From assembly GCF_901827185.1 (NCBI RefSeq), contig NZ_LR594671.1:496001-560000 (forward strand): a stretch of DNA of 64,000 bases, written 5' to 3'. The position numbers and the translations under genes are program-made. Source of the DNA: Variovorax sp. PBL-E5 (GTDB lineage: Bacteria > Pseudomonadota > Gammaproteobacteria > Burkholderiales > Burkholderiaceae_C). Of the stretch, positions 1 to 64,000 are shown one piece after another. Under the pieces are notes generated by a model. That model did not search any database and was not told the DNA's origin. It saw nothing but the letters and a program-made list of their open reading frames with translations. Positions within the stretch are counted from its first letter, which is position 1, and each line of letters starts with the position of its first letter.

Positions 1-163
1 GGCAGATCGCGTCGACCCGCGTGAGCGGCATGTCGCCCTTGGCGAGCATGCGCTTGACGCTGGACTCGGCCATGTCGAGCGACTTGGCGAGATCCGCATA
101 GGTCATGCGGGCATTCTTGAGTTCGTTCTTCAGGGCCTGGACGAGGTCGACGGTGGTGCTCAT
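1..163 (-). CDS. XRE/Cro-type HTH regulator, 5' part only
   Basis: Only the first 54 codons lie in the window; the rest runs off the left edge. The N-terminus reads MSTTVDLVQALKNELK, followed by a helix-turn-helix pattern (YADLAKSLDMAESSVKRML, residues about 22-40) typical of Cro/C1-family DNA-binding domains. This is presumably a transcriptional regulator, but its target and C-terminal domain cannot be seen. It is transcribed divergently from the membrane hydrolase gene at 284; the 120-base gap between them would hold both promoters. Confidence 0.7.
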   Translation of the reverse strand, partial: MSTTVDLVQALKNELKNARMTYADLAKSLDMAESSVKRMLAKGDMPLTRVDAIC

Positions 164-283
164 GGGAAGAGTATTGCCTGTTGATACCAAGGGGCGTTGG
201 AAATTGCTCCGTATCGATTTTCGATGCCCGAGAGGGGGTTGGCAACCTACATTCCGCCCCACCGCCACCCCACGGAGTCCGCC

Positions 284-1129
284 ATGTCCCTGCTGTCTTC
301 CCTTTCCCGCCGCGAGCGCGGCCTGCTGTCCGTGTTCGCGTTGCTGACCTTGGTTGCGGTCGCCGGGCCGGATCTGCAAGCGACCGAACTGCCGCCGGCC
401 GTGTTCGCCGATACCCAGGCCTGGCACGGGCTGCCGAACGCGATGGATGTGCTCAGCAACCTGCCCTTCCTGGTCATCGGGCTCTGGGGCCTGCGCTGGC
501 TGCACTGGCTCGACCGGGCGCATGAAGACGTGCTGGATGCGGTGCCGCTGCCGCCATCGATGGTCCATCCGCCGGTCAATGCCCTCGATTGCGCCTGGAT
601 GTTCTTCGCCGGCCTGATCCTCACCGCCGCCGGCTCGGCCTTCTACCACCTGCAGCCCGACGACCTGCGCCTGGCGGCGGACCGCGCCGGCATGGCGGTC
701 GCCTTCGCGGGGCTGGTCGGCTTCGCCGTCTGCGAACGGGTCAGTGCACGCGCCGGCTGGCCGGCCGCGTGGTTCGTGCTGGCGGCCGGGCTGCTGGCGG
801 TGGGTGTCTGCGAGGAGACGGGCAACATGCTGCCATGGGGACTGGTCCAGTTCGGCGGCATGGCGCTGGTGCTGACGCTGGCGCTCGGCAGGCCGATGCA
901 TGGCGCGGTCGGGCTCAGGCTCGGCTGGGTGGTCTTCTTCTATGCGTTGGCGAAGTTCTTCGAGTTCTCGGACGGCGCGATCTTCCAGGCCACGCATCAG
1001 CTGGTATCCGGCCACACGCTCAAGCATCTGACGGCCGCGCTGGCGGGATTGCCCGTGCTCCATGCACTGCAGGCCATGGGTCGTCGGACGCTGCGGCACA
1101 ATCCGGGCGCGGCCGCAGTGACGGCCTGA
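284..1129 (+). CDS. CREST-superfamily (alkaline ceramidase-like) membrane protein
   Basis: 281 residues, almost all hydrophobic with about seven membrane segments. Three signatures of the CREST superfamily (alkaline ceramidases, PAQR receptors, Per1) are visible: a serine and histidine in GSAFYH (Ser118, His122), an aspartate in ADR (Asp133), and a C-terminal histidine pair in GHTLKH (His244, His248), with His238 nearby. In that superfamily these residues bind zinc and catalyse amide hydrolysis. The real substrate is unknown; a lipid amide is an inference from the family and from the acyltransferase/phosphatase genes just downstream. I chose the ATG at 284 because upstream in-frame residues do not look like a membrane-protein N-terminus. 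It lies 21 bases before the next gene. Confidence 0.65.
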   Translation: MSLLSSLSRRERGLLSVFALLTLVAVAGPDLQATELPPAVFADTQAWHGLPNAMDVLSNLPFLVIGLWGLRWLHWLDRAHEDVLDAVPLPPSMVHPPVNALDCAWMFFAGLILTAAGSAFYHLQPDDLRLAADRAGMAVAFAGLVGFAVCERVSARAGWPAAWFVLAAGLLAVGVCEETGNMLPWGLVQFGGMALVLTLALGRPMHGAVGLRLGWVVFFYALAKFFEFSDGAIFQATHQLVSGHTLKHLTAALAGLPVLHALQAMGRRTLRHNPGAAAVTA

Positions 1130-1150
1130 GGAACCCGCAAGGGCATTCGC

Positions 1151-3103
1151 ATGACCATCCCTGCCGACGCTTCCCTCGTCCTCGCGCCCGACGCGCCGGC
1201 GCACGCCAACCAGTTCGCGTTGCTGGGGCAGCGACGCTTCGCACCCTTCTTCTGGACCCAGTTCGCGGGCGCGGCCAACGACAACCTGTTCAAGTTCGCC
1301 TTCACGGTGATGGTGACCTACCAACTCCAGCTCGGCTGGATGCCGCCGGCGATGGCGGGGTTGGCGATCGGTGCGCTCTTCATCCTGCCCTTCCTGCTTT
1401 TCTCCGCGACCTCGGGCCAGCTCACCGACAAGTACGACAAGACGAAGATGATCCGCTTCGTGAAGAACCTCGAGATCGTGATCATGGGGATCGCGGCCTG
1501 GGGCTTCATGCGTGCGGATGCCGCGGTGCTGCTGGGCTGTGTGTTCCTGATGGGGCTGCATTCGACACTCTTCGGTCCGGTCAAGTACGCCTACCTGCCG
1601 CAGGTGCTGGAGGCGCACGAACTCACCGGCGGCAACGGCGTGGTCGAGATGGGGACCTTCGTCGCCATCCTGCTCGGGCAGGTGGCCGGCGGCCTCCTGG
1701 TCGCGGTGCCGCAGATCGGCCATACCGCGGTGGCGGTGGCCTGTGTGCTGCTGGCGCTGGCGGGGCGCGGCGTGGCGCAGGCAATCCCGCGCACCCCGGC
1801 CACCGACCCGGGCCTGCGAATCAACTGGAATCCCGTCAGCGAAACCTGGCACAACCTGAAGCTCGCCCACGGCAACCTGGTGGTCTTCCGCTCGCTGCTC
1901 GGCATCTCGTGGATGTGGTTCTTCGGTGCCGTGTTCCTGAGCCAGTTCCCGAGCTTCGCCAAGGAAGTGCTGCATGGGGACGAGCAGGTGGCATCGCTGC
2001 TGCTGGTGGTGTTCTCGGTCGGCATCGGCATCGGCTCGCTGCTGTGCGAGACGCTGAGCCGGCGCCAGGTGGAGATCGGCCTGGTGCCGCTGGGCGCGAT
2101 CGGCATGAGCGTGTTCGCCATCGACCTGTATTTCGCCTCGCGCGCGCTGCCTGCCTCGGCGGAGATGGGGCTCGGTGCCTTCGTCGGCCGCTCGGCGCAC
2201 TGGCATGTGATGGCCGATCTCGGCCTGCTGTCCCTCTTCGCGGGGCTCTACAGCGTGCCGATGTATGCGCTGATCCAGCTGCGCAGCCAGGCCACGCACC
2301 GGGCGCGGATCATCGCGGCCAACAACATCCTCAACGCGCTGTTCATGATCGCCAGCGCGGTCATTGCCGGCGCGCTGCTGAAGGCTGGCTTCACCGTGCC
2401 GCAGATCTTTCTTTTCACCGGCATCGCCAACGCCGTGGTCGCGTTCTACATCTTCATGCTGATGCCCGAGTACCTGCTGCGCTTCGTGGCCTGGGTGCTG
2501 ACGCGCTTCGTCTACCGCTTCGACGTCCGGGGCAGCGAGCACATCCCGATCGAAGGGCCCGCAGTGCTGGTGTGCAACCACGTGAGCTTCATCGATGCGG
2601 TGTTGCTGATGGCGGCGAGCCCGCGGCCGATCCGCTTCCTCATGGACCACCAGATCTTCCGGGTGCCCGTGCTCGGCGGGCTGTTCCGGCTGGCGAAGGC
2701 CATTCCGATCGCGCCGCAGAAGGAAGACCCCGCGGCGTACGAAGCCGCCTTCGCGCAGGCCGTGCAGGTGCTGCGCGAGGGTGACCTGCTGGCCATCTTC
2801 CCCGAAGGCGCGATCACGCGCGACGGCCAGCTGCAGCCGTTCAAGGGCGGCGTGATGAAGATCCTCGACGGCGCGCGGGCGCAAGGCCTCGAGGTACCCG
2901 CGGTCCCGATGGCACTGACCAACCTCTGGGGTTCGTACTTCAGCCGCGTCGAGGTCCGCGGCGGGCAGAACGTGGCGATGGTGCGTCCGTTCCGGCGCGG
3001 CTGGTTCAGCCGTGTCGGGCTCCACGTCGGCAGCGCGATGCGGCCGGCCGACGTCGCGCCCGATGCGCTCCAGGCGCGCGTGAGCGGACTCCTGAGCACC
3101 TGA
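1151..3103 (+). CDS. LplT-like MFS transporter fused to PlsC-type acyltransferase
   Basis: 650 residues in two parts. Residues about 25-440 form a 12-helix major-facilitator domain like the lysophospholipid flippase LplT (note FAGAANDNLFKF near the start). Residues about 455-640 form a PlsC/LPLAT acyltransferase with the motif NHVSFIDA (HX4D) and FPEGAITRDG. The usual partner, an acyl-ACP synthetase domain as in Aas or the three-part fusions, is absent; the protein ends soon after the acyltransferase. Expected role: import or flipping of a lysophospholipid across the inner membrane and its re-acylation. Its stop codon overlaps the next start (TGATG), so it is translationally coupled to the PAP2 phosphatase. 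Confidence 0.85.
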   Translation: MTIPADASLVLAPDAPAHANQFALLGQRRFAPFFWTQFAGAANDNLFKFAFTVMVTYQLQLGWMPPAMAGLAIGALFILPFLLFSATSGQLTDKYDKTKMIRFVKNLEIVIMGIAAWGFMRADAAVLLGCVFLMGLHSTLFGPVKYAYLPQVLEAHELTGGNGVVEMGTFVAILLGQVAGGLLVAVPQIGHTAVAVACVLLALAGRGVAQAIPRTPATDPGLRINWNPVSETWHNLKLAHGNLVVFRSLLGISWMWFFGAVFLSQFPSFAKEVLHGDEQVASLLLVVFSVGIGIGSLLCETLSRRQVEIGLVPLGAIGMSVFAIDLYFASRALPASAEMGLGAFVGRSAHWHVMADLGLLSLFAGLYSVPMYALIQLRSQATHRARIIAANNILNALFMIASAVIAGALLKAGFTVPQIFLFTGIANAVVAFYIFMLMPEYLLRFVAWVLTRFVYRFDVRGSEHIPIEGPAVLVCNHVSFIDAVLLMAASPRPIRFLMDHQIFRVPVLGGLFRLAKAIPIAPQKEDPAAYEAAFAQAVQVLREGDLLAIFPEGAITRDGQLQPFKGGVMKILDGARAQGLEVPAVPMALTNLWGSYFSRVEVRGGQNVAMVRPFRRGWFSRVGLHVGSAMRPADVAPDALQARVSGLLST

Positions 3104-3762
3104 TGGCGTTGCCGTTTCCGGTCGGGTTCTGGCAGGTCGTCACCTGGTTCGGCGACAGCGGATTCCTGCTGCCCGCCGGTTTGTGGATCGCGGTGTGGCT
3201 CGGCATTCGGCGCAAGACCCGGCCGACCGCGCTGATCTGGATCCTGCTGTTCGGTTTCGGCGGCGCCATGATCGCCGCATCCAAGATCGCGTTCATGGGT
3301 TGGGGCATCGGCAGCGCGACCTTCAACTTCACGGGCTTCAGCGGCCACACGGCGCTGTCTGCCAGCGTCTGGCCGGTCGCGTGCTGGCTCACGGCTTCGC
3401 ACTGGGAGCACCGCGTGCGCGTGACGGCGGCCTCGCTCGGCCTGCTGTTCGCGATGCTCATCGGCCTCTCGCGGCTCGCGCTCTATGCGCATTCCAAATC
3501 CGAAGTGGTGGCGGGCTTCGCGCTCGGTCTCGCTGTCAGCGGATGCTTTCTCTGGCTGCAGCACCGGCGGCCGCATCCGCGATTGAACTGGACGCTGGTG
3601 CTGGTCAGCCTGGCCACACCGATGATCTTCCTGCAGCCCGGGACGCCCGCGCCGGCCCAGGACGCGCTCGAACTGATCGCGATCCGTCTGGCGGGCACCG
3701 AGCGGGCGTTCACGCGCGATGACCTGCTGGCCCGGCGCCAGCTGCATTCGAGTATCAAATAG
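3103..3762 (+). CDS. PAP2-family membrane phosphatase
   Basis: 219 residues with five or six membrane segments. Two of the three PAP2 phosphatase motifs are present: SGHTALS (Ser80-His82) and SRLALYAHSKSE (Ser123, Arg124, His130). The last residue of the SRX5HX3D motif is Glu134 instead of Asp, and the first motif (KX6RP) is not recognisable, so it is a divergent member. PAP2 enzymes remove phosphate from lipid phosphates such as phosphatidate or undecaprenyl pyrophosphate at the membrane. The start overlaps the stop of the LplT-PlsC gene by one base, pointing to joint work in phospholipid turnover (phosphatidate as the shared intermediate is inference). Confidence 0.75.
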   Translation: MALPFPVGFWQVVTWFGDSGFLLPAGLWIAVWLGIRRKTRPTALIWILLFGFGGAMIAASKIAFMGWGIGSATFNFTGFSGHTALSASVWPVACWLTASHWEHRVRVTAASLGLLFAMLIGLSRLALYAHSKSEVVAGFALGLAVSGCFLWLQHRRPHPRLNWTLVLVSLATPMIFLQPGTPAPAQDALELIAIRLAGTERAFTRDDLLARRQLHSSIK

Positions 3763-3865
3763 GGATACTGCCAGCGTTGTAGATCGCCACCGGTGCACTT
3801 ATCTGCACCTTTGCGGCGGACTGCGAACCATCATTCGCGCTCCTTCACTACGCCGCGAGGCACGC

Positions 3866-4351
3866 ATGCAATCCTCATCTTTCGCCACATCCATTCAGCG
3901 CGATACGCGCGCCTGGCAGGCCCAGGTCTGGGTCTCGTTCGGGCTCGCCGGTTTCCTCTGCGCGACCGGTCTGGCCTGGCTGCCGGGCGCCACGCTGGAG
4001 CGCGCGTTCATGGTGATGGGCTACGTGTTCTGCCTGTCGGCGGCCTTCGTGCTGGCGAAGTTTGTGCGCGACAGCCAGCGCGGCGCCATTCCCGGCGCCG
4101 GCGATACGCCGATGTGGAAGCTGGTGGTGTGGGGCGGCTTCCTCACCGCCATGGGGCTGACCGGCTGGGGGTTGCTGCGGATGGAGATCAGCGAAACCTA
4201 CCGTGCCTTCCTCGGCGTCAGCTGGCTGTTCCTGATCAGCAGTGCGTTCACGCTCGCCAAGACGCTGCGTGATCGCCATGAGGCCGATCTTGCCGAGGCG
4301 CGCGTGCAGGGGCGCCGTGAAGGCCGCCTCGAAGCCGCACAAGACGAATGA
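3866..4351 (+). CDS. YiaA/YiaB-family inner membrane protein
   Basis: 161 residues with two repeated two-helix units: residues about 12-60 and about 83-135. Each ends in a helix of the form FxLAKxxRD (AFVLAKFVRD, AFTLAKTLRD), which matches the YiaA/B two-helix domain. The C-terminal 25 residues are charged and probably cytoplasmic. The molecular role of the family is unknown; some members are linked to stress responses. The ATG at 3866 was chosen over an earlier in-frame start because the upstream residues are cysteine- and arginine-rich and unlike the family. It leads a four-gene run (to 6828) of membrane or exported proteins. Confidence 0.65.
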   Translation: MQSSSFATSIQRDTRAWQAQVWVSFGLAGFLCATGLAWLPGATLERAFMVMGYVFCLSAAFVLAKFVRDSQRGAIPGAGDTPMWKLVVWGGFLTAMGLTGWGLLRMEISETYRAFLGVSWLFLISSAFTLAKTLRDRHEADLAEARVQGRREGRLEAAQDE

Positions 4352-4362
4352 GGGGCCGCATC

Positions 4363-4830
4363 ATGATCAACAAGTCCCTCATCGCTCTGGCTGTCTGGAT
4401 GGCGGCGTGTTTCGCGGCCGGCAGCCTTGTCGCACCGCTCAGCGCCCACGCGCAAAGCGAAGCCTCGGTCGGGCTCTCGCTGATGCCGGTCGCGTCGGTG
4501 GTCGGCGCTGCCTCGGCGACCGGGGCTGCGGCGGGCGCCGTGGTGGCGCTCCCTGCGGCGCTCTCGGTCGGCGGCGCGGCGCTGTCGGTGGTCGCCGTCG
4601 AAAGCGTGGAGGAGGGCACGGTCTACGTGCTCGAACGCGCCTCGGACGGTGCGCGGGCCAGCATTCGGCTGACGGGCCGCGCGGCCCATGCGGCTTCGGT
4701 CGGCGTCGGCTCGGCGGTCGCGATCAGCGTGATCGGCACCGGCGTCGTGCTGTCGGCGGCGGGCGAGGTGCTGGCCTTCATCCCCAACGCGATCGGCCGC
4801 GCACTGCTCTACGACGAGAGGCTGTCGTGA
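4363..4830 (+). CDS. Exported small hydrophobic protein, unknown function
   Basis: 155 residues starting with a clear signal peptide (MINKSLIALAVWMAACFA, cleavage after SAHAQ-like AHA at about residue 30). The mature part is rich in Ala, Val, Gly and Ser and has two long apolar stretches around a short polar section (VYVLERASDGARASIRLT). I chose the ATG at 4363, which has AGGGG seven bases upstream, over the one at 4348 that overlaps the previous stop. No family recognised with confidence. The stop overlaps the GTG start of the DUF2145 gene (GTGA), so the two are co-translated and their products probably act together in the envelope. Confidence 0.6.
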   Translation: MINKSLIALAVWMAACFAAGSLVAPLSAHAQSEASVGLSLMPVASVVGAASATGAAAGAVVALPAALSVGGAALSVVAVESVEEGTVYVLERASDGARASIRLTGRAAHAASVGVGSAVAISVIGTGVVLSAAGEVLAFIPNAIGRALLYDERLS

Positions 4831-5711
4831 AGCGCATCCCGACCAACTTCGGCCCCTACGAGGCCGAGACCCAGGCCCACGTGCCGCGAGCGCGGCGTCT
4901 GCTGAAGACGACGCTGCAGATCACCGCCACGGTGGCGGCCGTGATCCTGGCGAGCATCTTCCTGTTCCCGCTCAACGCGCACGCCGGCCGGTCGTGCGAG
5001 CAGGTGAGGCCGAGTGCCGCCGCGATCGCCAAGGGCATGGCGCTCGCACAGCGCACGTCCGAGGCGCTCGATGCGAGCGGCGCGCGCGTGGTGCTGCTGG
5101 CCCGCGCCGGGCAGGACCTGAGCAAGTACGGCCTGCGCTATTCGCACGTCGGATGGGCCTACAAGACCGAGGCGGGGCCGTGGCGCGTGGTGCACAAGCT
5201 CAACCAGTGCGGCACTGCGGTGGCCGAGGTCTATCGCCAGGGGCTGGGCCAATTCTTCCTCGACGATCCCTGGCGCTACGAGACCGCGTGGTCTGTGCCG
5301 ACGCCGGCCGTGCAGGCCCAGATGCTGGCCGCGCTCAACGAGACACCGGCGCGCATCACCCGGCTGCATGTCGAGCCCTACAGCATCGTGAGCTATGTCT
5401 GGGGCCGCAAATACCAGCAGTCGAACCAGTGGGCCATCGAGACGATGGCCGCCGCCATGGAGCCCGCCACCATCCGCACGCGCGAACAGGCGCAGGCCTG
5501 GCTGCAGTTCAAGGGCTACGAGCCGACCACGCTGAAGCTCGGCCCGCTCGCGCGGCTCGGCGGACGCATCAGCGCGGCCAACGTCACCTTCGACGATCAT
5601 CCGAACGAGAAGCGCTTTGCCGATCGCATCGAAACGGTGACGGCCGACTCGGTGTTCGAATGGCTGCCGCGCGCCGGACTCGGCGCCGCGCCGGTGGTGC
5701 TCGGCCTGTAG
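4827..5711 (+). CDS. DUF2145 family exported protein
   Basis: 294 residues with a GTG start overlapping the previous stop. A basic N-terminus precedes a membrane segment/signal peptide (about residues 25-55, ending in AHAG). The body has conserved-looking blocks RAGQDLSKYGLRYSHVGW (about 93-110) and HKLNQCGT (about 126-133). The pairing of a Cys with a His in such blocks recalls papain-like amidases of the envelope, but no catalytic assignment can be made by eye. The DUF2145 name is from recall of the family pattern. Its neighbours (an unknown exported protein upstream, a zinc-ribbon membrane protein downstream) suggest an envelope function. Confidence 0.65.
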   Translation: MKRIPTNFGPYEAETQAHVPRARRLLKTTLQITATVAAVILASIFLFPLNAHAGRSCEQVRPSAAAIAKGMALAQRTSEALDASGARVVLLARAGQDLSKYGLRYSHVGWAYKTEAGPWRVVHKLNQCGTAVAEVYRQGLGQFFLDDPWRYETAWSVPTPAVQAQMLAALNETPARITRLHVEPYSIVSYVWGRKYQQSNQWAIETMAAAMEPATIRTREQAQAWLQFKGYEPTTLKLGPLARLGGRISAANVTFDDHPNEKRFADRIETVTADSVFEWLPRAGLGAAPVVLGL

Positions 5712-5748
5712 CGCGCACCGTCATGCAATCCCTGTCAGGAGGAACGAG

Positions 5749-6828
5749 ATGAGCAAGTCCTTGCGGCTTTCGGAAAAATGGTTTCGACGCGGTCTGTGGC
5801 TGGTGGCGCTGGCCTTCGCCGGCTTCCTGATCGGCCTCGGCAGCACGATCGTGGGCGATCTGCCACGGGTCGAGCGCACGCTCGGGCCCAAGGACTTCAT
5901 CGATCGATCGGCCGCCGACCCTTTGCGCGCCACCATCACCGCGGCCGAGCGCAGCGGGCAGCAGGCCGAGCGCGAACAGGCCGAGCTGAAGCTCACGGCC
6001 GCACGACAGGCCAGCCGCGCGGCGCGCGAAACCTTCGCGAACTGGCTCGCGACGCGCCATGCCACCGCGCAGCCGGACCAGGATGGCGAACTGATCGCGC
6101 GCACCAAAGCGCTGGATGCGCTCAAGCAGAAGGAGGACGAGGCCCAGCGCGATCTGGGCGCGCAGAACCAGATCGCGCTCGATGCGCGGCAATCGCAGCA
6201 GCAGGCGCAACAGAAGCTCGCGGTGCTCGAGGACGAGGCCAATGTCCGGCTGGAGGCCGAGAACCGCCGCGTCGAGCTGCGCGTGTTCGGCTATCGCCTC
6301 GCGCTCACGCTGCCGCTCCTGGTCGTCGCCGGCTGGCTGTTCGTGCGCAAGCGCAAGAGCCAGTACTGGCCCTTCGTCTGGGGCTTCATCTACTTCGCGC
6401 TGTTCGCCTTCTTCGTCGAGCTGGTGCCCTACCTGCCGAGCTATGGCGGCTATGTCCGGTACGTGGTCGGCATCGTGCTGACCGTGCTCGTCGGGCGCTA
6501 TGCCATCGTCGCGCTCAACCGCTACCTCGCGCGCCAGAAGCTGGCCGAGGCGCAACCGGACCTGGTGCGCCGCGAAGAACTGGGCTACGACACGGCGCTC
6601 GCGCGCCTGGCCAAGGGCGTGTGCCCGGGCTGCGAGCGGCCGGTGGATCTGAAGAACACCGAGATCGATTTCTGCCCGCACTGCGGCATCGGCCTGTTCG
6701 ACCATTGCCGCGTGTGCACGGCGCGCAAGAGCGCCTTCTCGCGCTTCTGCCATGCCTGCGGCACGGCGGCCGATGCGCCGGGCGCGCCGGAGCTTCCGGC
6801 TCAGGTCCAGCCGGCGTCGACCACGTAG
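5749..6828 (+). CDS. Membrane protein with coiled coil and C-terminal double zinc ribbon
   Basis: 359 residues. A membrane helix (about 14-36) is followed by a long charged, Gln/Ala/Glu-rich coiled coil (about 60-180), three more membrane helices (about 184-265), and a cytoplasmic tail with four CXXC-type pairs: CPGCERP, CPHCGIG, CRVCTA and CHACGTA (about 288-340). This is a double zinc ribbon. Exact function unknown; such tails usually mediate protein contacts. A strong AGGAGG at 5737-5742, six bases before the ATG, fixes the start. The 3' end overlaps the convergent SDR gene by 28 bases. Confidence 0.65.
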   Translation: MSKSLRLSEKWFRRGLWLVALAFAGFLIGLGSTIVGDLPRVERTLGPKDFIDRSAADPLRATITAAERSGQQAEREQAELKLTAARQASRAARETFANWLATRHATAQPDQDGELIARTKALDALKQKEDEAQRDLGAQNQIALDARQSQQQAQQKLAVLEDEANVRLEAENRRVELRVFGYRLALTLPLLVVAGWLFVRKRKSQYWPFVWGFIYFALFAFFVELVPYLPSYGGYVRYVVGIVLTVLVGRYAIVALNRYLARQKLAEAQPDLVRREELGYDTALARLAKGVCPGCERPVDLKNTEIDFCPHCGIGLFDHCRVCTARKSAFSRFCHACGTAADAPGAPELPAQVQPASTT

Positions 6829-7580
6829 TCCTGCGCGGTGCACATCTTCGAATCGTCGGCCGCGAGGAACAGCGCCATGCTCGCGATGTCCTCGGCCATC
6901 ACCCGGCCCGGCAGGCACTGGGCCGCGTCGATCTGCGCTTCCGATTCGGGCTTGACCCACAGGCGCAGCTGGCGCTCGGTCATGACCCAGCCCGGCACGA
7001 TCGAATTGACGCGGATGTTCTGCTTGCCGAGGTCGCGCGCGAGCGAACGCGTGAGCCCGCGCGCAGCCGCCTTGCAGGCCTGGTACACCGGATAGCCGGC
7101 GCCCTTGATCATCCAGCTGATCGAGCCGAAATTGATGATCGATCCGCCGCCGAGCGCGCGCATGTCGGGTGCGACCGCTTGCGCGGCGAAGAACTGGTGC
7201 TTGAAGTTGACGGCCACGAGACGGTCGAAGTCGTCGCTCGTGACATCGGCCATCTCGTGGCGCCGGTCGTTGGCCGCGTTGTTGAGCAGCACGGCGATCG
7301 GCCCGAAGTGCTGGCGCACGGCATCGATCGCGGCCTGGAATGCGGGCACATCGGTCACGTCGCATTGACAGAACAGCGGTGCGTTCGTTGCGGCCAGTTC
7401 GGTTGCCAATGCGTGGCCCGCGGCCGCGTCGAGATCGCAGAAGCCGACGCGCGCGCCCTGCGCATGGAAGAAGCGCACCAGCGTCTCGCCGATGCCGGAG
7501 GCGCCGCCGGAGATGAACACGGTGCGTCCCGACAGCGATGGATAGCGCGCCGAAGCCGAGGAGGTGGTGGATGCGGTCAT
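6801..7580 (-). CDS. Short-chain dehydrogenase/reductase (classical SDR)
   Basis: 259 residues. The Rossmann dinucleotide motif GGASGIG (about 20-26) and an NNAA motif are present, and the catalytic set is Ser in INFGSISW with YQACK (YxxxK). The C-terminus (YVVDAGWT) is normal for the family. Substrate unknown. It lies 20 bases after tgt on the same strand and may ride on the queA-tgt transcript, although it has no obvious link to queuosine synthesis. The ATG at 7580 gives the standard length; a longer in-frame extension would run into tgt. Confidence 0.85.
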   Translation of the reverse strand: MTASTTSSASARYPSLSGRTVFISGGASGIGETLVRFFHAQGARVGFCDLDAAAGHALATELAATNAPLFCQCDVTDVPAFQAAIDAVRQHFGPIAVLLNNAANDRRHEMADVTSDDFDRLVAVNFKHQFFAAQAVAPDMRALGGGSIINFGSISWMIKGAGYPVYQACKAAARGLTRSLARDLGKQNIRVNSIVPGWVMTERQLRLWVKPESEAQIDAAQCLPGRVMAEDIASMALFLAADDSKMCTAQDYVVDAGWT

Positions 7581-7600
7581 GGCGAAGATTCTGATCCGGA

Positions 7601-9816
<2,216 letters not shown>

Positions 9817-9863
9817 GCTGCTCGAGGGTCGGACGGACCCGTGCCAAGTGCCAGAATTGTCCC

Positions 9864-11972
9864 ATGCCCGCCGCCGCCAAGCCTTCGACACCGGAAAAGC
9901 CCGCACCGGCGCCCGCGCCGGGCACGGGGCTGAGCCTGGTGCAGCGGGCGCTGCGCAAGCTGGGCCTGCTGCGCGATGTCGATTTCGCGCTCTACCTGCC
10001 GATGCGCTACGAGGACGAGACGCGCATCGTGCGGCTGACCGATACGCGCGACGGCGACATGGCGCAGGTCGAGGCGGTGGTCACCGAGAGCCAAGTGGTG
10101 TTCCGGCCGCGGCGCCAGCTGGTCGTCACCGTCGACGACGGCAGCGATACCTGCCAGCTGCGCTTCTTCAACTTCTATCCCTCGCAGCAGAAGCAGCTCG
10201 CGGTGGGCGCGCGGGTTCGCGTGCGCGGCGAAGTGCGCGGCGGTTTTCTCGGGCGGCAGATGATGCATCCGGCGGTCAAGGCCGCGGGCACCGAATTGCC
10301 GGAGGCGCTGACGCCGGTCTATTCGACGATCGCGGGGCTGGCCCAGCCGGTGCTGCGGCGCGAGGTGCGCTCGGGCCTGGCGCGCGCGGTGCTCGACGAG
10401 ACCCTGCCGGCCGGCACGGCGCCGCATGGCGCCTGGGATCTGCGCCGCGCGCTGTCCTTTCTGCATTACCCCGCGCCTGACGTTGCGCTCGCCACGCTGG
10501 AGGATCGCAGCCATCCGGCATGGCAGCGGCTGAAGGCCGACGAACTGCTGGCCCAGCAGCTGTCGCAATTGCAGGCGCGCCGCGCGCGTGCCGCGCAGCG
10601 CGCGCCGGTCCTCGATGCGGGGGCGTCCGGAGCCTCCTTGCACGCCGAGTTGCTGGGCGTGCTGCCCTTCGCGCTGACCGGTGCCCAGCGCCGTGTCGGC
10701 GAGGAGATCACGCGCGACCTCGCGCGCGAGGTTCCGATGCACCGTCTGCTGCAAGGCGACGTCGGCTCCGGCAAGACCGTGGTCGCCGCGCTGGCGGCCG
10801 CGCGCTGCATCGATGCGGGCTACCAGTGCGCCTTGATGGCGCCGACCGAGATCCTCGCGGCCCAGCATTTCGGCAAGCTGGTCGGCTGGCTCGATCCGCT
10901 GCTGGCCGAGCGCGGGCTGCGCGTCGCCTGGCTCACCGGCAGCCAGAAGAAGAAGGAACGCGATGCGATGTCGGCCGCGGTCGAGAGCGGCGAAGCGGCG
11001 CTGGTGATCGGTACGCATGCCGTGATCTCGGAGAAGGTGCGCTTCCAACGGCTCGCGCTCGCGATCATCGACGAACAGCATCGCTTCGGCGTCGCGCAGC
11101 GCCTCGCGTTGCGCGGCAAGGCCGTGGGCGAGCTGGAGCCGCATCTGCTGATGATGAGCGCCACGCCGATTCCGCGCACGCTGGCGATGAGCTATTACGC
11201 CGACCTCGATGTCTCGACGCTCGACGAGCTGCCGCCGGGCCGTACGCCGATCGTCACCAAGCTGGTGGCCGAACACCGGCGCGACGAGGTCGTCGACCGT
11301 ATCCGGGCGCAGCTCGCGCAGGGGCGCCAGGTCTACTGGGTCTGCCCGCTGATCGAGGAGAGCGAGGCGGTCGACCTGCGCAACGCGACCGAGACCCGCG
11401 ACGAGCTGGCCGCCGCGCTCGGCCCGCGCGTCGGCGTCGGCTTGCTGCATTCGCGCATGCCGACGGCCGAGAAGCAGGCGGTGATGGAGAGCTTCACGGC
11501 CAACCGGCTGCAGGTGCTGGTCAGCACGACGGTGATCGAGGTCGGCGTCGATGTGCCGAACGCTTCGCTGATGGTGATCGAGCATGCCGAGCGCTTCGGG
11601 CTTTCGCAGCTGCACCAGCTGCGCGGCCGGGTCGGGCGCGGCGCGGCGGCATCGGCCTGCGTGCTGCTCTATGCGCCGAACGAGGGCGGCCGTGTCGGCG
11701 AGGCGGCGCGCGCGCGGCTGAAGGCGATGGTGGAGACCGGCGACGGCTTCGAGATCGCACGGCGCGACCTCGAGATCCGCGGGCCCGGCGAGTTCCTCGG
11801 CGCGCGGCAGTCCGGCGCGCCGCTGCTGCGCTTCGCCGACCTGGCCACCGATGTCATGCTGCTCGACTGGGCGCGCGAACTGGCGCCGCGGATGCTCGAC
11901 GGTCATCCGGAACTCGCACAGCGGCATGTCGACCGTTGGCTCGGAAGCAAGGCGGAGTACCTCAAGGCCTAA
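9864..11972 (+). CDS. recG: ATP-dependent DNA helicase RecG
   Basis: 702 residues. RecG drives branch migration and reversal of stalled replication forks. An N-terminal wedge/OB region (about 15-190) is followed by SF2 helicase motifs: Walker [13 protein letters not shown] (about 293-304), the DEQH box in [33 protein letters not shown] and QLRGRVGRG. The C-terminal region [23 protein letters not shown] is typical. Full length and intact. In related genomes recG is commonly close to oxyR; here an 11-kb catabolic region follows instead. Confidence 0.97.
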
Positions 11973-11986
11973 TCAGTCTTGCGGTC

Positions 11987-12000
11987 GCTGGCATAGCAGC
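11987..12000 (+). promoter_or_regulatory. CTGC-ATA-GCAG-type inverted repeat upstream of CMD gene
   Basis: GCTGGCATAGCAGC, a near-palindrome with one extra G, 97 bases before the CMD-family start. Nearly the same site occurs at 15472-15484 (GCTGCATAGCAGC) and 20873-20883 (CTGCTATGCAG). Probably a binding site of a shared regulator such as the LysR at 22048. Confidence 0.45.
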
Positions 12001-12097
12001 GTTGCGCCGGGCAGGCACGCGCAGCATGGCTTCCTCGCTAAGCTTGCCTGCGTCGCCCCCGCGTTGAAGGCGGCGACGAATCGGAGACACCACATCG

Positions 12098-12670
12098 ATG
12101 CCACGCATTTCCCTGCCCGCCCCTGAGTTCATGAGCCCCGAACAGCGCGCCGTCCACGACAAGATCGTGGCCGGCCCCCGCGGCAGGATCCAAGGGCCCC
12201 TGCGGGCGGCCCTGCACAACCCCGAACTCGCCGACAAGTGGCAGGCGCTGGGCGCGCTGCTGCGCTACGGCACCACGCTGCCGCCGCGGCTGTCCGAGAT
12301 CGCGATCCTCACGACGGGGCGAGCCTGCAACTCCCCTTTCGAGTGGTATGCGCATCGCGCCGAGGCTGAAAAGGCCGGCGTCCCGCAAGCCGTCATCGAG
12401 GCGCTCCTTGCCGAGCGCGAACCCCCCGGGCTTTCGCCCGAAGAGGCGGCGGTCTATCGCTACGCGGTCGAACTCAATCGCGACAACTCCGTTTCCGACC
12501 CGACCTACGCCACGGCGCTGGCGCTGTTCGGCGAGCGTGCCGTGGTCGAGCTCACGGCATTGATCGGTTACTACACGATGGTCGCGATGACGCTCAACTG
12601 CCACGAGATACCGCTGCCCGAGGGCGTCGTGCCGGCCTTTGCGCTGCCGCAGCACGCGGACGCGAAGTGA
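12098..12670 (+). CDS. Carboxymuconolactone decarboxylase (CMD) family protein
   Basis: 190 residues, all-helical. It has the CMD/AhpD-like core around residues 60-100 with the block SPFEWYAHRAEAEKAGV, where the Glu and His correspond to the conserved pair of the family. The CXXC pair of AhpD-type peroxidases is absent (only one Cys, in GRACNSP), so a decarboxylase or lyase-type role on a ring-cleavage lactone is more likely than peroxide reduction. Its stop overlaps the GTG start of the amidohydrolase (GTGA), so the two are co-translated. Confidence 0.75.
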   Translation: MPRISLPAPEFMSPEQRAVHDKIVAGPRGRIQGPLRAALHNPELADKWQALGALLRYGTTLPPRLSEIAILTTGRACNSPFEWYAHRAEAEKAGVPQAVIEALLAEREPPGLSPEEAAVYRYAVELNRDNSVSDPTYATALALFGERAVVELTALIGYYTMVAMTLNCHEIPLPEGVVPAFALPQHADAK

Positions 12671-13488
12671 GCGCCGCCGCTGCCGTCGAGCGCTGGGATT
12701 GCCATGCCCACCTCTTCGGCCCCTACGATCGCTTTCCGCTCGCACCCGAGCGCAGCTATACGCCGCCCGAGGCCACCGAATCCGCGTACCGCGCGCTCCT
12801 CGCGCGGCTTGGGTTCACGCACGGTGTCCTGGTCCATCCCAGCGCTTATGGCGACGACCATTCGTTGCTGCTGCACGCCCTGTCGGCACAGCGCACGCTG
12901 CGTGGCGTCGTCGTCGTGCGCCCCGGCAGTCCGCTGGCCCTCGCCGGCCTGCACGCGCGGGGCGTGCGCGGCGCGCGCTTCAGCCACCGCAGCGGGGCCG
13001 GCGCCAACTTCGCAGGCAGTGCGTCCTTCGACGATCTGCGGGCGCTGGCGCCCGCGCTGGCAGACGCCGGCCTGCACGCCGAACTGTGGACCGACTGCCA
13101 GGCGTTGCCAGACATCGCCAACGCGCTGAAGCAATTGCCCGTCCCGGTCGTCATCGACCACATGGGCGGCTTCGACGTGAATGCCGGTGTCGACGATCCC
13201 GGCTTTCGCACGCTGCTCGACCTGCTCGCATCGGGCAAGGTGTGGATCAAGCTCTGCGCCTACCGCAACCTGCTGAACGCGACCGATGGGCAGCGGGGCC
13301 GGCCGTTCCAGCAGAAGATGATCGAGATCCACCCCGAGCGCCTGGTCTGGGGCAGCGATTGGCCGCATCTGCGCGTAGCGCCGACGCCCGACGCCGCACA
13401 GCTCCTGGCCATGTTCGAGGACTGGGCCGGCGACGAAGCCCTCGTGCGTCAGGTGCTCAGCGTCAACCCGGGGATCCTGTACGGATGA
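12667..13488 (+). CDS. TIM-barrel amidohydrolase (LigI/pyrone-dicarboxylate lactonase-like)
   Basis: 273 residues starting at a GTG that overlaps the CMD stop. Metal/active-site blocks of the amidohydrolase superfamily are seen: CHAHLFGP (HxH, about 12-19), HPSAYGDDHS (about 57-66), VIDHMGG (about 162-168) and WGSDWPHLRV (catalytic Asp, about 231-240). The last block and overall size match the 2-pyrone-4,6-dicarboxylate lactonase/predicted metal-dependent hydrolase group. Together with the CMD protein it suggests opening and further processing of a lactone or cyclic intermediate; the true substrate is unknown. Confidence 0.8.
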   Translation: MSAAAAVERWDCHAHLFGPYDRFPLAPERSYTPPEATESAYRALLARLGFTHGVLVHPSAYGDDHSLLLHALSAQRTLRGVVVVRPGSPLALAGLHARGVRGARFSHRSGAGANFAGSASFDDLRALAPALADAGLHAELWTDCQALPDIANALKQLPVPVVIDHMGGFDVNAGVDDPGFRTLLDLLASGKVWIKLCAYRNLLNATDGQRGRPFQQKMIEIHPERLVWGSDWPHLRVAPTPDAAQLLAMFEDWAGDEALVRQVLSVNPGILYG

Positions 13489-13508
13489 TCCTGCGTGCCC
13501 TGGCCGGC

Positions 13509-14126
13509 TCAGCCCTCGATGGGCTCCGTGGCCGCGAAGGAAGGCCGGGCACGCAGCGTCTCGAACCAGGTTGAAAGGGCCGGCGCGATGGCGCGCCAGC
13601 CGAGCGCGTCGAACCGGTAGTCGAGGTAGCCGAGCGCGCAGCCGAGCGTCACATGGCCGATCGAGAACGGTGCGGCGCGCAGGGCTTGCGCCTCGGCATC
13701 AAGCATCTCGAGCGAGGCGCGCGTCTTGAGATCGAAGGCCTCCAGCAGGACTTGCAGCGGCGCTTCGCGCTCGCGCTCGTTGCGCCAGAGGATCAGCGCG
13801 TCCAGGAGGCCGTCGCCGAAGGCATGCCAGCGCAACGCATGCCAGCGATCCTCGCCCTGCGAGGGGAACAGCACGCCGCCGGCGCGCTCGTTCAGGTACT
13901 CGCAGATCACGACCGAATCGAACAGGACCGAGCCGTCTTCGCGCACCAGCGTCGGGATCTTCGACAGCGGGTTGTGCGCCATGATGGCCGTGTTCGGCTT
14001 GCGCATCGCGGCGACCGAGCGCACGAGCTCGAGTTCGTCCGAGATGCCGAGTTCATGCGCGCAGATCATGACCTTGCGCACATAGGGCGACTTGGGCGAC
14101 CAGTGCAATTTCATCCTGGCTGTCAT
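13509..14126 (-). CDS. Glutathione S-transferase family protein
   Basis: 205 residues. An N-terminal thioredoxin-like half (residues about 5-80: SPKSPYVRKV, NPLSKIPTLV, SVVICEYL) is followed by an all-helical C-terminal half. The SPYVRK block places it among Ser/Cys-type bacterial GSTs. The start at 14126 overlaps the stop of the CoA-transferase (ATGA), so it is translationally coupled to it; MKLHWSP four codons later is the alternative start. Role in the cluster could be glutathione-dependent isomerisation or removal of a reactive CoA or ring-cleavage intermediate (inference). Confidence 0.85.
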   Translation of the reverse strand: MTARMKLHWSPKSPYVRKVMICAHELGISDELELVRSVAAMRKPNTAIMAHNPLSKIPTLVREDGSVLFDSVVICEYLNERAGGVLFPSQGEDRWHALRWHAFGDGLLDALILWRNEREREAPLQVLLEAFDLKTRASLEMLDAEAQALRAAPFSIGHVTLGCALGYLDYRFDALGWRAIAPALSTWFETLRARPSFAATEPIEG

Positions 14127-15355
14127 CAGATCGCCCCGGCGGTGCGCAAGGCGTCGATGCGGGCCGTGCTGTAGCCCAGCTCGGCGAGGATCTCGTCGCT
14201 GTGCTGCCCCAGCAGTGGCGGCGCCGTTTGCGTCTGCAGCGGCGCTTCGGCGAAGCGCATGGGGCTGGCCACTTGCGGCACGTCCACGCCAGTGGGATGC
14301 GGCACGTGGCGCAGCATGCCGCGCGCCTCGACCTGCGGGTCCTTGAACACGTCGGCCACGGTGTTGATGGGGCCGCAAGGGATGCCCGCCTTGTCGAGCG
14401 CGTCGATCAGCTTGTCCCGTTCCCATTCGGCGAACACCTCCCGCAGCCCGGCCGAGAGCTCGCCGATGTTGCGCACCCGCTGTCCATTGGTGGCAAAGCG
14501 TTCATCGGCGATCCAATCCTGCCGGCCGAAGACCTCGCACAGCTTGGCGAACTGGCGGTCATTGCCGACCACCAGGATGACGTCGCCGTCCGCGCAACGG
14601 TAGACGTCCTGCGGCTGGATGTTGGGATGGGCATTGCCGTTGCGACGCGGCACGTTGCCCGAGACGAGGTAGTTCATGGCCTGATTGGACAGCGTGGCCA
14701 CTTGCACGTCGAGCATCGCGATGTCGATGTTGTCGCCGACCCCAGTCTCGTTGCGCCGCGCCAGTGCGGCCAGTACCGAGACTGCGGCGTACATGCCCGT
14801 CATCAAGTCGACGATCGGGATGCCCACCTTTTGCGGGCCGCCGCCCGGGCGACCGTCCTTCTCGCCGGTCACGCTCATCAGGCCGCCCATGGCCTGGATC
14901 AGGAAATCGTAGGCCGGCTGGTCGCGGCGGGGTCCGGTCTGGCCGAATCCGGTCACCGAGCAATAGATGAGCCCCGGGTTGATCTTGCGCAGCGAAGCCT
15001 CGTCGAGGCCATAGCGCTTCAGGGTGCCGGCCTTGTAGTTCTCCAACACGATGTCGGCCTTGGCCGCCAATGCCTTGACGATCTCCTGGCCTTCCGGCTT
15101 TTCGAGGCTCACGGTGATCGAGCGCTTGCCGCGGTTGACCGCCAGGTAGTAGCCGGCTTCCTTCGTGTCCCTGCCTTCAGCGTCCTTCAGGAACGGAGGA
15201 CCCCAGGTGCGCGTGTCGTCGCCGGCGCCGGGTCGTTCGACCTTGGTCACCTGCGCACCGAGGTCGGCGAGGATCTGGCTGGCCCATGGGGCCGCGAGGA
15301 TGCGGCTCAGGTCGAGCACCTTGACGTGCGACAGCGGGCCCTTGGCGGTGGTCAT
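14126..15355 (-). CDS. CaiB/BaiF family (class III) CoA-transferase
   Basis: 409 residues. It shows the class III CoA-transferase pattern: VLDLSRILAAPWASQILADLGA at the N-terminus, VNRGKRSI, the block GIPIVDLMTGMYAA carrying the expected catalytic Asp (about residue 175), and GNDRQFAKLC later. It would move CoA between an acyl-CoA donor and a carboxylic acid, thereby activating the substrate of the cluster. It is upstream of and coupled to the GST gene, and divergent from the Bug gene at 15559 across a 203-base regulatory region. Confidence 0.92.
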   Translation of the reverse strand: MTTAKGPLSHVKVLDLSRILAAPWASQILADLGAQVTKVERPGAGDDTRTWGPPFLKDAEGRDTKEAGYYLAVNRGKRSITVSLEKPEGQEIVKALAAKADIVLENYKAGTLKRYGLDEASLRKINPGLIYCSVTGFGQTGPRRDQPAYDFLIQAMGGLMSVTGEKDGRPGGGPQKVGIPIVDLMTGMYAAVSVLAALARRNETGVGDNIDIAMLDVQVATLSNQAMNYLVSGNVPRRNGNAHPNIQPQDVYRCADGDVILVVGNDRQFAKLCEVFGRQDWIADERFATNGQRVRNIGELSAGLREVFAEWERDKLIDALDKAGIPCGPINTVADVFKDPQVEARGMLRHVPHPTGVDVPQVASPMRFAEAPLQTQTAPPLLGQHSDEILAELGYSTARIDALRTAGAI

Positions 15356-15418
15356 GCAAAGCTTCCTTGGTTGGAGGCGATTCTGGAATTGCGATGTTTT
15401 TTGGACTAGCGGCCCAGC

Positions 15419-15484
15419 GGCAACGCTGTGATGCGCCGCGACGCATATCGCCGATCCGCGAAGTGCCCGGCGCTGCATAGCAGC
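15419..15484 (+). promoter_or_regulatory. Two-part operator region between CoA-transferase and Bug genes
   Basis: Module 1 is ATGCG-N6-CGCAT at 15431-15446, preceded by GGCAACGCTGTG. Module 2 is GCTGC-ATA-GCAGC at 15472-15484. The same pair, in the same order relative to the Bug gene, occurs on the minus strand at 20960-20873; the 17 bases 15419-15435 match the reverse complement of 20944-20960 at 16 positions. This is probably a shared LysR-type operator set. Confidence 0.55.
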
Positions 15485-15558
15485 TATGTGCATGAGGCCG
15501 GTGCCACGTGATGCGGAGCTTCTTAAAGTCCGTTCACCACGAACCGGAGACATCGACG

Positions 15559-16530
15559 ATGAATCAATTTTTCAGATCTGCCGCCGCGGCACTCGCTCTC
15601 GCGTTGGCCGCAAGCGCGGGATGGGCGCAGGCCTATCCGACCAAGGCGATCCGCCTGGTCGTGCCTTTTCCTGCGGGCGGCCCGGTGGACCAGACGGCGC
15701 GCGAGCTCGGCGCCAGGTTGAGCAGCTCGCTCGGCCAGTCCGTCATCGTCGACAACCGGGGAGGGGCCGGCGGCCTGCTCGGCGCCGACGTGGTGGCCAA
15801 GGCGCCGCCCGACGGCTACGTGCTGCTGCTTTCCTCTGCGGGTGCGTTGGCCATCGTGCCGCACATCGTGCCCTCGATGCCCTACGACCCGAAGAAGGAC
15901 CTGGCGGCGGTGACGCAGGCGCTCAAGGTGCCTGCGGTGCTCGTGGTATCCGCCAATTCGGCGTTCAAGACCTTTGCCGACCTGAAGGCCGCCGCCACCG
16001 GCGATGCGAGCAAGATCAACTACGCCTCCGCGGGCAGCGGGACGACGCCGCACCTCCAGGCCGAGTTGCTCAAGCGTGAAGCCAAGCTCAACATCACCCA
16101 CATTCCGTACCGAGGCGCCGCGCCTGCGCTGACCGATCTCATGGGCGGCCAGGTCGACATGATGATGGTGGACATTCCCGTCGCGTTGCCGCTCATCCAG
16201 TCGGGCAAGTTGCGGGCGCTGGCGGTGACCAACGGCAAGCGGATTCCGGTGTTGAAGGATGTGCCCACGGTGAGTGAACTCGGATTGCCGAAGGCGGAGG
16301 CCTACAACTGGTACGGCGTGCTCGCCCCGGCTCGCACGCCGCCCGAGATCATCGGCAAGCTCTACAGCGCTGTCGGCGCCGCCTTGCACTCGCCCGAGCT
16401 GATGAAGCAGTTCGAGCAACAGGGCGTGGAGGTCGTCGGCAGCAAGCCCGAGGAATTCGCCGCCTTCATCGCCGCGGAGTCGCAGCGCTGGGGCGTGCTG
16501 GCGAAGGCGGTGGGCGCCAGGATGGAATGA
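15559..16530 (+). CDS. Bug/TctC family tripartite tricarboxylate substrate-binding protein
   Basis: 323 residues with a signal peptide (to about residue 24, GWAQA). The Bug family pattern is complete: [63 protein letters not shown] and HIPYRGAAPALTDLMGGQVD. Bug proteins are periplasmic binders of carboxylic acids; no TctA/TctB membrane partners are in the window, so it may act as an orphan binder or sensor. A GGAGA at 15545-15549 supports the ATG at 15559. It is divergent from the CoA-transferase and probably binds the acid degraded by this cluster. Confidence 0.93.
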   Translation: MNQFFRSAAAALALALAASAGWAQAYPTKAIRLVVPFPAGGPVDQTARELGARLSSSLGQSVIVDNRGGAGGLLGADVVAKAPPDGYVLLLSSAGALAIVPHIVPSMPYDPKKDLAAVTQALKVPAVLVVSANSAFKTFADLKAAATGDASKINYASAGSGTTPHLQAELLKREAKLNITHIPYRGAAPALTDLMGGQVDMMMVDIPVALPLIQSGKLRALAVTNGKRIPVLKDVPTVSELGLPKAEAYNWYGVLAPARTPPEIIGKLYSAVGAALHSPELMKQFEQQGVEVVGSKPEEFAAFIAAESQRWGVLAKAVGARME

Positions 16531-16580
16531 GCGCCTGCCGACGAGGCGGCCGCGCCGATGTCCCGCGCGGCCTTCCTTGT

Positions 16581-17807
16581 CTATGCGGCCGAGGGTCGTT
16601 TGGCCAGCTCGATCTTCGCGATGGCGTTGCGGTGCACTTCGTCGGGCCCGTCGACGATGCGCACGGTGCGCTGGTGCGCATACGCCTCGGCAAGCCAGAA
16701 ATCCTGGCTCACGCCAGCCGCGCCGTGGGCCTGGATCGCCCAGTCGACCACCTTGCAGGACATGTTGGGCGCGACCACCTTGATCATCGCGATTTCGGCG
16801 CGCGCATTCTTGTTGCCGATCGTGTCCATCTTGTAGGCTGCGTTCAGCGTGAGAAGGCGCGCCTGGTCGATCAGGCAGCGTGACTCGGCGATGCGCTCGT
16901 GCCAGACCGATTGTTCCGCCAGCGGCTTGCCGAAGGCGACGCGTTCCCGCAGGCGGTCGCACATCATCTCGAGCGCGCGTTCGGCAGCGCCGATGGAACG
17001 CATGCAGTGATGGATGCGCCCCGGCCCGAGGCGGCCCTGGGCGATTTCGAAGCCCCTGCCCTCACCCAGCAGGATGTTGCCGACCGGCACGCGCACGTTC
17101 TCCAGCAGGACTTCCATGTGGCCGTGCGGCGCGTCGTCGTACCCGAACACCGACAGGTGGCGCAGCACGCTGACGCCGGGCGTGTCGCGCGGCACCAGCA
17201 CCATCGACTGCTGCGCGTGGCGCGGCGCATCGGGGTCGGTCTTGCCCATCACGATGAAGATCTTGCAGCGCGGGCTGCCGGCGCCGGAGGAGAACCACTT
17301 GCGGCCGTTGATGACGTATTCGTCGCCGTCGCGCGTGATGGTGCACTGGATATTGGTGGCGTCCGACGAGGCGACGGCCGGCTCGGTCATGAGGAAGCCG
17401 GAGCGGATCTCGCCGGCCAGCAGCGGCTCGAGCCATTCGTCCTTGTGCGCCTCGGTGCCGTAGCGCTCGATGGTCTCCATGTTGCCGGTGTCGGGTGCCG
17501 AGCAGTTGAAGACCTCGCCGGACCACGATACGCGGCCCATGATCTCGCACAGCGGCGCGTAGTCGAGATTGGAAATGCCGGGCACGCCGCGGTGCTCGTG
17601 CGGCAGGAACATGTTCCAGAGGCCGGCGGCGCGGGCCAGCGGCTTGAGTTCCTCGATCAGCGGCGAGACCTGCCAGGCATTGCCCTGGCGACGGAAGGCG
17701 TCCATCTCCTGGTGGTAGCGCATCTCGTTCGGATAGATGTGCTGTTCGAAGAACTGCTGCAGGCGCTGCAGCAGGTCGCGTGTCTTGGGGGATGGTTCGG
17801 CAAGCAT
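16581..17807 (-). CDS. Acyl-CoA dehydrogenase (ACAD10/11-like)
   Basis: 408 residues. It has an N-terminal helical domain, [18 protein letters not shown] (FAD/substrate loop, about 140-157), the WFSSGAG block and a C-terminal helical domain ending in [18 protein letters not shown]. The DGPDEVH signature is characteristic of the ACAD10/11 branch, which often handles branched or hydroxylated acyl-CoAs. It would introduce a 2,3 double bond for the crotonase encoded just upstream on the same strand. 130 bases separate it from the crotonase stop, so it may have a promoter of its own. Confidence 0.93.
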
Positions 17808-17937
17808 GGCTGTCCTTGTGTCTTGATGGCTGCGCCCGATCCTGGCGCAGGCCGTTCGAGATTAGAACGCTGCCGACGGAGAGAAGCCGTCGCGCGTGTG
17901 ACGAGGCAGCGCCCCGATCAGCCGGCCGAGTCCCCGA

Positions 17938-18744
17938 TCAGCGGCCGACGAAGACCGGCGGCCGCTTCTCGCGAAAGGCGAGCTGGGCCTCTTTCGCGTC
18001 TTCGGTGCGACCGATGGCGGCCGTCATGTCCTGTTCATAGCGATAGCCGTCGCGCAAGCTCATGTCTTCGATCACATTGAGCGTGTGCTTGCCCATGCGG
18101 GTGGAGACCGGGCTCTTGGACGCGATGGTCGCGGCCAGTGCCATCGCGGCGGGCATGAGCTCTTCAGCGGTCGTGCAAGCCTCGACGATGCCCAGGCGGT
18201 ACAGTTCCGCGCCGGAGACGCGGTAGCCCGTCAGCATCATTCGACGCACGCGCGAATGGCCGAACAAGCGCATCGCGTGGCGGCAGCCGCCGAGCAGGCC
18301 GACGTCGACTTCCGGCAGGCCGAGCGACCCTTTCTCCGCGGCCAGCAGGATGTCGCTGGAGGCGACCATCGCCAGGCCCGACCCCAGCGCGGGGCCGTTG
18401 ATGGCCGCGATCACCGGTTTGGCGCATTCGCGGATGGCGTGGAAGCATTCCCGCGTGCGGCGCGAATGGGCCAGCAGATCCCCGGGCTCTTTGACGACCT
18501 CGGCGCGCCCCTTGAGATCGGCGCCTGCGCAGAACACCTTGCCCGCACCGGTCAGGACGACCACGCGGATGTCGTCCAACTCCGAGATGCGGTCGAGCAC
18601 AGAGGTCAGCTCGTCATTGAGCCGGCGCGTCAGCGCGTTGACCGGGGGGCTGTTCAGCGTCAGGACTGCGATGTGGGTGTCGACGACTTCCACCCCGAGC
18701 TCGGTCAGGCCTTGGAAGAGTTGCGCTGGATTTTGTGGTTGCAT
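17938..18744 (-). CDS. Enoyl-CoA hydratase/isomerase (crotonase) family protein
   Basis: 268 residues. The oxyanion-hole blocks are present: GAGKVFCAGADLKG (about 65-78) and INGPALGSGLAMVASSD (about 113-129). The second catalytic Glu is kept in LGLPEVDVGLLGG, but the first Glu of classical hydratases (GGCEL position) is replaced, as in many isomerase- or lyase-type members. It fits a beta-oxidation-like step following the acyl-CoA dehydrogenase gene. Confidence 0.9.
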   Translation of the reverse strand: MQPQNPAQLFQGLTELGVEVVDTHIAVLTLNSPPVNALTRRLNDELTSVLDRISELDDIRVVVLTGAGKVFCAGADLKGRAEVVKEPGDLLAHSRRTRECFHAIRECAKPVIAAINGPALGSGLAMVASSDILLAAEKGSLGLPEVDVGLLGGCRHAMRLFGHSRVRRMMLTGYRVSGAELYRLGIVEACTTAEELMPAAMALAATIASKSPVSTRMGKHTLNVIEDMSLRDGYRYEQDMTAAIGRTEDAKEAQLAFREKRPPVFVGR

Positions 18745-18898
18745 CGTGCTTGCTCGCGGAGGATCGGGGTGGGTGGTGGCTTGTCGCTGTCGACGAGTCT
18801 AGGCAAGGCCCGGGTCGGCCGCCAGTCGGGTCGGCGCAGGACAGCTATTTCCCGGTGCGCATGGCCGCGGGCGCCGGAGGATGCGCTCGCATGTCGGC

Positions 18899-19723
18899 TC
18901 AGGGCGCCAGGGCGTGCGCCCATTCGGCAATCGCCGCCGCCGCCCTCTCGGGCTGCTCGACGGGCAGCGCGTGGCTTGCATCGGGCACGAGGCGGACTTC
19001 GACCCGGTCGCGTCCGAGCGCTTGCCGGAGCTCTTCCCGACTCTCCGGCGGCCTCCAGGGATCCTGCGCGCCTTGCAGATCGAGAAGCGGTGCATGGGTG
19101 ACGGGCCACCACGCTGCCTTGGGTGGCGTGCTGCCTGCCGCCCGGTAGATCTCGCGCAATGCGGGGTACCAACCCGACAGCCAGGGGGAGGGATCGTTGC
19201 CCGGCGCGAAGAAGGCGTGTTGCAACTGCCGCAGCCGCAATGCATCGGGCTGGGCCGGATCGGAAGCGATCACCAGGGCCTCGGCCATGCCGGCGGGAAA
19301 GGTCCGCGCTGCCGCAGCGGCCAGCACCACGCCGCGTACCTTGTCCGGGTACAAGAGGTCGGCCACGCGCGCGACGAAGTGACCGAAGGCGTGACCCATG
19401 ATCACCGCGCGCCCGTCCCCGAAGGTGTCGATGGTGTGCACCACGTCTTGTGCCAGTGCGGCCAGGTCGAGCCCACCCATCGGCCCGTGGCTGCGCGCCA
19501 TGCCGCGGGGCTGGGGTCGCAGGACCTGGAAGCCGGCGCAGGCCAGGCCTCGTGCCAAGGGATCGAAGTCGAGCGAGTCGCGCAACGACGAGGGCAACAG
19601 GACGATGGCGGGTCGCGGACCGGGAGCGGCCGTATCGATCACCACGTCGATCGTCGCGCAACCGGTGTCGAGCAACTTGCGCCGGCGCTCGTGCACGGCG
19701 CAGGCGGCCGGGGCCGCGGCCAT
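18899..19723 (-). CDS. Alpha/beta-hydrolase fold protein lacking the nucleophile Ser
   Basis: 274 residues. The fold is clear: VLLPSSLRDS (oxyanion region), the nucleophile elbow, acid LQGAQDPW and His in DASHALP. The elbow reads GHAFG (Gly110-Gly114), so the expected catalytic serine is Ala112. It is either catalytically inactive by the usual mechanism or uses another chemistry, for example like cofactor-free hydrolase-fold proteins. The start at 19723 is two bases after the stop of the Bug gene at 19726, so the two are co-transcribed. Confidence 0.8.
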   Translation of the reverse strand: MAAAPAACAVHERRRKLLDTGCATIDVVIDTAAPGPRPAIVLLPSSLRDSLDFDPLARGLACAGFQVLRPQPRGMARSHGPMGGLDLAALAQDVVHTIDTFGDGRAVIMGHAFGHFVARVADLLYPDKVRGVVLAAAAARTFPAGMAEALVIASDPAQPDALRLRQLQHAFFAPGNDPSPWLSGWYPALREIYRAAGSTPPKAAWWPVTHAPLLDLQGAQDPWRPPESREELRQALGRDRVEVRLVPDASHALPVEQPERAAAAIAEWAHALAP

Positions 19724-19725
19724 GC

Positions 19726-20760
19726 TCACTCCACGCTGGCGCCGGAGCGCTTGACGATCTCGGCCCACTTGGGAATGTCGGTGCGCAGCAGCGCGGCCAA
19801 GGCCTCGGGCGAGCTGGACTCGGGCTCGATGCCGAGTGCCGTCAGCTGACGGCGCAGCGCCGGGTCGGCCATCGTGTGGACCAGCGCGGCGTTCAGCCGC
19901 GCGATGATCGCCGGCGCCGTCTTGCCCGGAGCGAACACGCCGAGCCAGTTGGAAACGTCGTAGCCTGCCAGTCCGGACTCCGACAGCGTCGGCACGTCGG
20001 GCAGGGCGCCCATGCGCTTGATCGACGTCACGGCCAGTGCACGTACGCGCCCGGTCTGGATGTGCGGCGCATACACCGTGTAGGAGTCGAAGGCCATGTC
20101 GATCCGGCCGCCCAGCAGATCCGTCAGCAAGGGGGCACTTCCCTTGTACGGCACGTGCAGGAGACGAACTCCCGCCATGCTTTCGAACAAGGCGCCCGAA
20201 AGATGGCCGGAGCTTCCGCTGCCGGCAGAGCCGTAGGTCAGGCTGCCCGGCTTCTTTTTCGCCAACGCGATGAGTTCGGCGACGTTGGTGACCGGCAGCC
20301 TGGCATCGACGACCAGAACGCGAGGCGTGAGATGCGTCAGGCCCACGGGGGCGAAGTCCCGGACCGGGTCGTACGGCAGTTGCCGATAGAGCGCGGGGTT
20401 GATGGCCTGCGTTCCCATGGTGCCGAACAGCAGCGTGTAGCCGTCGGCGGGGGCCTTGGCGACGGCATCGGCAGCGCTGATGCCCCCGGCGCCGCCGCGG
20501 TTGTCCACGATGACCTGCTGCCCCAGGTCGGCCTGCAGTCCCTTTGCCAGGCCACGGGCCATGATGTCGGCGGCGCCGCCGGCGGTGAACGGCACGATCA
20601 GGCGCAGCGGCTTCTGGGGAAATTCGGCGTGCGCGTGCGAGACGCCGGTGACGGCGGCAACGAGCATCAGCGCGTGCAGGATCAAGGACGCATGGCCCCC
20701 AACGCGTTCTCGAAACGAGCGTACGAGCCCAGAGAAGTGAAAAGGGCGTGTCTCTGGCAT
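19726..20760 (-). CDS. Bug/TctC family substrate-binding protein
   Basis: 344 residues. An unusually long basic N-terminus precedes the signal peptide (about residues 24-45, ending HAHAE). The family pattern follows: PLRLIVPFTAGGAADIMARG, IVDNRGGAGG, DAVAKAPADGYTLLFGT, YGSAGSGSSGHLSGALFE, HVPYKGSAPLLTDLLGGRID. A periplasmic carboxylate binder is expected. Co-transcribed with the Ser-less alpha/beta-hydrolase downstream; its promoter region carries the same two operator modules as the Bug gene at 15559. Confidence 0.92.
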   Translation of the reverse strand: MPETRPFHFSGLVRSFRERVGGHASLILHALMLVAAVTGVSHAHAEFPQKPLRLIVPFTAGGAADIMARGLAKGLQADLGQQVIVDNRGGAGGISAADAVAKAPADGYTLLFGTMGTQAINPALYRQLPYDPVRDFAPVGLTHLTPRVLVVDARLPVTNVAELIALAKKKPGSLTYGSAGSGSSGHLSGALFESMAGVRLLHVPYKGSAPLLTDLLGGRIDMAFDSYTVYAPHIQTGRVRALAVTSIKRMGALPDVPTLSESGLAGYDVSNWLGVFAPGKTAPAIIARLNAALVHTMADPALRRQLTALGIEPESSSPEALAALLRTDIPKWAEIVKRSGASVE

Positions 20761-20872
20761 GGCAACTCCGTGGGCTCTCTGTGGACGGCAGGCGGCGGCC
20801 CGCCGCGTCTGTTCCGGACAGCGGGAGTGTAGGTAGGCGCGCGCATCCGGGCCATGCCTGCCGCAGGCAAGC

Positions 20873-20960
20873 CTGCTATGCAGATGCGGTATGTCTGCGG
20901 CCTGGCGCGCTGTTCAGCACGGCGCCCGAGCTATGCGTCCAGCCGCATCACAGCATTGCC
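20873..20960 (-). promoter_or_regulatory. Two-part operator region upstream of second Bug gene
   Basis: Read on the minus strand: module 1, ATGCG-N6-CGCAT (20933-20948 with a 12-base conserved flank to 20960), then module 2, CTGC-ATA-GCAG (20873-20883). The two module centres are about 62 bases apart, versus about 40 in the 15.4-kb copy, a difference of about two helical turns. It lies between divergent genes and could serve both. Confidence 0.5.
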
Positions 20961-21034
20961 CCTGGCTGCGTAGGCACGCGCAGGCAACGTGCCTAGAGTT
21001 CCGGGGCCCCGTTACTGCAGGAATGAAGACAACC

Positions 21035-21979
21035 ATGCGAAATCAGATGAAAACCACAACCAGTCTCTCGCGGCGCCTGTTCGGCGTCGCGGTCATCTGC
21101 ATGGGCATGCTCGGCGCCGGCCTGGCACGGGCTGCCGACGAATTCAAGGCGTCCTGGGTCACGGCCAGCGATGGCGTCCGTCTGTCGGTGCGCGAGTACG
21201 GCAATCTCCAGGGACCCGCCATCGTGTTCGTGCACGGCATCGCGCAAAGCCAACTTTCGTTCGACCGCCAGGTTCACAGCGAGCTGGCAAAGAAATACCA
21301 CCTGGTCACCTACGATCTTCGAGGCCACGGCGAATCCGACAAGCCGACGAGCGAAGAGGCCTATGTCAATGGCCGTCGCATGTCCGACGACCTGCGAAGC
21401 GTGATGACAGCGACCGGCGTCCACAAGCCGGTGCTCGTGGGTTGGTCGCTCGGCGGAATCATCGTTGCCCAATACCTGAGCGACTACGGCGATGCCGAGA
21501 TCAGCGGGGTCAACTTCGTCGGTGCGCGCATCGCGCAGCCGCCGGGCACACCGGCACGCATGCCCGGCGCCGCTTACATCCGGACCATGCTTTCGCCGAA
21601 GCTCGAGGAAAACATCCGCGCGACGGCCAGCTTCGTTCGTGCCTGCGTCGCCACACCGCTGTCGCCGGCGGATTTCGAACTCATGCTCGGCTACAACATG
21701 GCCAGTCCGGTGTTCGCGCGTGCCGCGACGCTCAAGTGGAGCGGCGGCACGGACTTTGCCGCTGCGCTGCCTCGCACCAAGGTACCGGTGCTGATCTCGC
21801 ATGGCCGGCTGGATCAGGTCATCTCGCCCGACGTGGCGCAGGAAGCGGGGCGGATTCTTCCGGCCGCCAAGGTCTCCTGGTACGACCATGGCGGGCATTC
21901 GCTGTTCTTCGACGACGCGCCGCGCTTCAATGCCGAGCTGGCCGCGTTCGTGGATGCCGCGACCGCGATGACGCACTGA
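21035..21979 (+). CDS. Exported alpha/beta-hydrolase
   Basis: 314 residues with an N-terminal signal peptide (SRRLFGVAVICMGMLGAGLA, ending ARAAD). The catalytic triad is visible: Ser in GWSLGG (about 140), Asp in HGRLDQVIS (about 256) and His in DHGGHSLFF (about 285); HGIAQSQLSFD is the oxyanion loop. Likely a periplasmic esterase or lactonase; substrate unknown. Start uncertain: ATG at 21023 is too close to AGGA (21019-21022), so 21035 is preferred, and 21047 is possible. It is divergent from the second Bug gene and shares its regulatory region. Confidence 0.85.
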   Translation: MRNQMKTTTSLSRRLFGVAVICMGMLGAGLARAADEFKASWVTASDGVRLSVREYGNLQGPAIVFVHGIAQSQLSFDRQVHSELAKKYHLVTYDLRGHGESDKPTSEEAYVNGRRMSDDLRSVMTATGVHKPVLVGWSLGGIIVAQYLSDYGDAEISGVNFVGARIAQPPGTPARMPGAAYIRTMLSPKLEENIRATASFVRACVATPLSPADFELMLGYNMASPVFARAATLKWSGGTDFAAALPRTKVPVLISHGRLDQVISPDVAQEAGRILPAAKVSWYDHGGHSLFFDDAPRFNAELAAFVDAATAMTH

Positions 21980-22047
21980 CCGCAGATCGGAGATCGGAGA
22001 TCCGGGCGCTCCGGACTGCACCGGCGACCGCCGGCATCGGCCGACCC

Positions 22048-23040
22048 CTACGCGGCCGAGGCGTCAGAGGGGCTCGCCGGCTCCGTCGAATGCCACATGC
22101 CGCTGCGGCCCATGTCGTCCACGATGTCCACGATGGCTGCAGCCACGGACTGCACGGCCTTGCGCGGGCCCTTGGTCTTGGACATGGCCATCGAGATGCT
22201 GCGCTGCAACGGCGGATCGATGATTCTCGCGGCCTGGAGGCGCCCCTCTTCCACTTCCGTCCAGACCGCATGCAGCGGCAGCACCGTATAGACGCGCTCC
22301 TGGGCCACCAGCGACTTGAAGAGCGGCAGCGAGTCGGCTTCGATCACCGTGGAAACCGTGACCCTCTCTTGCCGGGCGGTCGCGTCGAGTGCGTTGCGCA
22401 ATCCGTTGGGCGAACTCGGCAGGATGAAGGGCAGGCCGTGCATCGCGCGGAAGCTGATGTCCGGCGCTTGGGTGACCTTGTCGCCTCGCGCGCCGATCAG
22501 GTAGCTGTCGACGGTGGCGAGCAATTGTTCGTGCTCGGGTCGTGATGCGCCGTAGCGGTAGAGGATCGCGAGGTCGACCCGTGCGTCGGTCAGCCACTCT
22601 TCCACCTGGCCGCTGGAGCCTTCGAGCACCTTGAGGCTGATGCCGGAATGACGGGCGCGCAATTGCGAAAACAAGCGCCCGATCAGCGGATGCGCAATCG
22701 ACGGCAGGAGGCCGACGGTCACTCGACCGGATGGCTCCTGCGCGTTGCTGCGGATCTGTGCTTCCAGCTGTTGGGCGTCTTCCAGCAAGGTGCGCACCGG
22801 GCCGAGGATCTGCGCGCCCGTCTCGGTCAGTTCCACACCCCGACCCGTCCGGGTGAACAAGCGACAGCCGCATTGCCGCTCCAGCGCATTGATCTGCCGG
22901 CTCAGAAGGGATTGGTTGCTGTCCAGGAACAGCGCTGCGCGCGTCAGGCTGCCGAGTTCGGCGATCGCGAGGAACGCACGCCAGATCGTCAGATCGCCGG
23001 CGAAATCCAACTGGATGTCGGTGGCCTTGCCGGATTGCAT
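22048..23040 (-). CDS. LysR-family transcriptional regulator
   Basis: 330 residues. A winged HTH (about 18-75: AELGSLTRAALFLDSNQSLL, SRQINALERQCGCRLF) is followed by a LysR effector domain (about 105-310). It is the only regulator in the 12-23 kb catabolic region and is the best candidate to bind the modules at 11987, 15419 and 20873 in response to a pathway metabolite (inference). It lies divergently next to oxyR with 102 bases between the starts. Confidence 0.93.
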   Translation of the reverse strand: MQSGKATDIQLDFAGDLTIWRAFLAIAELGSLTRAALFLDSNQSLLSRQINALERQCGCRLFTRTGRGVELTETGAQILGPVRTLLEDAQQLEAQIRSNAQEPSGRVTVGLLPSIAHPLIGRLFSQLRARHSGISLKVLEGSSGQVEEWLTDARVDLAILYRYGASRPEHEQLLATVDSYLIGARGDKVTQAPDISFRAMHGLPFILPSSPNGLRNALDATARQERVTVSTVIEADSLPLFKSLVAQERVYTVLPLHAVWTEVEEGRLQAARIIDPPLQRSISMAMSKTKGPRKAVQSVAAAIVDIVDDMGRSGMWHSTEPASPSDASAA

Positions 23041-23142
23041 GCGCTGGGTGTCTCCTGTACAGGCGAAGGATTATGTGCCAGGGTCGGTGGATTCGCAGGG
23101 GCCGGCGAGGGTTGGAGGGCATGCGCATAATTGACGCGAGCT

Positions 23143-24108
23143 ATGACCCTCACCGAACTCAAATACATCGTCGCGGTCGCACGCGAACGGCATTTCGGCA
23201 AGGCGGCCGAAGCCTGCTATGTATCGCAACCCACGCTGTCGGTCGCCATCAAGAAACTGGAAGACGAGCTCGAGGTGAAGCTGTTCGAGCGCAGCGCGGG
23301 TGAGGTCACGGTGACCCCGCTCGGCGAGCAGATCGTGCAGCAGGCGCAGAGCGTGCTCGACCAGGCGGCCAGCATCAAGGAGATCGCCAAGCGCGGCAAG
23401 GATCCGTTGTCGGGTCCGCTCAACCTTGGCGTGATCTACACCATCGGCCCCTACCTGCTGCCGGACCTGGTGCGTCAGAACATCGCGCGCACGCCGCAGA
23501 TGCCGCTCGTGCTGCAGGAGAACTTCACCGTCAAGCTGCTGGAGATGCTGCGCGCCGGCGAGATCGATTGCGCGATCATGGCCGAGCCTTTTCCCGATGC
23601 CGGCCTGGCGACCGCCGCGCTTTACGACGAACCTTTCATGGCCGCGCTGCCGGCGCACCATCCGCTGGCGCAGCGCGAGTCGGTGAGTTCCGAGGAGCTC
23701 AAGAAGGAAACCATGCTGCTGCTCGGCACCGGCCACTGCTTTCGCGACCATGTGCTCGAGGTGTGTCCTGAGTTCGCGCGCTTCTCGAGCAACGCCGAGG
23801 GCATCCGCAAAAGCTTCGAGGGCTCGTCGCTCGAGACCATCAAGCACATGGTGGCCTCGGGCATGGGCGTGACCTTGGTGCCGCGCCTTTCGGTGCCGGC
23901 GAATGCGCTCAAGCCCAGAGCCAAGGGCCGCAAGGAGCCGGAGCAGATCGTGCGCTATCTGCCGGTGCGCGATGCGCATGGCGGCGAACCGCCGACGCGG
24001 CGCGTCGCGCTGGCCTGGCGCCGCAGCTTCACGCGCTATGAAGCGATCGCGGCCTTGCGCAATGCCATCTACGCCTGCGAATTGCCGGGCGTCACGCGCC
24101 TCTCGTAG
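23143..24108 (+). CDS. oxyR: Hydrogen peroxide-sensing regulator OxyR
   Basis: 321 residues. LysR-type HTH at the N-terminus (MTLTELKYIVAVARERHFGKAAEACYVSQPTLS pattern). The two redox cysteines of OxyR are present at Cys199 and Cys208 in GHCFRDHVLEVC, with the same eight-residue spacing as in E. coli. SLETIKHMVASGMGVTLVP also matches OxyR. The ATG at 23143 gives the standard N-terminus. On oxidation it should activate peroxide defence genes; dps is directly downstream with a plausible OxyR site in its promoter. Confidence 0.93.
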   Translation: MTLTELKYIVAVARERHFGKAAEACYVSQPTLSVAIKKLEDELEVKLFERSAGEVTVTPLGEQIVQQAQSVLDQAASIKEIAKRGKDPLSGPLNLGVIYTIGPYLLPDLVRQNIARTPQMPLVLQENFTVKLLEMLRAGEIDCAIMAEPFPDAGLATAALYDEPFMAALPAHHPLAQRESVSSEELKKETMLLLGTGHCFRDHVLEVCPEFARFSSNAEGIRKSFEGSSLETIKHMVASGMGVTLVPRLSVPANALKPRAKGRKEPEQIVRYLPVRDAHGGEPPTRRVALAWRRSFTRYEAIAALRNAIYACELPGVTRLS

Positions 24109-24124
24109 CAAGCGGGTCGAGAGC

Positions 24125-24150
24125 GTATCGCTGCGATAGAGTGCGGCTGT
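24125..24150 (+). promoter_or_regulatory. Putative OxyR operator upstream of dps
   Basis: Half-sites GTAT (24125-24128), ATAG (24136-24139) and CTGT (24147-24150) are each separated by seven bases, following the OxyR pattern CTAT-N7-ATAG-N7-CTAT with one mismatch in each outer half-site. It also contains the palindrome TATCGC-T-GCGATA. It lies 64 bases before the dps start. Confidence 0.45.
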
Positions 24151-24213
24151 TGCGCAGGCCGGATGCGGCCTCTAAAGTTTGCGTGTCCATCATCCCCAAA
24201 GAGAATCCATCAC

Positions 24214-24807
24214 ATGGCCAAAGTCGTGAAGAAAACCAAGTCCACCATTTCCGCCGCGCCGTCGGCTTCGGCTGGCAAGGTGCCCAAGAAGGGTGGTGCC
24301 GTGGTCGCACAGGAATCCGGCAGCCGCAACGCGCCGATCATCAACATCGGCATCGACCGGCAGGACCGCGCGGCCATCGCCGAAGGCCTGAGCCGCGTGC
24401 TCGCCGACACCTACACGCTTTACCTCACCACGCACAATTTCCACTGGAACGTGACCGGCCCGCACTTCAACTCGCTGCATGCGATGTTCATGAACCAGTA
24501 CACGGAGCTCTGGGGCTCGACCGACATCCTTGCCGAGCGCATTCGCGCACTCGGCCACTACGCGCCGGGTTCGTACGCCGAATTCAGCAAGATCGCGACG
24601 GTGCCCGACGTGCCGCAGAACCCGCCCAAGGCGATGGAGATGGTGCGCATCCTGGTCAAGGGCCACGAGACCGTGTCGCGCATTGCGCGCGAATTCATTC
24701 CCGTTGCCGAGGAGGCCGGCGATGACCCGACCGCCGACATGCTCACCGCGCGCTGCACGGTGCATGACCAGACGGCCTGGATGCTGCGCTCGCTTCTGGA
24801 AGATTGA
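24214..24807 (+). CDS. dps: Dps-family DNA-binding ferritin-like protein
   Basis: 197 residues. A Lys/Ala-rich N-terminal tail (about 1-35, [10 protein letters not shown]..., KVPKKGG) of the kind used by Dps to bind DNA leads into a four-helix ferritin-like core. The ferroxidase region [12 protein letters not shown] (about 73-84) and the following helix ending [13 protein letters not shown] are present. It oxidises Fe(II) with H2O2 and protects DNA; the product is a dodecamer in the family. Located after oxyR with its own promoter region and a likely OxyR site. Confidence 0.92.
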
Positions 24808-24833
24808 GGTGTTGCCATTGAAGCCGGAAACAC

Positions 24834-24918
24834 CGTGGAACCGGCTCCGCCGGGCCGCTGGTGTTGCCCCCTTGAGGGGGGAGGCGGCTACGCGAAGTGA
24901 GCAAGCAACGGGGGTGGG
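24834..24918 (+). repeat. Dispersed intergenic repeat, copy A
   Basis: An 85-base element with a GC-rich core (GGAACCGGCT, CCGGGCCGC, TTGCCCCC, an AGGGGG-type complement, AGGCG) that matches the reverse complement of 49996-50082 over its whole length. The CCCCC/GGGGG arms can fold into a hairpin. It lies between dps and ubiA, and its 3' end overlaps the proposed ubiA start. A repeat of this kind is probably numerous in the genome. Confidence 0.7.
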
Positions 24919-25759
24919 TTTGTACCTCGATCTCATTCGCTGGAACCGCCCGGCGGGCTGGCTGCTGCTGCTCTGGCCCACGCTGGGCGCGCTGTGGTTC
25001 GCCGCCGACGGCTGGCCGGGCTGGCATTTGCTCATCGTCTTCGTGGCGGGGACGGTATTGATGCGCAGCGCAGGCTGCTGTATCAACGACGTGGCCGATC
25101 GGGACTTCGACCGCCACGTCAAGCGCACGGCCCAGCGTCCGGTGACCCGCGGCGCCGTCTCGGTCAAGGAGGCGCTCGCGCTCGGTGCCGTGCTCGCGCT
25201 GGCTGCCTTCGGGCTCGTGCTCACGACGAACCGCGTCACGGTGCTGTGGTCCTTCGCGGCGCTGGCCATCACGCTGGTCTATCCGTTTGCCAAGCGCTTC
25301 GTCTCGGTGCCGCAGGCGGTGCTGGGCGTTGCCTTCAGCTTCGGCATTCCGATGGCATTCGCCGCCGTGCGCGGCAGCGTGCCCGGGCTGGCCTGGTGGC
25401 TGCTGGCGGGCAATCTGTTCTGGGTGCTGGCCTACGACACCGAGTACGCCATGGTCGATCGCGACGATGACCTCAAGATCGGCATGAAGACCTCGGCCAT
25501 CACCTTCGGCCGCTTCGATGTGCCCATCGTCATGGCGAGCTACGCGATCTTCCTGGCCGCCTGGGCAGCGGCCGGCGCGGGCCGGTCGCTGGGCGTGGTC
25601 TTTTTCATTGCCATCGGCATCGCGGCCGCGCAGGCGCTGTGGCACTGGCGGCTGATTCGAGCGCGCACGCGCGATGGCTGCTTCAAGGCTTTTCGCCTGA
25701 ACCACTGGCTCGGCTTCGCGGTGTTCGCCGGCGTCGCGGCCGGCTACGCGCTGCGCTGA
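24914..25759 (+). CDS. ubiA: 4-hydroxybenzoate polyprenyltransferase
   Basis: 281 residues, about nine membrane helices. It attaches the polyprenyl tail to 4-hydroxybenzoate in ubiquinone synthesis. Both aspartate-rich motifs are present: [15 protein letters not shown] (about 53-67) and [12 protein letters not shown] (about 177-188). The N-terminus [16 protein letters not shown] is typical. No ATG is available: the likely start is the GTG at 24914 or TTG at 24920, both inside or at the edge of repeat copy A, so insertion of the repeat may have replaced the original first codons and ribosome-binding site. Confidence 0.93.
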
Positions 25760-25774
25760 GGCCGGCGCCGGTCC

Positions 25775-26632
25775 TCAGCCGCGGCCGAACTCGTGCGCGA
25801 GTTCGCCGGCACGCTGGTGTGCGGCGCGGATCGCGGCCTTGAACTTCGCCTTGACGTCGGCCCCTTCCAGAGAACTGATGGCGGCGTGGGTGGTGCCGCC
25901 CTTGGAGGTCACACGCTCGCGCAGCACCGCCGGCGGATCGGTGGCGTCGCCTGCCAGGGCCGATGCGCCTGCGAAGGTGCCCACCGCGAGTCGATGCGCC
26001 TGGTCCGCGGACAGGCCCAGCTCGACGCCGGCCTCGGTCATGGCCTCGATGAAATAGAACACATAGGCGGGGCCCGAGCCCGACACCGCGGTGACGGCAT
26101 CGAGTGCGCTTTCGGCATCGACCCACAGAAGATCGCCCGTGGCGTCCAGCACCTGCTCGACCCGCTTTCGGTCATCGCCGTCGACCGCCGCGCGGGCGTA
26201 GAGCCCGGTCATGCCGCGGCCGATCAGGGCCGGCGTGTTGGGCATCGCGCGCACGATGCGTTCGGTGCCGAGCCAGTGGGCGATGCTGTCGGAGGGGATG
26301 CCCGCGGCAACGCTCAGATGCAGCGCGTCCCCACCCATGGCGCGTACCGGCCGTGCGGCTTCGGCAAAGGTTTGCGGCTTCACGGCCCAGACCATCACCT
26401 CGCAGCGGGCGAGCGCGCTGCCTGCCTGCGCTTGCGCGACGATGCCGAAGTCGTGCGCCAGCCGGGCGCGGGCTTCTGCAAAGGGTTCGACGACCTCGAA
26501 GGCGTCGGCCGGCGTTCCCTGCTTGACGAGCCCGCCGATGATGGCGCTCGCCATGTTGCCGCCGCCGATGAAGGCGATCGGCGGCAAGGGGGCCGCCTCG
26601 CGGCGGGGCAGGAAGGTGACTGCGATGTTCAT
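25775..26632 (-). CDS. proC: Pyrroline-5-carboxylate reductase
   Basis: 285 residues. Last step of proline synthesis, reducing P5C with NAD(P)H. It has the dinucleotide motif IAFIGGGNMASAIIGG (about 19-34), VKPQ, MPNTPALIGRGMT and the C-terminal signature SGSGPAYVFYFIEAM followed by TSKGGTTHAAI. Convergent with ubiA. The lipoprotein gene upstream ends three bases before its start, so the two form an operon. Confidence 0.96.
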   Translation of the reverse strand: MNIAVTFLPRREAAPLPPIAFIGGGNMASAIIGGLVKQGTPADAFEVVEPFAEARARLAHDFGIVAQAQAGSALARCEVMVWAVKPQTFAEAARPVRAMGGDALHLSVAAGIPSDSIAHWLGTERIVRAMPNTPALIGRGMTGLYARAAVDGDDRKRVEQVLDATGDLLWVDAESALDAVTAVSGSGPAYVFYFIEAMTEAGVELGLSADQAHRLAVGTFAGASALAGDATDPPAVLRERVTSKGGTTHAAISSLEGADVKAKFKAAIRAAHQRAGELAHEFGRG

Positions 26633-26635
26633 GAC

Positions 26636-27811
26636 TTATCCCGTGAATTCGAATGCGGCGAACTGCGTGATCTGCAGGGGATTGAAATTGTCGTCGCTCA
26701 CCACCACCAGCATGCGATGGCCGTTCGGCAAGGAGGGTCCCCAGCACATGCCTTCGGTGTTGTCCAGGCGCGAGAGGCCGAGCGTGGCGAAGTCGGCGAC
26801 CAGGGTTTTCGGCGCCGGCCGGTAGCTGCCCGGGACGAGCGCTTCCAGCGGCAGCGTGTCGCTGGCGTTGTGCGTGTCGATCTCGTAGAGGCGCAGCGAG
26901 TTGCCGACGCCGGTCGCGTAGGCGCTCTCGAGCACCAGCATGCGATCGGCATCGATCATCAGCACTTCGCTGACGCCGTTGTCCGCGTAGGCACCCGGAA
27001 CCAGGGGTCGCTGCGGGATCGCATCCGGCAGGTAGGCGATCTGGCGTGTGGCGCGCCCGGTCGCGAGTTCGATCCGGATGAATCGGCAAGGCCCCCCCGG
27101 CGCGCAGAGGGTCGGAACGGGGCCGTCCTGGATCAGGGCGTTCTGCATGGCGAGCCAGGCGTGGCGGCCGTCGGGTGTCAGCGTCAGGCCTTCCAGGGCG
27201 AGGTTGTCGCGCGCGCCGCGCCGGCCGTCGGGGCTGGGCTGGAACATCGCCGGCAGCGGGATCTCGCGCAGCAAGGAGCCGTCGCGCCGCGATTCGTAGA
27301 AGGCCGGACCGAAACCCCGGGCCTCGTCGCCCTCGCTGGTCCAGAGAACCGTGCCGCTGTCGCGACGCCACCGCAGCGCTTCGGGATCCGGCACGGGCAC
27401 ACCCGCGCGCGCCTGCGGCCGTGCAGGCCAGGACTCGCCATTCGCTTGCCTGAACGTGGTGACGTCGGTGGGTTCGGGCGCCGCGCTGCCGACCGACCAG
27501 CGCATGCCGTAGAAACGGGCAGAATTGATGTCTGATCGGTCATCGCTGATAAGCAGGTACTCACCTCGATCGGTGTCGTAGTCGATGCCGGACAGACCGC
27601 CGATCGTGGTTCCCCGAGATGCGAGACGGTGCGGCCAGCGCGCCTCGGCCAGCAGCCGCAGGCGCGGCGGCCCGATCACGGCGGGCGCCACGCTGCGGCA
27701 AGCTGCCAGGCTGCCTCCAAGTGCCATGGCTGCGAATATCGCCTGGCGGCGGGGCAAATGCGCCGTGGTGGAAGTTTGCACGCGGCGCAGTCTATGGGCG
27801 CCGCGTGACAT
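26636..27811 (-). CDS. Esterase-like activity of phytase family lipoprotein
   Basis: 391 residues. The N-terminus has a basic segment with a twin Arg, then a lipoprotein-like signal ending LAAC (Cys about 38). The body is a beta-propeller-like protein of the phytase-esterase (PF13449-type) family, recognised by [23 protein letters not shown] (about 70-92), [28 protein letters not shown] and [16 protein letters not shown]. It is probably anchored in the envelope and hydrolyses an unknown phospho- or ester compound. Transcribed together with proC; divergent from the rplN operon. Confidence 0.8.
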
Positions 27812-27827
27812 CTCGAATGCAGGGTGG

Positions 27828-27856
27828 TTGACAGCCCCCTGGCGTCATGCAACAAT
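27828..27856 (+). promoter_or_regulatory. Sigma-70-type promoter of the rplN (spc) operon
   Basis: TTGACA at 27828-27833, 17-base spacer, AACAAT at 27851-27856 (four of six to TATAAT). Transcription from about 27863 would give a leader of about 150 bases before rplN. No gene is visible in 27812-28010. Confidence 0.6.
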
Positions 27857-28010
27857 CGCGGGCTTCGCTTTTCCAAAGGCGATCCAAGGCGAATGCTTTC
27901 TGCCCAACGGAAGCGCACCAGAGTGGTTTTGGTGTGTGGACGACGGGCCCAAGACTGACTGCAGAACTTCCGCAAGGAGGGGAGGCGGTACAAGTTGGGA
28001 ATATCACGAA

Positions 28011-28379
28011 ATGATCCAAACTGAATCCCGGCTCGATGTGGCCGACAACACGGGCGCGAAATCCGTCCTGTGTATCAAGGTGCTCGGTGGCTCCAAGCGG
28101 CGTTACGCCAGCGTGGGCGACGTCATCAAGGTCAGCATCAAGGAAGCCGCTCCGCGGGGTCGCGTCAAGAAGGGCGAGATCTACAGCGCAGTGGTGGTCC
28201 GCACCGCCAAGGGCATCCGTCGCAGCGACGGGTCGCTCGTCAAGTTCGACGGCAATGCCGCCGTCTTGCTCAATGCCAAGCTGGAGCCCATCGGCACCCG
28301 CATCTTCGGACCGGTCACGCGCGAACTGCGCACCGAGAAGTTCATGAAGATCGTCTCGCTGGCTCCCGAAGTTCTGTAA
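28011..28379 (+). CDS. rplN: 50S ribosomal protein L14 (uL14)
   Basis: 122 residues, standard length. [28 protein letters not shown] is the typical N-terminus, with [15 protein letters not shown] and the C-terminal GPVTRELR block. It binds 23S rRNA at the 30S interface. First gene of the block here; the S10-operon genes and rpsQ that usually precede it are not in front of it. Followed 13 bases later by rplX. Confidence 0.99.
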
Positions 28380-28392
28380 GGACAACAACGCC

Positions 28393-28710
28393 ATGAACAA
28401 GATTCGCAAAGGCGACCAGGTCATCGTGTTGGCCGGGCGCGACAAGGGCAAGCGCGGCACGGTGTCGCTGCGCAAGGACGATTCGCATCTGATCGTCGAC
28501 GGCATCAACATCGTCAAGAAGCACACCAAGCCGAACCCGCTCAAGGGAACCACCGGTGGCATCGTCGAGAAGGCCATGCCGATTCACCAATCCAACGTGG
28601 CGATCTTCAATGCCGCGACCGGCAAGGCCGATCGCGTGGGCATCAAGGTCACGGACGGCAAGCGCGTGCGCGTCTTCAAGTCCAGCGGCGACGAAATCAA
28701 GATCGCCTAA
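28393..28710 (+). CDS. rplX: 50S ribosomal protein L24 (uL24)
   Basis: 105 residues with the KOW motif near the start ([19 protein letters not shown], about 6-24). An assembly initiator of the 50S subunit. Full length. Second gene of the spc operon. Confidence 0.99.
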
Positions 28711-28722
28711 GGGGTACTCACA

Positions 28723-29262
28723 ATGGCACGTCTCCAACAGCACTACCGCGAAAAGATCGCGAAGGACCTGACCGAGAAGTTCGGCTACAGGTCGCCGATG
28801 CAGGTTCCCCGTCTGACCAAGATCACGCTCAACATGGGTGTGGGCGAAGCGGTCGCCGACAAGAAGGTTCTCGACAACGCCGTCGCCGACCTCACCAAGA
28901 TCGCCGGCCAGAAGCCGGTCGTCACCAAGTCGAAGAAGGCCATTGCCGGCTTCAAGATCCGCGAGAACCAGCCGATCGGCTGCATGGTCACGCTGCGCGG
29001 CGTGCAGATGTACGAGTTCCTGGATCGCTTCGTGACCGTGGCGCTGCCGCGCGTTCGCGACTTCCGCGGCATCTCCGGCCGCGCGTTCGACGGCCGCGGC
29101 AACTACAACATCGGCGTGAAAGAGCAGATCATTTTCCCCGAGATCGAATACGACAAGGTCGATGCCCTGCGCGGTCTCAATATCAGCATCACGACGACGG
29201 CCAAGACCGACGAGGAAGCCAAGGCGCTTCTCGCCGGCTTCCGTTTCCCGTTCAAGAACTGA
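28723..29262 (+). CDS. rplE: 50S ribosomal protein L5 (uL5)
   Basis: 179 residues. It binds 5S rRNA and contacts P-site tRNA. Recognisable by [17 protein letters not shown] (about 28-44), [20 protein letters not shown] and [18 protein letters not shown]. Twelve bases after rplX. Intact. Confidence 0.99.
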
Positions 29263-29270
29263 GGCGACCC

Positions 29271-29576
29271 GTGGCTAAAGCATCTCTGATCCAGCGCGAA
29301 CTCAAGCGCGACAACCTGGTCGCCAAGTACGCCGCGAAGCACGCGGAACTCAAGGCAATCGCCAACGACGCGAAGAAGAGCGACGAAGAGCGCGCTGCTG
29401 CGCGTCTGGGCTTGCAAAAGCTTCCGCGCAATGCCAATCCGACGCGCCAGCGCAATCGCTGCGAAATCACCGGCCGTCCGCGCGGCACCTTCCGTCAATT
29501 CGGTCTGGCCCGCGCCAAGATCCGTGAACTGGCTTTCAACGGCGACATCCCCGGTGTCACCAAGGCCAGCTGGTAA
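29271..29576 (+). CDS. rpsN: 30S ribosomal protein S14 (uS14)
   Basis: 101 residues with a GTG start. This is the long zinc-free form: the C-terminal region ([27 protein letters not shown]) has a single Cys instead of the CXXC pairs of the short form. Only eight bases after rplE, so translation is probably coupled. Confidence 0.99.
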
Positions 29577-29596
29577 GCCAGGCAGGAGCAAACAAC

Positions 29597-29992
29597 ATGA
29601 GCATGAGTGATCCCATTGCCGACCTGCTGACGCGTATCCGTAACGCGCAGATGGTGGCGAAGCCCACCGTGTCGGTCCCGTCTTCCAAGGTGAAGGTCGC
29701 GATCGCGCAAGTCCTGAAGGACGAGGGCTACATCGACGGCTTCCAGGTCAAGACCGAAGCCGGCAAGAGCGAGCTCGAAATCGTGCTGAAGTACTACGCT
29801 GGCCGTCCGGTCATCGAGCGCATCGAGCGCGTCAGCCGCCCCGGCCTGCGTGTCTACAAGGGCACCACCGCCATTCCACAAGTCCAGAACGGCCTTGGCG
29901 TCGCCATCGTCACCACCCCCAAGGGCGTGATGACCGATCGCAAGGCGCGCGCTACCGGTGTCGGTGGCGAAGTGCTGTGCTACGTCGCCTGA
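29597..29992 (+). CDS. rpsH: 30S ribosomal protein S8 (uS8)
   Basis: 131 residues: [18 protein letters not shown] at the N-terminus and [23 protein letters not shown] at the C-terminus. S8 is a primary 16S rRNA binder and, in E. coli, the translational repressor of the spc operon. No S8 target structure was worked out here. Confidence 0.99.
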
Positions 29993-30015
29993 CCGAGACA
30001 TCGAGGAGAAACTGA

Positions 30016-30549
30016 ATGTCCCGAGTAGGAAAAATGCCGGTCACCGTCCCCGCAGACGTGGATGTGTCGATCAAGGAAGACCAGATCAGCGTGAAGGGCA
30101 AGGGCGGCACGCTCAACCTGCAACGCCACGCGCTGGTCACCGTCGTCAGCAAGGACGGCAAGCTGAGCTTTGCACCCGCCAACGAATCGCGTGAAGCCGA
30201 TGCGATGGCCGGAACGCATCGCCAGTTGGTGAACAACATGGTTCTCGGCGTGACCAAGGGCTTCGAGAAGAAGCTCGCTCTGGTCGGCGTCGGGTTCAAG
30301 GCTGCGGCGCAGGGCGCGAAGCTCAACCTGCAGGTGGGTTATTCGCATCCGGTCAACATCGACATGCCGCAGGGCATCACGGTGGCGACCCCGACCCCGA
30401 CCGAAATCGTGATCAAGGGTGCCGACCGTCAACGCGTCGGCCAGGTGGCCGCCGAGATCCGCGCTATTCGTCCGCCCGAGCCCTACAAGGGCAAGGGCAT
30501 CCGTTATTCGGACGAGAAGATCGTGATCAAAGAGACCAAGAAGAAATAA
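30016..30549 (+). CDS. rplF: 50S ribosomal protein L6 (uL6)
   Basis: 177 residues, two L6 domains. [17 protein letters not shown] starts the first; the C-terminal block [18 protein letters not shown] is diagnostic. Binds near the sarcin-ricin loop. Intact. Confidence 0.99.
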
Positions 30550-30560
30550 GGGGCAGCAAA

Positions 30561-30929
30561 ATGATGTTGACCAAAAAAGCACAGCGTCTTCGCCGTTCGC
30601 GCCAGACCCGCATCCGCATCGCGACGCAGGGTGTGGCTCGCCTCACGGTGAACCGCACCAACCTTCACATCTACGCGACCGTCATTTCCGACGACGGCTC
30701 GAAGGTGATCGCCACCGCATCGACGGCCGAAGCCGAGATGCGCACCTCGCTGGGCGGTTCCGGCAAGGGCGGCAATGCCGCTGCGGCCACCGCCGTCGGC
30801 AAGCGCATCGCCGAAAAGGCGAAGGCTGCCGGCATCGACAAGGTCGCTTTCGATCGCGCAGGTTTTGCATACCACGGCCGCGTCAAGGCGCTGGCCGAAG
30901 CCGCTCGCGAAGCCGGCCTGCAGTTCTAA
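30561..30929 (+). CDS. rplR: 50S ribosomal protein L18 (uL18)
   Basis: 122 residues. A basic N-terminus ([15 protein letters not shown]) is followed by [16 protein letters not shown] and the C-terminal block [22 protein letters not shown]. Binds 5S rRNA with L5. The first two codons are both ATG; either may be used. Confidence 0.99.
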
Positions 30930-30948
30930 CCGGACACGAGATTCAAAA

Positions 30949-31467
30949 ATGGCAAAGATTCAGGCAAGAACGCAGAACGAAGGCCCCGAAGACGGTCTGC
31001 GCGAGAAGATGATCGCGATCAACCGCGTCACCAAGGTGGTGAAGGGTGGTCGTATCCTCGGTTTCGCCGCACTCACCGTGGTGGGCGACGGTGACGGCCG
31101 CGTCGGCATGGGCAAGGGCAAGTCGAAGGAAGTGCCGGCCGCCGTGCAGAAGGCGATGGAAGAGGCGCGCCGCAACCTCGCAAAGATCTCGATCAAGAAC
31201 GGCACGCTCCATCACCGTGTGACAGGCCACCATGGCGCTGCCTCCGTGGTCATGATCCCGGCCCCGAAGGGTACCGGCATCATCGCCGGCGGCCCGATGC
31301 GCGCCGTGTTCGAGGTCATGGGCATCACCGACATCGTGGCCAAGAGCCATGGGTCGTCGAATCCCTACAACATGGTCCGTGCCACGCTGGACGGCCTGAA
31401 GAACTCGACGACCGCATCCGAAGTCGCTGCCAAGCGCGGCCTGACGGTCGAAGAACTCTTCGCCTGA
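30949..31467 (+). CDS. rpsE: 30S ribosomal protein S5 (uS5)
   Basis: 172 residues. The dsRBD-like S5 N-domain ([21 protein letters not shown], about 17-37; [20 protein letters not shown]) and the C-domain ([19 protein letters not shown]) are complete. Important for decoding fidelity. The ATG at 30949 gives the standard length. Confidence 0.99.
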
Positions 31468-31481
31468 ACCGGAGCATCGAC

Positions 31482-31667
31482 ATGACGACGCAACAACAAA
31501 CGCTCAAGGTGCAACTGGTCAAGAGCCCGATCGGCACCAAGGAATCGCATCGCGCGACCGTGCGCGGCCTCGGCTTGCGCAAGCTCAACAGCGTGAGCGA
31601 GCTGCAGGACACGCCCGCGGTACGCGGCATGATCAACAAGATCAGTTATCTGGTCAAAGTGCTCTAA
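31482..31667 (+). CDS. rpmD: 50S ribosomal protein L30 (uL30)
   Basis: 61 residues: [20 protein letters not shown] and [21 protein letters not shown] are typical of the short bacterial L30. Fourteen bases after rpsE. Confidence 0.98.
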
Positions 31668-31691
31668 ACAGAGTCGCTGAGAGAGACGCAT

Positions 31692-32123
31692 ATGGAACTC
31701 AATGGCATCAAGCCGGCGGATGGCGCCAAGCACGCCAAGCGCCGTGTCGGCCGCGGCATCGGCTCCGGCCTCGGCAAGACCGCGGGTCGCGGTCACAAGG
31801 GTCAGAAGTCGCGCGCAGGCGGTTTCCACAAGGTCGGCTTCGAAGGCGGTCAGATGCCGCTGCAGCGTCGGCTGCCCAAGCGCGGCTTCAAGTCGCAGCT
31901 GCTCAAGTACAACGCCGAAGTGACGCTGGGCGCCCTCGAAAAGCTCGGCCTGGCTGAAGTGGACGTGCTTGCGCTGAAGCAAGCGGGTCTGGTCGGTCAG
32001 ATCGCGAAGGTCGTCAAGGTCATCAAGTCGGGTGAGCTCACCAAGGCCGTCAAGCTGACGGGCGTTGGCGCGACCGCTGGTGCCAAGGCCGCGATCGAAG
32101 CTGCCGGCGGCAGCGTCGCCTGA
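31692..32123 (+). CDS. rplO: 50S ribosomal protein L15 (uL15)
   Basis: 143 residues. The Gly/Lys/Arg-rich N-terminus ([28 protein letters not shown]) and the [15 protein letters not shown] block identify L15. Followed by secY after 21 bases, as is usual. Confidence 0.99.
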
Positions 32124-32144
32124 GCGGACTGAGAGAAGTTCTTC

Positions 32145-33455
32145 GTGGCAACCAACGCAGCAACGCTCGCAAAAACAGGCAAGTTCGGTGACCTGCGTCG
32201 CCGGCTCGTCTTTTTGCTGCTCGCGCTCGTGGTCTATCGCGTCGGTGCGCACATTCCCGTGCCAGGCATCAACCCGGACCAGCTGGCTCAGTTGTTCCAG
32301 GGCCAGCAGGGCGGCATCCTGAGTCTGTTCAACATGTTCTCGGGTGGTGCGCTGTCGCGCTTCACCGTGTTCGCGCTGGGCATCATGCCGTACATCTCGG
32401 CGTCGATCATCATGCAGTTGATGACCTACGTGGTGCCGAGCATGGAGCAGCTCAAGAAGGAAGGCGAAGCCGGCCGCCGCAAGGTGACGCAGTACACGCG
32501 CTACGGCACGCTCGGGCTGGCATTGTTTCAGTCGTTCAGCATTGCGGTGGCGCTCGAGTCTTCGGCGGGTCTCGTGATCTCGCCCGGCTTCGGCTTCCGC
32601 ATTACCGCCATGGTCAGCCTGACCGCGGGTTCGATGTTCCTGATGTGGCTGGGCGAACAGATCACCGAGCGCGGGCTCGGCAACGGGATCTCGATCCTGA
32701 TCTTCGCCGGCATCTCCGCCGGGCTGCCGAATGCGGTGGGCGGTCTGCTGGAACTCGTTCGCACGGGCGCCATGAACGTGATCGTGGCGCTGTTCATCGT
32801 GGCCGTTGTTGCGCTGGTGACCTATTTCGTGGTGTTCGTCGAGCGCGGCCAGCGCAAGATCCTCGTGAACTATGCGCGGCGCCAGGTCGGCAACAAGGTC
32901 TACGGCGGCCAGTCGTCGCACCTGCCGCTGAAGCTCAACATGTCGGGCGTGATCCCGCCGATCTTCGCGTCGTCGATCATCCTGCTGCCGACCACGGTGG
33001 TGGGCTGGTTCAGCACCGGCGAAAGCATGCGATGGATCAAGGACATTGCGAGCGCGCTGCGTCCGGGGCAGCCGATCTACGTGCTGCTGTACGCCAGTGC
33101 GATCGTGTTCTTCTGCTTCTTCTATACCGCGCTCGTGTTCAACAGCCGCGAGACGGCCGACAACCTGAAGAAGAGCGGTGCCTTCATTCCAGGCATCCGT
33201 CCGGGTGACCAGACGGCGCGCTACATCGACAAGATCCTGGTTCGCCTGACGTTGGCCGGCGCGGTGTACATCACCTTCGTCTGCCTGCTGCCGGAGTTCC
33301 TGATCCTCAAATACAACGTGCCGTTCTATTTCGGCGGCACTTCCCTGTTGATCATCGTGGTCGTCACGATGGACTTCATGGCCCAGGTACAGAACTACAT
33401 GATGTCGCAGCAGTACGAATCGCTGTTGAAGAAAGCCAATTTCAAGACTTCGTAG
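32145..33455 (+). CDS. secY: Preprotein translocase subunit SecY
   Basis: 436 residues with ten membrane helices and a GTG start. It is the pore of the Sec export channel. Signatures: [26 protein letters not shown] (about 66-91), [12 protein letters not shown] and the cytoplasmic [21 protein letters not shown]. The C-terminus ends KKANFKTS with a TAG stop. The bases directly after that stop, in the same frame, encode the tail of initiation factor IF-1, showing that a deletion reached to within a codon of secY. Confidence 0.98.
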
Positions 33456-33572
33456 ACGGCGGCTGGTGACGAGGTCACTGTCGAGTTGACGCCCTATGAC
33501 TTGAGCCGGGCGCATTGTGTTTCGGGCGAAATGAATCGCCGGGTTGGACAGAGTTTTAGGAGAATGAAATGA
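33456..33572 (+). pseudogene. infA: infA (IF-1) 3' remnant between secY and rpmJ
   Basis: Reading in the secY frame after its TAG stop gives AGDEVTVELTPYDLSRA, an almost exact match to the C-terminal part of bacterial IF-1 (E. coli TGDKVTVELTPYDLSKG). Then the match is lost and the frame ends at a TGA (33570-33572) that overlaps the rpmJ start. About the first 45 codons of infA, including its start, are missing, so no functional IF-1 can be made here. The usual gene order in related bacteria is secY-infA-rpmJ. A working infA must therefore exist elsewhere in the genome. Confidence 0.85.
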
Positions 33573-33682
33573 GAGTTTCGGCTTCGGTCAAAACCATTTG
33601 TCGTAATTGCAAGATCATCCGCCGCAAGGGTGTGGTGCGTGTGATCTGTACCGACCCGCGCCACAAGCAGCGCCAGGGTTGA
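33569..33682 (+). CDS. rpmJ: 50S ribosomal protein L36 (bL36)
   Basis: 37 residues, too short for most automatic calls. [20 protein letters not shown] is followed by [17 protein letters not shown]. The zinc ligands (CXXC, Cys and His) are all present, so this is the zinc-binding form. AGGAG at 33559-33563 precedes the ATG by five bases. It follows the infA remnant and precedes rpsM by 23 bases. Confidence 0.98.
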
Positions 33683-33705
33683 TTGAAGAGTATTAGAGGA
33701 CGCAC

Positions 33706-34071
33706 ATGGCACGTATTGCTGGCATCAACATTCCGCCGCACAAGCACGCTGAAATCGGCCTGACCGCCATTTTCGGTATCGGTCGCACGCGCGCTCGCAA
33801 GATCTGCGAAGCGAGCGGCATCGAGTATTCGAAGAAGATCAAGGATCTGACGGACGCCGATCTCGAGAAGATTCGCGACCAGATCGCGCTCTTCACCATC
33901 GAAGGTGACCTGCGTCGCGAAACGACGATGAACATCAAGCGCTTGATGGACATCGGCTGCTATCGCGGCTTCCGTCACCGCCGTGGCCTGCCGATGCGCG
34001 GCCAGCGCACGCGCACCAACGCCCGCACCCGCAAGGGTCCGCGCAAGGCCGCGCAGTCCCTGAAGAAATAA
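33706..34071 (+). CDS. rpsM: 30S ribosomal protein S13 (uS13)
   Basis: 121 residues: [22 protein letters not shown], the central helical domain, and the basic C-terminal tail [20 protein letters not shown] that contacts the P-site tRNA. Standard length, intact. Confidence 0.99.
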
Positions 34072-34083
34072 GGATAGAACAGC

Positions 34084-34488
34084 ATGGCCAAAGCTCCTGC
34101 CAACAACGCCGCACAGCGCGTTCGCAAGAAGGTTCGCAAGAACGTTGCGGACGGCATCGCGCACGTGCACGCATCTTTCAACAACACGATCATCACGATC
34201 ACCGACCGCCAGGGCAATGCCTTGTCGTGGGCGTCTTCGGGTGGCCAGGGCTTCAAGGGTTCGCGCAAGTCGACGCCTTTCGCCGCGCAGGTCGCCTCCG
34301 AAGTCGCAGGCCGCGCAGCGGTCGACCAGGGCATCAAGAACCTGGACGTCGAGATCAAGGGCCCGGGCCCGGGTCGCGAATCGTCGGTGCGCGCGCTGGC
34401 CGCGCTCGGCATCCGGATCAACTCCATTGCCGACGTGACCCCGGTGCCGCACAACGGCTGCCGTCCGCAGAAACGCCGTCGCATCTGA
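34084..34488 (+). CDS. rpsK: 30S ribosomal protein S11 (uS11)
   Basis: 134 residues: [27 protein letters not shown] (about 21-47), [11 protein letters not shown] and the C-terminal [18 protein letters not shown]. Twelve bases after rpsM. A terminator-like hairpin follows 15 bases after its stop. Confidence 0.99.
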
Positions 34489-34502
34489 GCGTTCGACGTC
34501 CG

Positions 34503-34540
34503 GCGCAGCCTGCTTCACAGCGGCTGCGCATTTTGTTTTT
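34503..34540 (+). terminator. Intrinsic terminator-like hairpin between rpsK and rpsD
   Basis: Perfect 8-bp stem GCGCAGCC/GGCTGCGC (34503-34510 with 34522-34529), 11-base loop, then A and the T-rich tract TTTTGTTTTT. It stands inside the alpha operon, so it may act as a partial terminator. The rest of the 131-base gap holds no gene. Confidence 0.75.
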
Positions 34541-34619
34541 ATGTTGAAGCCCACCGCCATCGGCACGCCGCTGATGGCTCCCGCAGGCAACTGCGGTAGA
34601 TGACACAAAGGAAGATCAA

Positions 34620-35243
34620 GTGGCACGCTACCTCGGCCCCAAGGCCAAACTCTCCCGCCGCGAAGGCACCGACCTGTTCCTCAAGAGCGCACGCCGCTCT
34701 ATCCAGGACAAGGCCAAATTCGACTCCAAGCCCGGCCAGCATGGCCGCACCTCGGGTCAACGCACGTCCGACTTCGGCCTGCAACTGCGTGAAAAGCAGA
34801 AGGTCAAGCGCATGTACGGCGTGCTCGAGAAGCAATTCCGCCGCTATTTCGAAGAAGCCGATCGCCGCCGTGGCAACACGGGCGCCAACCTGCTGTTCAT
34901 CCTCGAAGCCCGCCTGGACAACGTCGTCTATCGCATGGGTTTCGGTTCGACCCGCGCCGAGGCACGCCAACTGGTGTCGCACAAGGCGATCACGGTGAAC
35001 GGCCAGTCGGTCAACATCCCGTCGTACCTGGTCAAGACCGGCGACGTGATCGCGGTTCGCGACAAGTCGAAGAAGCAGACCCGTGTGGCCGAGGCGCTCC
35101 AGCTGGCCCAGCAAGTCGGCATCCCGGCCTGGGTCGAGGTGAATGCCGACAAGGCCGAAGGCACCTTCAAGAAGGTTCCCGATCGCGACGAATTCGCCGC
35201 CGACATCAACGAATCGCTGATCGTCGAACTGTATTCGCGTTAA
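34620..35243 (+). CDS. rpsD: 30S ribosomal protein S4 (uS4)
   Basis: 207 residues with a GTG start after GGAAG (34611-34615). [21 protein letters not shown], the helical domain, and the S4 RNA-binding domain ([22 protein letters not shown], about 97-118). Primary 16S rRNA binder; in E. coli also the translational repressor of the alpha operon. Here it is set apart from rpsK by a terminator-like hairpin. Confidence 0.99.
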
Positions 35244-35253
35244 ACGGACGATG

Positions 35254-35290
35254 ACGCGCCGCTTCGCGGCTCGTACTTGTGTATTTTTTT
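35254..35290 (+). terminator. Weak terminator-like stem-loop between rpsD and rpoA
   Basis: Stem GCCGC-TTC-GCGGC (35258-35270), extended by three more pairs past one mismatch, followed after about 13 bases by seven Ts (35284-35290). The T run is far from the stem, so it may be only an attenuator. A second hairpin (CCCG-C-CGGG / CCCG-T-CGGG, 35294-35319) lies in the rpoA leader. Confidence 0.4.
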
Positions 35291-35373
35291 GTTCCCGCCG
35301 GGGCTCCATTCCCGTCGGGTGCTTCACCAGCCTTACCGGTGTAACGAGCCGGGGGTATTGAGAGGAAGTCTGC

Positions 35374-36363
35374 ATGCAAACCACCCTGCTGAAACCCAAG
35401 ACCATCCAGGTCGAGCAACTGGCGCCCAACAAGGCAAAGGTCACGCTCGAACCCTTCGAGCGCGGCTACGGCCACACGCTCGGCAATGCGCTGCGCCGCG
35501 TCCTGCTGTCGTCGATGGTCGGCTACGCAGCCACCGAAGTCACGATCGCCGGCGTGCTGCACGAGTACTCGTCGATCGATGGCGTGCAGGAAGACGTCGT
35601 CAACATCCTTCTCAACCTCAAGGGCGTGGTGTTCAAGCTCCACAACCGCGATGAGGTCACGCTGAGCCTGCGCAAGGACGGCGAAGGCCCGGTCCTCGCC
35701 TCCGACATCCAGACGCCGCACGACGTCGAGATCATCAACCCCGATCACGTGATCGCGCACCTGTCGCAAGGCGGCAAGCTCGACATGCAGATCAAGGTCG
35801 AGAAGGGTCGCGGCTACGTGCCCGGCACGATGCGCCGCTATGCGGACGAGCCGACCAAGTCGATCGGCCGTATCGTGCTCGACGCGTCGTTCTCGCCCGT
35901 CAAGCGCGTGAGCTACACGGTCGAAAGCGCGCGCGTCGAACAGCGCACCGACCTCGACAAGCTGATCGTCGAAATCGAGACCAACGGTGCGATCACCGCC
36001 GAAGACGCGGTGCGCGCCTCGGCCAAGATTCTGGTCGAGCAACTGGCCGTGTTCGCGCAGCTCGAAGGTGGCGAACTCGCTGCGTTCGACACGCCGGCGC
36101 CGCGCAGTGCCCAGCAGTTCGATCCGATCCTGCTGCGTCCGGTCGACGAGCTCGAACTCACGGTGCGTTCGGCCAACTGCCTCAAGGCCGAAAACATCTA
36201 CTACATCGGTGACCTGATCCAGCGCACCGAGAATGAGTTGCTCAAGACCCCCAACCTGGGTCGCAAGTCGCTCAACGAAATCAAGGAAGTGCTCGCCTCG
36301 CGTGGCCTGACCTTGGGCATGAAGCTCGAAAGCTGGCCGCCAGCCGGCCTCGACAAGCGTTAA
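35374..36363 (+). CDS. rpoA: RNA polymerase alpha subunit
   Basis: 329 residues. The N-terminal assembly domain (about 1-235) has [21 protein letters not shown] (dimer interface) and the C-terminal domain (about 250-325) has [19 protein letters not shown] and [12 protein letters not shown], the helices that bind UP elements and activators. Full length and intact. Confidence 0.99.
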
Positions 36364-36390
36364 GAAGATCACCACACCTGTGTGTTGCAC

Positions 36391-36422
36391 CAGGCAGTAC
36401 CTGACACGGCTGCCTGTTTTTA
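36391..36422 (+). terminator. Terminator-like hairpin between rpoA and rplQ
   Basis: Stem CAGGCAG/CTGCCTG (36391-36397 with 36410-36416), 12-base loop, then TTTTTAT. Upstream, CACAC-CT-GTGTG (36373-36384) is another small palindrome. It may lower the amount of rplQ transcript relative to rpoA. Confidence 0.6.
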
Positions 36423-36442
36423 TAAAGTAAAGGAAAAGCACC

Positions 36443-36844
36443 ATGCGTCACGGACACGGACTCCGCAAACTCAACCGCACCAGCTCGCACCGCCTCGCGA
36501 TGCTGCAGAACATGATGAACTCGCTCATCGCACATGAAGCGATCAAGACCACGGTCCCCAAGGCCAAGGAATTGCGTCGCGTCATCGAGCCGATGATCAC
36601 GCTGGCGAAAAAGCCCACGGTTGCCAACAAGCGCCTTGCCTTCGACCGTCTGCGCGACCGCGACAGCGTCGTCAAGCTTTTCGCCGAACTCGGCCCGCGC
36701 TACCAGGCACGTCCGGGCGGCTATACGCGCATCCTGAAAATGGGCTTCCGCGTGGGCGACAACGCACCGATGGCGCTGGTCGAACTGGTCGATCGCCCCG
36801 AGGTGAATGAAGCCGCTGCGGATGAGCAGAACGGTGCCGAATAA
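36443..36844 (+). CDS. rplQ: 50S ribosomal protein L17 (bL17)
   Basis: 133 residues: [20 protein letters not shown], then [26 protein letters not shown], both diagnostic. AAAGGAAA lies just upstream. Last gene of the alpha operon; the promoter box of the tRNA gene begins three bases after its stop. Confidence 0.99.
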
Positions 36845-36846
36845 GC

Positions 36847-36852
36847 TATAAT
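36847..36852 (+). promoter_or_regulatory. Consensus -10 box for the tRNA-fMet gene
   Basis: A perfect TATAAT, ten bases before the mature tRNA 5' end and just after the rplQ stop. The -35 region would lie within the last rplQ codons, but no good TTGACA is seen there. It would give a tRNA precursor with a very short leader. Confidence 0.6.
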
Positions 36853-36862
36853 TCCATCTTGC

Positions 36863-36939
<77 letters not shown>

Positions 36940-36963
36940 ACACGACAGCGGTCTCCGCTGACA

Positions 36964-36993
36964 CAAAACGCCCACTTTGATGTGGGCGTTTTG
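36964..36993 (+). terminator. Strong intrinsic terminator after tRNA-fMet and (inverted) putA
   Basis: A 12-bp perfect stem: CAAAACGCCCAC at 36964-36975 with its complement at 36982-36993, loop TTTGAT. The arms supply an A run on one side and a T run on the other, so it works in both directions: after the tRNA on the plus strand and after putA (ending at 37024) on the minus strand. Confidence 0.9.
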
Positions 36994-37023
36994 CTTTGTG
37001 CCTCACTTGCGGCCTTCCGAGGC

Positions 37024-40000
37024 TCAGCCGATCGTCATCAAGCTGGCGTTGCCGCCGGCCGCTGCGGTGTTCACGCTGAGGGCACGCTCGACGACCAGCG
37101 CTTCGAGCGGGACGTCGATGGCCCCGGGCCGGAAGGCCCTGACACTCACGATGGGGCCGTCGCGCTCCGCCACACGGCGGACCACCGTAGCCAATGTCCC
37201 GGCATCGCCGTGATGGAGCACGGCATCGAAGGTCACGGTCGGCGCAGCCCAGTCCTGAGCGATGACGATCGACGGTCGGACCGCAGCGGGCAGCGTGGCG
37301 AGCAGCGCGTCCGTGCCTTGGCCTGCCGGCCACAGCGCGGTGCTGCCCACGGCGAGCACGGCGGCAAGCTGGGTCAGCCGATCGACATCGTTGCTTGCCA
37401 GACAAAGCACGGCATGGCGTGCATGCAGCGTATAGACATTGCGCTCGCCGGTCGGACCCGCGAGCGTGCGCGCACGACCGCTGCGGGTGAGTCGCCTGAA
37501 GCGATCGCATGTCCGGGCGAGATCGGGCTTTCCTGCGGCCGAAGCCCACGCGGCCAATGCATCGAGCGCGGGATGGCTGACGTGGCCCGCAATGTCCGCG
37601 GCATGTCCGGGATCTGCATCGTCGAGTGCGCGCGCGAGCACGTCGTCCGGACGCGCTGCCAGCATGCGGTACATGTACAGCGGCCCGCCGGCCTTGGGGC
37701 CGGTGCCCGACAAGCCCTCGCCGCCGAACGGTTGCACCCCGACGACCGCGCCCACCATGTTGCGGTTGACGTAGACATTGCCGGCGTTCGCCGCGTCCAC
37801 CACCTGTGCGATCGTCTCGTCGATGCGCGTATGAACGCCCAGGGTCAATCCATAGCCCGTGGCATTGATCTGCCCCAGCAGCGCGCCCAGGTCGCGGCGG
37901 CGGTAGCGGACCAGATGCAGCACGGGGCCGAACACTTCGCGCCGGAGTTCGGAAAGGCTTTCCAGTTCGATGAGCGTCGGCAGGACATAAGTGCCGTGCT
38001 GCGTCGCGTGATCCAGCTCGCGCCCGTGCCGGTGCACGTGGCGACCGCGCTTGCGCATCTCCGAGATGTGCTGCTCGATCCCGGCGCGGGCCTCTGCATC
38101 GATGACCGGGCCGACATCCACCGACAGCCGTGCGGGATCGCCGAGACAGGCCTCCGCCATCGCGCCCTTGAGCATGTCGATGAGCCGGTCCGCCGCTTCT
38201 TCCTGCACGCAGAGCACGCGCAGCGCGGAGCAGCGCTGCCCGGCACTGTCGAACGCCGATGCCATCACATCCATGACCACCTGTTCGATCAGCGCCGAGG
38301 AGTCGACGATCATGGCGTTCTGGCCGCCGGTCTCGGCGATCAGCGGAATCGGCTCGCCACCGGCTCCGAGCCGCGTGGCGAGCGTCTTCTGCAGAATCCG
38401 CGCGACCTCGGTCGATCCGGTGAACATCACGCCCTGCGTGCGTGCGTCGGCCACCAGCCTGGCGCCCACGGTTTCGCCGCGGCCGGGCAGCAGCTGAACC
38501 GCCGCGCGAGGAACGCCTGCTTCCCACAGCAGGCGGACTGCCTCGGCGGCGACCAGAGGTGTCTGCTCCGCCGGCTTGGCGAGGACCGGATTGCCGGCAG
38601 CCAGCGCCGCAGCGACCTGGCCGACGAAGATCGCCAGCGGGAAGTTCCAGGGACTGATGCACACCATGGGGCCGAGCGCGCGGTGGGTCTCGTTCCTGAA
38701 ATCGTTGCGTGCCTGCGCGGCATAGAAGCGCAGGAAGTCGATGGCTTCGCGGACTTCGGCAATGCCGTTGGCAAAGGTCTTGCCCGCCTCGCGCGCGAGC
38801 AGGCCCAGCAGCTGTTGCTCGCGCGCCTGCAGCAGAGCGGCAGTGCGGTCGAGCAAGTCGGCGCGGCGCGTCGGCGACGTGGCGGCCCACTCCTCGGCAA
38901 CGGCCTGGGCATGGTCCAGCGCCTCGTCGACCTCGGTGTCGCTCGCGTCCCGCGTCTGGCCGACCCCATCGCGATGATCGGCCGGGTTCAGCACCGGATG
39001 CCATGCATCTGCCGCGAGCGCACCCGGTGACGCCGAGGCCAGCATGGGCTCGGCAGTCCATGCCGCGTGGGCGCTCTCCGCCAGCGCGTGCCCCAGTTCG
39101 CGCAACGACGCTTCACTCGAAAGATCGAGCCCCTTCGAGTTGCGGCGCCGCGTTCCGTACAGGTCCGCTGGCAATGGAATGGAAGGATGCGGCTTGCCGA
39201 TCGCACCTTCCGCCAGGGCCATGCGTTCGACCGTCAGCACCGGATCTTCGACCAGGGTCTCCAGCGAGATCGTGGGATCGGCGATGCGGTTGACGAACGA
39301 GGTGTTGGCGCCATTCTCGAGCAGCCTTCGCACCAGGTAGGCGAGCAGGGTTTCGTGCGTGCCGACCGGCGCATAGATGCGGCACGGCCGTCCGAGCTTG
39401 CCGGCTTCGGCGCGGCCGACGACCTGTTCATAGAGCGGCTCGCCCATGCCGTGCAGGCACTGGAATTCGTACTCCCCGGGCTGGTATGCAGCCGGGTCCG
39501 CCATCACGTAGATCGCCGACAGCGTGTGCGCGTTGTGCGTGGCGAATTGCGGATAGACGGCTTCCGGCGCCGCGAGCAACTGACGCGCGCAGGCGAGGTA
39601 CGAGACATCCGTGTAGGCCTTGCGGGTGTAGACGGGATAGCCCGCCTGCCCGTCGACCTGTGCGCGCTTGATCTCGCTGTCCCAGTAGGCGCCCTTCACC
39701 AGCCGAATCATGAGCCGGTGCCGGCTGCGGCGCCCGAGGTCGATCACGAAGTCGATGACGGATGGACAGCGCTTCTGGTACGCCTGGATCACGAACCCGA
39801 TGCCATCCCATCCGGCCAGGCCGGGTTCGAAGCACAGGCGCTCGAGCAGATCGAGCGAGAGCTCGAGGCGATCCGCTTCCTCGGCGTCGATGTTGAGGCC
39901 GATGTCGTACCGCTGCGCGAGCAAGGCGAGATCGCGCAGCACGGGATAGAGCTCGTTCACCACGCGCCGGTACTGTGCGCGGCAGTAGCGTGGATGCAGC

Positions 40001-40803
40001 GCCGACAGCTTGATCGAGATGCCGGGCCCTTCGTACACGCCGCGGCCCGCGGACGCCTTGCCGATCACATGGATGGCCTGCTCGTAGGCGACGCGGTATC
40101 GCTCGGCATCGTGCGCGGTCAACGCCGCTTCTCCGAGCATGTCGTAGGAATAGCGAAATCCCTGCGACTCCAGAAGCCTCGCGTGATCCACCGCCTGCCG
40201 GATCGTCTCGCCCGTCACGAACTGCTCGCCCATCATGCGCATGGCCATGTCGACGCCCTTGCGGATGAGCGGCTCCCCGCCCTTGCCGATGAGGCGCGTG
40301 AGCAGCGCGGACAGGCCGGCCTCGCTGTGCGTGGCGACCAGCTTGCCCGTCAGCAGCAATCCCCAGGTGGCGGCATTCACGAACACGGACGGACTGCGGC
40401 CCGTGTGCGACTGCCACTGGCCGTGCGCGATCTTGTCGCGGATCAATGCGTCGCGCGTCGCGGTGTCGGGAATGCGAAGAAGCGCCTCCGCCAGACACAT
40501 CAGCGCCACGCCTTCCTGGGACGACAGCGCATATTCCTGCAACAGGCCCTGCACCAGCCCGGCCCGGCCCGTGGAGGCCTTGCGGGTGCGAAGTTGTCCA
40601 GCGATGCGGTGGGCGAGGGCGTGCGCCTCGCTCGCCTTGCCGCCCGGCAGGCGTGCCTGCTCGAGCAAGGCCGGAAGCACCTCTTCCTCGGGCAGACGGC
40701 ATGCGCCGGTGATCTGCTCCCGCAGCGACGACCGTTCGCCCATGCCGTCGGCGAAGGCCTCGAACGGGCGGTGGAGAGCGGGTGCGATGGCAAGATCCGA
40801 CAT
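37024..40803 (-). CDS. putA: Bifunctional proline dehydrogenase / P5C dehydrogenase PutA
   Basis: 1259 residues. It oxidises proline to glutamate in two steps with FAD and NAD. The PRODH half (about 180-480) shows GPGISIKLSALHPRY, IRLVKGAYWDSEIKRAQ and ATHNAHT; the aldehyde dehydrogenase half (about 560-1040) shows ISPWNFPLAIFVGQVAAAL, FTGSTEVA, AETGGQNA and the catalytic Cys in SAGQRCSALRV. A conserved C-terminal domain follows. The N-terminal ribbon-helix-helix DNA-binding domain of three-function PutA is absent, so it should not repress itself; the divergent Lrp/AsnC gene is the likely regulator. Confidence 0.97.
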   Translation of the reverse strand: MSDLAIAPALHRPFEAFADGMGERSSLREQITGACRLPEEEVLPALLEQARLPGGKASEAHALAHRIAGQLRTRKASTGRAGLVQGLLQEYALSSQEGVALMCLAEALLRIPDTATRDALIRDKIAHGQWQSHTGRSPSVFVNAATWGLLLTGKLVATHSEAGLSALLTRLIGKGGEPLIRKGVDMAMRMMGEQFVTGETIRQAVDHARLLESQGFRYSYDMLGEAALTAHDAERYRVAYEQAIHVIGKASAGRGVYEGPGISIKLSALHPRYCRAQYRRVVNELYPVLRDLALLAQRYDIGLNIDAEEADRLELSLDLLERLCFEPGLAGWDGIGFVIQAYQKRCPSVIDFVIDLGRRSRHRLMIRLVKGAYWDSEIKRAQVDGQAGYPVYTRKAYTDVSYLACARQLLAAPEAVYPQFATHNAHTLSAIYVMADPAAYQPGEYEFQCLHGMGEPLYEQVVGRAEAGKLGRPCRIYAPVGTHETLLAYLVRRLLENGANTSFVNRIADPTISLETLVEDPVLTVERMALAEGAIGKPHPSIPLPADLYGTRRRNSKGLDLSSEASLRELGHALAESAHAAWTAEPMLASASPGALAADAWHPVLNPADHRDGVGQTRDASDTEVDEALDHAQAVAEEWAATSPTRRADLLDRTAALLQAREQQLLGLLAREAGKTFANGIAEVREAIDFLRFYAAQARNDFRNETHRALGPMVCISPWNFPLAIFVGQVAAALAAGNPVLAKPAEQTPLVAAEAVRLLWEAGVPRAAVQLLPGRGETVGARLVADARTQGVMFTGSTEVARILQKTLATRLGAGGEPIPLIAETGGQNAMIVDSSALIEQVVMDVMASAFDSAGQRCSALRVLCVQEEAADRLIDMLKGAMAEACLGDPARLSVDVGPVIDAEARAGIEQHISEMRKRGRHVHRHGRELDHATQHGTYVLPTLIELESLSELRREVFGPVLHLVRYRRRDLGALLGQINATGYGLTLGVHTRIDETIAQVVDAANAGNVYVNRNMVGAVVGVQPFGGEGLSGTGPKAGGPLYMYRMLAARPDDVLARALDDADPGHAADIAGHVSHPALDALAAWASAAGKPDLARTCDRFRRLTRSGRARTLAGPTGERNVYTLHARHAVLCLASNDVDRLTQLAAVLAVGSTALWPAGQGTDALLATLPAAVRPSIVIAQDWAAPTVTFDAVLHHGDAGTLATVVRRVAERDGPIVSVRAFRPGAIDVPLEALVVERALSVNTAAAGGNASLMTIG

Positions 40804-40874
40804 GTGAACCTCTGTGGTGACATGTTGGATGATGCAGCTACATTTATCGACTTACTGTTCGAAATCGACTGCCT

Positions 40875-41375
40875 ATGCCGAACAATTCACTAGAGGCGGC
40901 TGCCGAGCGGCTGGGTCTCGATCGCATCGATCTGCGCATCCTGAGCAGCCTGCAGGAAGACGGCCGCATCGCCAACCTCAAGCTGGCCGAAGCGATCGGC
41001 CTGTCGCCGACCGCGGTGCTGGCGCGGGTCCAGCGCCTGACGCGCGACGGCTACATCCTGGGTTATGAGGCACGGTTGAACCCGCGGAAACTCGGGGCCG
41101 GCATGCTGGTCTTCGTGGAAGTCCTGCTGGACAGAACGACCCCCAACGTCTTCGATCAATTCAAGGCCGCAGTGCAGGTGCAGCCAGGGATCCTGGAATG
41201 CCACATGGTCGCGGGCGGCTTCGACTACCTGCTCAAGACGCGCAGCGCCGACATGAACGACTACCGCCGCTTCGCCGGCGACGTGCTGTGGCAACTCCCG
41301 GGCGTGCGGGAAACCCGCACCTACGCGGTGATGGAAGAGGTCAAGAACTCGACGCACCTGCACCTGCCGCGATAG
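40875..41375 (+). CDS. Lrp/AsnC-family regulator, probable putA activator (PutR-like)
   Basis: 166 residues. N-terminal HTH (about 16-60: LDRIDLRILSSLQEDGRIANL, LSPTAVLARVQRL) and a C-terminal ligand-binding RAM domain (about 75-155: MLVFVEVLL, HMVAGGFDYLLKTRSADM). Divergent from putA with 71 bases between starts. In alphaproteobacteria and others such a divergent Lrp-type gene (putR/bldR) activates putA in response to proline. The gap contains CATGT...ACATG arms (40801-40824), possibly part of its site. MarR or other control cannot be excluded. Confidence 0.85.
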   Translation: MPNNSLEAAAERLGLDRIDLRILSSLQEDGRIANLKLAEAIGLSPTAVLARVQRLTRDGYILGYEARLNPRKLGAGMLVFVEVLLDRTTPNVFDQFKAAVQVQPGILECHMVAGGFDYLLKTRSADMNDYRRFAGDVLWQLPGVRETRTYAVMEEVKNSTHLHLPR

Positions 41376-41397
41376 CCGCGAGCAAGCCTGGGGCGAG

Positions 41398-41790
41398 CTA
41401 AGGAACTACGGCCGTCACTTCGATCTCGATCTTGGCGCGCGGCTCCACCAGCGCAGCGACCTGCACGCAGGTCATCGCCGGAAAATTCCGTCCCATCGCA
41501 TCGCGGTACACCGGCCCCAGCTCTGCGAGCCGGCGGGTGTACTCGTCGCGATCGACGACATACCAGGTCATGCGAACCATGTGCTCCGGTCCGGCGCCCG
41601 CTTCGCGCAGCACCTCGACGATGTTGCGCAGCGCCAGCCCGGTCTGCTCGATGAAGTCGTCGGACTCGAACTGCTGCTGCGCGTTCCATCCGATCTGTCC
41701 GCCGACGAACACCATCGTGCCGCGCGCGGCCACGCCGTTCGCATAGCCCTTGGGAGCTGCCCAGCCGGGCGGTTGCAGGAGTTTGATCAT
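41398..41790 (-). CDS. RidA/YjgF/YER057c/UK114 family protein
   Basis: 130 residues, a full RidA-type trimer subunit: GTMVFVGGQIGWN (about 24-36), TGLALRNIVEVLREAGAG and MTCVQVAALVEPRAKIEIEVTAV, the latter with the typical Cys and Arg/Glu. RidA proteins hydrolyse reactive enamines and imines. As the last gene of the anthranilate operon (start overlaps the CoA-ligase stop, ATGA), it may act on the amino-enoyl ring intermediate produced by the monooxygenase/reductase; this is inference. Confidence 0.9.
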   Translation of the reverse strand: MIKLLQPPGWAAPKGYANGVAARGTMVFVGGQIGWNAQQQFESDDFIEQTGLALRNIVEVLREAGAGPEHMVRMTWYVVDRDEYTRRLAELGPVYRDAMGRNFPAMTCVQVAALVEPRAKIEIEVTAVVP

Positions 41791-43400
41791 GTGGATTGCC
41801 TCAGTCTGAATCGTTGGAGTTTCCCGGTTTCCGTGCGCGGCAGGCTCGCGACGAATTCGATCTCGCGCGGGTATTTGAAGGGCGCGATGGTCGCCTTCAC
41901 GTGGTCCTGCAGCGCCCTGACCAGTGCGGCATCGCCCGCATGGCCTGGCTTCAGTACGCAGAACGCCTTGACGATCATGCCGCGCTCCGCATCGGGCTTG
42001 CCGATCACGCCGCATTCGGCCACGGCCGGATGCTTCAGCAGCGCATCCTCCACCTCCGGCCCGCCGACGTTGTAGCCCGAGGTGATGATCATGTCGTCGG
42101 CACGCGACTGGTAGAAGAAGTAGCCGTCCTCGTCCTGCACGAACGCGTCGCCCGGATAGTTCCAGCCGTCCTTCACGTAGTTGGCCTGGCGCGGATCGTC
42201 GAGGTAGCGGCAGCCGACCGGTCCGATGATCGCCAGCTTGCCGACGGTGCCGCGCGGCACCTCGCGGCCTTCGTCGTCCACCACCCTGGCGGTGAAGCCC
42301 GGCACCGCCTTGCCGACCGCACCGCGGCGCACCTCGTTGCCCGCGGCCGAGATGTAGATGTGGAACACCTCGGTGCCGCCGATGCCGTCCAGCATCTCGA
42401 TGCCGGTGGCCTCCTTCCACAGCTGCCGCGTCGCATCCGGCAGCGCCTCGCCCGCGCTCACGCTGATGCGCAGCGTCGGCACGCCGAGGGCCTTGGCAAA
42501 GGGTGCCATCTGCCGGTAGAACGTGGGCGCCGTGTAGCAGAGGGTGGCGCCGATGTCGCGGATCGCCTTGACCATCGACTCGGGCGTGTAGGGCCCGTCG
42601 GCGTAGTAGACCGAGGCACCGGCCCACATCGGGAAGATCAGCAGCCCGCCGAGGCCGAAGGTGAAGGCCAGCGGCGGCGAGCCGATCACGATGTCGTCGG
42701 GGGTCGCGCGCAGGATGTGGCGCGGCCAGGTCTCGCACATCGCGAGCACGTCGCGGTGCGTGGTCGCCGGCGCCTTGGGCTTGCCCGTCGTGCCGGAGGT
42801 GAAAGCCAGGAGCGCGATGTCGTCGGCCGCAGTCGGGCAAGGCGCGAACACGCCGCGCTTGGTGGCGGCGCGCGACTCCAGCGAATCGGGCGCATCGGGC
42901 TGGTTGAAGGCGACGATCGCCTTCAGCACGGGATGTGCCTGCTGCGCAATGCGCAGTTCGTCCTGCAGCTTGCCGTCGCACAGCGCGGCCACGGGCTGCG
43001 ACTTCTCGATGATGTCGCCGAGTTCCTTGGCGCGCAGCAACGGCATGGTGGCGACCGCGATCAGGCCGGCCTTCACCACCGCGAGCCACGCGAGCGCCAT
43101 GCCGATCGAATTGCCGCCGCGCAGCAGCACGCGATTGCCCGGCACCAGCCCGAGGTCTTCGACCAGCACTTTCGCAATGCGGTCGACTTCGACACCGGCC
43201 TCTGCATAGCTCAGCGTGCGGCCCGGCGAGCGCAGCATCGGCTTGTCCGCGAAGCCCTTGGCCGCGGCCTTGTCCAGCAATTCCTCCACCAGGTTCAACT
43301 GGTCTGGCAACTGGAGCTCGGGCAGGTCGTAGCGGAAGATGGGCAACTGCGCTGCCGGCGGCAGGCGGTCATGGACGAAACGGTCGATCTGCGCGCTCAT
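41787..43400 (-). CDS. 2-aminobenzoate-CoA ligase (benzoate-CoA ligase family)
   Basis: 537 residues. AMP-forming ligase: the P-loop-like LLAFTSGTTGKPKAP (about 190-204), GGTEVFHIYISA, the YPGDAF region and the terminal catalytic Lys in RTETGKLQRFRL. The N-terminal DRLPPAAQLPIF and LNLVEELLD blocks match aminobenzoate/benzoate-CoA ligases. It activates 2-aminobenzoate for the monooxygenase/reductase encoded upstream. Start overlaps the stop of the acyl-CoA dehydrogenase (ATGA). Benzoate or salicylate cannot be ruled out as substrate from sequence alone. Confidence 0.85.
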   Translation of the reverse strand: MSAQIDRFVHDRLPPAAQLPIFRYDLPELQLPDQLNLVEELLDKAAAKGFADKPMLRSPGRTLSYAEAGVEVDRIAKVLVEDLGLVPGNRVLLRGGNSIGMALAWLAVVKAGLIAVATMPLLRAKELGDIIEKSQPVAALCDGKLQDELRIAQQAHPVLKAIVAFNQPDAPDSLESRAATKRGVFAPCPTAADDIALLAFTSGTTGKPKAPATTHRDVLAMCETWPRHILRATPDDIVIGSPPLAFTFGLGGLLIFPMWAGASVYYADGPYTPESMVKAIRDIGATLCYTAPTFYRQMAPFAKALGVPTLRISVSAGEALPDATRQLWKEATGIEMLDGIGGTEVFHIYISAAGNEVRRGAVGKAVPGFTARVVDDEGREVPRGTVGKLAIIGPVGCRYLDDPRQANYVKDGWNYPGDAFVQDEDGYFFYQSRADDMIITSGYNVGGPEVEDALLKHPAVAECGVIGKPDAERGMIVKAFCVLKPGHAGDAALVRALQDHVKATIAPFKYPREIEFVASLPRTETGKLQRFRLRQST

Positions 43401-44596
43401 GCTTGGGGGCTCCTCAACACGGCCTTGCCGATGATCAGTTGCTGGACCTCCGTCGCACCTTCGTAGATGCGCAGCGAGCGGATGTCGCGGTAGAGGCTTT
43501 CCACCTTGGTGCCTACCTTCACGCCGAGGCCGCCGTGCATCTGCAGCGCCATGTCGATCACGCGGCTTGCGTTCTCGGTCGCGCACATCTTGGCCATCGC
43601 GGCCGCGGCCGTGAGATCGCCGACCGCGGGTGCACCGCGGCGCTCGCTGTCGTCGCGCATCCAGGCGGCGCGGTAGGTCAGCAGCGCGGCGCTGTCGATC
43701 AGCGCGGCCATCTCGCCGAGCTTCGCTTGCGTGAGCTGGAAGTCGGCCAGCGTCTGGCCAAACATGCGACGCGTCTGCGCATGGTGGATCGCCTCGGCCA
43801 GCGCGCGGCGCGCCATGCCGAGCGCGGCCCCGGCCACCGAGGCGCGGAAGATGTCGAGCGTGCGCATCGCGAGCTTGAAGCCGCCGTTCAGTTCGCCGAG
43901 TTGCGCGTCGCGCGGCACGACGCAGCCGTCGAAGCGCAGCGTGGCAAGCGGATGCGGTGCCATCACCTCGATGTGCGCCGAGGTATCGAGGCCAGGTGTC
44001 GCCGCGTCGACGATGAAGGCCGTGATGCCGCGCGAGCCGGCGGCCGGATCGGTCTTGGCGAACACGCAGTAGAAATCGGCGATACCGCCATTGCTGATCC
44101 AGGTCTTCTCGCCACCGAGGCGCCAGCCGTCGGCGGTGGCTTCGGCGCGCATCGCCATCGCGCCGACATCGGAACCGGCCTCGGGCTCGCTCAGCGCGAA
44201 GGCCGCGATCTTGTCGCCGCGTCCCACGGGCGCGAGGTAGTTCTTCTGCTGTTCGGCGCTGCCGGCCAGCGTGATGGCGCCGCTGCCCAGCCCCTGCATC
44301 GCGAAAGCGAAGTCGGCCAGCGGCGAGTGGAAGGCCAGCGTCTCGCGCAGCAGCACGAGCGCGCGCGAATCGAGCCGCTCCAGCGCGCCGCCCGAAGCCG
44401 CCGGCACACAGTAGCGCAGCCAGCCACCGTCGCCCAGCCGCCGCACCCAGTCGCGGCAGGCCGCGCGGTCGTCGCGCTCGTCCACCGATTGCGAACGGGC
44501 CCAGGGCAGCAGCGTGCGCGCGAGCTCGCGGTGCGCATCGTCGAAGAAGGGCAGCGCGAGGTGCGCCGTCGAAGGGTCGAAAGCCGCAGCAGCCAT
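43397..44596 (-). CDS. Acyl-CoA dehydrogenase of the anthranilate operon
   Basis: 399 residues. The FAD-binding blocks FALSEPEAGSDVGAMAMRA (about 148-166) and WISNGGIADFYCVFA, and the C-terminal signature MHGGLGVKVGTKVESLYRDIRSLRIYEGATEVQ are clear; Glu in IYEGATEV is in the usual position. Expected to oxidise the saturated or partly reduced ring-CoA ester made after anthraniloyl-CoA dearomatisation. Its stop overlaps the ligase start by four bases. Confidence 0.93.
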   Translation of the reverse strand: MAAAAFDPSTAHLALPFFDDAHRELARTLLPWARSQSVDERDDRAACRDWVRRLGDGGWLRYCVPAASGGALERLDSRALVLLRETLAFHSPLADFAFAMQGLGSGAITLAGSAEQQKNYLAPVGRGDKIAAFALSEPEAGSDVGAMAMRAEATADGWRLGGEKTWISNGGIADFYCVFAKTDPAAGSRGITAFIVDAATPGLDTSAHIEVMAPHPLATLRFDGCVVPRDAQLGELNGGFKLAMRTLDIFRASVAGAALGMARRALAEAIHHAQTRRMFGQTLADFQLTQAKLGEMAALIDSAALLTYRAAWMRDDSERRGAPAVGDLTAAAAMAKMCATENASRVIDMALQMHGGLGVKVGTKVESLYRDIRSLRIYEGATEVQQLIIGKAVLRSPQA

Positions 44597-44600
44597 CGCG

Positions 44601-45455
44601 TCAGTCTCCGCCGAACACCGGCTTGCGCTTGGCCGCGAAGGCTTCATAGGCGCGCTTGAAGTCCTCGGTCTGCATGCAGATCGCCTGCGCCTGCGCCTCG
44701 GCCTCGATGGCCTGGTCGATGGTCATGGCCCATTCGTGCGCCAGCATGGTCTTGGTCATGCCGTGCGCGAAGCCCGGGCCTTCGGTGAGTTCGCGCGCCA
44801 TCGCGGTCGCGGCGCCGAGCAGCGCATCGCTTTCGTGCAGCGCGTTGAAGAAGCCCCAGGCATGGCCTTCCTGCGCCGTCATCGCGCGGCCGGTGAAGAG
44901 CAGCTCCGATGCGCGGCCCTGCCCGATCACGCGCGGCAGCAGCGCGCAGGCGCCCATGTCGGCGCCCGCCAGCCCGACGCGCGTGAAGAGGAAGGCCGTG
45001 CGCGTGGCAGGCGTGCCATAGCGCAGGTCGCAGGCCAGCGCGATCATCGCGCCGGCGCCGGCGCAGACGCCGTCGATCGCACCGACGATCGGCTGCGGGC
45101 AATGGCGGATCGCCTTCACCAGGTCGCCCGTCATGCGCGTGAACTCGAGCAACTCGGGCATGCGCATGCGCGTCAGCGGCCCGATGATCTCGTGCACATC
45201 GCCGCCCGAGCAGAAGTTGCCGCCGGCGCCGTTGACGACGATCGCCTTCACATCGGTCGCGTAGTTCAGCGCGCGGAACAGGTCGCGCAGTTCGGCGTAC
45301 GAGTCGAAAGTCAGCGGGTTCTTGCGTTCGGGGCGGTTCAGCGTGACCGTGCCCACGCCCGCGTCGAAGGACCAGGAGAAATGCTTCGCCGCATAGCCGG
45401 CCTTGGGTTCGAACTGGGCGCGCATGGGATTGTCCGCGCCGATGTAATGCTTCAT
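44601..45455 (-). CDS. Enoyl-CoA hydratase family protein of the anthranilate operon
   Basis: 284 residues. The oxyanion blocks are [15 protein letters not shown] (about 75-89) and [17 protein letters not shown] (about 125-141). Both usual catalytic Glu positions are changed; [17 protein letters not shown] carries an Asp instead, as in several ring-cleavage type crotonases. It may therefore hydrolyse or open the non-aromatic ring rather than simply hydrate. Start overlaps the marR stop (ATGA). Confidence 0.88.
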
Positions 45456-45928
45456 GTGGCCTCCGCCATTTGTTGATGGGAGTGTTGCTTGACCTTGCCG
45501 AGCAGCCGGTGCAGCTGCGCGATTTCCTTGCCGTTCAGCGCCGCGAAGGCATCGACGATCCAGTCCTCGTGCGCTTGTGCCATGTCGTTGAAGAGCTTGC
45601 GGCCGCGCGAGGTGAGGCGCACCCGCCATGCACGGCGGTCGCCCGCGACATCCACGCGCTCGACCAGTCCTTCGGCCACCAGCTGGTCGGTGATGCCGGT
45701 GACGTTGCCGCCCGTGACCATCATCCGGCGCGACAGCTCGTTCATCTTCAGGCCGTCGGGCGAGCGCTCCAGCTGCGCCATCAGGTCGAAGCGGGGCAGG
45801 GTGGTGGCGAACTGTTCGCGCAGGCCGTTGCGCACCTGCTTCTCGACCAGCTGGGTGCAGGTCATGAGGCGCAGCCAGAGCCGCAACTCGTCGGGGTGTT
45901 CGCTGTGGGCTCTTGCTTCGAGGTCCAT
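45452..45928 (-). CDS. MarR-family regulator of the anthranilate operon
   Basis: 158 residues with the winged HTH at about 60-115 ([33 protein letters not shown], then [17 protein letters not shown]). Encoded inside the operon, directly after the monooxygenase/reductase gene (stop and start adjacent), so it probably controls its own operon through the palindrome at 48299-48318, with an aromatic CoA ester as the expected signal (family knowledge plus inference). Confidence 0.93.
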
Positions 45929-48292
45929 TCAGTGTTCCTCCTCGGTGTTGCGCTGCGGGGCTGCGTCGGCCATGGCCGCCGCCAGCGCCTGCTGCTTGGC
46001 GATCTCGCGGTACATCTGGTCGCGGCCGCTCAGGTACTGCTTCGGCCACTCGACATCGTGGCTCTGCAGCTTGGCGGCTTCGTGCAGCGTCCATGCAGGG
46101 TCGGCCAGGTGCGGCCGCGCGATCGCGCACAGGTCGGCACGGCCGGCCGCGATGATGCTGTTGGCCTGGTCGGCGTCGGTGATGGCGCCGACCGCGATGG
46201 TCGCGATGCCGACCTCGTTGCGGATGCGGTCGGCGAAGGGCGTCTGGTACATGCGCCCGTACACCGGCTTGGCCGCGCGCGTGGTCTGGCCCGACGACAC
46301 GTCGATGAAGTCGCAGCCCGCTTCCTTGAACAGGCGCGCGACCACGACCGCGTCGGCATCGGTGTTGCCGCCGGGCGCCCAGTCGTGGGCCGAGATGCGC
46401 ACGCTCATCGGCCGCTCGGCCGGCCATACGGCGCGCATCGCGCGGAACACCTCGAGCGGATAGCGGCAGCGGTTGCCGATGTCGCCGCCGTATTTGTCGC
46501 TGCGCAGGTTGGTCAGCGGGCTGATGAAGGACGACAGCAGGTAGCCGTGCGCGCAGTGGAGTTCGAGCCAGTCGAAGCCGGCCTCGGCCGCGCGCCGCGT
46601 GGAGTCGACGAACTGGTCGCGCAGGTGGTCCATGTCGGCGCGCGTCATCTCGGCGGGCAGCTGGTTCTGTTCGCCGTAGGCCAATGCGCTGGCGGACAGC
46701 AGCGGCCAGTTGCCTTCTTCCAGCGGCTCGTCGGTGCCTTCCCAGCCCAGGCGCGTCGAGCCCTTGGCGCCGCTGTGGCCGAGCTGCATGGCGATCTTCG
46801 CGCTCGACTGCGTGTGCACGAACTCGACGATGCGCTTGAAGGCGGCGGACTGCGCGTCGTTGTACAGGCCGGTGCAGCCCGGCGTGATGCGGCCTTCGGG
46901 GGTCGGGCTGGTCATCTCGACGCACACCATCGCCGCGCCGCCGAGCGCGCGCGCGCCCAGGTGCACCAGCAGGAAGTCCTGCGGCACGCCGTCTACCGCG
47001 CTGTAGGTCGCCATCGGCGAGACGACGATGCGGTTCTTGAGCGTGAGGCCGCGCACCGTGAGCGGCATGAACATCGGTGCCAGCGGCTTGCCGCCGGCCA
47101 GCCATTGCTCGTAGCCGCCCAGCCATTGCGTGTCGCGCAGGCGCAGGTTCTCGTGGCTGATGCGCTGCGAGCGCGTCAAGAGCGAATAGGCGAACTGCTC
47201 GATCTGCATGCCGGTGTAGCGCGGCACGTTCTCGAACCATTCGGTCGAGTTGCGCGCCGCGTTCTGGATCTTGAGCACTTCGACGCTGCGCCGCGCCTCG
47301 TAGGCCTCGAGCACCTGGTCGACGCTGCCGCCGCGCTCGAACTCGCCGGCCAGGTCGATCGCATCCTCGAGCGCGAGCTTGGTGCCCGAGCCGATCGAGA
47401 AGTGCGCGGTGTGGGCCGCATCGCCCATGAGCACCACGGGCACCGACCTGCCGCCGACGTCGACGCGGTGCGTCCAGTGCTGGCAGACCACGCGCGGGAA
47501 ACGGATCCAGTTGGCCGAGCCGCGCAGGTGGGTGGCATTGCTGATCAGCGCATGGCGGTCGAGGTACTTGGCGAACAGCTGCTCGCAGAACGCGATCGCC
47601 TCGGGCTGCTCCATCTTGTCGAGGCCATGCGCCTGCCACACCGCTTCGGGCGTCTCGACGATGAAGGTCGAGGTCTTGTCGTCGAACTGGTAGGCATGCG
47701 CCTGGAACCAGCCGTGCTCGGTCTGCTCGAACGCGAAGGTGAAGGCATCGAAGGTCTGGTGCGTGCCGAGCCACACGAAGCGGCACTGGCGCAGATCGAT
47801 GTCGGGCTGGAACACCTCCTGGTAGCGCTGGCGGATGCGGCTGTTGAGGCCGTCGCTGGCGATCACGAGGTCGGCGCCGTACTGCGCGGCCAGCGCTTGG
47901 TCGTCGGTCGCGTCGGTCTCGAACACCAGGTCGACGCCGAGCGCGAGGCAGCGCTCCTGCAGGATGTTCAGGAGGCGCTTGCGGCCGATGCCGCAGAAGC
48001 CGTGGCCGCCCGAGCGCACCTGCCGTCCCTTGAAGAACACCTGGATGTCGTCCCAGTGATGGAATTCCCGGCCGATGATCGCCGCGGTCTCGGCATCGGC
48101 GGCCGCGAGGTTGGCCAGCGTCTGGTCGCTCAGCACCACGCCCCAGCCGAAGGTGTCGAAGGGGCGATTGCGCTCGATGACGGTGACCTGCAACTCGGGT
48201 CGTCGCGCCTTCATCAGGAGCGCGAAGTAGAGGCCGGCGGGGCCGCCACCGATGCACAGGACACGCTGGAGTTCTGCCGTTGAGCTATTCAT
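45929..48292 (-). CDS. 2-aminobenzoyl-CoA monooxygenase/reductase (two-domain flavoprotein)
   Basis: 787 residues. Residues about 8-395 form an FAD monooxygenase: [16 protein letters not shown] (about 13-28), the DG motif in [15 protein letters not shown], and [18 protein letters not shown]. Residues about 410-770 form an old-yellow-enzyme-type FMN barrel: [28 protein letters not shown] and the [19 protein letters not shown] block. This fusion is characteristic of the enzyme that hydroxylates and reduces 2-aminobenzoyl-CoA (also annotated salicylyl-CoA 5-hydroxylase/oxidoreductase). First gene of the six-gene operon. Confidence 0.92.
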
Positions 48293-48298
48293 GGATAA

Positions 48299-48328
48299 AT
48301 AGTTTAGACCTAAACAATCAAATGTCAA
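48299..48328 (-). promoter_or_regulatory. Promoter and MarR-type operator of the anthranilate operon
   Basis: On the minus strand, TTGACA (48328-48323), a 16-base spacer, then TAAACT (48306-48301). The perfect palindrome GTTTAG-AC-CTAAAC (48302-48315), within the near-perfect ATAGTTTAGACCTAAACAAT (48299-48318), covers the -10 box and most of the spacer, where a bound MarR dimer would block transcription. Confidence 0.65.
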
Positions 48329-48331
48329 CGT

Positions 48332-48345
48332 CAAAAGGTCTTTTG
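48332..48345. promoter_or_regulatory. Second 6-2-6 palindrome between abm-type operon and cfa-like gene
   Basis: CAAAAG-GT-CTTTTG, a perfect palindrome with the same 6-2-6 design as the operator at 48302-48315. The two centres are 30 bases apart (about three helical turns). It could be a second MarR site or belong to the cfa-like gene. Confidence 0.4.
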
Positions 48346-48355
48346 AAGGGGCCGG

Positions 48356-48384
48356 TTGACGAGCGCCCGCGCGCTGGGAAAAAT
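48356..48384 (+). promoter_or_regulatory. Possible promoter of the cfa-like gene
   Basis: TTGACG (48356-48361), a 17-base spacer and AAAAAT (48379-48384). Initiation seven or eight bases later would fall on the ATG at 48392, suggesting a leaderless mRNA. Confidence 0.35.
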
Positions 48385-48391
48385 CCCCGGC

Positions 48392-49660
48392 ATGCAAAGC
48401 CTGATACCAAAAATAGAGTCCCAGCTTTCATCCCTGCCGGTGCCGATCACGCTGCAATTGCCCGATGGCAGACGGGTGGCGAAGCCGGGCTCGCGCGTCA
48501 CCCTGGCCTTCACCGAATGGTCCGTGCTCGCCAAGCTGGCGGCCAAGCAGGTCGGTGCGATCGGCGAGGCGTATGTCGAAGGCCGGGTCCAGATCGAGGG
48601 CGCGATGCGCGACCTGATCGACGCCACGGTTGGCATGTTGCCGGGCAATCCGGCCGAGACCAACACCGGCTGGTGGTCCCGCCTTCAGCGGCGTGCCAAG
48701 TCCCACGGTGCGCACTCACTGCGCAAGGATGCGGCGCAGATCGAGTTCCACTACGATGTCTCCGATGACTTCTACGCGCTGTGGCTCGATCCGCGGCGTG
48801 TCTATTCCTGCGCCTACTTCCGCGAGCCGGAGTTGACGCTGGCGCAGGCGCAGGAGGCCAAGCTCGACCATATCTGCCGCAAGCTCATGCTGCAGCCGGG
48901 CGACCGCTATCTCGACGTCGGCTCAGGCTGGGGCGGCCTGCTGCTGTGGGCGGCCGAGCACTACGGCGTCGACGCGACCGGCATCACGCTCTCCAAGAAC
49001 CAGCACGCGCACGTGCAGCGCCTGATCGAAGAGAAGGGCCTGCAGGGCCGCGTGCGTGTCGAACTGCTCGACTACCGCAAGCTCGACGAAGCGCGGCCTT
49101 TCGACAAGATCTCCTCGGTCGGCATGCTGGAGCACGTCGGCAGCGCCAACATGCCGACTTACTTCGGCAAGCTCCATGCGCTGCTCAAACCCGGCGGGCT
49201 GGTGCTCAACCACGGCATCACCTCGGGTCAACTCGACTACCGGCAGCTCGGCGCCGGCATGGGCGATTTCATCGAGAAGTACATCTTCCCGGGCGGCGAA
49301 CTGCTGCACGTGACGCATCTGCTGCGCGACACGGCGGCGGCCGGCCTCGAGATGGTCGATACCGAGAGCCTGCGACCGCACTATGCGCGCACGCTCTGGG
49401 CGTGGTCGGACACGCTCGAGTCCAAGCTCGACCAGGCGCGCGAGGTGCTGCAGCGCGCCGGCGGCCGGCAGGGCGCCAACGCGGAGCGCATCCTGCGGGC
49501 CTATCGTTTGTACCTGGCGGGTTCGGCGATGAGCTTCGAGCAGGGCTGGATCTCGCTGCACCAGATGCTGTCGACCCGGCCCGATGGCAAGGCGCAAGGT
49601 CGTACGCTGCGCGGCTCACAATCGGTGTACCCTTTTGTCCGGGACTACATCTACAACTAA
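48392..49660 (+). CDS. cfa: Cyclopropane-fatty-acyl-phospholipid synthase family methyltransferase
   Basis: 422 residues. An N-terminal lipid-binding domain (about 1-110) precedes a SAM methyltransferase domain: [25 protein letters not shown] (about 118-142), the glycine-rich [15 protein letters not shown] and the SVGMLEHVG block. Cfa adds a methylene bridge to unsaturated acyl chains of membrane lipids. ATG at 48392 is preferred over the in-frame TTG at 48356. Seven bases before the DUF1840 gene, so probably co-transcribed. Confidence 0.9.
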
Positions 49661-49666
49661 GCCGCC

Positions 49667-49993
49667 ATGCTCTATCGATTCAAATCACAAGCGACCGCCG
49701 ATGTCGTGATGCTCGAAGCCAATGCCCGCCAGTTGCTGGAGATCATCGGCAAGTCTTCCGCGCCCAAGGGCATCATCACGGTCGACCAGATGTCGGCCGC
49801 CGTGTCCGCGCTCGAAGCGGCGATCAAGGACGATGCCGTCCAGAACCGCCACAACCACGATGCCTTCGCGGTGGAGAACCATGCGAGCGAGGCCGAGTTG
49901 CAGCACGTGGGCCTGCACCAGCGCGCCGCGCCGCTGATCGACATGCTCAAGCGCTCCCAGGCCGAGAGCAAGGACATCGTCTGGGGGGTTTAG
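49667..49993 (+). CDS. DUF1840 family protein
   Basis: 108 residues: MLYRFKSQATADVVMLEANA at the N-terminus, a Glu/His-rich middle, and RAAPLIDMLKRSQAESKDIVWGV at the end, all in line with the DUF1840 family common in Burkholderiales. Function unknown. It lies close after the cfa-like gene and ends two bases before repeat copy B. Confidence 0.85.
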   Translation: MLYRFKSQATADVVMLEANARQLLEIIGKSSAPKGIITVDQMSAAVSALEAAIKDDAVQNRHNHDAFAVENHASEAELQHVGLHQRAAPLIDMLKRSQAESKDIVWGV

Positions 49994-49995
49994 AG

Positions 49996-50082
49996 CTCGC
50001 CCCCAGACTTCGCGCACTTCGTGTCGCTTCGCCTTCCCCCTACCGGGGGCAAGACCTGCGGCCCGGCCCAGCCGGTTCCGCG
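49996..50082 (-). repeat. Dispersed intergenic repeat, copy B
   Basis: The reverse complement aligns with copy A (24834-24918) along its whole length, with identical cores GGAACCGGCT, GCCGGGCCGC, TTGCCCCC and AGGCG. CCCCC/GGGGG arms (about 50036-50049) form a hairpin. It sits between the convergent DUF1840 and Bug genes, where it could act as a transcription terminator. Confidence 0.7.
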
Positions 50083-50105
50083 GTATTCCTGGAAGGGGTC
50101 GCAGG

Positions 50106-51122
50106 CTAGTCGACGGTTGCGCCGGACGCCTTCACCACTTTCGCCCACTTGACGTGTTCGCTGGCGATGAGCTTCGAGAATTCGGCGGGGGTGTTGCCGC
50201 TCGGCAGGGCGCCCTGGGCCAGCATCTTCTCCTTGATGGCCGGAGTGCCGAGCGACTTGGCGACTTCCTGCTGGATGCGGTTGACGATGTCGGGCGAGGT
50301 GCCGGCGGGCGCGAGCAGGCCGAACCAGGAGCTGGCCTCGTAGCCCTTGAGGGCCGGGCCGCCGGCTTCCTCGACGGTCGGGATGTCGGGCAGCGCCGGC
50401 GAGCGCTGGGCGCTGGTCACAGCGAGCGCCTTGAGCTTGCCGCCCTTGATCTGGGCCATCGACGAGGGCAGGTTGTCGAACATCACATCGGCATTGCCGC
50501 CCACGAGGTCGAGCAGGGCCGGCGCCGATCCGCGGTAGGGAATGTGCACCATGTAGCTGCCGGTCATGCTCTTGAAGAGTTCGCCGGCCAGGTGGATCGA
50601 GGTGCCGCTGCCGCTCGACGCCATGTTGAGCTTGCCCGGATGCGACTTGGCATAGGCCACGAAGTCGGCGACGTTGTTGATCTTCAGCGCGCGGGCCTTG
50701 TCGGCGTTCATCTCCATCACATTGGGCACGGCCGCCACCAGCGTGATCGGCGCGAAATCCTTGATCGGATCGAAGGGCAGCTTCGGGTACAGCGCGCGGT
50801 TGATGCCGTGCGTGCCGACGGTGCCCATCAGCAGCGTGTAGCCGTCGTTCGGCGCCTTGGCCACGATCTCGGCGCCGACGTTGCCGCCCGCGCCCGCGCG
50901 GTTGTCGACGAAGAACTGCTGGCCGAAGGCCTTCGCCAGTTCGGGCGCCACGGCGCGCGCGAGGATGTCGGTGGTGCCGCCCGGCGCGAAGGGCACCACG
51001 ATGCGCACCGGCTTGGTCGGCCAGGCGGCTTGCGCGCCCGCGGGGTGGGCGGCGAACACCATTGTGCCGAAGGCGGCGAGCGCGAGCACGGTGCGGCGGC
51101 GGGGCAGGGACAGGACGGGCAT
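50106..51122 (-). CDS. Bug/TctC family substrate-binding protein
   Basis: 338 residues with a twin-Arg signal peptide ([20 protein letters not shown], ending GAQAA). Family pattern complete: [86 protein letters not shown]. Periplasmic binder of an unknown carboxylate. It stands alone, with no metabolic gene in the same operon; a LysR gene lies upstream on the same strand. Confidence 0.93.
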
Positions 51123-51244
51123 GCTTTTTCCTTGGTGGGCCGGCGGTCTTCGGTGACGCGTGACCATCACGCAGGAAGTCGCCCGCATGGCGCTGTGTTG
51201 TACAGGCGCGTGCCCCGTTCGTCGCGGGTGAAAACCCCGTGCGC

Positions 51245-52168
51245 TCAATTGCCCTGCATGTCGCGCGCGAAGTGCCGGCTGCGGAAATGCTCGACCACGA
51301 AATCGACGAACACGCGTGTCCTCGCCGGCAACAGCTTCTTGCTGGGGTAGTAGAGCGAGATCGGCCCGGAGTCGGCCCACCACCCGGGCAGCACGCGCAC
51401 CAGCGTGCCGCTTTGCAGCCGCGGCAGCGCGAACGGCATCGGCAGCAGCGCGATGCCCAGGCCCATCACGGCCGCCTGGGCCATCGCCTCGGGGTCGCTG
51501 AAGATCACGCGCGCCCGGGTGTCGACGGCGCCCTCTTCGCCGGCCTTGTTGCGCAGGGTCCAGCTGCGTATGCGTCCCGTGGGGGACGAACGCCGCACGA
51601 TGCCGTCGAACGCGGCCAGGTCCGAGGGGCGCCGCGGCATCGGCTTGCCCGCCATGTAGCCGGGTGCCGCCGCAGCGACGATGTGGATGCGCGCCAGTTC
51701 GCGCGCCACCACACCCGGCGTGAGCTCGATGCCGCCGCCGATGGCCGCGTCGAAACCCTCGCCGATCAGGTCGACCTGCCGGTTGTCGAAATGCCAGTCG
51801 GGCAGCACCGCCGGATAGCGCGCGAGAAATCCGTCGAGCAAGGGCACGACGTAGTCACGCCCGAAAGCCTGGCCCATGCTGACCTTGAGTGTGCCGGCCG
51901 GCTGGCCATCGTCCTTGGCCACGCTGGCCACCGCATCCGACAGCGTACTCAGCGCGCCGCCGATCTCGCGCAGCAGCCGCTCGCCGCCCTCGCTCAGGGT
52001 CAGCCGGCGCGTGCTGCGCTGGAACAGGCGCACGCCGAGGCCGGCTTCGAGCCGCGCCACGTTCTTGCTCACGGCGGCCGGCGTCAGCCCGAGCTGGCGC
52101 GCGGCGGCGGAGAAGCTGCCGGCCTCGGCGCTGCGGACGAAGGATTCGAGATGGCTCAAGGGCTGCAT
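51245..52168 (-). CDS. LysR-family transcriptional regulator
   Basis: 307 residues. HTH at about 5-62 ([34 protein letters not shown] pattern), effector domain at about 88-295. It belongs to the group of LysR proteins that regulate a divergent oxidoreductase gene. The ATG at 52168 is chosen over a TTG at 52183. A perfect palindrome (52179-52195) starts 11 bases upstream of its ATG. Confidence 0.93.
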
Positions 52169-52178
52169 GGCGCTTATT

Positions 52179-52195
52179 TTCAACCCAGGGTTGAA
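52179..52195. promoter_or_regulatory. Palindromic operator between LysR and SDR genes
   Basis: TTCAACCC-A-GGGTTGAA, a perfect 17-base palindrome in the 111-base gap between the divergent lysR and SDR genes, close to the lysR start. Probably the binding site of that LysR protein. Confidence 0.6.
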
Positions 52196-52279
52196 TGTGA
52201 TAGGGCACTCGGGCGGCTATTCGAAGGGCAGTGGAAACCCGACACTGAAGCCATCGCCACACCACTTCAGGAGCCCGCC

Positions 52280-53056
52280 ATGTCACTCTCCACTTCGTCT
52301 ACTTCATCTTCTTCGCAGCCGGTGCTTGCCGGCAAGGCCGCCTTCGTCACCGGCGGATCGCGCGGCATCGGCGCCGCCATCGTGCGCCGGCTGGCACGCG
52401 ATGGCGCTGCCGTCGCCTTCACCTACGCGAGCAACGAGGCCGCGGCCCGCGAACTCGCCGGCAGCATCGAAGCGGCCGGCGGCAGCGCGCTGCCCCTGCG
52501 CGTCGACAGCGCCGATGCGGCGGCTCTGGTCGCGGCCGTGGACCAGGCGGCGAAGACGCTCGGCCGCATCGACATCCTCGTCAACAGTGCGGGCGTGCTC
52601 AAGCTGGCCACGATCGACGCGATGTCGCTCGAAGACCTCGACCGCACGCTCGACGTCAACGTGCGCGCCGTGTTCGTCGCCACGCAGGCGGCCGTGCGCC
52701 ACATGGGCGAGGGCGGCCGCGTCATCACCATCGGCAGCACCAACGCCGAGCGCATGCCTTTCGCGGGCGGCGCCGCCTATGCGATGAGCAAGTCCGCCAT
52801 CACCGGCCTGACCCGCGGACTCGCGCGCGATCTGGGGCCGCGCGGCATCACGGTGAACAACGTGCAGCCCGGCCCGGTCGACACCGAGATGAACCCGGCC
52901 GATGGCCCGATGGCGGCCACCATGCACAGCTTCATGGCGCTGCAGCGTCATGGCAGCGGCGGCGAGATCGCCGGCATGGTCGCGTACCTCGCGAGCCCCG
53001 AAGCGGCTTTCGTGACCGGCGCAAGCCTGAGCATCGACGGCGGCTTCGCGGCCTGA
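52280..53056 (+). CDS. Short-chain dehydrogenase/reductase
   Basis: 258 residues. Ser-rich first 13 residues, then VTGGSRGIGAAI (about 23-34), NSAGVL, catalytic Ser in TIGSTNAE and YAMSK (YxxxK). The end ASLSIDGGFAA is typical of FabG-like SDRs. A GGAG sequence at 52269-52272 supports the ATG at 52280. Likely under control of the divergent LysR. Substrate unknown. Confidence 0.92.
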   Translation: MSLSTSSTSSSSQPVLAGKAAFVTGGSRGIGAAIVRRLARDGAAVAFTYASNEAAARELAGSIEAAGGSALPLRVDSADAAALVAAVDQAAKTLGRIDILVNSAGVLKLATIDAMSLEDLDRTLDVNVRAVFVATQAAVRHMGEGGRVITIGSTNAERMPFAGGAAYAMSKSAITGLTRGLARDLGPRGITVNNVQPGPVDTEMNPADGPMAATMHSFMALQRHGSGGEIAGMVAYLASPEAAFVTGASLSIDGGFAA

Positions 53057-53061
53057 GCCTC

Positions 53062-53538
53062 CTACTCGGCGTTTTCGGAGATGGATGCGATCAGCTTGTC
53101 CAGCGTCGTGTTCAACTGCCGCAGTTCCTCGGCCTCGACGCCGCTGAAGAGTTCGGCCTCGCGCTCGCGGGCCTGCACGCCGAGCACCGCGAACAGCGCC
53201 TTGCCGATGCTGCTCAGATAGAGCCGGCTGCGGCGCAGGTCCGCCGGATCCTCGTGGCGATGCAGCCGCCTGTGGCGTTGCAGTCCTGCCAGTGCGCGGC
53301 TCACCGCCATCTTGTCCAGGCCGGTCAGTTCCGCGACCTGCGTGGCCGTGAGACCCGGCTGCTTGCCCAGCACGGCCATGGTGCGCCATTCGTTGAGCGT
53401 GAGCTGATGCTGGCGGCCGACGCGCTGCTGGAACGGACGCGCCGTCAGGTTGACCACACGCACCAGCTTGAAGAAGACCGAGTCCTCGGCCCTGCGCTCG
53501 GGCGCTGCATCCGAGCCGGTGGCTTTTTCGGTGCTCAT
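53062..53538 (-). CDS. MarR-family regulator linked to E1 dehydrogenase genes
   Basis: 158 residues with the winged HTH at about 55-110 (LTATQVAELTGLDKMAVSRALAGL; wing RSRLYLS). Its start overlaps the stop of the E1 beta gene (ATGA), so it is the last gene of that operon and presumably controls it. The recognition helix is followed by an unusually basic, His/Arg-rich stretch (QRHRRLHRHEDPADLRRSR). Confidence 0.9.
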   Translation of the reverse strand: MSTEKATGSDAAPERRAEDSVFFKLVRVVNLTARPFQQRVGRQHQLTLNEWRTMAVLGKQPGLTATQVAELTGLDKMAVSRALAGLQRHRRLHRHEDPADLRRSRLYLSSIGKALFAVLGVQAREREAELFSGVEAEELRQLNTTLDKLIASISENAE

Positions 53539-54542
53539 GGCTGCAGGGCCCGGGCCGCTTTCACGATCTGTTGCGCGCTCACGCGCGACTGCGCTTCGAG
53601 CACGGGCGAGTAGCCGACCGGAATCCGCGGCGCACCCAGGCGCGCGACACGACAGCCGGTCGCTTCGGCCGCGCTGGCCGCGATCTCGGCGCCAAAGCCG
53701 CCGGCCTGCACCGCCTCGTGCACCACCAGCAGACGACGTGTGCGGGCGCACGAATCGAGCATCGTGTCGCGGTCCCAGGGCCACAGCGTGCGCAGGTCGA
53801 TCAGGTCGACGGCAATGCCTTCGGCCGCCAGCATTTCGCAGGCGGCGCTGCAGGCCTGCATCTGCCTGCTCCAACTCACGAGGGTCAGCGCATCGCCTTC
53901 GCGCACGCGCGCGGCCTTGCCGAGCGGCACCTCGACCGCTTCGCTCACCGGGCCTCGCACATTCCACAAGGTCTTGTGCTCGATGTAGACCACCGGGTCG
54001 CCGCATTGCAGCGCGGCGCGCAGCAGCGAATGGTTGTCCTGCGGCGTCGAGGGGCATACCACCACCACGCCCGGCAGATGCGTGAACCAGGCTTCGAGCG
54101 ATTGCGAATGCTGCGCCGCCGACGCATCCCAGATGCCGCCCGGCATGCGCGCCACCAGCGGCACGCGGCCCTGGCCGCCGAACATGAAGCGGTTCTTGGC
54201 CGCCTGGTTCACCAGCTCGTCCATGCCGCACAGCGCGAAGTCGACCACGCGCATCTCGACCACAGGGCGCAGCCCCGCGAGCGCCATGCCGACGCCGGCG
54301 CCCATGATCGCGGCTTCCGAGATCGGTGTGTCGATCACGCGCTCGCTGCCGAAGTGCTGCTGCAGACCTCGGTACTGCCCGAAGATGCCGCCGCGCCCGA
54401 CGTCCTCGCCGAGCACGACCACGCGCGGATCGGCTTCCATCTCGCGCCGCAATGCGAGCATGGCCGCGTCGGCATAGCTGAGTTCGTGGACGGTGGCCAT
54501 CGCCGCGCGACCGGTACGCTCTTCCGCCATGCCGCTGCTCAT
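53535..54542 (-). CDS. 2-oxo acid dehydrogenase E1 component, beta subunit
   Basis: 335 residues. Typical of E1-beta of pyruvate/acetoin/branched-chain dehydrogenases: VLGEDVGRGGIFGQYRGLQ (about 45-63), DTPISEAAIMGAGVGMAL, and the C-terminal transketolase domain. Pairs with the alpha subunit encoded just upstream to form a thiamine-diphosphate enzyme. I place the start at 54542, overlapping the alpha stop by four bases; 54548 is an alternative. Confidence 0.9.
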   Translation of the reverse strand: MSSGMAEERTGRAAMATVHELSYADAAMLALRREMEADPRVVVLGEDVGRGGIFGQYRGLQQHFGSERVIDTPISEAAIMGAGVGMALAGLRPVVEMRVVDFALCGMDELVNQAAKNRFMFGGQGRVPLVARMPGGIWDASAAQHSQSLEAWFTHLPGVVVVCPSTPQDNHSLLRAALQCGDPVVYIEHKTLWNVRGPVSEAVEVPLGKAARVREGDALTLVSWSRQMQACSAACEMLAAEGIAVDLIDLRTLWPWDRDTMLDSCARTRRLLVVHEAVQAGGFGAEIAASAAEATGCRVARLGAPRIPVGYSPVLEAQSRVSAQQIVKAARALQP

Positions 54543-55558
54543 GTCCATTGCCCGGCTCCCGTGGTCTGCACGTCGGTGAAGGCCGTGCTCGCATCCGGCC
54601 AGGGCGCGGCATCGGCGACCGCGAGCGCGGCCTCGACCTCGGCATGCGCCGCGTGCTCGAGCGCATCGAGCGACGCCGCATCGATGCCATCGGCGATCAG
54701 CCGCCTGCGTGCCCGCGCGATCGGATCGGTCTCGAGCGCAGCGGCCAGCTCGCCCGCATCGCGGTAGCCCGCGGGATCGACCGAGACGTGGCCCTTCACG
54801 CGATAGGTCAGCGCATGCAGCAGCCGCGGGCCTGCCCCGGCACGCACCTCGGCGATCAACTGTCGCGCGGCCGCATGCACGGCGAACACGTCGTTGCCGT
54901 CGACCTGCGTGGCGGCAATGTCCAATGCCTCCGCACGCGCGGAAGCGCCGTCGCCGGCGGTCATCGGGCCGCTGGCGGTGGTCGCGCTCCAGCGGTTGTC
55001 CTCGCACACGAACAGCACCGGCAGCGCGTAGACGCGCGCCCAGTTCAGCGATTCGAGAAAAGGTCCGCGGTTGATCGCACCGTCGCCGAAGAAGCAGACC
55101 GTGATCGCGTCCTTCTTCTGCAGCTTCTGTGCATGCGCCGCGCCGACCGCGATCGGCAGGCCAGCCGCGACCACGCCGTTGGCGCCCAGCATGCCGACCG
55201 AGAAATCGGCGATGTGCATCGAGCCGCCCTTGCCGCCGTTGAAGCCGGTCGCCTTGCCGAACAGCTCGCACATCATGCGCGCGAGGTCGGCGCCCTTGGC
55301 CAGCGTGTGGCCGTGGCCGCGATGGGTCGAGGTGATGCAGTCGGCGATGCGCAGATGGGCGCAGACGCCCGCCGGCACTGCCTCCTGGCCGGTGGACAGA
55401 TGCAGCGGCCCGCGCACGCTGGCCACGCCCGCGGCCTCCTGGCCATAGGCGCTCACGCCGCCCTGGCTGGCGGCTTCGGCGGCGTTCTCGAAGGCGCGGA
55501 TGCGCGCCATCGTGCGGTAGAGCGCCAGCCACTCGGCAGCGGAATTCGCGAAGTCCAT
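54539..55558 (-). CDS. 2-oxo acid dehydrogenase E1 component, alpha subunit
   Basis: 339 residues. The thiamine-diphosphate motif is present: GDGAINRGPFLESLNWARV... ending CEDNRWS (about 165-195), with HRGHGHTLAKGAD and the KGGSMHIADF loop before it. Acetoin-dehydrogenase-type E1 (AcoA-like) is the nearest functional guess. No E2 (acyltransferase) or E3 gene is nearby, so it must borrow them or act in a non-standard way, for example as a decarboxylase. First gene of an alpha-beta-marR operon. Confidence 0.88.
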   Translation of the reverse strand: MDFANSAAEWLALYRTMARIRAFENAAEAASQGGVSAYGQEAAGVASVRGPLHLSTGQEAVPAGVCAHLRIADCITSTHRGHGHTLAKGADLARMMCELFGKATGFNGGKGGSMHIADFSVGMLGANGVVAAGLPIAVGAAHAQKLQKKDAITVCFFGDGAINRGPFLESLNWARVYALPVLFVCEDNRWSATTASGPMTAGDGASARAEALDIAATQVDGNDVFAVHAAARQLIAEVRAGAGPRLLHALTYRVKGHVSVDPAGYRDAGELAAALETDPIARARRRLIADGIDAASLDALEHAAHAEVEAALAVADAAPWPDASTAFTDVQTTGAGQWT

Positions 55559-55651
55559 CCTGTTTCCGGGGTACGCCCGGTGGGCGTTCGGCTGCAAATC
55601 GTATCGGCCGTGACCGAGCGCGCCGTAGCGCATTTACCCGCAGGGAATGGT

Positions 55652-56350
55652 CTATTTCCTCTCGCCGGCTTGGCTCACCGACCTGCTCATCTCGAATTGC
55701 GCAGCAATCCCCGGCAATCCCGACATGCCTGCCGACTCGCCGAACAGGATGTCCGGATCGTCCGGCATCGGTTCGCGCTCCCGATTGATCCAGACACAGT
55801 TCGCCCCCAGCGCCCTGCCCGGCCTCAAGTCGTACTGGAGGTTCACGGCCGCGTACAGCCAGCGATCGGAAGAGACGCCCGTCAGCTCGAGAAATCTTCT
55901 CGCGTGCGCATCGGCCGGTTTGTAGGACCGCACGTCCTGCGCGGTCACGACCAGGTCGATCAGGCAGCTGAAGTGCCTGAGCGTGCCGGTGATGAGGTCG
56001 CGATCGACGTTGGACAGGATCGCCAGCTTCCACCCCGCCCGCTTCAGTTCGAGCAATGCCTCGTTGGTGTCGGGATAGACGGGCCAGAAGGGCAGGGTCG
56101 CGGCCAGGATCTCTTCGTCGCCTGGGCCCAGCGGCAGCTGAAGGCTTCGGGCCATGCGCCGCACCGACTCCGCGAGGACCTCGCGGTAGGGCCTGTAAGC
56201 CTCCTGCATCTCGATCTCGCCTTCGATCTTCCGGTGCAGGGAGAGCATGTCGGCACCTCGGCCAGGTGCAACGATCTCCAGCGAATTTCCCATGCCGGTG
56301 CGCCAGTCGACCAGCGTGCCGTAGCAGTCGAACGTGATCCACTTGTCCAT
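55652..56350 (-). CDS. HAD-superfamily hydrolase, haloacid dehalogenase type II-like
   Basis: 232 residues. The four HAD motifs can be seen: nucleophile FDCYGTLVDW (about 6-15), ILSNVDRD (about 117-124), Lys in SYKPADAHAR and the acidic loop in NLQYDLRPGRALG. The size and the DCYGTL motif match 2-haloacid dehalogenase-type enzymes, but phosphoglycolate-type or other phosphatases are possible. It is not clearly linked to its neighbours; a TetR gene follows upstream on the same strand. Confidence 0.85.
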   Translation of the reverse strand: MDKWITFDCYGTLVDWRTGMGNSLEIVAPGRGADMLSLHRKIEGEIEMQEAYRPYREVLAESVRRMARSLQLPLGPGDEEILAATLPFWPVYPDTNEALLELKRAGWKLAILSNVDRDLITGTLRHFSCLIDLVVTAQDVRSYKPADAHARRFLELTGVSSDRWLYAAVNLQYDLRPGRALGANCVWINREREPMPDDPDILFGESAGMSGLPGIAAQFEMSRSVSQAGERK

Positions 56351-56391
56351 GTCAGCTCCTGTAGGTGAGTCAACCGCTCTCGTCTTCGGCC

Positions 56392-57162
56392 TCAGCGTGC
56401 CCGGGGCGTCATCCTGCGCAAGGCACGGCTGCGCGATTCCAATCCCCTGAGTACGACATCGACCCAGGCGTCGAAGCTGCTGTCGAGCGGCCGCTCCTGA
56501 CCGCTCGACCAACGCAGCAGGAAGGTGCGATTGCGAAGCGTCGCCGCATGTTCGCCGAGCCGCGGATGGTGCAGCGGGTCGATGGCGTCGATCCGCGCGC
56601 GGCAATCGGCTTCCCACGACGCGTCCGCGCCGTCGGGCGCCGTCGACAACTCGAGGGTCGCGAAGCCGCACATCGCGGCGATCACGACATTGAAGGCGTC
56701 GACCAGTGCGTCACCCTCGAAGCGCGCATCCTCCAGCGCTGCGACCACATGTTCCAGCAGTGGCGCGTCGAATGCGGCGTTGTACGCCAACTGGCTGGCC
56801 ACCGCAGGCGCCAGCGTCGGATGGCGGCGCAGCGCGGCGCGGAACTTCCTCAGCAGCGCGCCCAGCCGAAGCTGCCAATCGCCTGCCGGCAGATCGTCGG
56901 CCACGCCTTCGAGTGCGATGCCGATGGCGCCGGCGACCAGCGCTTCGCGGTTCGGCACGTGCCAGTAGATGGCGGCCGGGAAGACGCCCAGCGCGGCCGC
57001 CAGATCGCGGATGCCGAAGTTGGCGAGGCCCTTCTCGCCGATCAGCGCCAGCGCTGCATGCAGGATGCGATCGCGACCGAGACTCGGCCCATTGGCATCC
57101 GCGCGCGGGCGGCCCGGACCGGCTCGCGGCGGCTTCTTCTTTCTGGTGGCGGTGGCCGGCAT
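56392..57162 (-). CDS. TetR-family transcriptional regulator
   Basis: 256 residues with a basic Pro/Lys/Arg-rich leader (MPATATRKKKPPRAGPGRPR) and the HTH at about 28-75 (RILHAALALIGEKGLANFGI, LAAALGVFPAAIYWHVPNRE). The rest is the helical ligand-binding domain with a TetR_C-like pattern. Divergent from the aminotransferase gene; the 77-base gap holds a strong palindrome, the likely operator. Confidence 0.92.
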   Translation of the reverse strand: MPATATRKKKPPRAGPGRPRADANGPSLGRDRILHAALALIGEKGLANFGIRDLAAALGVFPAAIYWHVPNREALVAGAIGIALEGVADDLPAGDWQLRLGALLRKFRAALRRHPTLAPAVASQLAYNAAFDAPLLEHVVAALEDARFEGDALVDAFNVVIAAMCGFATLELSTAPDGADASWEADCRARIDAIDPLHHPRLGEHAATLRNRTFLLRWSSGQERPLDSSFDAWVDVVLRGLESRSRALRRMTPRAR

Positions 57163-57191
57163 CGGTCGATTCTAGTTGCTTATTGAGCCGT

Positions 57192-57220
57192 GTTCAATTT
57201 TAATTGAACTTCGTTCAATT
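57192..57220. promoter_or_regulatory. TetR-type operator between tetR and aminotransferase genes
   Basis: The perfect 18-base palindrome GTTCAATT-TT-AATTGAAC (57192-57209) is followed by a third copy of the half-site GTTCAATT (57213-57220). The two direct copies are spaced 21 bases apart, two helical turns. The AT-rich stretch stands out from the GC-rich surroundings. Confidence 0.7.
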
Positions 57221-57239
57221 CACATGAAGGAGTCCCGCC

Positions 57240-58160
57240 ATGCCAGTGCCACCCAAGCTGCCGGTCCATCAGTTCGATGGCGGCTGCGTCTTCATCGACG
57301 GCGCCTACGCGCCGCTCTCGGAAGCCAAGATCTCGATGTTCGATTGGGGCTTCACGCGCTCCGACGTCACGTACGACGTCGCGACCGCCTGGCGCGGCAG
57401 CTTCTTCCGCCTCGACGCGCACATGGACCGATTCTTCGAGAGCCTGGGCAAGATGCATCTGGCAATACCCTTCGACCGTGCCGAGCTGCGCGAGATCCTG
57501 CACGGCTGCGTGCGCGCCGGCGGCCTCCAGGATGCCTACGTGGCGATGGTCTGCACGCGCGGCGTGCCCCCGCGTGGCGCGCGCGATCCCCGGCAGGCGC
57601 AGAACCGCTTCTATGCCTATGCGCTGCCCTACGTCTGGATCGCGTCGCGCGAGAAGCAGCAGGCCGGCATCGACCTGCATGTGAGCGAACGCCTGCGCAT
57701 CGCTCCCGAGTCGGTCGATCCGACGGTCAAGAACTACCATTGGATCGACCTGGTGCAATCGATGTTCGACGCCTACGACCGTGGCCACGACACCAGCTGC
57801 GTGCTGGACGCCGCCGGCAACGTCACCGAAGGCCCGGGATTCAATGTCTTCGCGGTCAAGGACGGCGTGGTGCACACGGCCGGGCGCGGTGTGCTGGAAG
57901 GCATCTCGCGCCGAACCGCCATCGAGCTGTGTCGGCGCCTGGACATTCCGCTTCGCATCGAGCCTCTGCCGGTGGCCTTGCTGCGCGACGCGGACGAGGT
58001 CTTCCTCACATCAAGCGGCGGCGGCGTGCTGCCCATCGCGAAGATCGATGGACGGCCGCTGCCTGCTTTTCCCGGTCCCGTCACCGCCCGCCTTCGAGAC
58101 GGCTACTGGGCCCTGCACGACGAGCCCGCCTTCAGCGACCCGGTGGACTACGCCGCGTGA
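57240..58160 (+). CDS. Class IV (PLP) aminotransferase, branched-chain/D-amino-acid type
   Basis: 306 residues. FDWGFTRSDVTYDVATAW near the N-terminus, the PLP lysine in VDPTVKNYHWIDLVQ (about 163), VTEGPGFNVFAV and LTSSGGGVLPIAKIDG are the fold-type IV signatures. The segment AYVAMVCTRG is close to that of R-selective amine transaminases as well as BCATs, so the natural substrate is open. A good AAGGAG lies upstream. Presumably controlled by the divergent TetR. Confidence 0.88.
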   Translation: MPVPPKLPVHQFDGGCVFIDGAYAPLSEAKISMFDWGFTRSDVTYDVATAWRGSFFRLDAHMDRFFESLGKMHLAIPFDRAELREILHGCVRAGGLQDAYVAMVCTRGVPPRGARDPRQAQNRFYAYALPYVWIASREKQQAGIDLHVSERLRIAPESVDPTVKNYHWIDLVQSMFDAYDRGHDTSCVLDAAGNVTEGPGFNVFAVKDGVVHTAGRGVLEGISRRTAIELCRRLDIPLRIEPLPVALLRDADEVFLTSSGGGVLPIAKIDGRPLPAFPGPVTARLRDGYWALHDEPAFSDPVDYAA

Positions 58161-58174
58161 GGCGCGTCACATTC

Positions 58175-59404
58175 TCAAGCCCCCGCACTCGCCAAGTCCG
58201 CCCCGCGCCGACCGCGCGCATCCGTCACGGCCCATGCAAAGACGCCCATGCCCGCCACCGCCAGCAGCGCGCCGACCCAGCCGGTCGAGGTCCAGCCAAG
58301 CCCGGCATCGATGGCCACGCCGCCCAGCCATGCGCCGAGCGCATTGGCCAGGTTGAAGGCCGAATGGTTGAGCGCCGCGGCCAGGGTCTGGGCGTCGCCG
58401 GCCACGTCCATCAGGCGGATCTGCAAGGCCGGCGCGATGGCGACGATGGTGCCGAGCAGCAGCACGTTGATCGATGCCGTGAGCCAGTGGTGCGACGACC
58501 AGATGAAAGCCAGCAGCACCACGGCCGAATAGACGATCACGCCGCCGATGGTCCGCATCAGCGCCTTGTCCGCCAGGCGCGCGCCGACCAGGTTGCCCAG
58601 CACCATGCCGACGCCGAAGAGCGCCAGCACCAGCGGCACATGCTCCACGCTCATGCCCGCCACCTCGGTCAGGGTCGGCTTGATGTAGCTGAACACCGCG
58701 AACATGCCGCCGAAGCCGATGGCGCCGATGCCCAGGGTGAGCCAGACCTGCTTGCGCTTGAGCGCATCCAGCTCGCGCAGCGGGCTGGCGCCCTGCGTCG
58801 GCTGCAGGTTCGGCACGTCGCGCCAGATCATCGCCACCGCCAGCAACGCGATCACCGCCACGAAGACGAAGGCGGCGCGCCACCCGTAGTGCTGCCCGAG
58901 CCAGGCCGCGATCGGCACGCCCGCGAGCGTCGCACCGGTGAGCCCCAGCATCACCAGCCCGACCGCGCGCGCGCGCCGCCCGGGCGGTGCCAACGCGGCT
59001 GCGACCAGTGCCGCCACGCCGAAGTAAGTGCCGTGCGGCAAGCCGCTGGCGAAGCGCAGCAACAGCAGGGAAGGGTAGCCGGGCGCCGCCGCGCTCGCGA
59101 AGTTGCCGATCGCGAAGGCCAGCATCAAAGCCATCAGCAGGTTGCGCCGGCCCCATCCGGCGGCCAGCACCGCCAGCACGGGCGCGCCGATCACCACGCC
59201 CATCGCATAGGCGCTGATCGCATGGCCGGCCTGCGGGATGCTGACGCCGATGTCGCGCGCCACCTCCGGCAGCAGGCCCATGATGACGAACTCCCCGGTG
59301 CCGATGGCGAAACCGCCGACGCCGAGGGCGAGGATCGCCCGCAGCATGCGGGATTCGCTGGTGGGCGCGGAGGGGGAGGCGGCTTCGGCGGGTGCGGGGC
59401 TCAT
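58175..59404 (-). CDS. MFS transporter, DHA1/AraJ-like
   Basis: 409 residues, 12 membrane helices. GTGEFVIMGLLPEVARDIGVS (about 35-55), RFASGLPHGTYFGVAALVAA and the central cytoplasmic loop are typical of the arabinose-efflux (AraJ/YdhP) type drug/sugar exporters. Convergent with the aminotransferase (14 bases apart). A LysR-type box lies upstream, although no LysR gene is adjacent. Confidence 0.9.
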   Translation of the reverse strand: MSPAPAEAASPSAPTSESRMLRAILALGVGGFAIGTGEFVIMGLLPEVARDIGVSIPQAGHAISAYAMGVVIGAPVLAVLAAGWGRRNLLMALMLAFAIGNFASAAAPGYPSLLLLRFASGLPHGTYFGVAALVAAALAPPGRRARAVGLVMLGLTGATLAGVPIAAWLGQHYGWRAAFVFVAVIALLAVAMIWRDVPNLQPTQGASPLRELDALKRKQVWLTLGIGAIGFGGMFAVFSYIKPTLTEVAGMSVEHVPLVLALFGVGMVLGNLVGARLADKALMRTIGGVIVYSAVVLLAFIWSSHHWLTASINVLLLGTIVAIAPALQIRLMDVAGDAQTLAAALNHSAFNLANALGAWLGGVAIDAGLGWTSTGWVGALLAVAGMGVFAWAVTDARGRRGADLASAGA

Positions 59405-59434
59405 TGAGCGGTGATCCTGGGGTTAACCCTTATT

Positions 59435-59453
59435 TTATTGTCTTCAGCGATAA
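59435..59453. promoter_or_regulatory. LysR-type box upstream of the MFS gene
   Basis: TTAT-N11-ATAA, a dyad of the LysR type, 31 bases before the MFS start, plus a GGGTTAACCC palindrome at 59420-59429. The expected divergent LysR gene is missing; the 115-base gap has no coding sequence. Confidence 0.4.
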
Positions 59454-59519
59454 CCCATCGGAGGCTTCGGTCATCTCACTCGACTGAAGCGTCGAGTTCG
59501 GAATGGCCGCCCCCCCCGC

Positions 59520-60197
59520 CTACCAGACATACGGAATGAGGCGATGGCGCACACGGCTTGCGTAGTCGCTGTAGCCGGGAAGATCGCGGCGCAAGACCCT
59601 TTCCTCATCAAGAAGCCGCCAGAAAAGCACCGGCAGGACGAGCGGGACGAGACAGATCGTGAGCCACGAGCCGAGTGCCAGCGGCATGCCGATGAAAAGC
59701 CAGAGTGCGCCGGCGTACATGGGATGACGCACATGCGCGTAGGGGCCGCTGTCGATCACTCTTTGATCGTCCGCGACACTGATGTTGGCTGCTGCATAGC
59801 TATTGACCTTCAGCACCCAGAAGATAAAGAGGAATGACAATACGACCACGATGTTCCCTGCAAGGGACAGGTACGCGGGCACCGGCGAGACGCCAAAGCG
59901 GTGATCGAGCGGAGGCAGGATAATGAAAACAAAGAACGCGAAGATGATGAGCGACACGATGATCTTCTGCGACCACTCTTTCTCATGCTGTGGTCCGGCA
60001 TTCATGCGGCGCTCGAGAAGCGGCCTGTCGTAGAGAGCGAGATAGACGGTGAAGCCGATGGTCGAGACGGAAAAGACGGCGATAAAAAGCCAGCCTTGCC
60101 AGTACCGCCACGTGCCCGCGGGCAGGAAAATGAAGGCGACGAACACGGCCATCCCCGCAACCCCATGCGCGATGGCTTTCTTGTAGAGCGGATCCAT
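59520..60197 (-). CDS. Isoprenylcysteine carboxyl methyltransferase-like membrane protein
   Basis: 225 residues, about five or six membrane segments. The C-terminal catalytic block typical of the ICMT/PEMT-like group is present: DSGPYAHVRHPMYAGALWLFIGMPLALGS (about 160-188), followed by RLLDEERVLRRDLPGYSDYASRVRHRLIPYVW with the paired Glu. It probably methylates a small molecule or lipid with SAM. The DNA is visibly less GC-rich than its neighbours. The ATG at 60197 is preferred to 60245, which would overlap the divergent reading frame at 60237. Confidence 0.8.
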   Translation of the reverse strand: MDPLYKKAIAHGVAGMAVFVAFIFLPAGTWRYWQGWLFIAVFSVSTIGFTVYLALYDRPLLERRMNAGPQHEKEWSQKIIVSLIIFAFFVFIILPPLDHRFGVSPVPAYLSLAGNIVVVLSFLFIFWVLKVNSYAAANISVADDQRVIDSGPYAHVRHPMYAGALWLFIGMPLALGSWLTICLVPLVLPVLFWRLLDEERVLRRDLPGYSDYASRVRHRLIPYVW

Positions 60198-60236
60198 GGA
60201 TACGTGTCGAGCAGACGCCGGGGATCGGAGTCGAGA

Positions 60237-60980
60237 GTGAGCCATCGTAAGGCGGCCAGACTTGCGGTGATCGGACGTGGTCTGATCGGGTCGGTGGCTG
60301 CGCGACATCTGTCCAGGATGGGCCACGATGTCGCACTGATCGGGCCCGATGAGCCGGCAGATTATTCGCGCCACGGCGGCGTCTTCGCAAGCCACTACGA
60401 CGAGGGCCGTATCACGCGGAGTCTGGATTCGAACCCGTTCTGGATGCAAGCGAACCGCGCTGCGATCTCGCGTTACGGCGAGATCGCGGCGGAAAGCGGT
60501 ATGGCGTTCTACCGGGAAGTCGGCGTGCTTCATGTCGGCCCTCGCGAAAGCAGCGACGTTGCAACGATTGGCCAAGTTGCCGCCGAGGCCGGGATCCTTT
60601 GCGAAGCCTACGATGCAGCAGGGCTCGCAGAGTGATTTCCGTTTTGAGATCGACGACAGCGATCCGGTCGACACTCCGCTCGAAAGCGAGACGGACATCA
60701 GGGACTGGTTCCGTTCGGGCGGATCTGTCCACGTTGCCGATGGCCTTCAAGAACAAATCCTCGATCGCATTCGCGACCTCCATTTCGAAGAACGCCGCGT
60801 CGTGCCTTGCATGGCCACCTTTGGCGACTCGGGCCTGCCCCGCATCGGACTTCTGTCCGCGCGCGTGGCCGTTGCATTCGGCTGCTACGGCAAGAGCGCG
60901 AAGTGTTCGGACGAACTGGGCCGGATCGGCGGGACGGCGCTGCTCGGTGAGGTCAGCGCAGAACTCGCGCCCTGGCCTAA
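60237..60980 (+). pseudogene. FAD-dependent oxidoreductase (DAO/MTOX-type), frameshifted and internally deleted
   Basis: The first part (60237-60635, GTG start after GGAG) encodes a Rossmann FAD domain: ARLAVIGRGLIGSVAARHLS and GGVFASHYDEGRITR, ending at a TGA. The match resumes in a different frame from about 60630 (DFRFEIDDSD, then DWFRSGGS, CMATFGDSGLPRIG, KSAKCSDELGRIGG) up to about 60980. Some 120 residues of the middle of the roughly 370-residue protein are missing. Both a frameshift near 60633 and a deletion are needed, so it is a decayed gene. Its 3' end meets the stop of the DHA2 pump gene on the other strand. Confidence 0.8.
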
Positions 60981-62416
60981 GGCCACGAACTGCGTCTTGG
61001 CAGCGGTTGCGGCCAGTCGATTCTCAGCAGGCTCACCGCTCCACCGGCCAGTGCAGCCAATGCCGCGAACGTCAAGCCCCAGTGCACGGCGCGCAGCGAG
61101 GGCAACAGCGCGAACAGGAGTCCTATCCACAGGCTGCCGAGCGTCAGCCCGGTCAGCCGCGCGGTGCCCTGGGCACCTCCAGCCGCTCCACTGCGTTCCT
61201 TGGGCGCGGAGAACAGCATGTTCTGATTGTTGGGTGTCTGAAAGAATCCGAAGCCGAGACCTGCCAGACCTGTGAAGATCGCCATCGGCAGCCAGGCGTT
61301 GCCGTGAATCGGCCACGCGGCGCACAGCGCCAGGCCGAGCGCGAGGCACCCACCGCCGACTGCGCAGAGCCACCCGGTCGGCACGCGCCTGGCCAGGCGC
61401 GCCGACAACGGCGCAGCCACCATCACCGCCAGGGGCCACGGTGTCATCAGGAGGCCGGTGTCCATCGTGCTCAGACCCAGCTCGTGCTGGAAGTAGAACG
61501 GCAGCGCCACATAGCCCATCATCTGCCCGGTGAAGCAGCACACCGACGCGACGATCGACACCCGAAACGACGGCACCCGAAGAAGATCCAGCGGGATCAA
61601 CGGCGCCGATTTCGGCATCTCGCGCCTCACCAGCAGAACCATGGAGACGACCGACGCGGCCAACAATGCAGCGCCGTACCACGGAGACGACGGCAGCCGG
61701 TCGCTGCCCAGCACGAAGGCGGCGAACATGATCGCGTTGAGCGCGATGCTCACGACGTCGAGGCGACGCCCGCTGACTTGCGGACGTGGCAACCCGGCAC
61801 AGGCGGCCAGTACCAGCACGCCGAGCGGCAGGTTCACCGCGAAGAGCCACGGCCAGCTCGCGACGGACAGCAAGCCTGCGCCGACGGCCGGCCCGGCCGC
61901 CGAGGCGCCTGCGATCACCAGCGCGTTCCACGCAATCGCCTGACCCAGCAATCGACGCGGATAGGTGAAGCGCAACAGCGCAAGACCCAGCGACATCACC
62001 GCAGCGCTGCCCAGGCCCTGAAGGCACCTTGCCGCCACCAGCCATGGCAATGACGGCGCCAGCGCGCACAACACCGACGCCGCGGTGAACAGCGCGATGC
62101 CCGCGGCGAAAACACGGCGATAGCCCAGTCTCTCGCCCACAGCGGCAGCGGGCAGCAGGAACATCACGACCGCGAGCTGATAGGCGGTGACGATCCAGAC
62201 CGCGTCGGCCGGCGCAGCGTGCAACTGCTGCGCAATGCTCGGCAATGCCACGTTGGCGATCGCGCCGTCGAGCACCACCAGCACGACCGCGCCGAGGATC
62301 GCGGCGACGGCTGCGTAGCGCCGCGGCAGTGGCAGGCCATCGAGCTCGTCTTCCGTGCCGGATCCGGTGCGGCGAGAGACCGTGGGGGCATTGGGTTCGA
62401 GGACAGGTGACAGCAT
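60977..62416 (-). CDS. MFS transporter, DHA2 (EmrB/QacA) drug-exporter type
   Basis: 479 residues, about 14 membrane helices. LDGAIANVALPSIAQQL (motif of the DHA2 family, about 45-61), WIVTAYQLAVVMFLLP, GERLGYRRVF and LQGLGSAAVMSLGLALL are typical. Exports drugs or toxic metabolites across the inner membrane. Start at 62416 (MLSPVLEPN); a longer form is possible. Divergent from the LysR gene at 62554, its likely regulator. Confidence 0.9.
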   Translation of the reverse strand: MLSPVLEPNAPTVSRRTGSGTEDELDGLPLPRRYAAVAAILGAVVLVVLDGAIANVALPSIAQQLHAAPADAVWIVTAYQLAVVMFLLPAAAVGERLGYRRVFAAGIALFTAASVLCALAPSLPWLVAARCLQGLGSAAVMSLGLALLRFTYPRRLLGQAIAWNALVIAGASAAGPAVGAGLLSVASWPWLFAVNLPLGVLVLAACAGLPRPQVSGRRLDVVSIALNAIMFAAFVLGSDRLPSSPWYGAALLAASVVSMVLLVRREMPKSAPLIPLDLLRVPSFRVSIVASVCCFTGQMMGYVALPFYFQHELGLSTMDTGLLMTPWPLAVMVAAPLSARLARRVPTGWLCAVGGGCLALGLALCAAWPIHGNAWLPMAIFTGLAGLGFGFFQTPNNQNMLFSAPKERSGAAGGAQGTARLTGLTLGSLWIGLLFALLPSLRAVHWGLTFAALAALAGGAVSLLRIDWPQPLPRRSSWP

Positions 62417-62553
62417 GTGGAGGACCGGAGGGCGCGCTCGATTGCGCCACCTCAGCATAGGTCGACGATCCTGGCCCGCACAGAGCGTGGCGCGCATCTT
62501 GTTCCTGCATGCGGCGCCCGTCCCGCGCTCACGAATCGTGCTAGTTTCAGCCC

Positions 62554-63474
62554 ATGCCCGCGGATGCCGACCTCAACCTTCTCATCGCGTTGAACGCCCT
62601 GCTCTCCGAGGGCAGCGTCTCCAGAGCGGCCGAGCGGTTGGGCCTGAGTGAATCGGCCATGAGTCGCACGCTGGCGCGACTGCGTGAAGCGACGGGAGAC
62701 GAACTCCTCGTGCGTGCGGGCCGGGCCATGGTCCACACACCGCGGGCGCTGGCGCTGCGCGACCGCGTCAAGGCGCTGGTCGACGAAGCCAATGCCGTAC
62801 TGCAGCCGGCCGGCCCCGACCTGAACTTGGGCACGCTCAAGCGGACCTTCACCGTGCGGGCCAATGACGGCTTCACCGAGGCCTTTGCGCATCTGCTCGT
62901 GGCGCGCACCGCGCGCGAAGCGCCCGGTGTGCGCCTGCGCTTCGCACCCAAGCCCGACAAGGACGTGCGACCGCTCCGGGAGGGATTGATCGATCTCGAC
63001 GTCGGCGTTCTTGGCGAGTCGGGCCCCGAGGTGCGCATTCAATCCCTCTACCGCGACCACTTCGTCGCCGTCGTGCGACAGGGGCACCCGCTGCTGGCAG
63101 AAGGCGAGATCACGCCGGAGCGATATGCGGCTTGCGACCATGTGGTCACCTCACGCCGAGGACAGATCGCGGGTCCCGTGGACAACGCCCTCGCCGCCGC
63201 TGGATTGACGCGCAACGTCGCGGTCGTCGTTCCCAGCTTCGGCACTGCGCTGTCGACTGCGGCCGCCACCGACATGGTGGCGCTGATACCCGCCTCGTAC
63301 TTCGAATACCAGAGAGCAGGCACCGCGCTGCGCTCGTTCGAGCTGCCGGTGCCGACCGAGCACATCACCATCTCGCAGATGTGGCACCCCCGATTCGATC
63401 GAGATTCAGCGCACCGATGGCTGCGCGGCGTCGTGCTCGAGGTGTGCCGCCATCACGGCGCGAAGGGGCCCTGA
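62554..63474 (+). CDS. LysR-family regulator (NodD/SyrM-like group)
   Basis: 306 residues. The HTH begins DLNLLIALNALLSEGSVSRAAERLGLSESAMSRTLARLR (about 5-43), a pattern of the NodD/NahR/LinR branch, and the effector domain follows. Divergent from the DHA2 pump with 137 bases between starts, so it probably controls that pump in response to the exported compound. Confidence 0.93.
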   Translation: MPADADLNLLIALNALLSEGSVSRAAERLGLSESAMSRTLARLREATGDELLVRAGRAMVHTPRALALRDRVKALVDEANAVLQPAGPDLNLGTLKRTFTVRANDGFTEAFAHLLVARTAREAPGVRLRFAPKPDKDVRPLREGLIDLDVGVLGESGPEVRIQSLYRDHFVAVVRQGHPLLAEGEITPERYAACDHVVTSRRGQIAGPVDNALAAAGLTRNVAVVVPSFGTALSTAAATDMVALIPASYFEYQRAGTALRSFELPVPTEHITISQMWHPRFDRDSAHRWLRGVVLEVCRHHGAKGP

Positions 63475-63497
63475 ATATTGCCTCGCCGGCGCTGCGT

Positions 63498-64000
63498 TCA
63501 CTTGCCGAACAACCTGGTCACGTGTTGCCACGAACGCAGCATCAGCCCCGCTCGCTCCACATCGGCCTGCGCGACCAGCGGGCTTTCTCCCACCGGCTTG
63601 CCATTCGCGTTCGCGACCACCTTGCCGATCACCGTGCCCTTGGTCACCGGCGCTTCCAGGTCCGGCTTGATCTGCACCGAGGTCTGCACTTGCTGGCCGC
63701 GCGGCACGGTCACCGACCATGCCGACTGCAGCACCGCGGGCACCGTGTCGGCCTTGCCGAAGCTGACCTTGGCCGCCGTCACCACCGTGTTCGGTTGAAT
63801 CGGGGTGGCCTTCTCGAAGTTGCTGTAGCCCCACCCGAGCAGCGTGCGCGTCTCGTCGGCACGCGCCTGCGCGCTGTTGGTGTTGAGAATCACCGTGATG
63901 AGGCGCATCCCGTTGCGCTTGGACGAAGTGACGAGGCAGTAGCCCGCTTCCTGGGTGTGGCCGGTTTTCAGTCCGTCGACCGTGGGATCGGTGTAGAGCA
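63498..64000 (-). CDS. dacA: D-alanyl-D-alanine carboxypeptidase (PBP5/6 family), 3' part
   Basis: The last 166 codons lie in the window; the start is beyond the right edge. The KTG active-site box is seen in DGLKTGHTQEAGYCLVTSSK at the upstream end, followed by the C-terminal beta domain of PBP5 (LLGWGYSNFEK, VTVPRGQQVQTS). The stop follows RLFGK; the amphipathic membrane anchor is short. It trims the terminal D-Ala of peptidoglycan pentapeptides. Tail to tail with the LysR gene, 23 bases apart. Confidence 0.93.
   Translation of the reverse strand, partial: LYTDPTVDGLKTGHTQEAGYCLVTSSKRNGMRLITVILNTNSAQARADETRTLLGWGYSNFEKATPIQPNTVVTAAKVSFGKADTVPAVLQSAWSVTVPRGQQVQTSVQIKPDLEAPVTKGTVIGKVVANANGKPVGESPLVAQADVERAGLMLRSWQHVTRLFGK

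Follow-up and report, generated by a model that had tools for sequence, protein, structure and literature searches.

A repeated 15-bp dyad as the probable operator of a LysR-type regulator in a catabolic gene cluster of Variovorax sp. PBL-E5

In the available part of PMC4834489, canonical LysR-type regulators (LTTRs) are described as using a site near -65 with the motif T-N11-A plus a secondary site reaching -35, and some LTTRs as activating several promoters while repressing others. The same part describes ThnR, a LysR-type protein that activates the divergently arranged thn promoters PB and PC and works with a second protein, ThnY. PB and PC each have their own palindromic site, and the two centres are 55 bp apart. 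The locus analysed here resembles the ThnR system, as portrayed in that part, in combining an LTTR with several putative targets and in having divergent catabolic promoters with individual palindromic sites at similar spacing. In contrast to the thn genes as presented there, it has five predicted promoters, a different operator sequence and a 78-bp pair between Bug2 and an exported hydrolase, and its cluster is without a known partner of the ThnY kind.

The window, i.e. the whole stretch of 64,000 nt that was analysed, comprises positions 496,001-560,000 of NZ_LR594671.1 (assembly GCF_901827185.1, Variovorax sp. PBL-E5). Coordinates refer to the window. Genes of the cluster were assigned with Pfam and, where indicated, NCBIfam:

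12098-12670, plus strand, CMD-family protein (Pfam)
12667-13488, plus strand, amidohydrolase_2 (Pfam)
13509-14123, minus strand, GST (Pfam, NCBIfam)
14126-15355, minus strand, CaiB/BaiF class III CoA-transferase, caiB (Pfam, NCBIfam)
15559-16530, plus strand, Bug1, TctC-family solute-binding protein (Pfam)
16581-17807, minus strand, acyl-CoA dehydrogenase, ACAD (Pfam)
17938-18744, minus strand, enoyl-CoA hydratase, ECH (Pfam)
18899-19768, minus strand, alpha/beta hydrolase abh1 (Pfam)
19726-20760, minus strand, Bug2 (Pfam)
21035-21979, plus strand, exported alpha/beta hydrolase abhX (Pfam)
22048-23040, minus strand, LysR-type regulator (Pfam HTH_1 and LysR_substrate)

Gene order and strand suggest that Bug2-abh1-ECH-ACAD (16581-20760, minus strand) is a single operon. 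Bug1 and Bug2 are paralogs with 44% identity. A search of 26 stretches from relatives gave no homolog of abhX at E <= 1e-10.

A 15-bp dyad, GCATARCAGNNTTGC, with the near-palindromic form GCATAGC-N-GCTATGC, occurs in five copies in the window:

11991-12005, plus strand, copy 1, GCATAGCAGCGTTGC, centre 11998 at about -53, for the putative CMD-amidohydrolase operon
15420-15434, minus strand, copy 2, GCATCACAGCGTTGC, for caiB-GST
15475-15489, plus strand, copy 3, GCATAGCAGCTATGT, one mismatch, for Bug1
20867-20881, minus strand, copy 4, GCATAGCAGGCTTGC, for the putative Bug2 operon
20945-20959, plus strand, copy 5, GCATCACAGCATTGC, for the exported hydrolase, with an extension down to 20933

The TTGC end of every copy faces a gene. 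As in canonical LTTR systems (available part of PMC4834489), an interrupted palindrome with half-sites about one turn apart lies 5' of the predicted target promoters. In copy 2, an ATGCG-N6-CGCAT extension reaches 15446. The upstream half-sites at caiB and at the exported hydrolase create an overlapping dyad that, as judged from the predicted -10 hexamers, would be centred near -65.5; the canonical position given there is near -65. Unlike that canonical type, dyad positions 2 and 14 are C and G (C-N11-G instead of T-N11-A), the main dyad would lie near -54, and lysR is not divergent from its putative targets, nor does the window contain a clear site for lysR itself.

An earlier note on this DNA had reported two recurring modules. 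Their sequences were found where it had placed them, with exact matches to GGCAAYGCTGTGATGCG at 15419-15435 (plus) and 20944-20960 (minus) and to CTGCATAGCAG at 15473-15483 (plus) and 20873-20883 (minus). Its CTGC-ATA-GCAG palindrome, however, was centred four bases off: nine genomes conserve the dyad at 15475-15489 but not the left CTGC. A variant reported at 11987-12000 exists, but is in fact the full copy 1. The genome-wide motif search proposed in the note showed the exact sequences to be rare. In the 7.09-Mb genome, GCAAYGCTGTGATGCG occurs without mismatch only at these two places (next best: 2 mismatches), and CTGCATAGCAG has 3 matches, 2 of them in the cluster. The bare ATGCG-N6-CGCAT core, in contrast, was non-specific (42 genome places) and was dropped as a definition. 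In the window, CTGCATAGCAG with one mismatch and the 17-mer with three mismatches were each found 3 times, which is not above chance (13/100 and 20/100 shuffles, respectively, reach 3). The alignment score of the two intergenic regions, 65.5, was reached by none of 500 single-base shuffles and none of 1354 other window pieces.

The strict form GCAANNCTGNNATGC (= GCATNNCAGNNTTGC) has 4 exact matches in the window, all inside the cluster, and 8 in the 7.09-Mb genome. The presence of 4/8 in 9 kb corresponds to a Poisson P of about 3e-11 for a pattern picked post hoc. Search patterns were drawn up with the window's own sites in view and are therefore biased toward those sites. In 61 congeneric genomes, a looser form, GCATNNCAGNNWTGC, had 1-16 matches each (strands combined), too many for it to be discriminating. 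A matrix was built from 74 sites of relatives, exact or with one mismatch, each with an in-register -10. With the matrix alone, without a -10 term, the five copies ranked 1-5 in the window (19.7-24.9 bits), followed by the opposite strands of two copies (14.7 and 14.0 bits) and, as the best other place, a score of 12.0. With the -10 term, the copies scored 25.3-30.1 versus 11.6 elsewhere in the window; as the input sites had been selected for an in-register -10, the combined score does not count as independent of it. No site upstream of lysR itself was among the top-ranked places of the window scan. A weak look-alike (5.7 bits) lies at 23208-23222 (minus strand), inside an OxyR-like gene.

For footprinting, the window was aligned with eight congeners. 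Invariant positions made up 31/43 operator columns versus 44/154 other columns (Fisher P 3e-7). All 13 caiB orthologs in the 61 congeners (own genome included) had an in-register site upstream, 10 of them exact, 2 with one mismatch and 1 with two. Sites of the copy-1 type were also found 5' of CMD or abh1-CMD in relatives. Site counts in relatives are not independent, because the sites are related by descent.

Each copy is followed by a predicted -10 hexamer, scored with weights based on sigma-70 frequencies; offsets are from the operator:

12039-12044, plus strand, TAAGCT, CMD promoter, offset 33
15380-15385, minus strand, CAGAAT, caiB promoter, offset 34, invariant in the nine-genome alignment
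15524-15529, plus strand, TAAAGT, Bug1 promoter, offset 34
20826-20831, minus strand, TACACT, Bug2 promoter, offset 35
20994-20999, plus strand, TAGAGT, exported-hydrolase promoter, offset 34

TAAGCT was also in register in five loci of relatives (L043, L044, L046, L047 and L143). Among non-redundant exact sites of the window and its relatives, to which this count was confined, the best -10 hexamer lay at offset 33-35 in 24/28 cases, with 0.8 expected. At offsets 33-36, it was found in 48/56 exact sites versus 25/55 sites of the one-mismatch set, which includes chance matches. Identical 70-bp stretches were merged for register and matrix work, and stretch L053, a duplicate sharing its contig with L024, was left out of the comparison of site forms in relatives and of the register, matrix and pair-spacing counts. 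In the PBL-E5 genome, an in-register -10 scoring at least 5 accompanies each of the 4 exact sites in the cluster, versus 1/8 exact sites elsewhere; this single exception sits inside an open reading frame. A scan of the region for the sigma-70 consensus yielded no promoter-like pair. Any -35 between operator and -10 is weak at best; profile positions 27-29 show a weak W-W-G, compatible also with the start of a -35 element at 17 bp from the -10. The orientation of the TTGC end toward a gene and the -10-like hexamer 33-35 bp further on suggest that each site serves one promoter and seems to be centred near -54. Calculated from the predicted hexamers, operator centres are at -53 to -55, closer than the usual -65.

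Copies 2 and 3 are divergent, 55 bp centre to centre, as are copies 4 and 5 at 78 bp. The 23-bp difference agrees with the earlier estimate of about two helical turns (about 2.2), but there is no fixed two-turn rule, since the pairs in relatives differ: caiB-Bug1 pairs measured 51-55 bp in 9/10 cases (window included) and 40 bp in one, and Bug2-type pairs 34-35 bp, compared with 78 bp for Bug2-abhX in the window. At caiB in L101-L103, a single site was seen and no pair. By analogy with ThnR, as covered in the available part of PMC4834489, regulators bound at paired sites may interact.

The protein encoded at 22048 matched HTH_1 (67.4 bits) and LysR_substrate (115.8 bits), both over the cut-off, as do canonical LTTRs (available part of PMC4834489), and is thus a LysR-type protein. 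When 11 genes of the cluster were scanned, no other regulator was recognised. In a first check of 61 congeners, 13 genomes combined CaiB with a LysR ortholog (at least 59% identity) and 48 had neither, two of the latter having a LysR relative at 38-43% identity; none of these 61 genomes showed a cluster that has CaiB and lacks LysR. Across 101 congeneric genomes, LysR ortholog and strict site occurred together in 15, LysR only in 6, the site only in 1 and neither in 79 (P 2.7e-12). This table used the strict form GCATAGCAGNNTTGC, picked after viewing the sites of relatives, which misses caiB-type and one-mismatch sites. All six LysR-only genomes had an in-register near-match beside lysR, with one mismatch in five and two in G062. 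Exact GCAANNCTGNNATGC was present in 11 of 12 named LysR loci and a one-mismatch form in the twelfth (L018). Of the 12 named orthologs, 9 were compared, and these keep 44-60 of 65 helix-turn-helix residues.

The dyad is probably the operator of LysR(22048-23040), acting as activator of all five units. An inducer, presumably the pathway substrate or an intermediate, would bind the LTTR, which would then touch RNA polymerase from five GCATARCAGNNTTGC-type copies, one per promoter, centred ~54 bp 5' of the predicted transcription start. The CMD-amidohydrolase, CaiB-GST, Bug1, Bug2-abh1-ECH-ACAD and exported-hydrolase units would be switched on jointly, with operators back to back at the two divergent intergenic regions. 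That these units, including both Bug genes, form one regulon, as the earlier note had proposed, is strongly supported by matrix ranking, footprinting, -10 register and LysR co-occurrence.

It is unlikely, though worth weighing, that the dyad is a true operator for a regulator encoded elsewhere in the genome, either another LTTR or a member of another family. The co-occurrence partly reflects linkage, because site and LysR gene share one cluster, and linkage alone could account for it. The dyad lacks T-N11-A, and in L121 a different LTTR (29% identical) adjoins a perfect dyad, so other LTTRs may read similar sequence. However, if the regulator were genus-wide, strict sites would also be expected in genomes without LysR, and only 1/80 of these has one, at a 2,163-bp locus without a cluster gene and without an in-register -10. 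The next LysR relatives of the own genome are at most 34% identical, and the lysR upstream region carries sites even where its neighbours differ (L019, L021, L022 and L055).

A role of LysR(22048) at these sites mainly as repressor or anti-repressor is improbable. Repression of some promoters by LTTRs that activate others is known (available part of PMC4834489), but the fixed place 5' of the core promoter and the missing consensus promoter fit activation, and no site overlaps a predicted -10 or start.

Two separate modules with two regulators, in line with the earlier note's division, are very improbable. The caiB and exported-hydrolase sites do have the GCATCACAG form with an upstream ATGCG half-site, and the CMD and Bug sites GCATAGCAG. 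Both forms nevertheless match a single 15-bp pattern and are alike in orientation rule and register, and they intergrade in other species (GCATATCAG, GCATAACAG, GCATCTCAG). The modules are better described as one operator in two variants; each contains GCAANNCTGNNATGC, in a near form in the case of 15475. Functionless copies, left by duplication of a divergent promoter or spread as a mobile repeat, would agree with the Bug1/Bug2 paralogy and the alignment of the two intergenic regions, but are hardly credible given operator columns conserved beyond the rest of the region, constant orientation and register in otherwise dissimilar promoters, and few exact sites outside the cluster.

Among the matches listed in literature searches on the motif strings, the cluster, LTTR sites and Bug/LysR regulons, this operator or regulon was not described, and those to the motif strings were judged unrelated. 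The analysis gives an uncharacterised catabolic cluster a defined candidate regulon: a specific protein is named as candidate regulator, five operators are placed exactly, and a promoter is predicted for each. Because the strict operator is rare, additional targets can be sought with it, which could help to identify the compound that the CMD/CaiB/Bug pathway of Variovorax and related genera acts on. Promoters collected across species offer material on DNA recognition by LTTRs without T-N11-A.

Judged from sequence, the locus is most likely a new example of a well-known type of gene control, a LysR-type switch for a breakdown-pathway cluster. More tentatively, it might represent a novel LTTR subfamily whose rigid operator, lacking T-N11-A, sits at ~-54 at every target. 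Its regulon would grow by giving recruited genes, unlinked targets included, an operator copy in that register, and back-to-back operators would couple divergent promoters. Examples under the subfamily reading would be the recruited exported hydrolase and, as unlinked targets located on other contigs, a Bug2-like gene in G094 and CaiB-like genes in G091.

The repeated sequences of two proposed promoter modules, ATGCG-N6-CGCAT with a conserved flank and the palindrome CTGC-ATA-GCAG, were found where the earlier note had placed them, and the rarity of their exact forms was borne out by genome-wide counts. Mismatch-tolerant counts of both repeats in the window alone were no higher than in shuffles; mutual alignment of the two intergenic regions far exceeded chance. 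A division into two modules was not recovered. Read on the correct strand, the copies are one element, GCATNNCAGNNWTGC, with one mismatch in the copy at 15475-15489. This dyad was defined by a nine-genome footprint, lies four bases from the centre assumed for the second module, and in relatives is often a perfect GCATAGCAGCTATGC. The interpretation of the shared elements as marking a probable regulon is strongly supported. The following features are referred to below.

11991-12005, putative operator for the CMD-amidohydrolase unit
12667-13488, amidohydrolase; best NCBIfam likeness 4-sulfomuconolactone hydrolase (161.5 bits, cut-off 500)
15420-15434, putative operator for caiB-GST
15475-15489, putative operator for Bug1
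20867-20881, putative operator for the Bug2 operon
20945-20959, putative operator for the exported hydrolase
21035-21979, exported hydrolase, with a caiB-type operator upstream in register
22048-23040, lysR, at the far cluster end adjoining an OxyR-like gene

The element is real and, by several signs, functional. Exact GCAANNCTGNNATGC occurred four times in the 64 kb window, always within the cluster, and eight times in the 7.09 Mb genome; a slightly wider GCAW form occurred 12 times in the genome. Outside the cluster, seven of eight exact GCAW-form sites fell inside open frames of 120 codons or more, a criterion that is not stringent in GC-rich DNA. Relative stretches were chosen by carriage of a LysR ortholog (12 loci from named genomes, plus further congeners), and a 15-column matrix was built from 74 relative sites, the window being excluded. 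It placed the five operator copies at the top of the window ranking, in the order 11991, 20867, 15475, 15420, 20945 (19.7-24.9 bits), followed by the opposite strands of two of them (14.7 and 14.0 bits); the best other place scored 12.0. Across nine genomes, the caiB-Bug1 intergenic region had 31 invariant columns out of 43 in the operators versus 44 out of 154 elsewhere; conserved blocks outside the operators included the -10-like CAGAAT and TAAAGT.

All five window copies point their TTGC end toward the served gene and are followed by a -10-like hexamer starting 33-35 bp past the site. When a 110-bp stretch was searched, the best -10 lay at offset 33-36 in 48 of 56 non-identical exact sites of window and relatives. 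After sites at least 60% alike downstream were dropped, 24 of 28 exact sites had it at 33-35 (0.8 expected). A search of 61 congeners, own genome included, yielded 13 caiB orthologs, each preceded by an in-register site (10 exact, two with one mismatch, one with two). In the own genome, an in-register -10 scoring at least 5 accompanied 4/4 exact cluster sites versus 1/8 exact sites elsewhere, the latter inside an open frame. Setting the predicted -10 hexamer as -12 to -7 places the site centres between -53 and -55. The sites of caiB and the exported hydrolase have an additional upstream half-site; this yields an overlapping ATGCG-N6-CGCAT dyad whose centre, on the same reckoning, is near -65.5. 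A weighted profile gave a weak W-W-G at the start position of a -35 with 17-bp spacer, and a strict sigma-70 scan found no consensus promoter; both fit activator-dependent promoters. T-N11-A, typical of LTTR sites, was not found in the symmetric register of the dyad.

The regulator reading the operator is, judged from sequence, likely the LysR encoded at 22048-23040. Of 101 genomes of the genus, 21 had a LysR ortholog (E <= 1e-100) and 16 the strict site; the two occurred together in 15, LysR alone in six, the site alone in one, and neither in 79 (P 2.7e-12). All six LysR-only genomes had in-register near-matches beside lysR; five of them differed from the strict form by one mismatch, G062 by two. 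The sole site-only genome had its site in a 2,163-bp locus without a cluster gene or in-register -10. In a first set of 61 genomes, LysR of at least 59% identity and CaiB were found in the same 13, so linkage and function are inseparable by LysR-site co-occurrence; two further genomes of that set had only a LysR relative of 38-43%.

Four points count toward LysR itself. Of the 11 cluster genes scanned, no other was recognised as a regulator. Sites were present upstream of lysR where its neighbours differ (stretches L019, L021, L022 and L055), and the CMD operon retains its site although the window lysR sits at the opposite end of the cluster. Finally, two LysR-bearing genomes, G094 and G091, have sites on contigs other than that of lysR:

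L152 and L151, each 1501-1515, off-contig sites, each with an in-register -10; the gene downstream is Bug2-like in G094, and those downstream in G091, whose assembly is fragmented, are CaiB-like

Helix-turn-helix residues were kept at 44-60 of 65 positions in nine compared of the 12 named orthologs, and at only 34-38 in the 38-43% relatives. The exact site was still present in L055, with a 43% relative, and was not found in the L056 stretch, with a 38% relative. Unlike the window, 13 of 17 relative stretches that contain both genes have lysR immediately upstream of CMD or abh1-CMD. In congener G011, a perfect GCATAGCAGCTATGC dyad (L121, 1501-1515) adjoins another LysR gene, 29% identical to this one, a hint that other LTTRs read a similar site.

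The catabolic cluster is flanked by recG (9864-11972) on one side and by the OxyR-like LysR-family gene, then a ferritin-family gene, on the other. It encodes a CMD-family protein, amidohydrolase, GST, CaiB-type CoA-transferase, Bug1, acyl-CoA dehydrogenase, enoyl-CoA hydratase, alpha/beta hydrolase (abh1), Bug2, exported hydrolase and the LysR regulator. CaiB, the amidohydrolase and both hydrolases all stayed below the curated NCBIfam cut-offs; abh1 weakly resembles PcaD (NCBIfam). The amidohydrolase and abh1 likenesses suggest a lactone step in the pathway. A search of 26 relative stretches, of which two are one contig, found no homolog of the exported hydrolase at E <= 1e-10; with its in-register caiB-type operator, this gene seems a recent recruit to the regulon. 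Plasmid pVarWS11_2 of Variovorax sp. WS11 carries a related cluster with several sites; the cluster can thus be plasmid-borne.

Operator and regulon belong to a known kind; an earlier description of either was not found in the literature searched, among the matches listed. The nearest described case among those found is ThnR, an LTTR that activates divergent promoters through sites separated by 55 bp, with cooperation depending on helical phasing (PMC4834489). Here, the spacing within caiB-Bug1 site pairs is 51-55 bp for nine of the ten pairs and 40 bp for the other, whereas Bug2-type pairs are 34-35 bp apart in relatives and 78 bp in the window; a fixed phase is therefore not general here.
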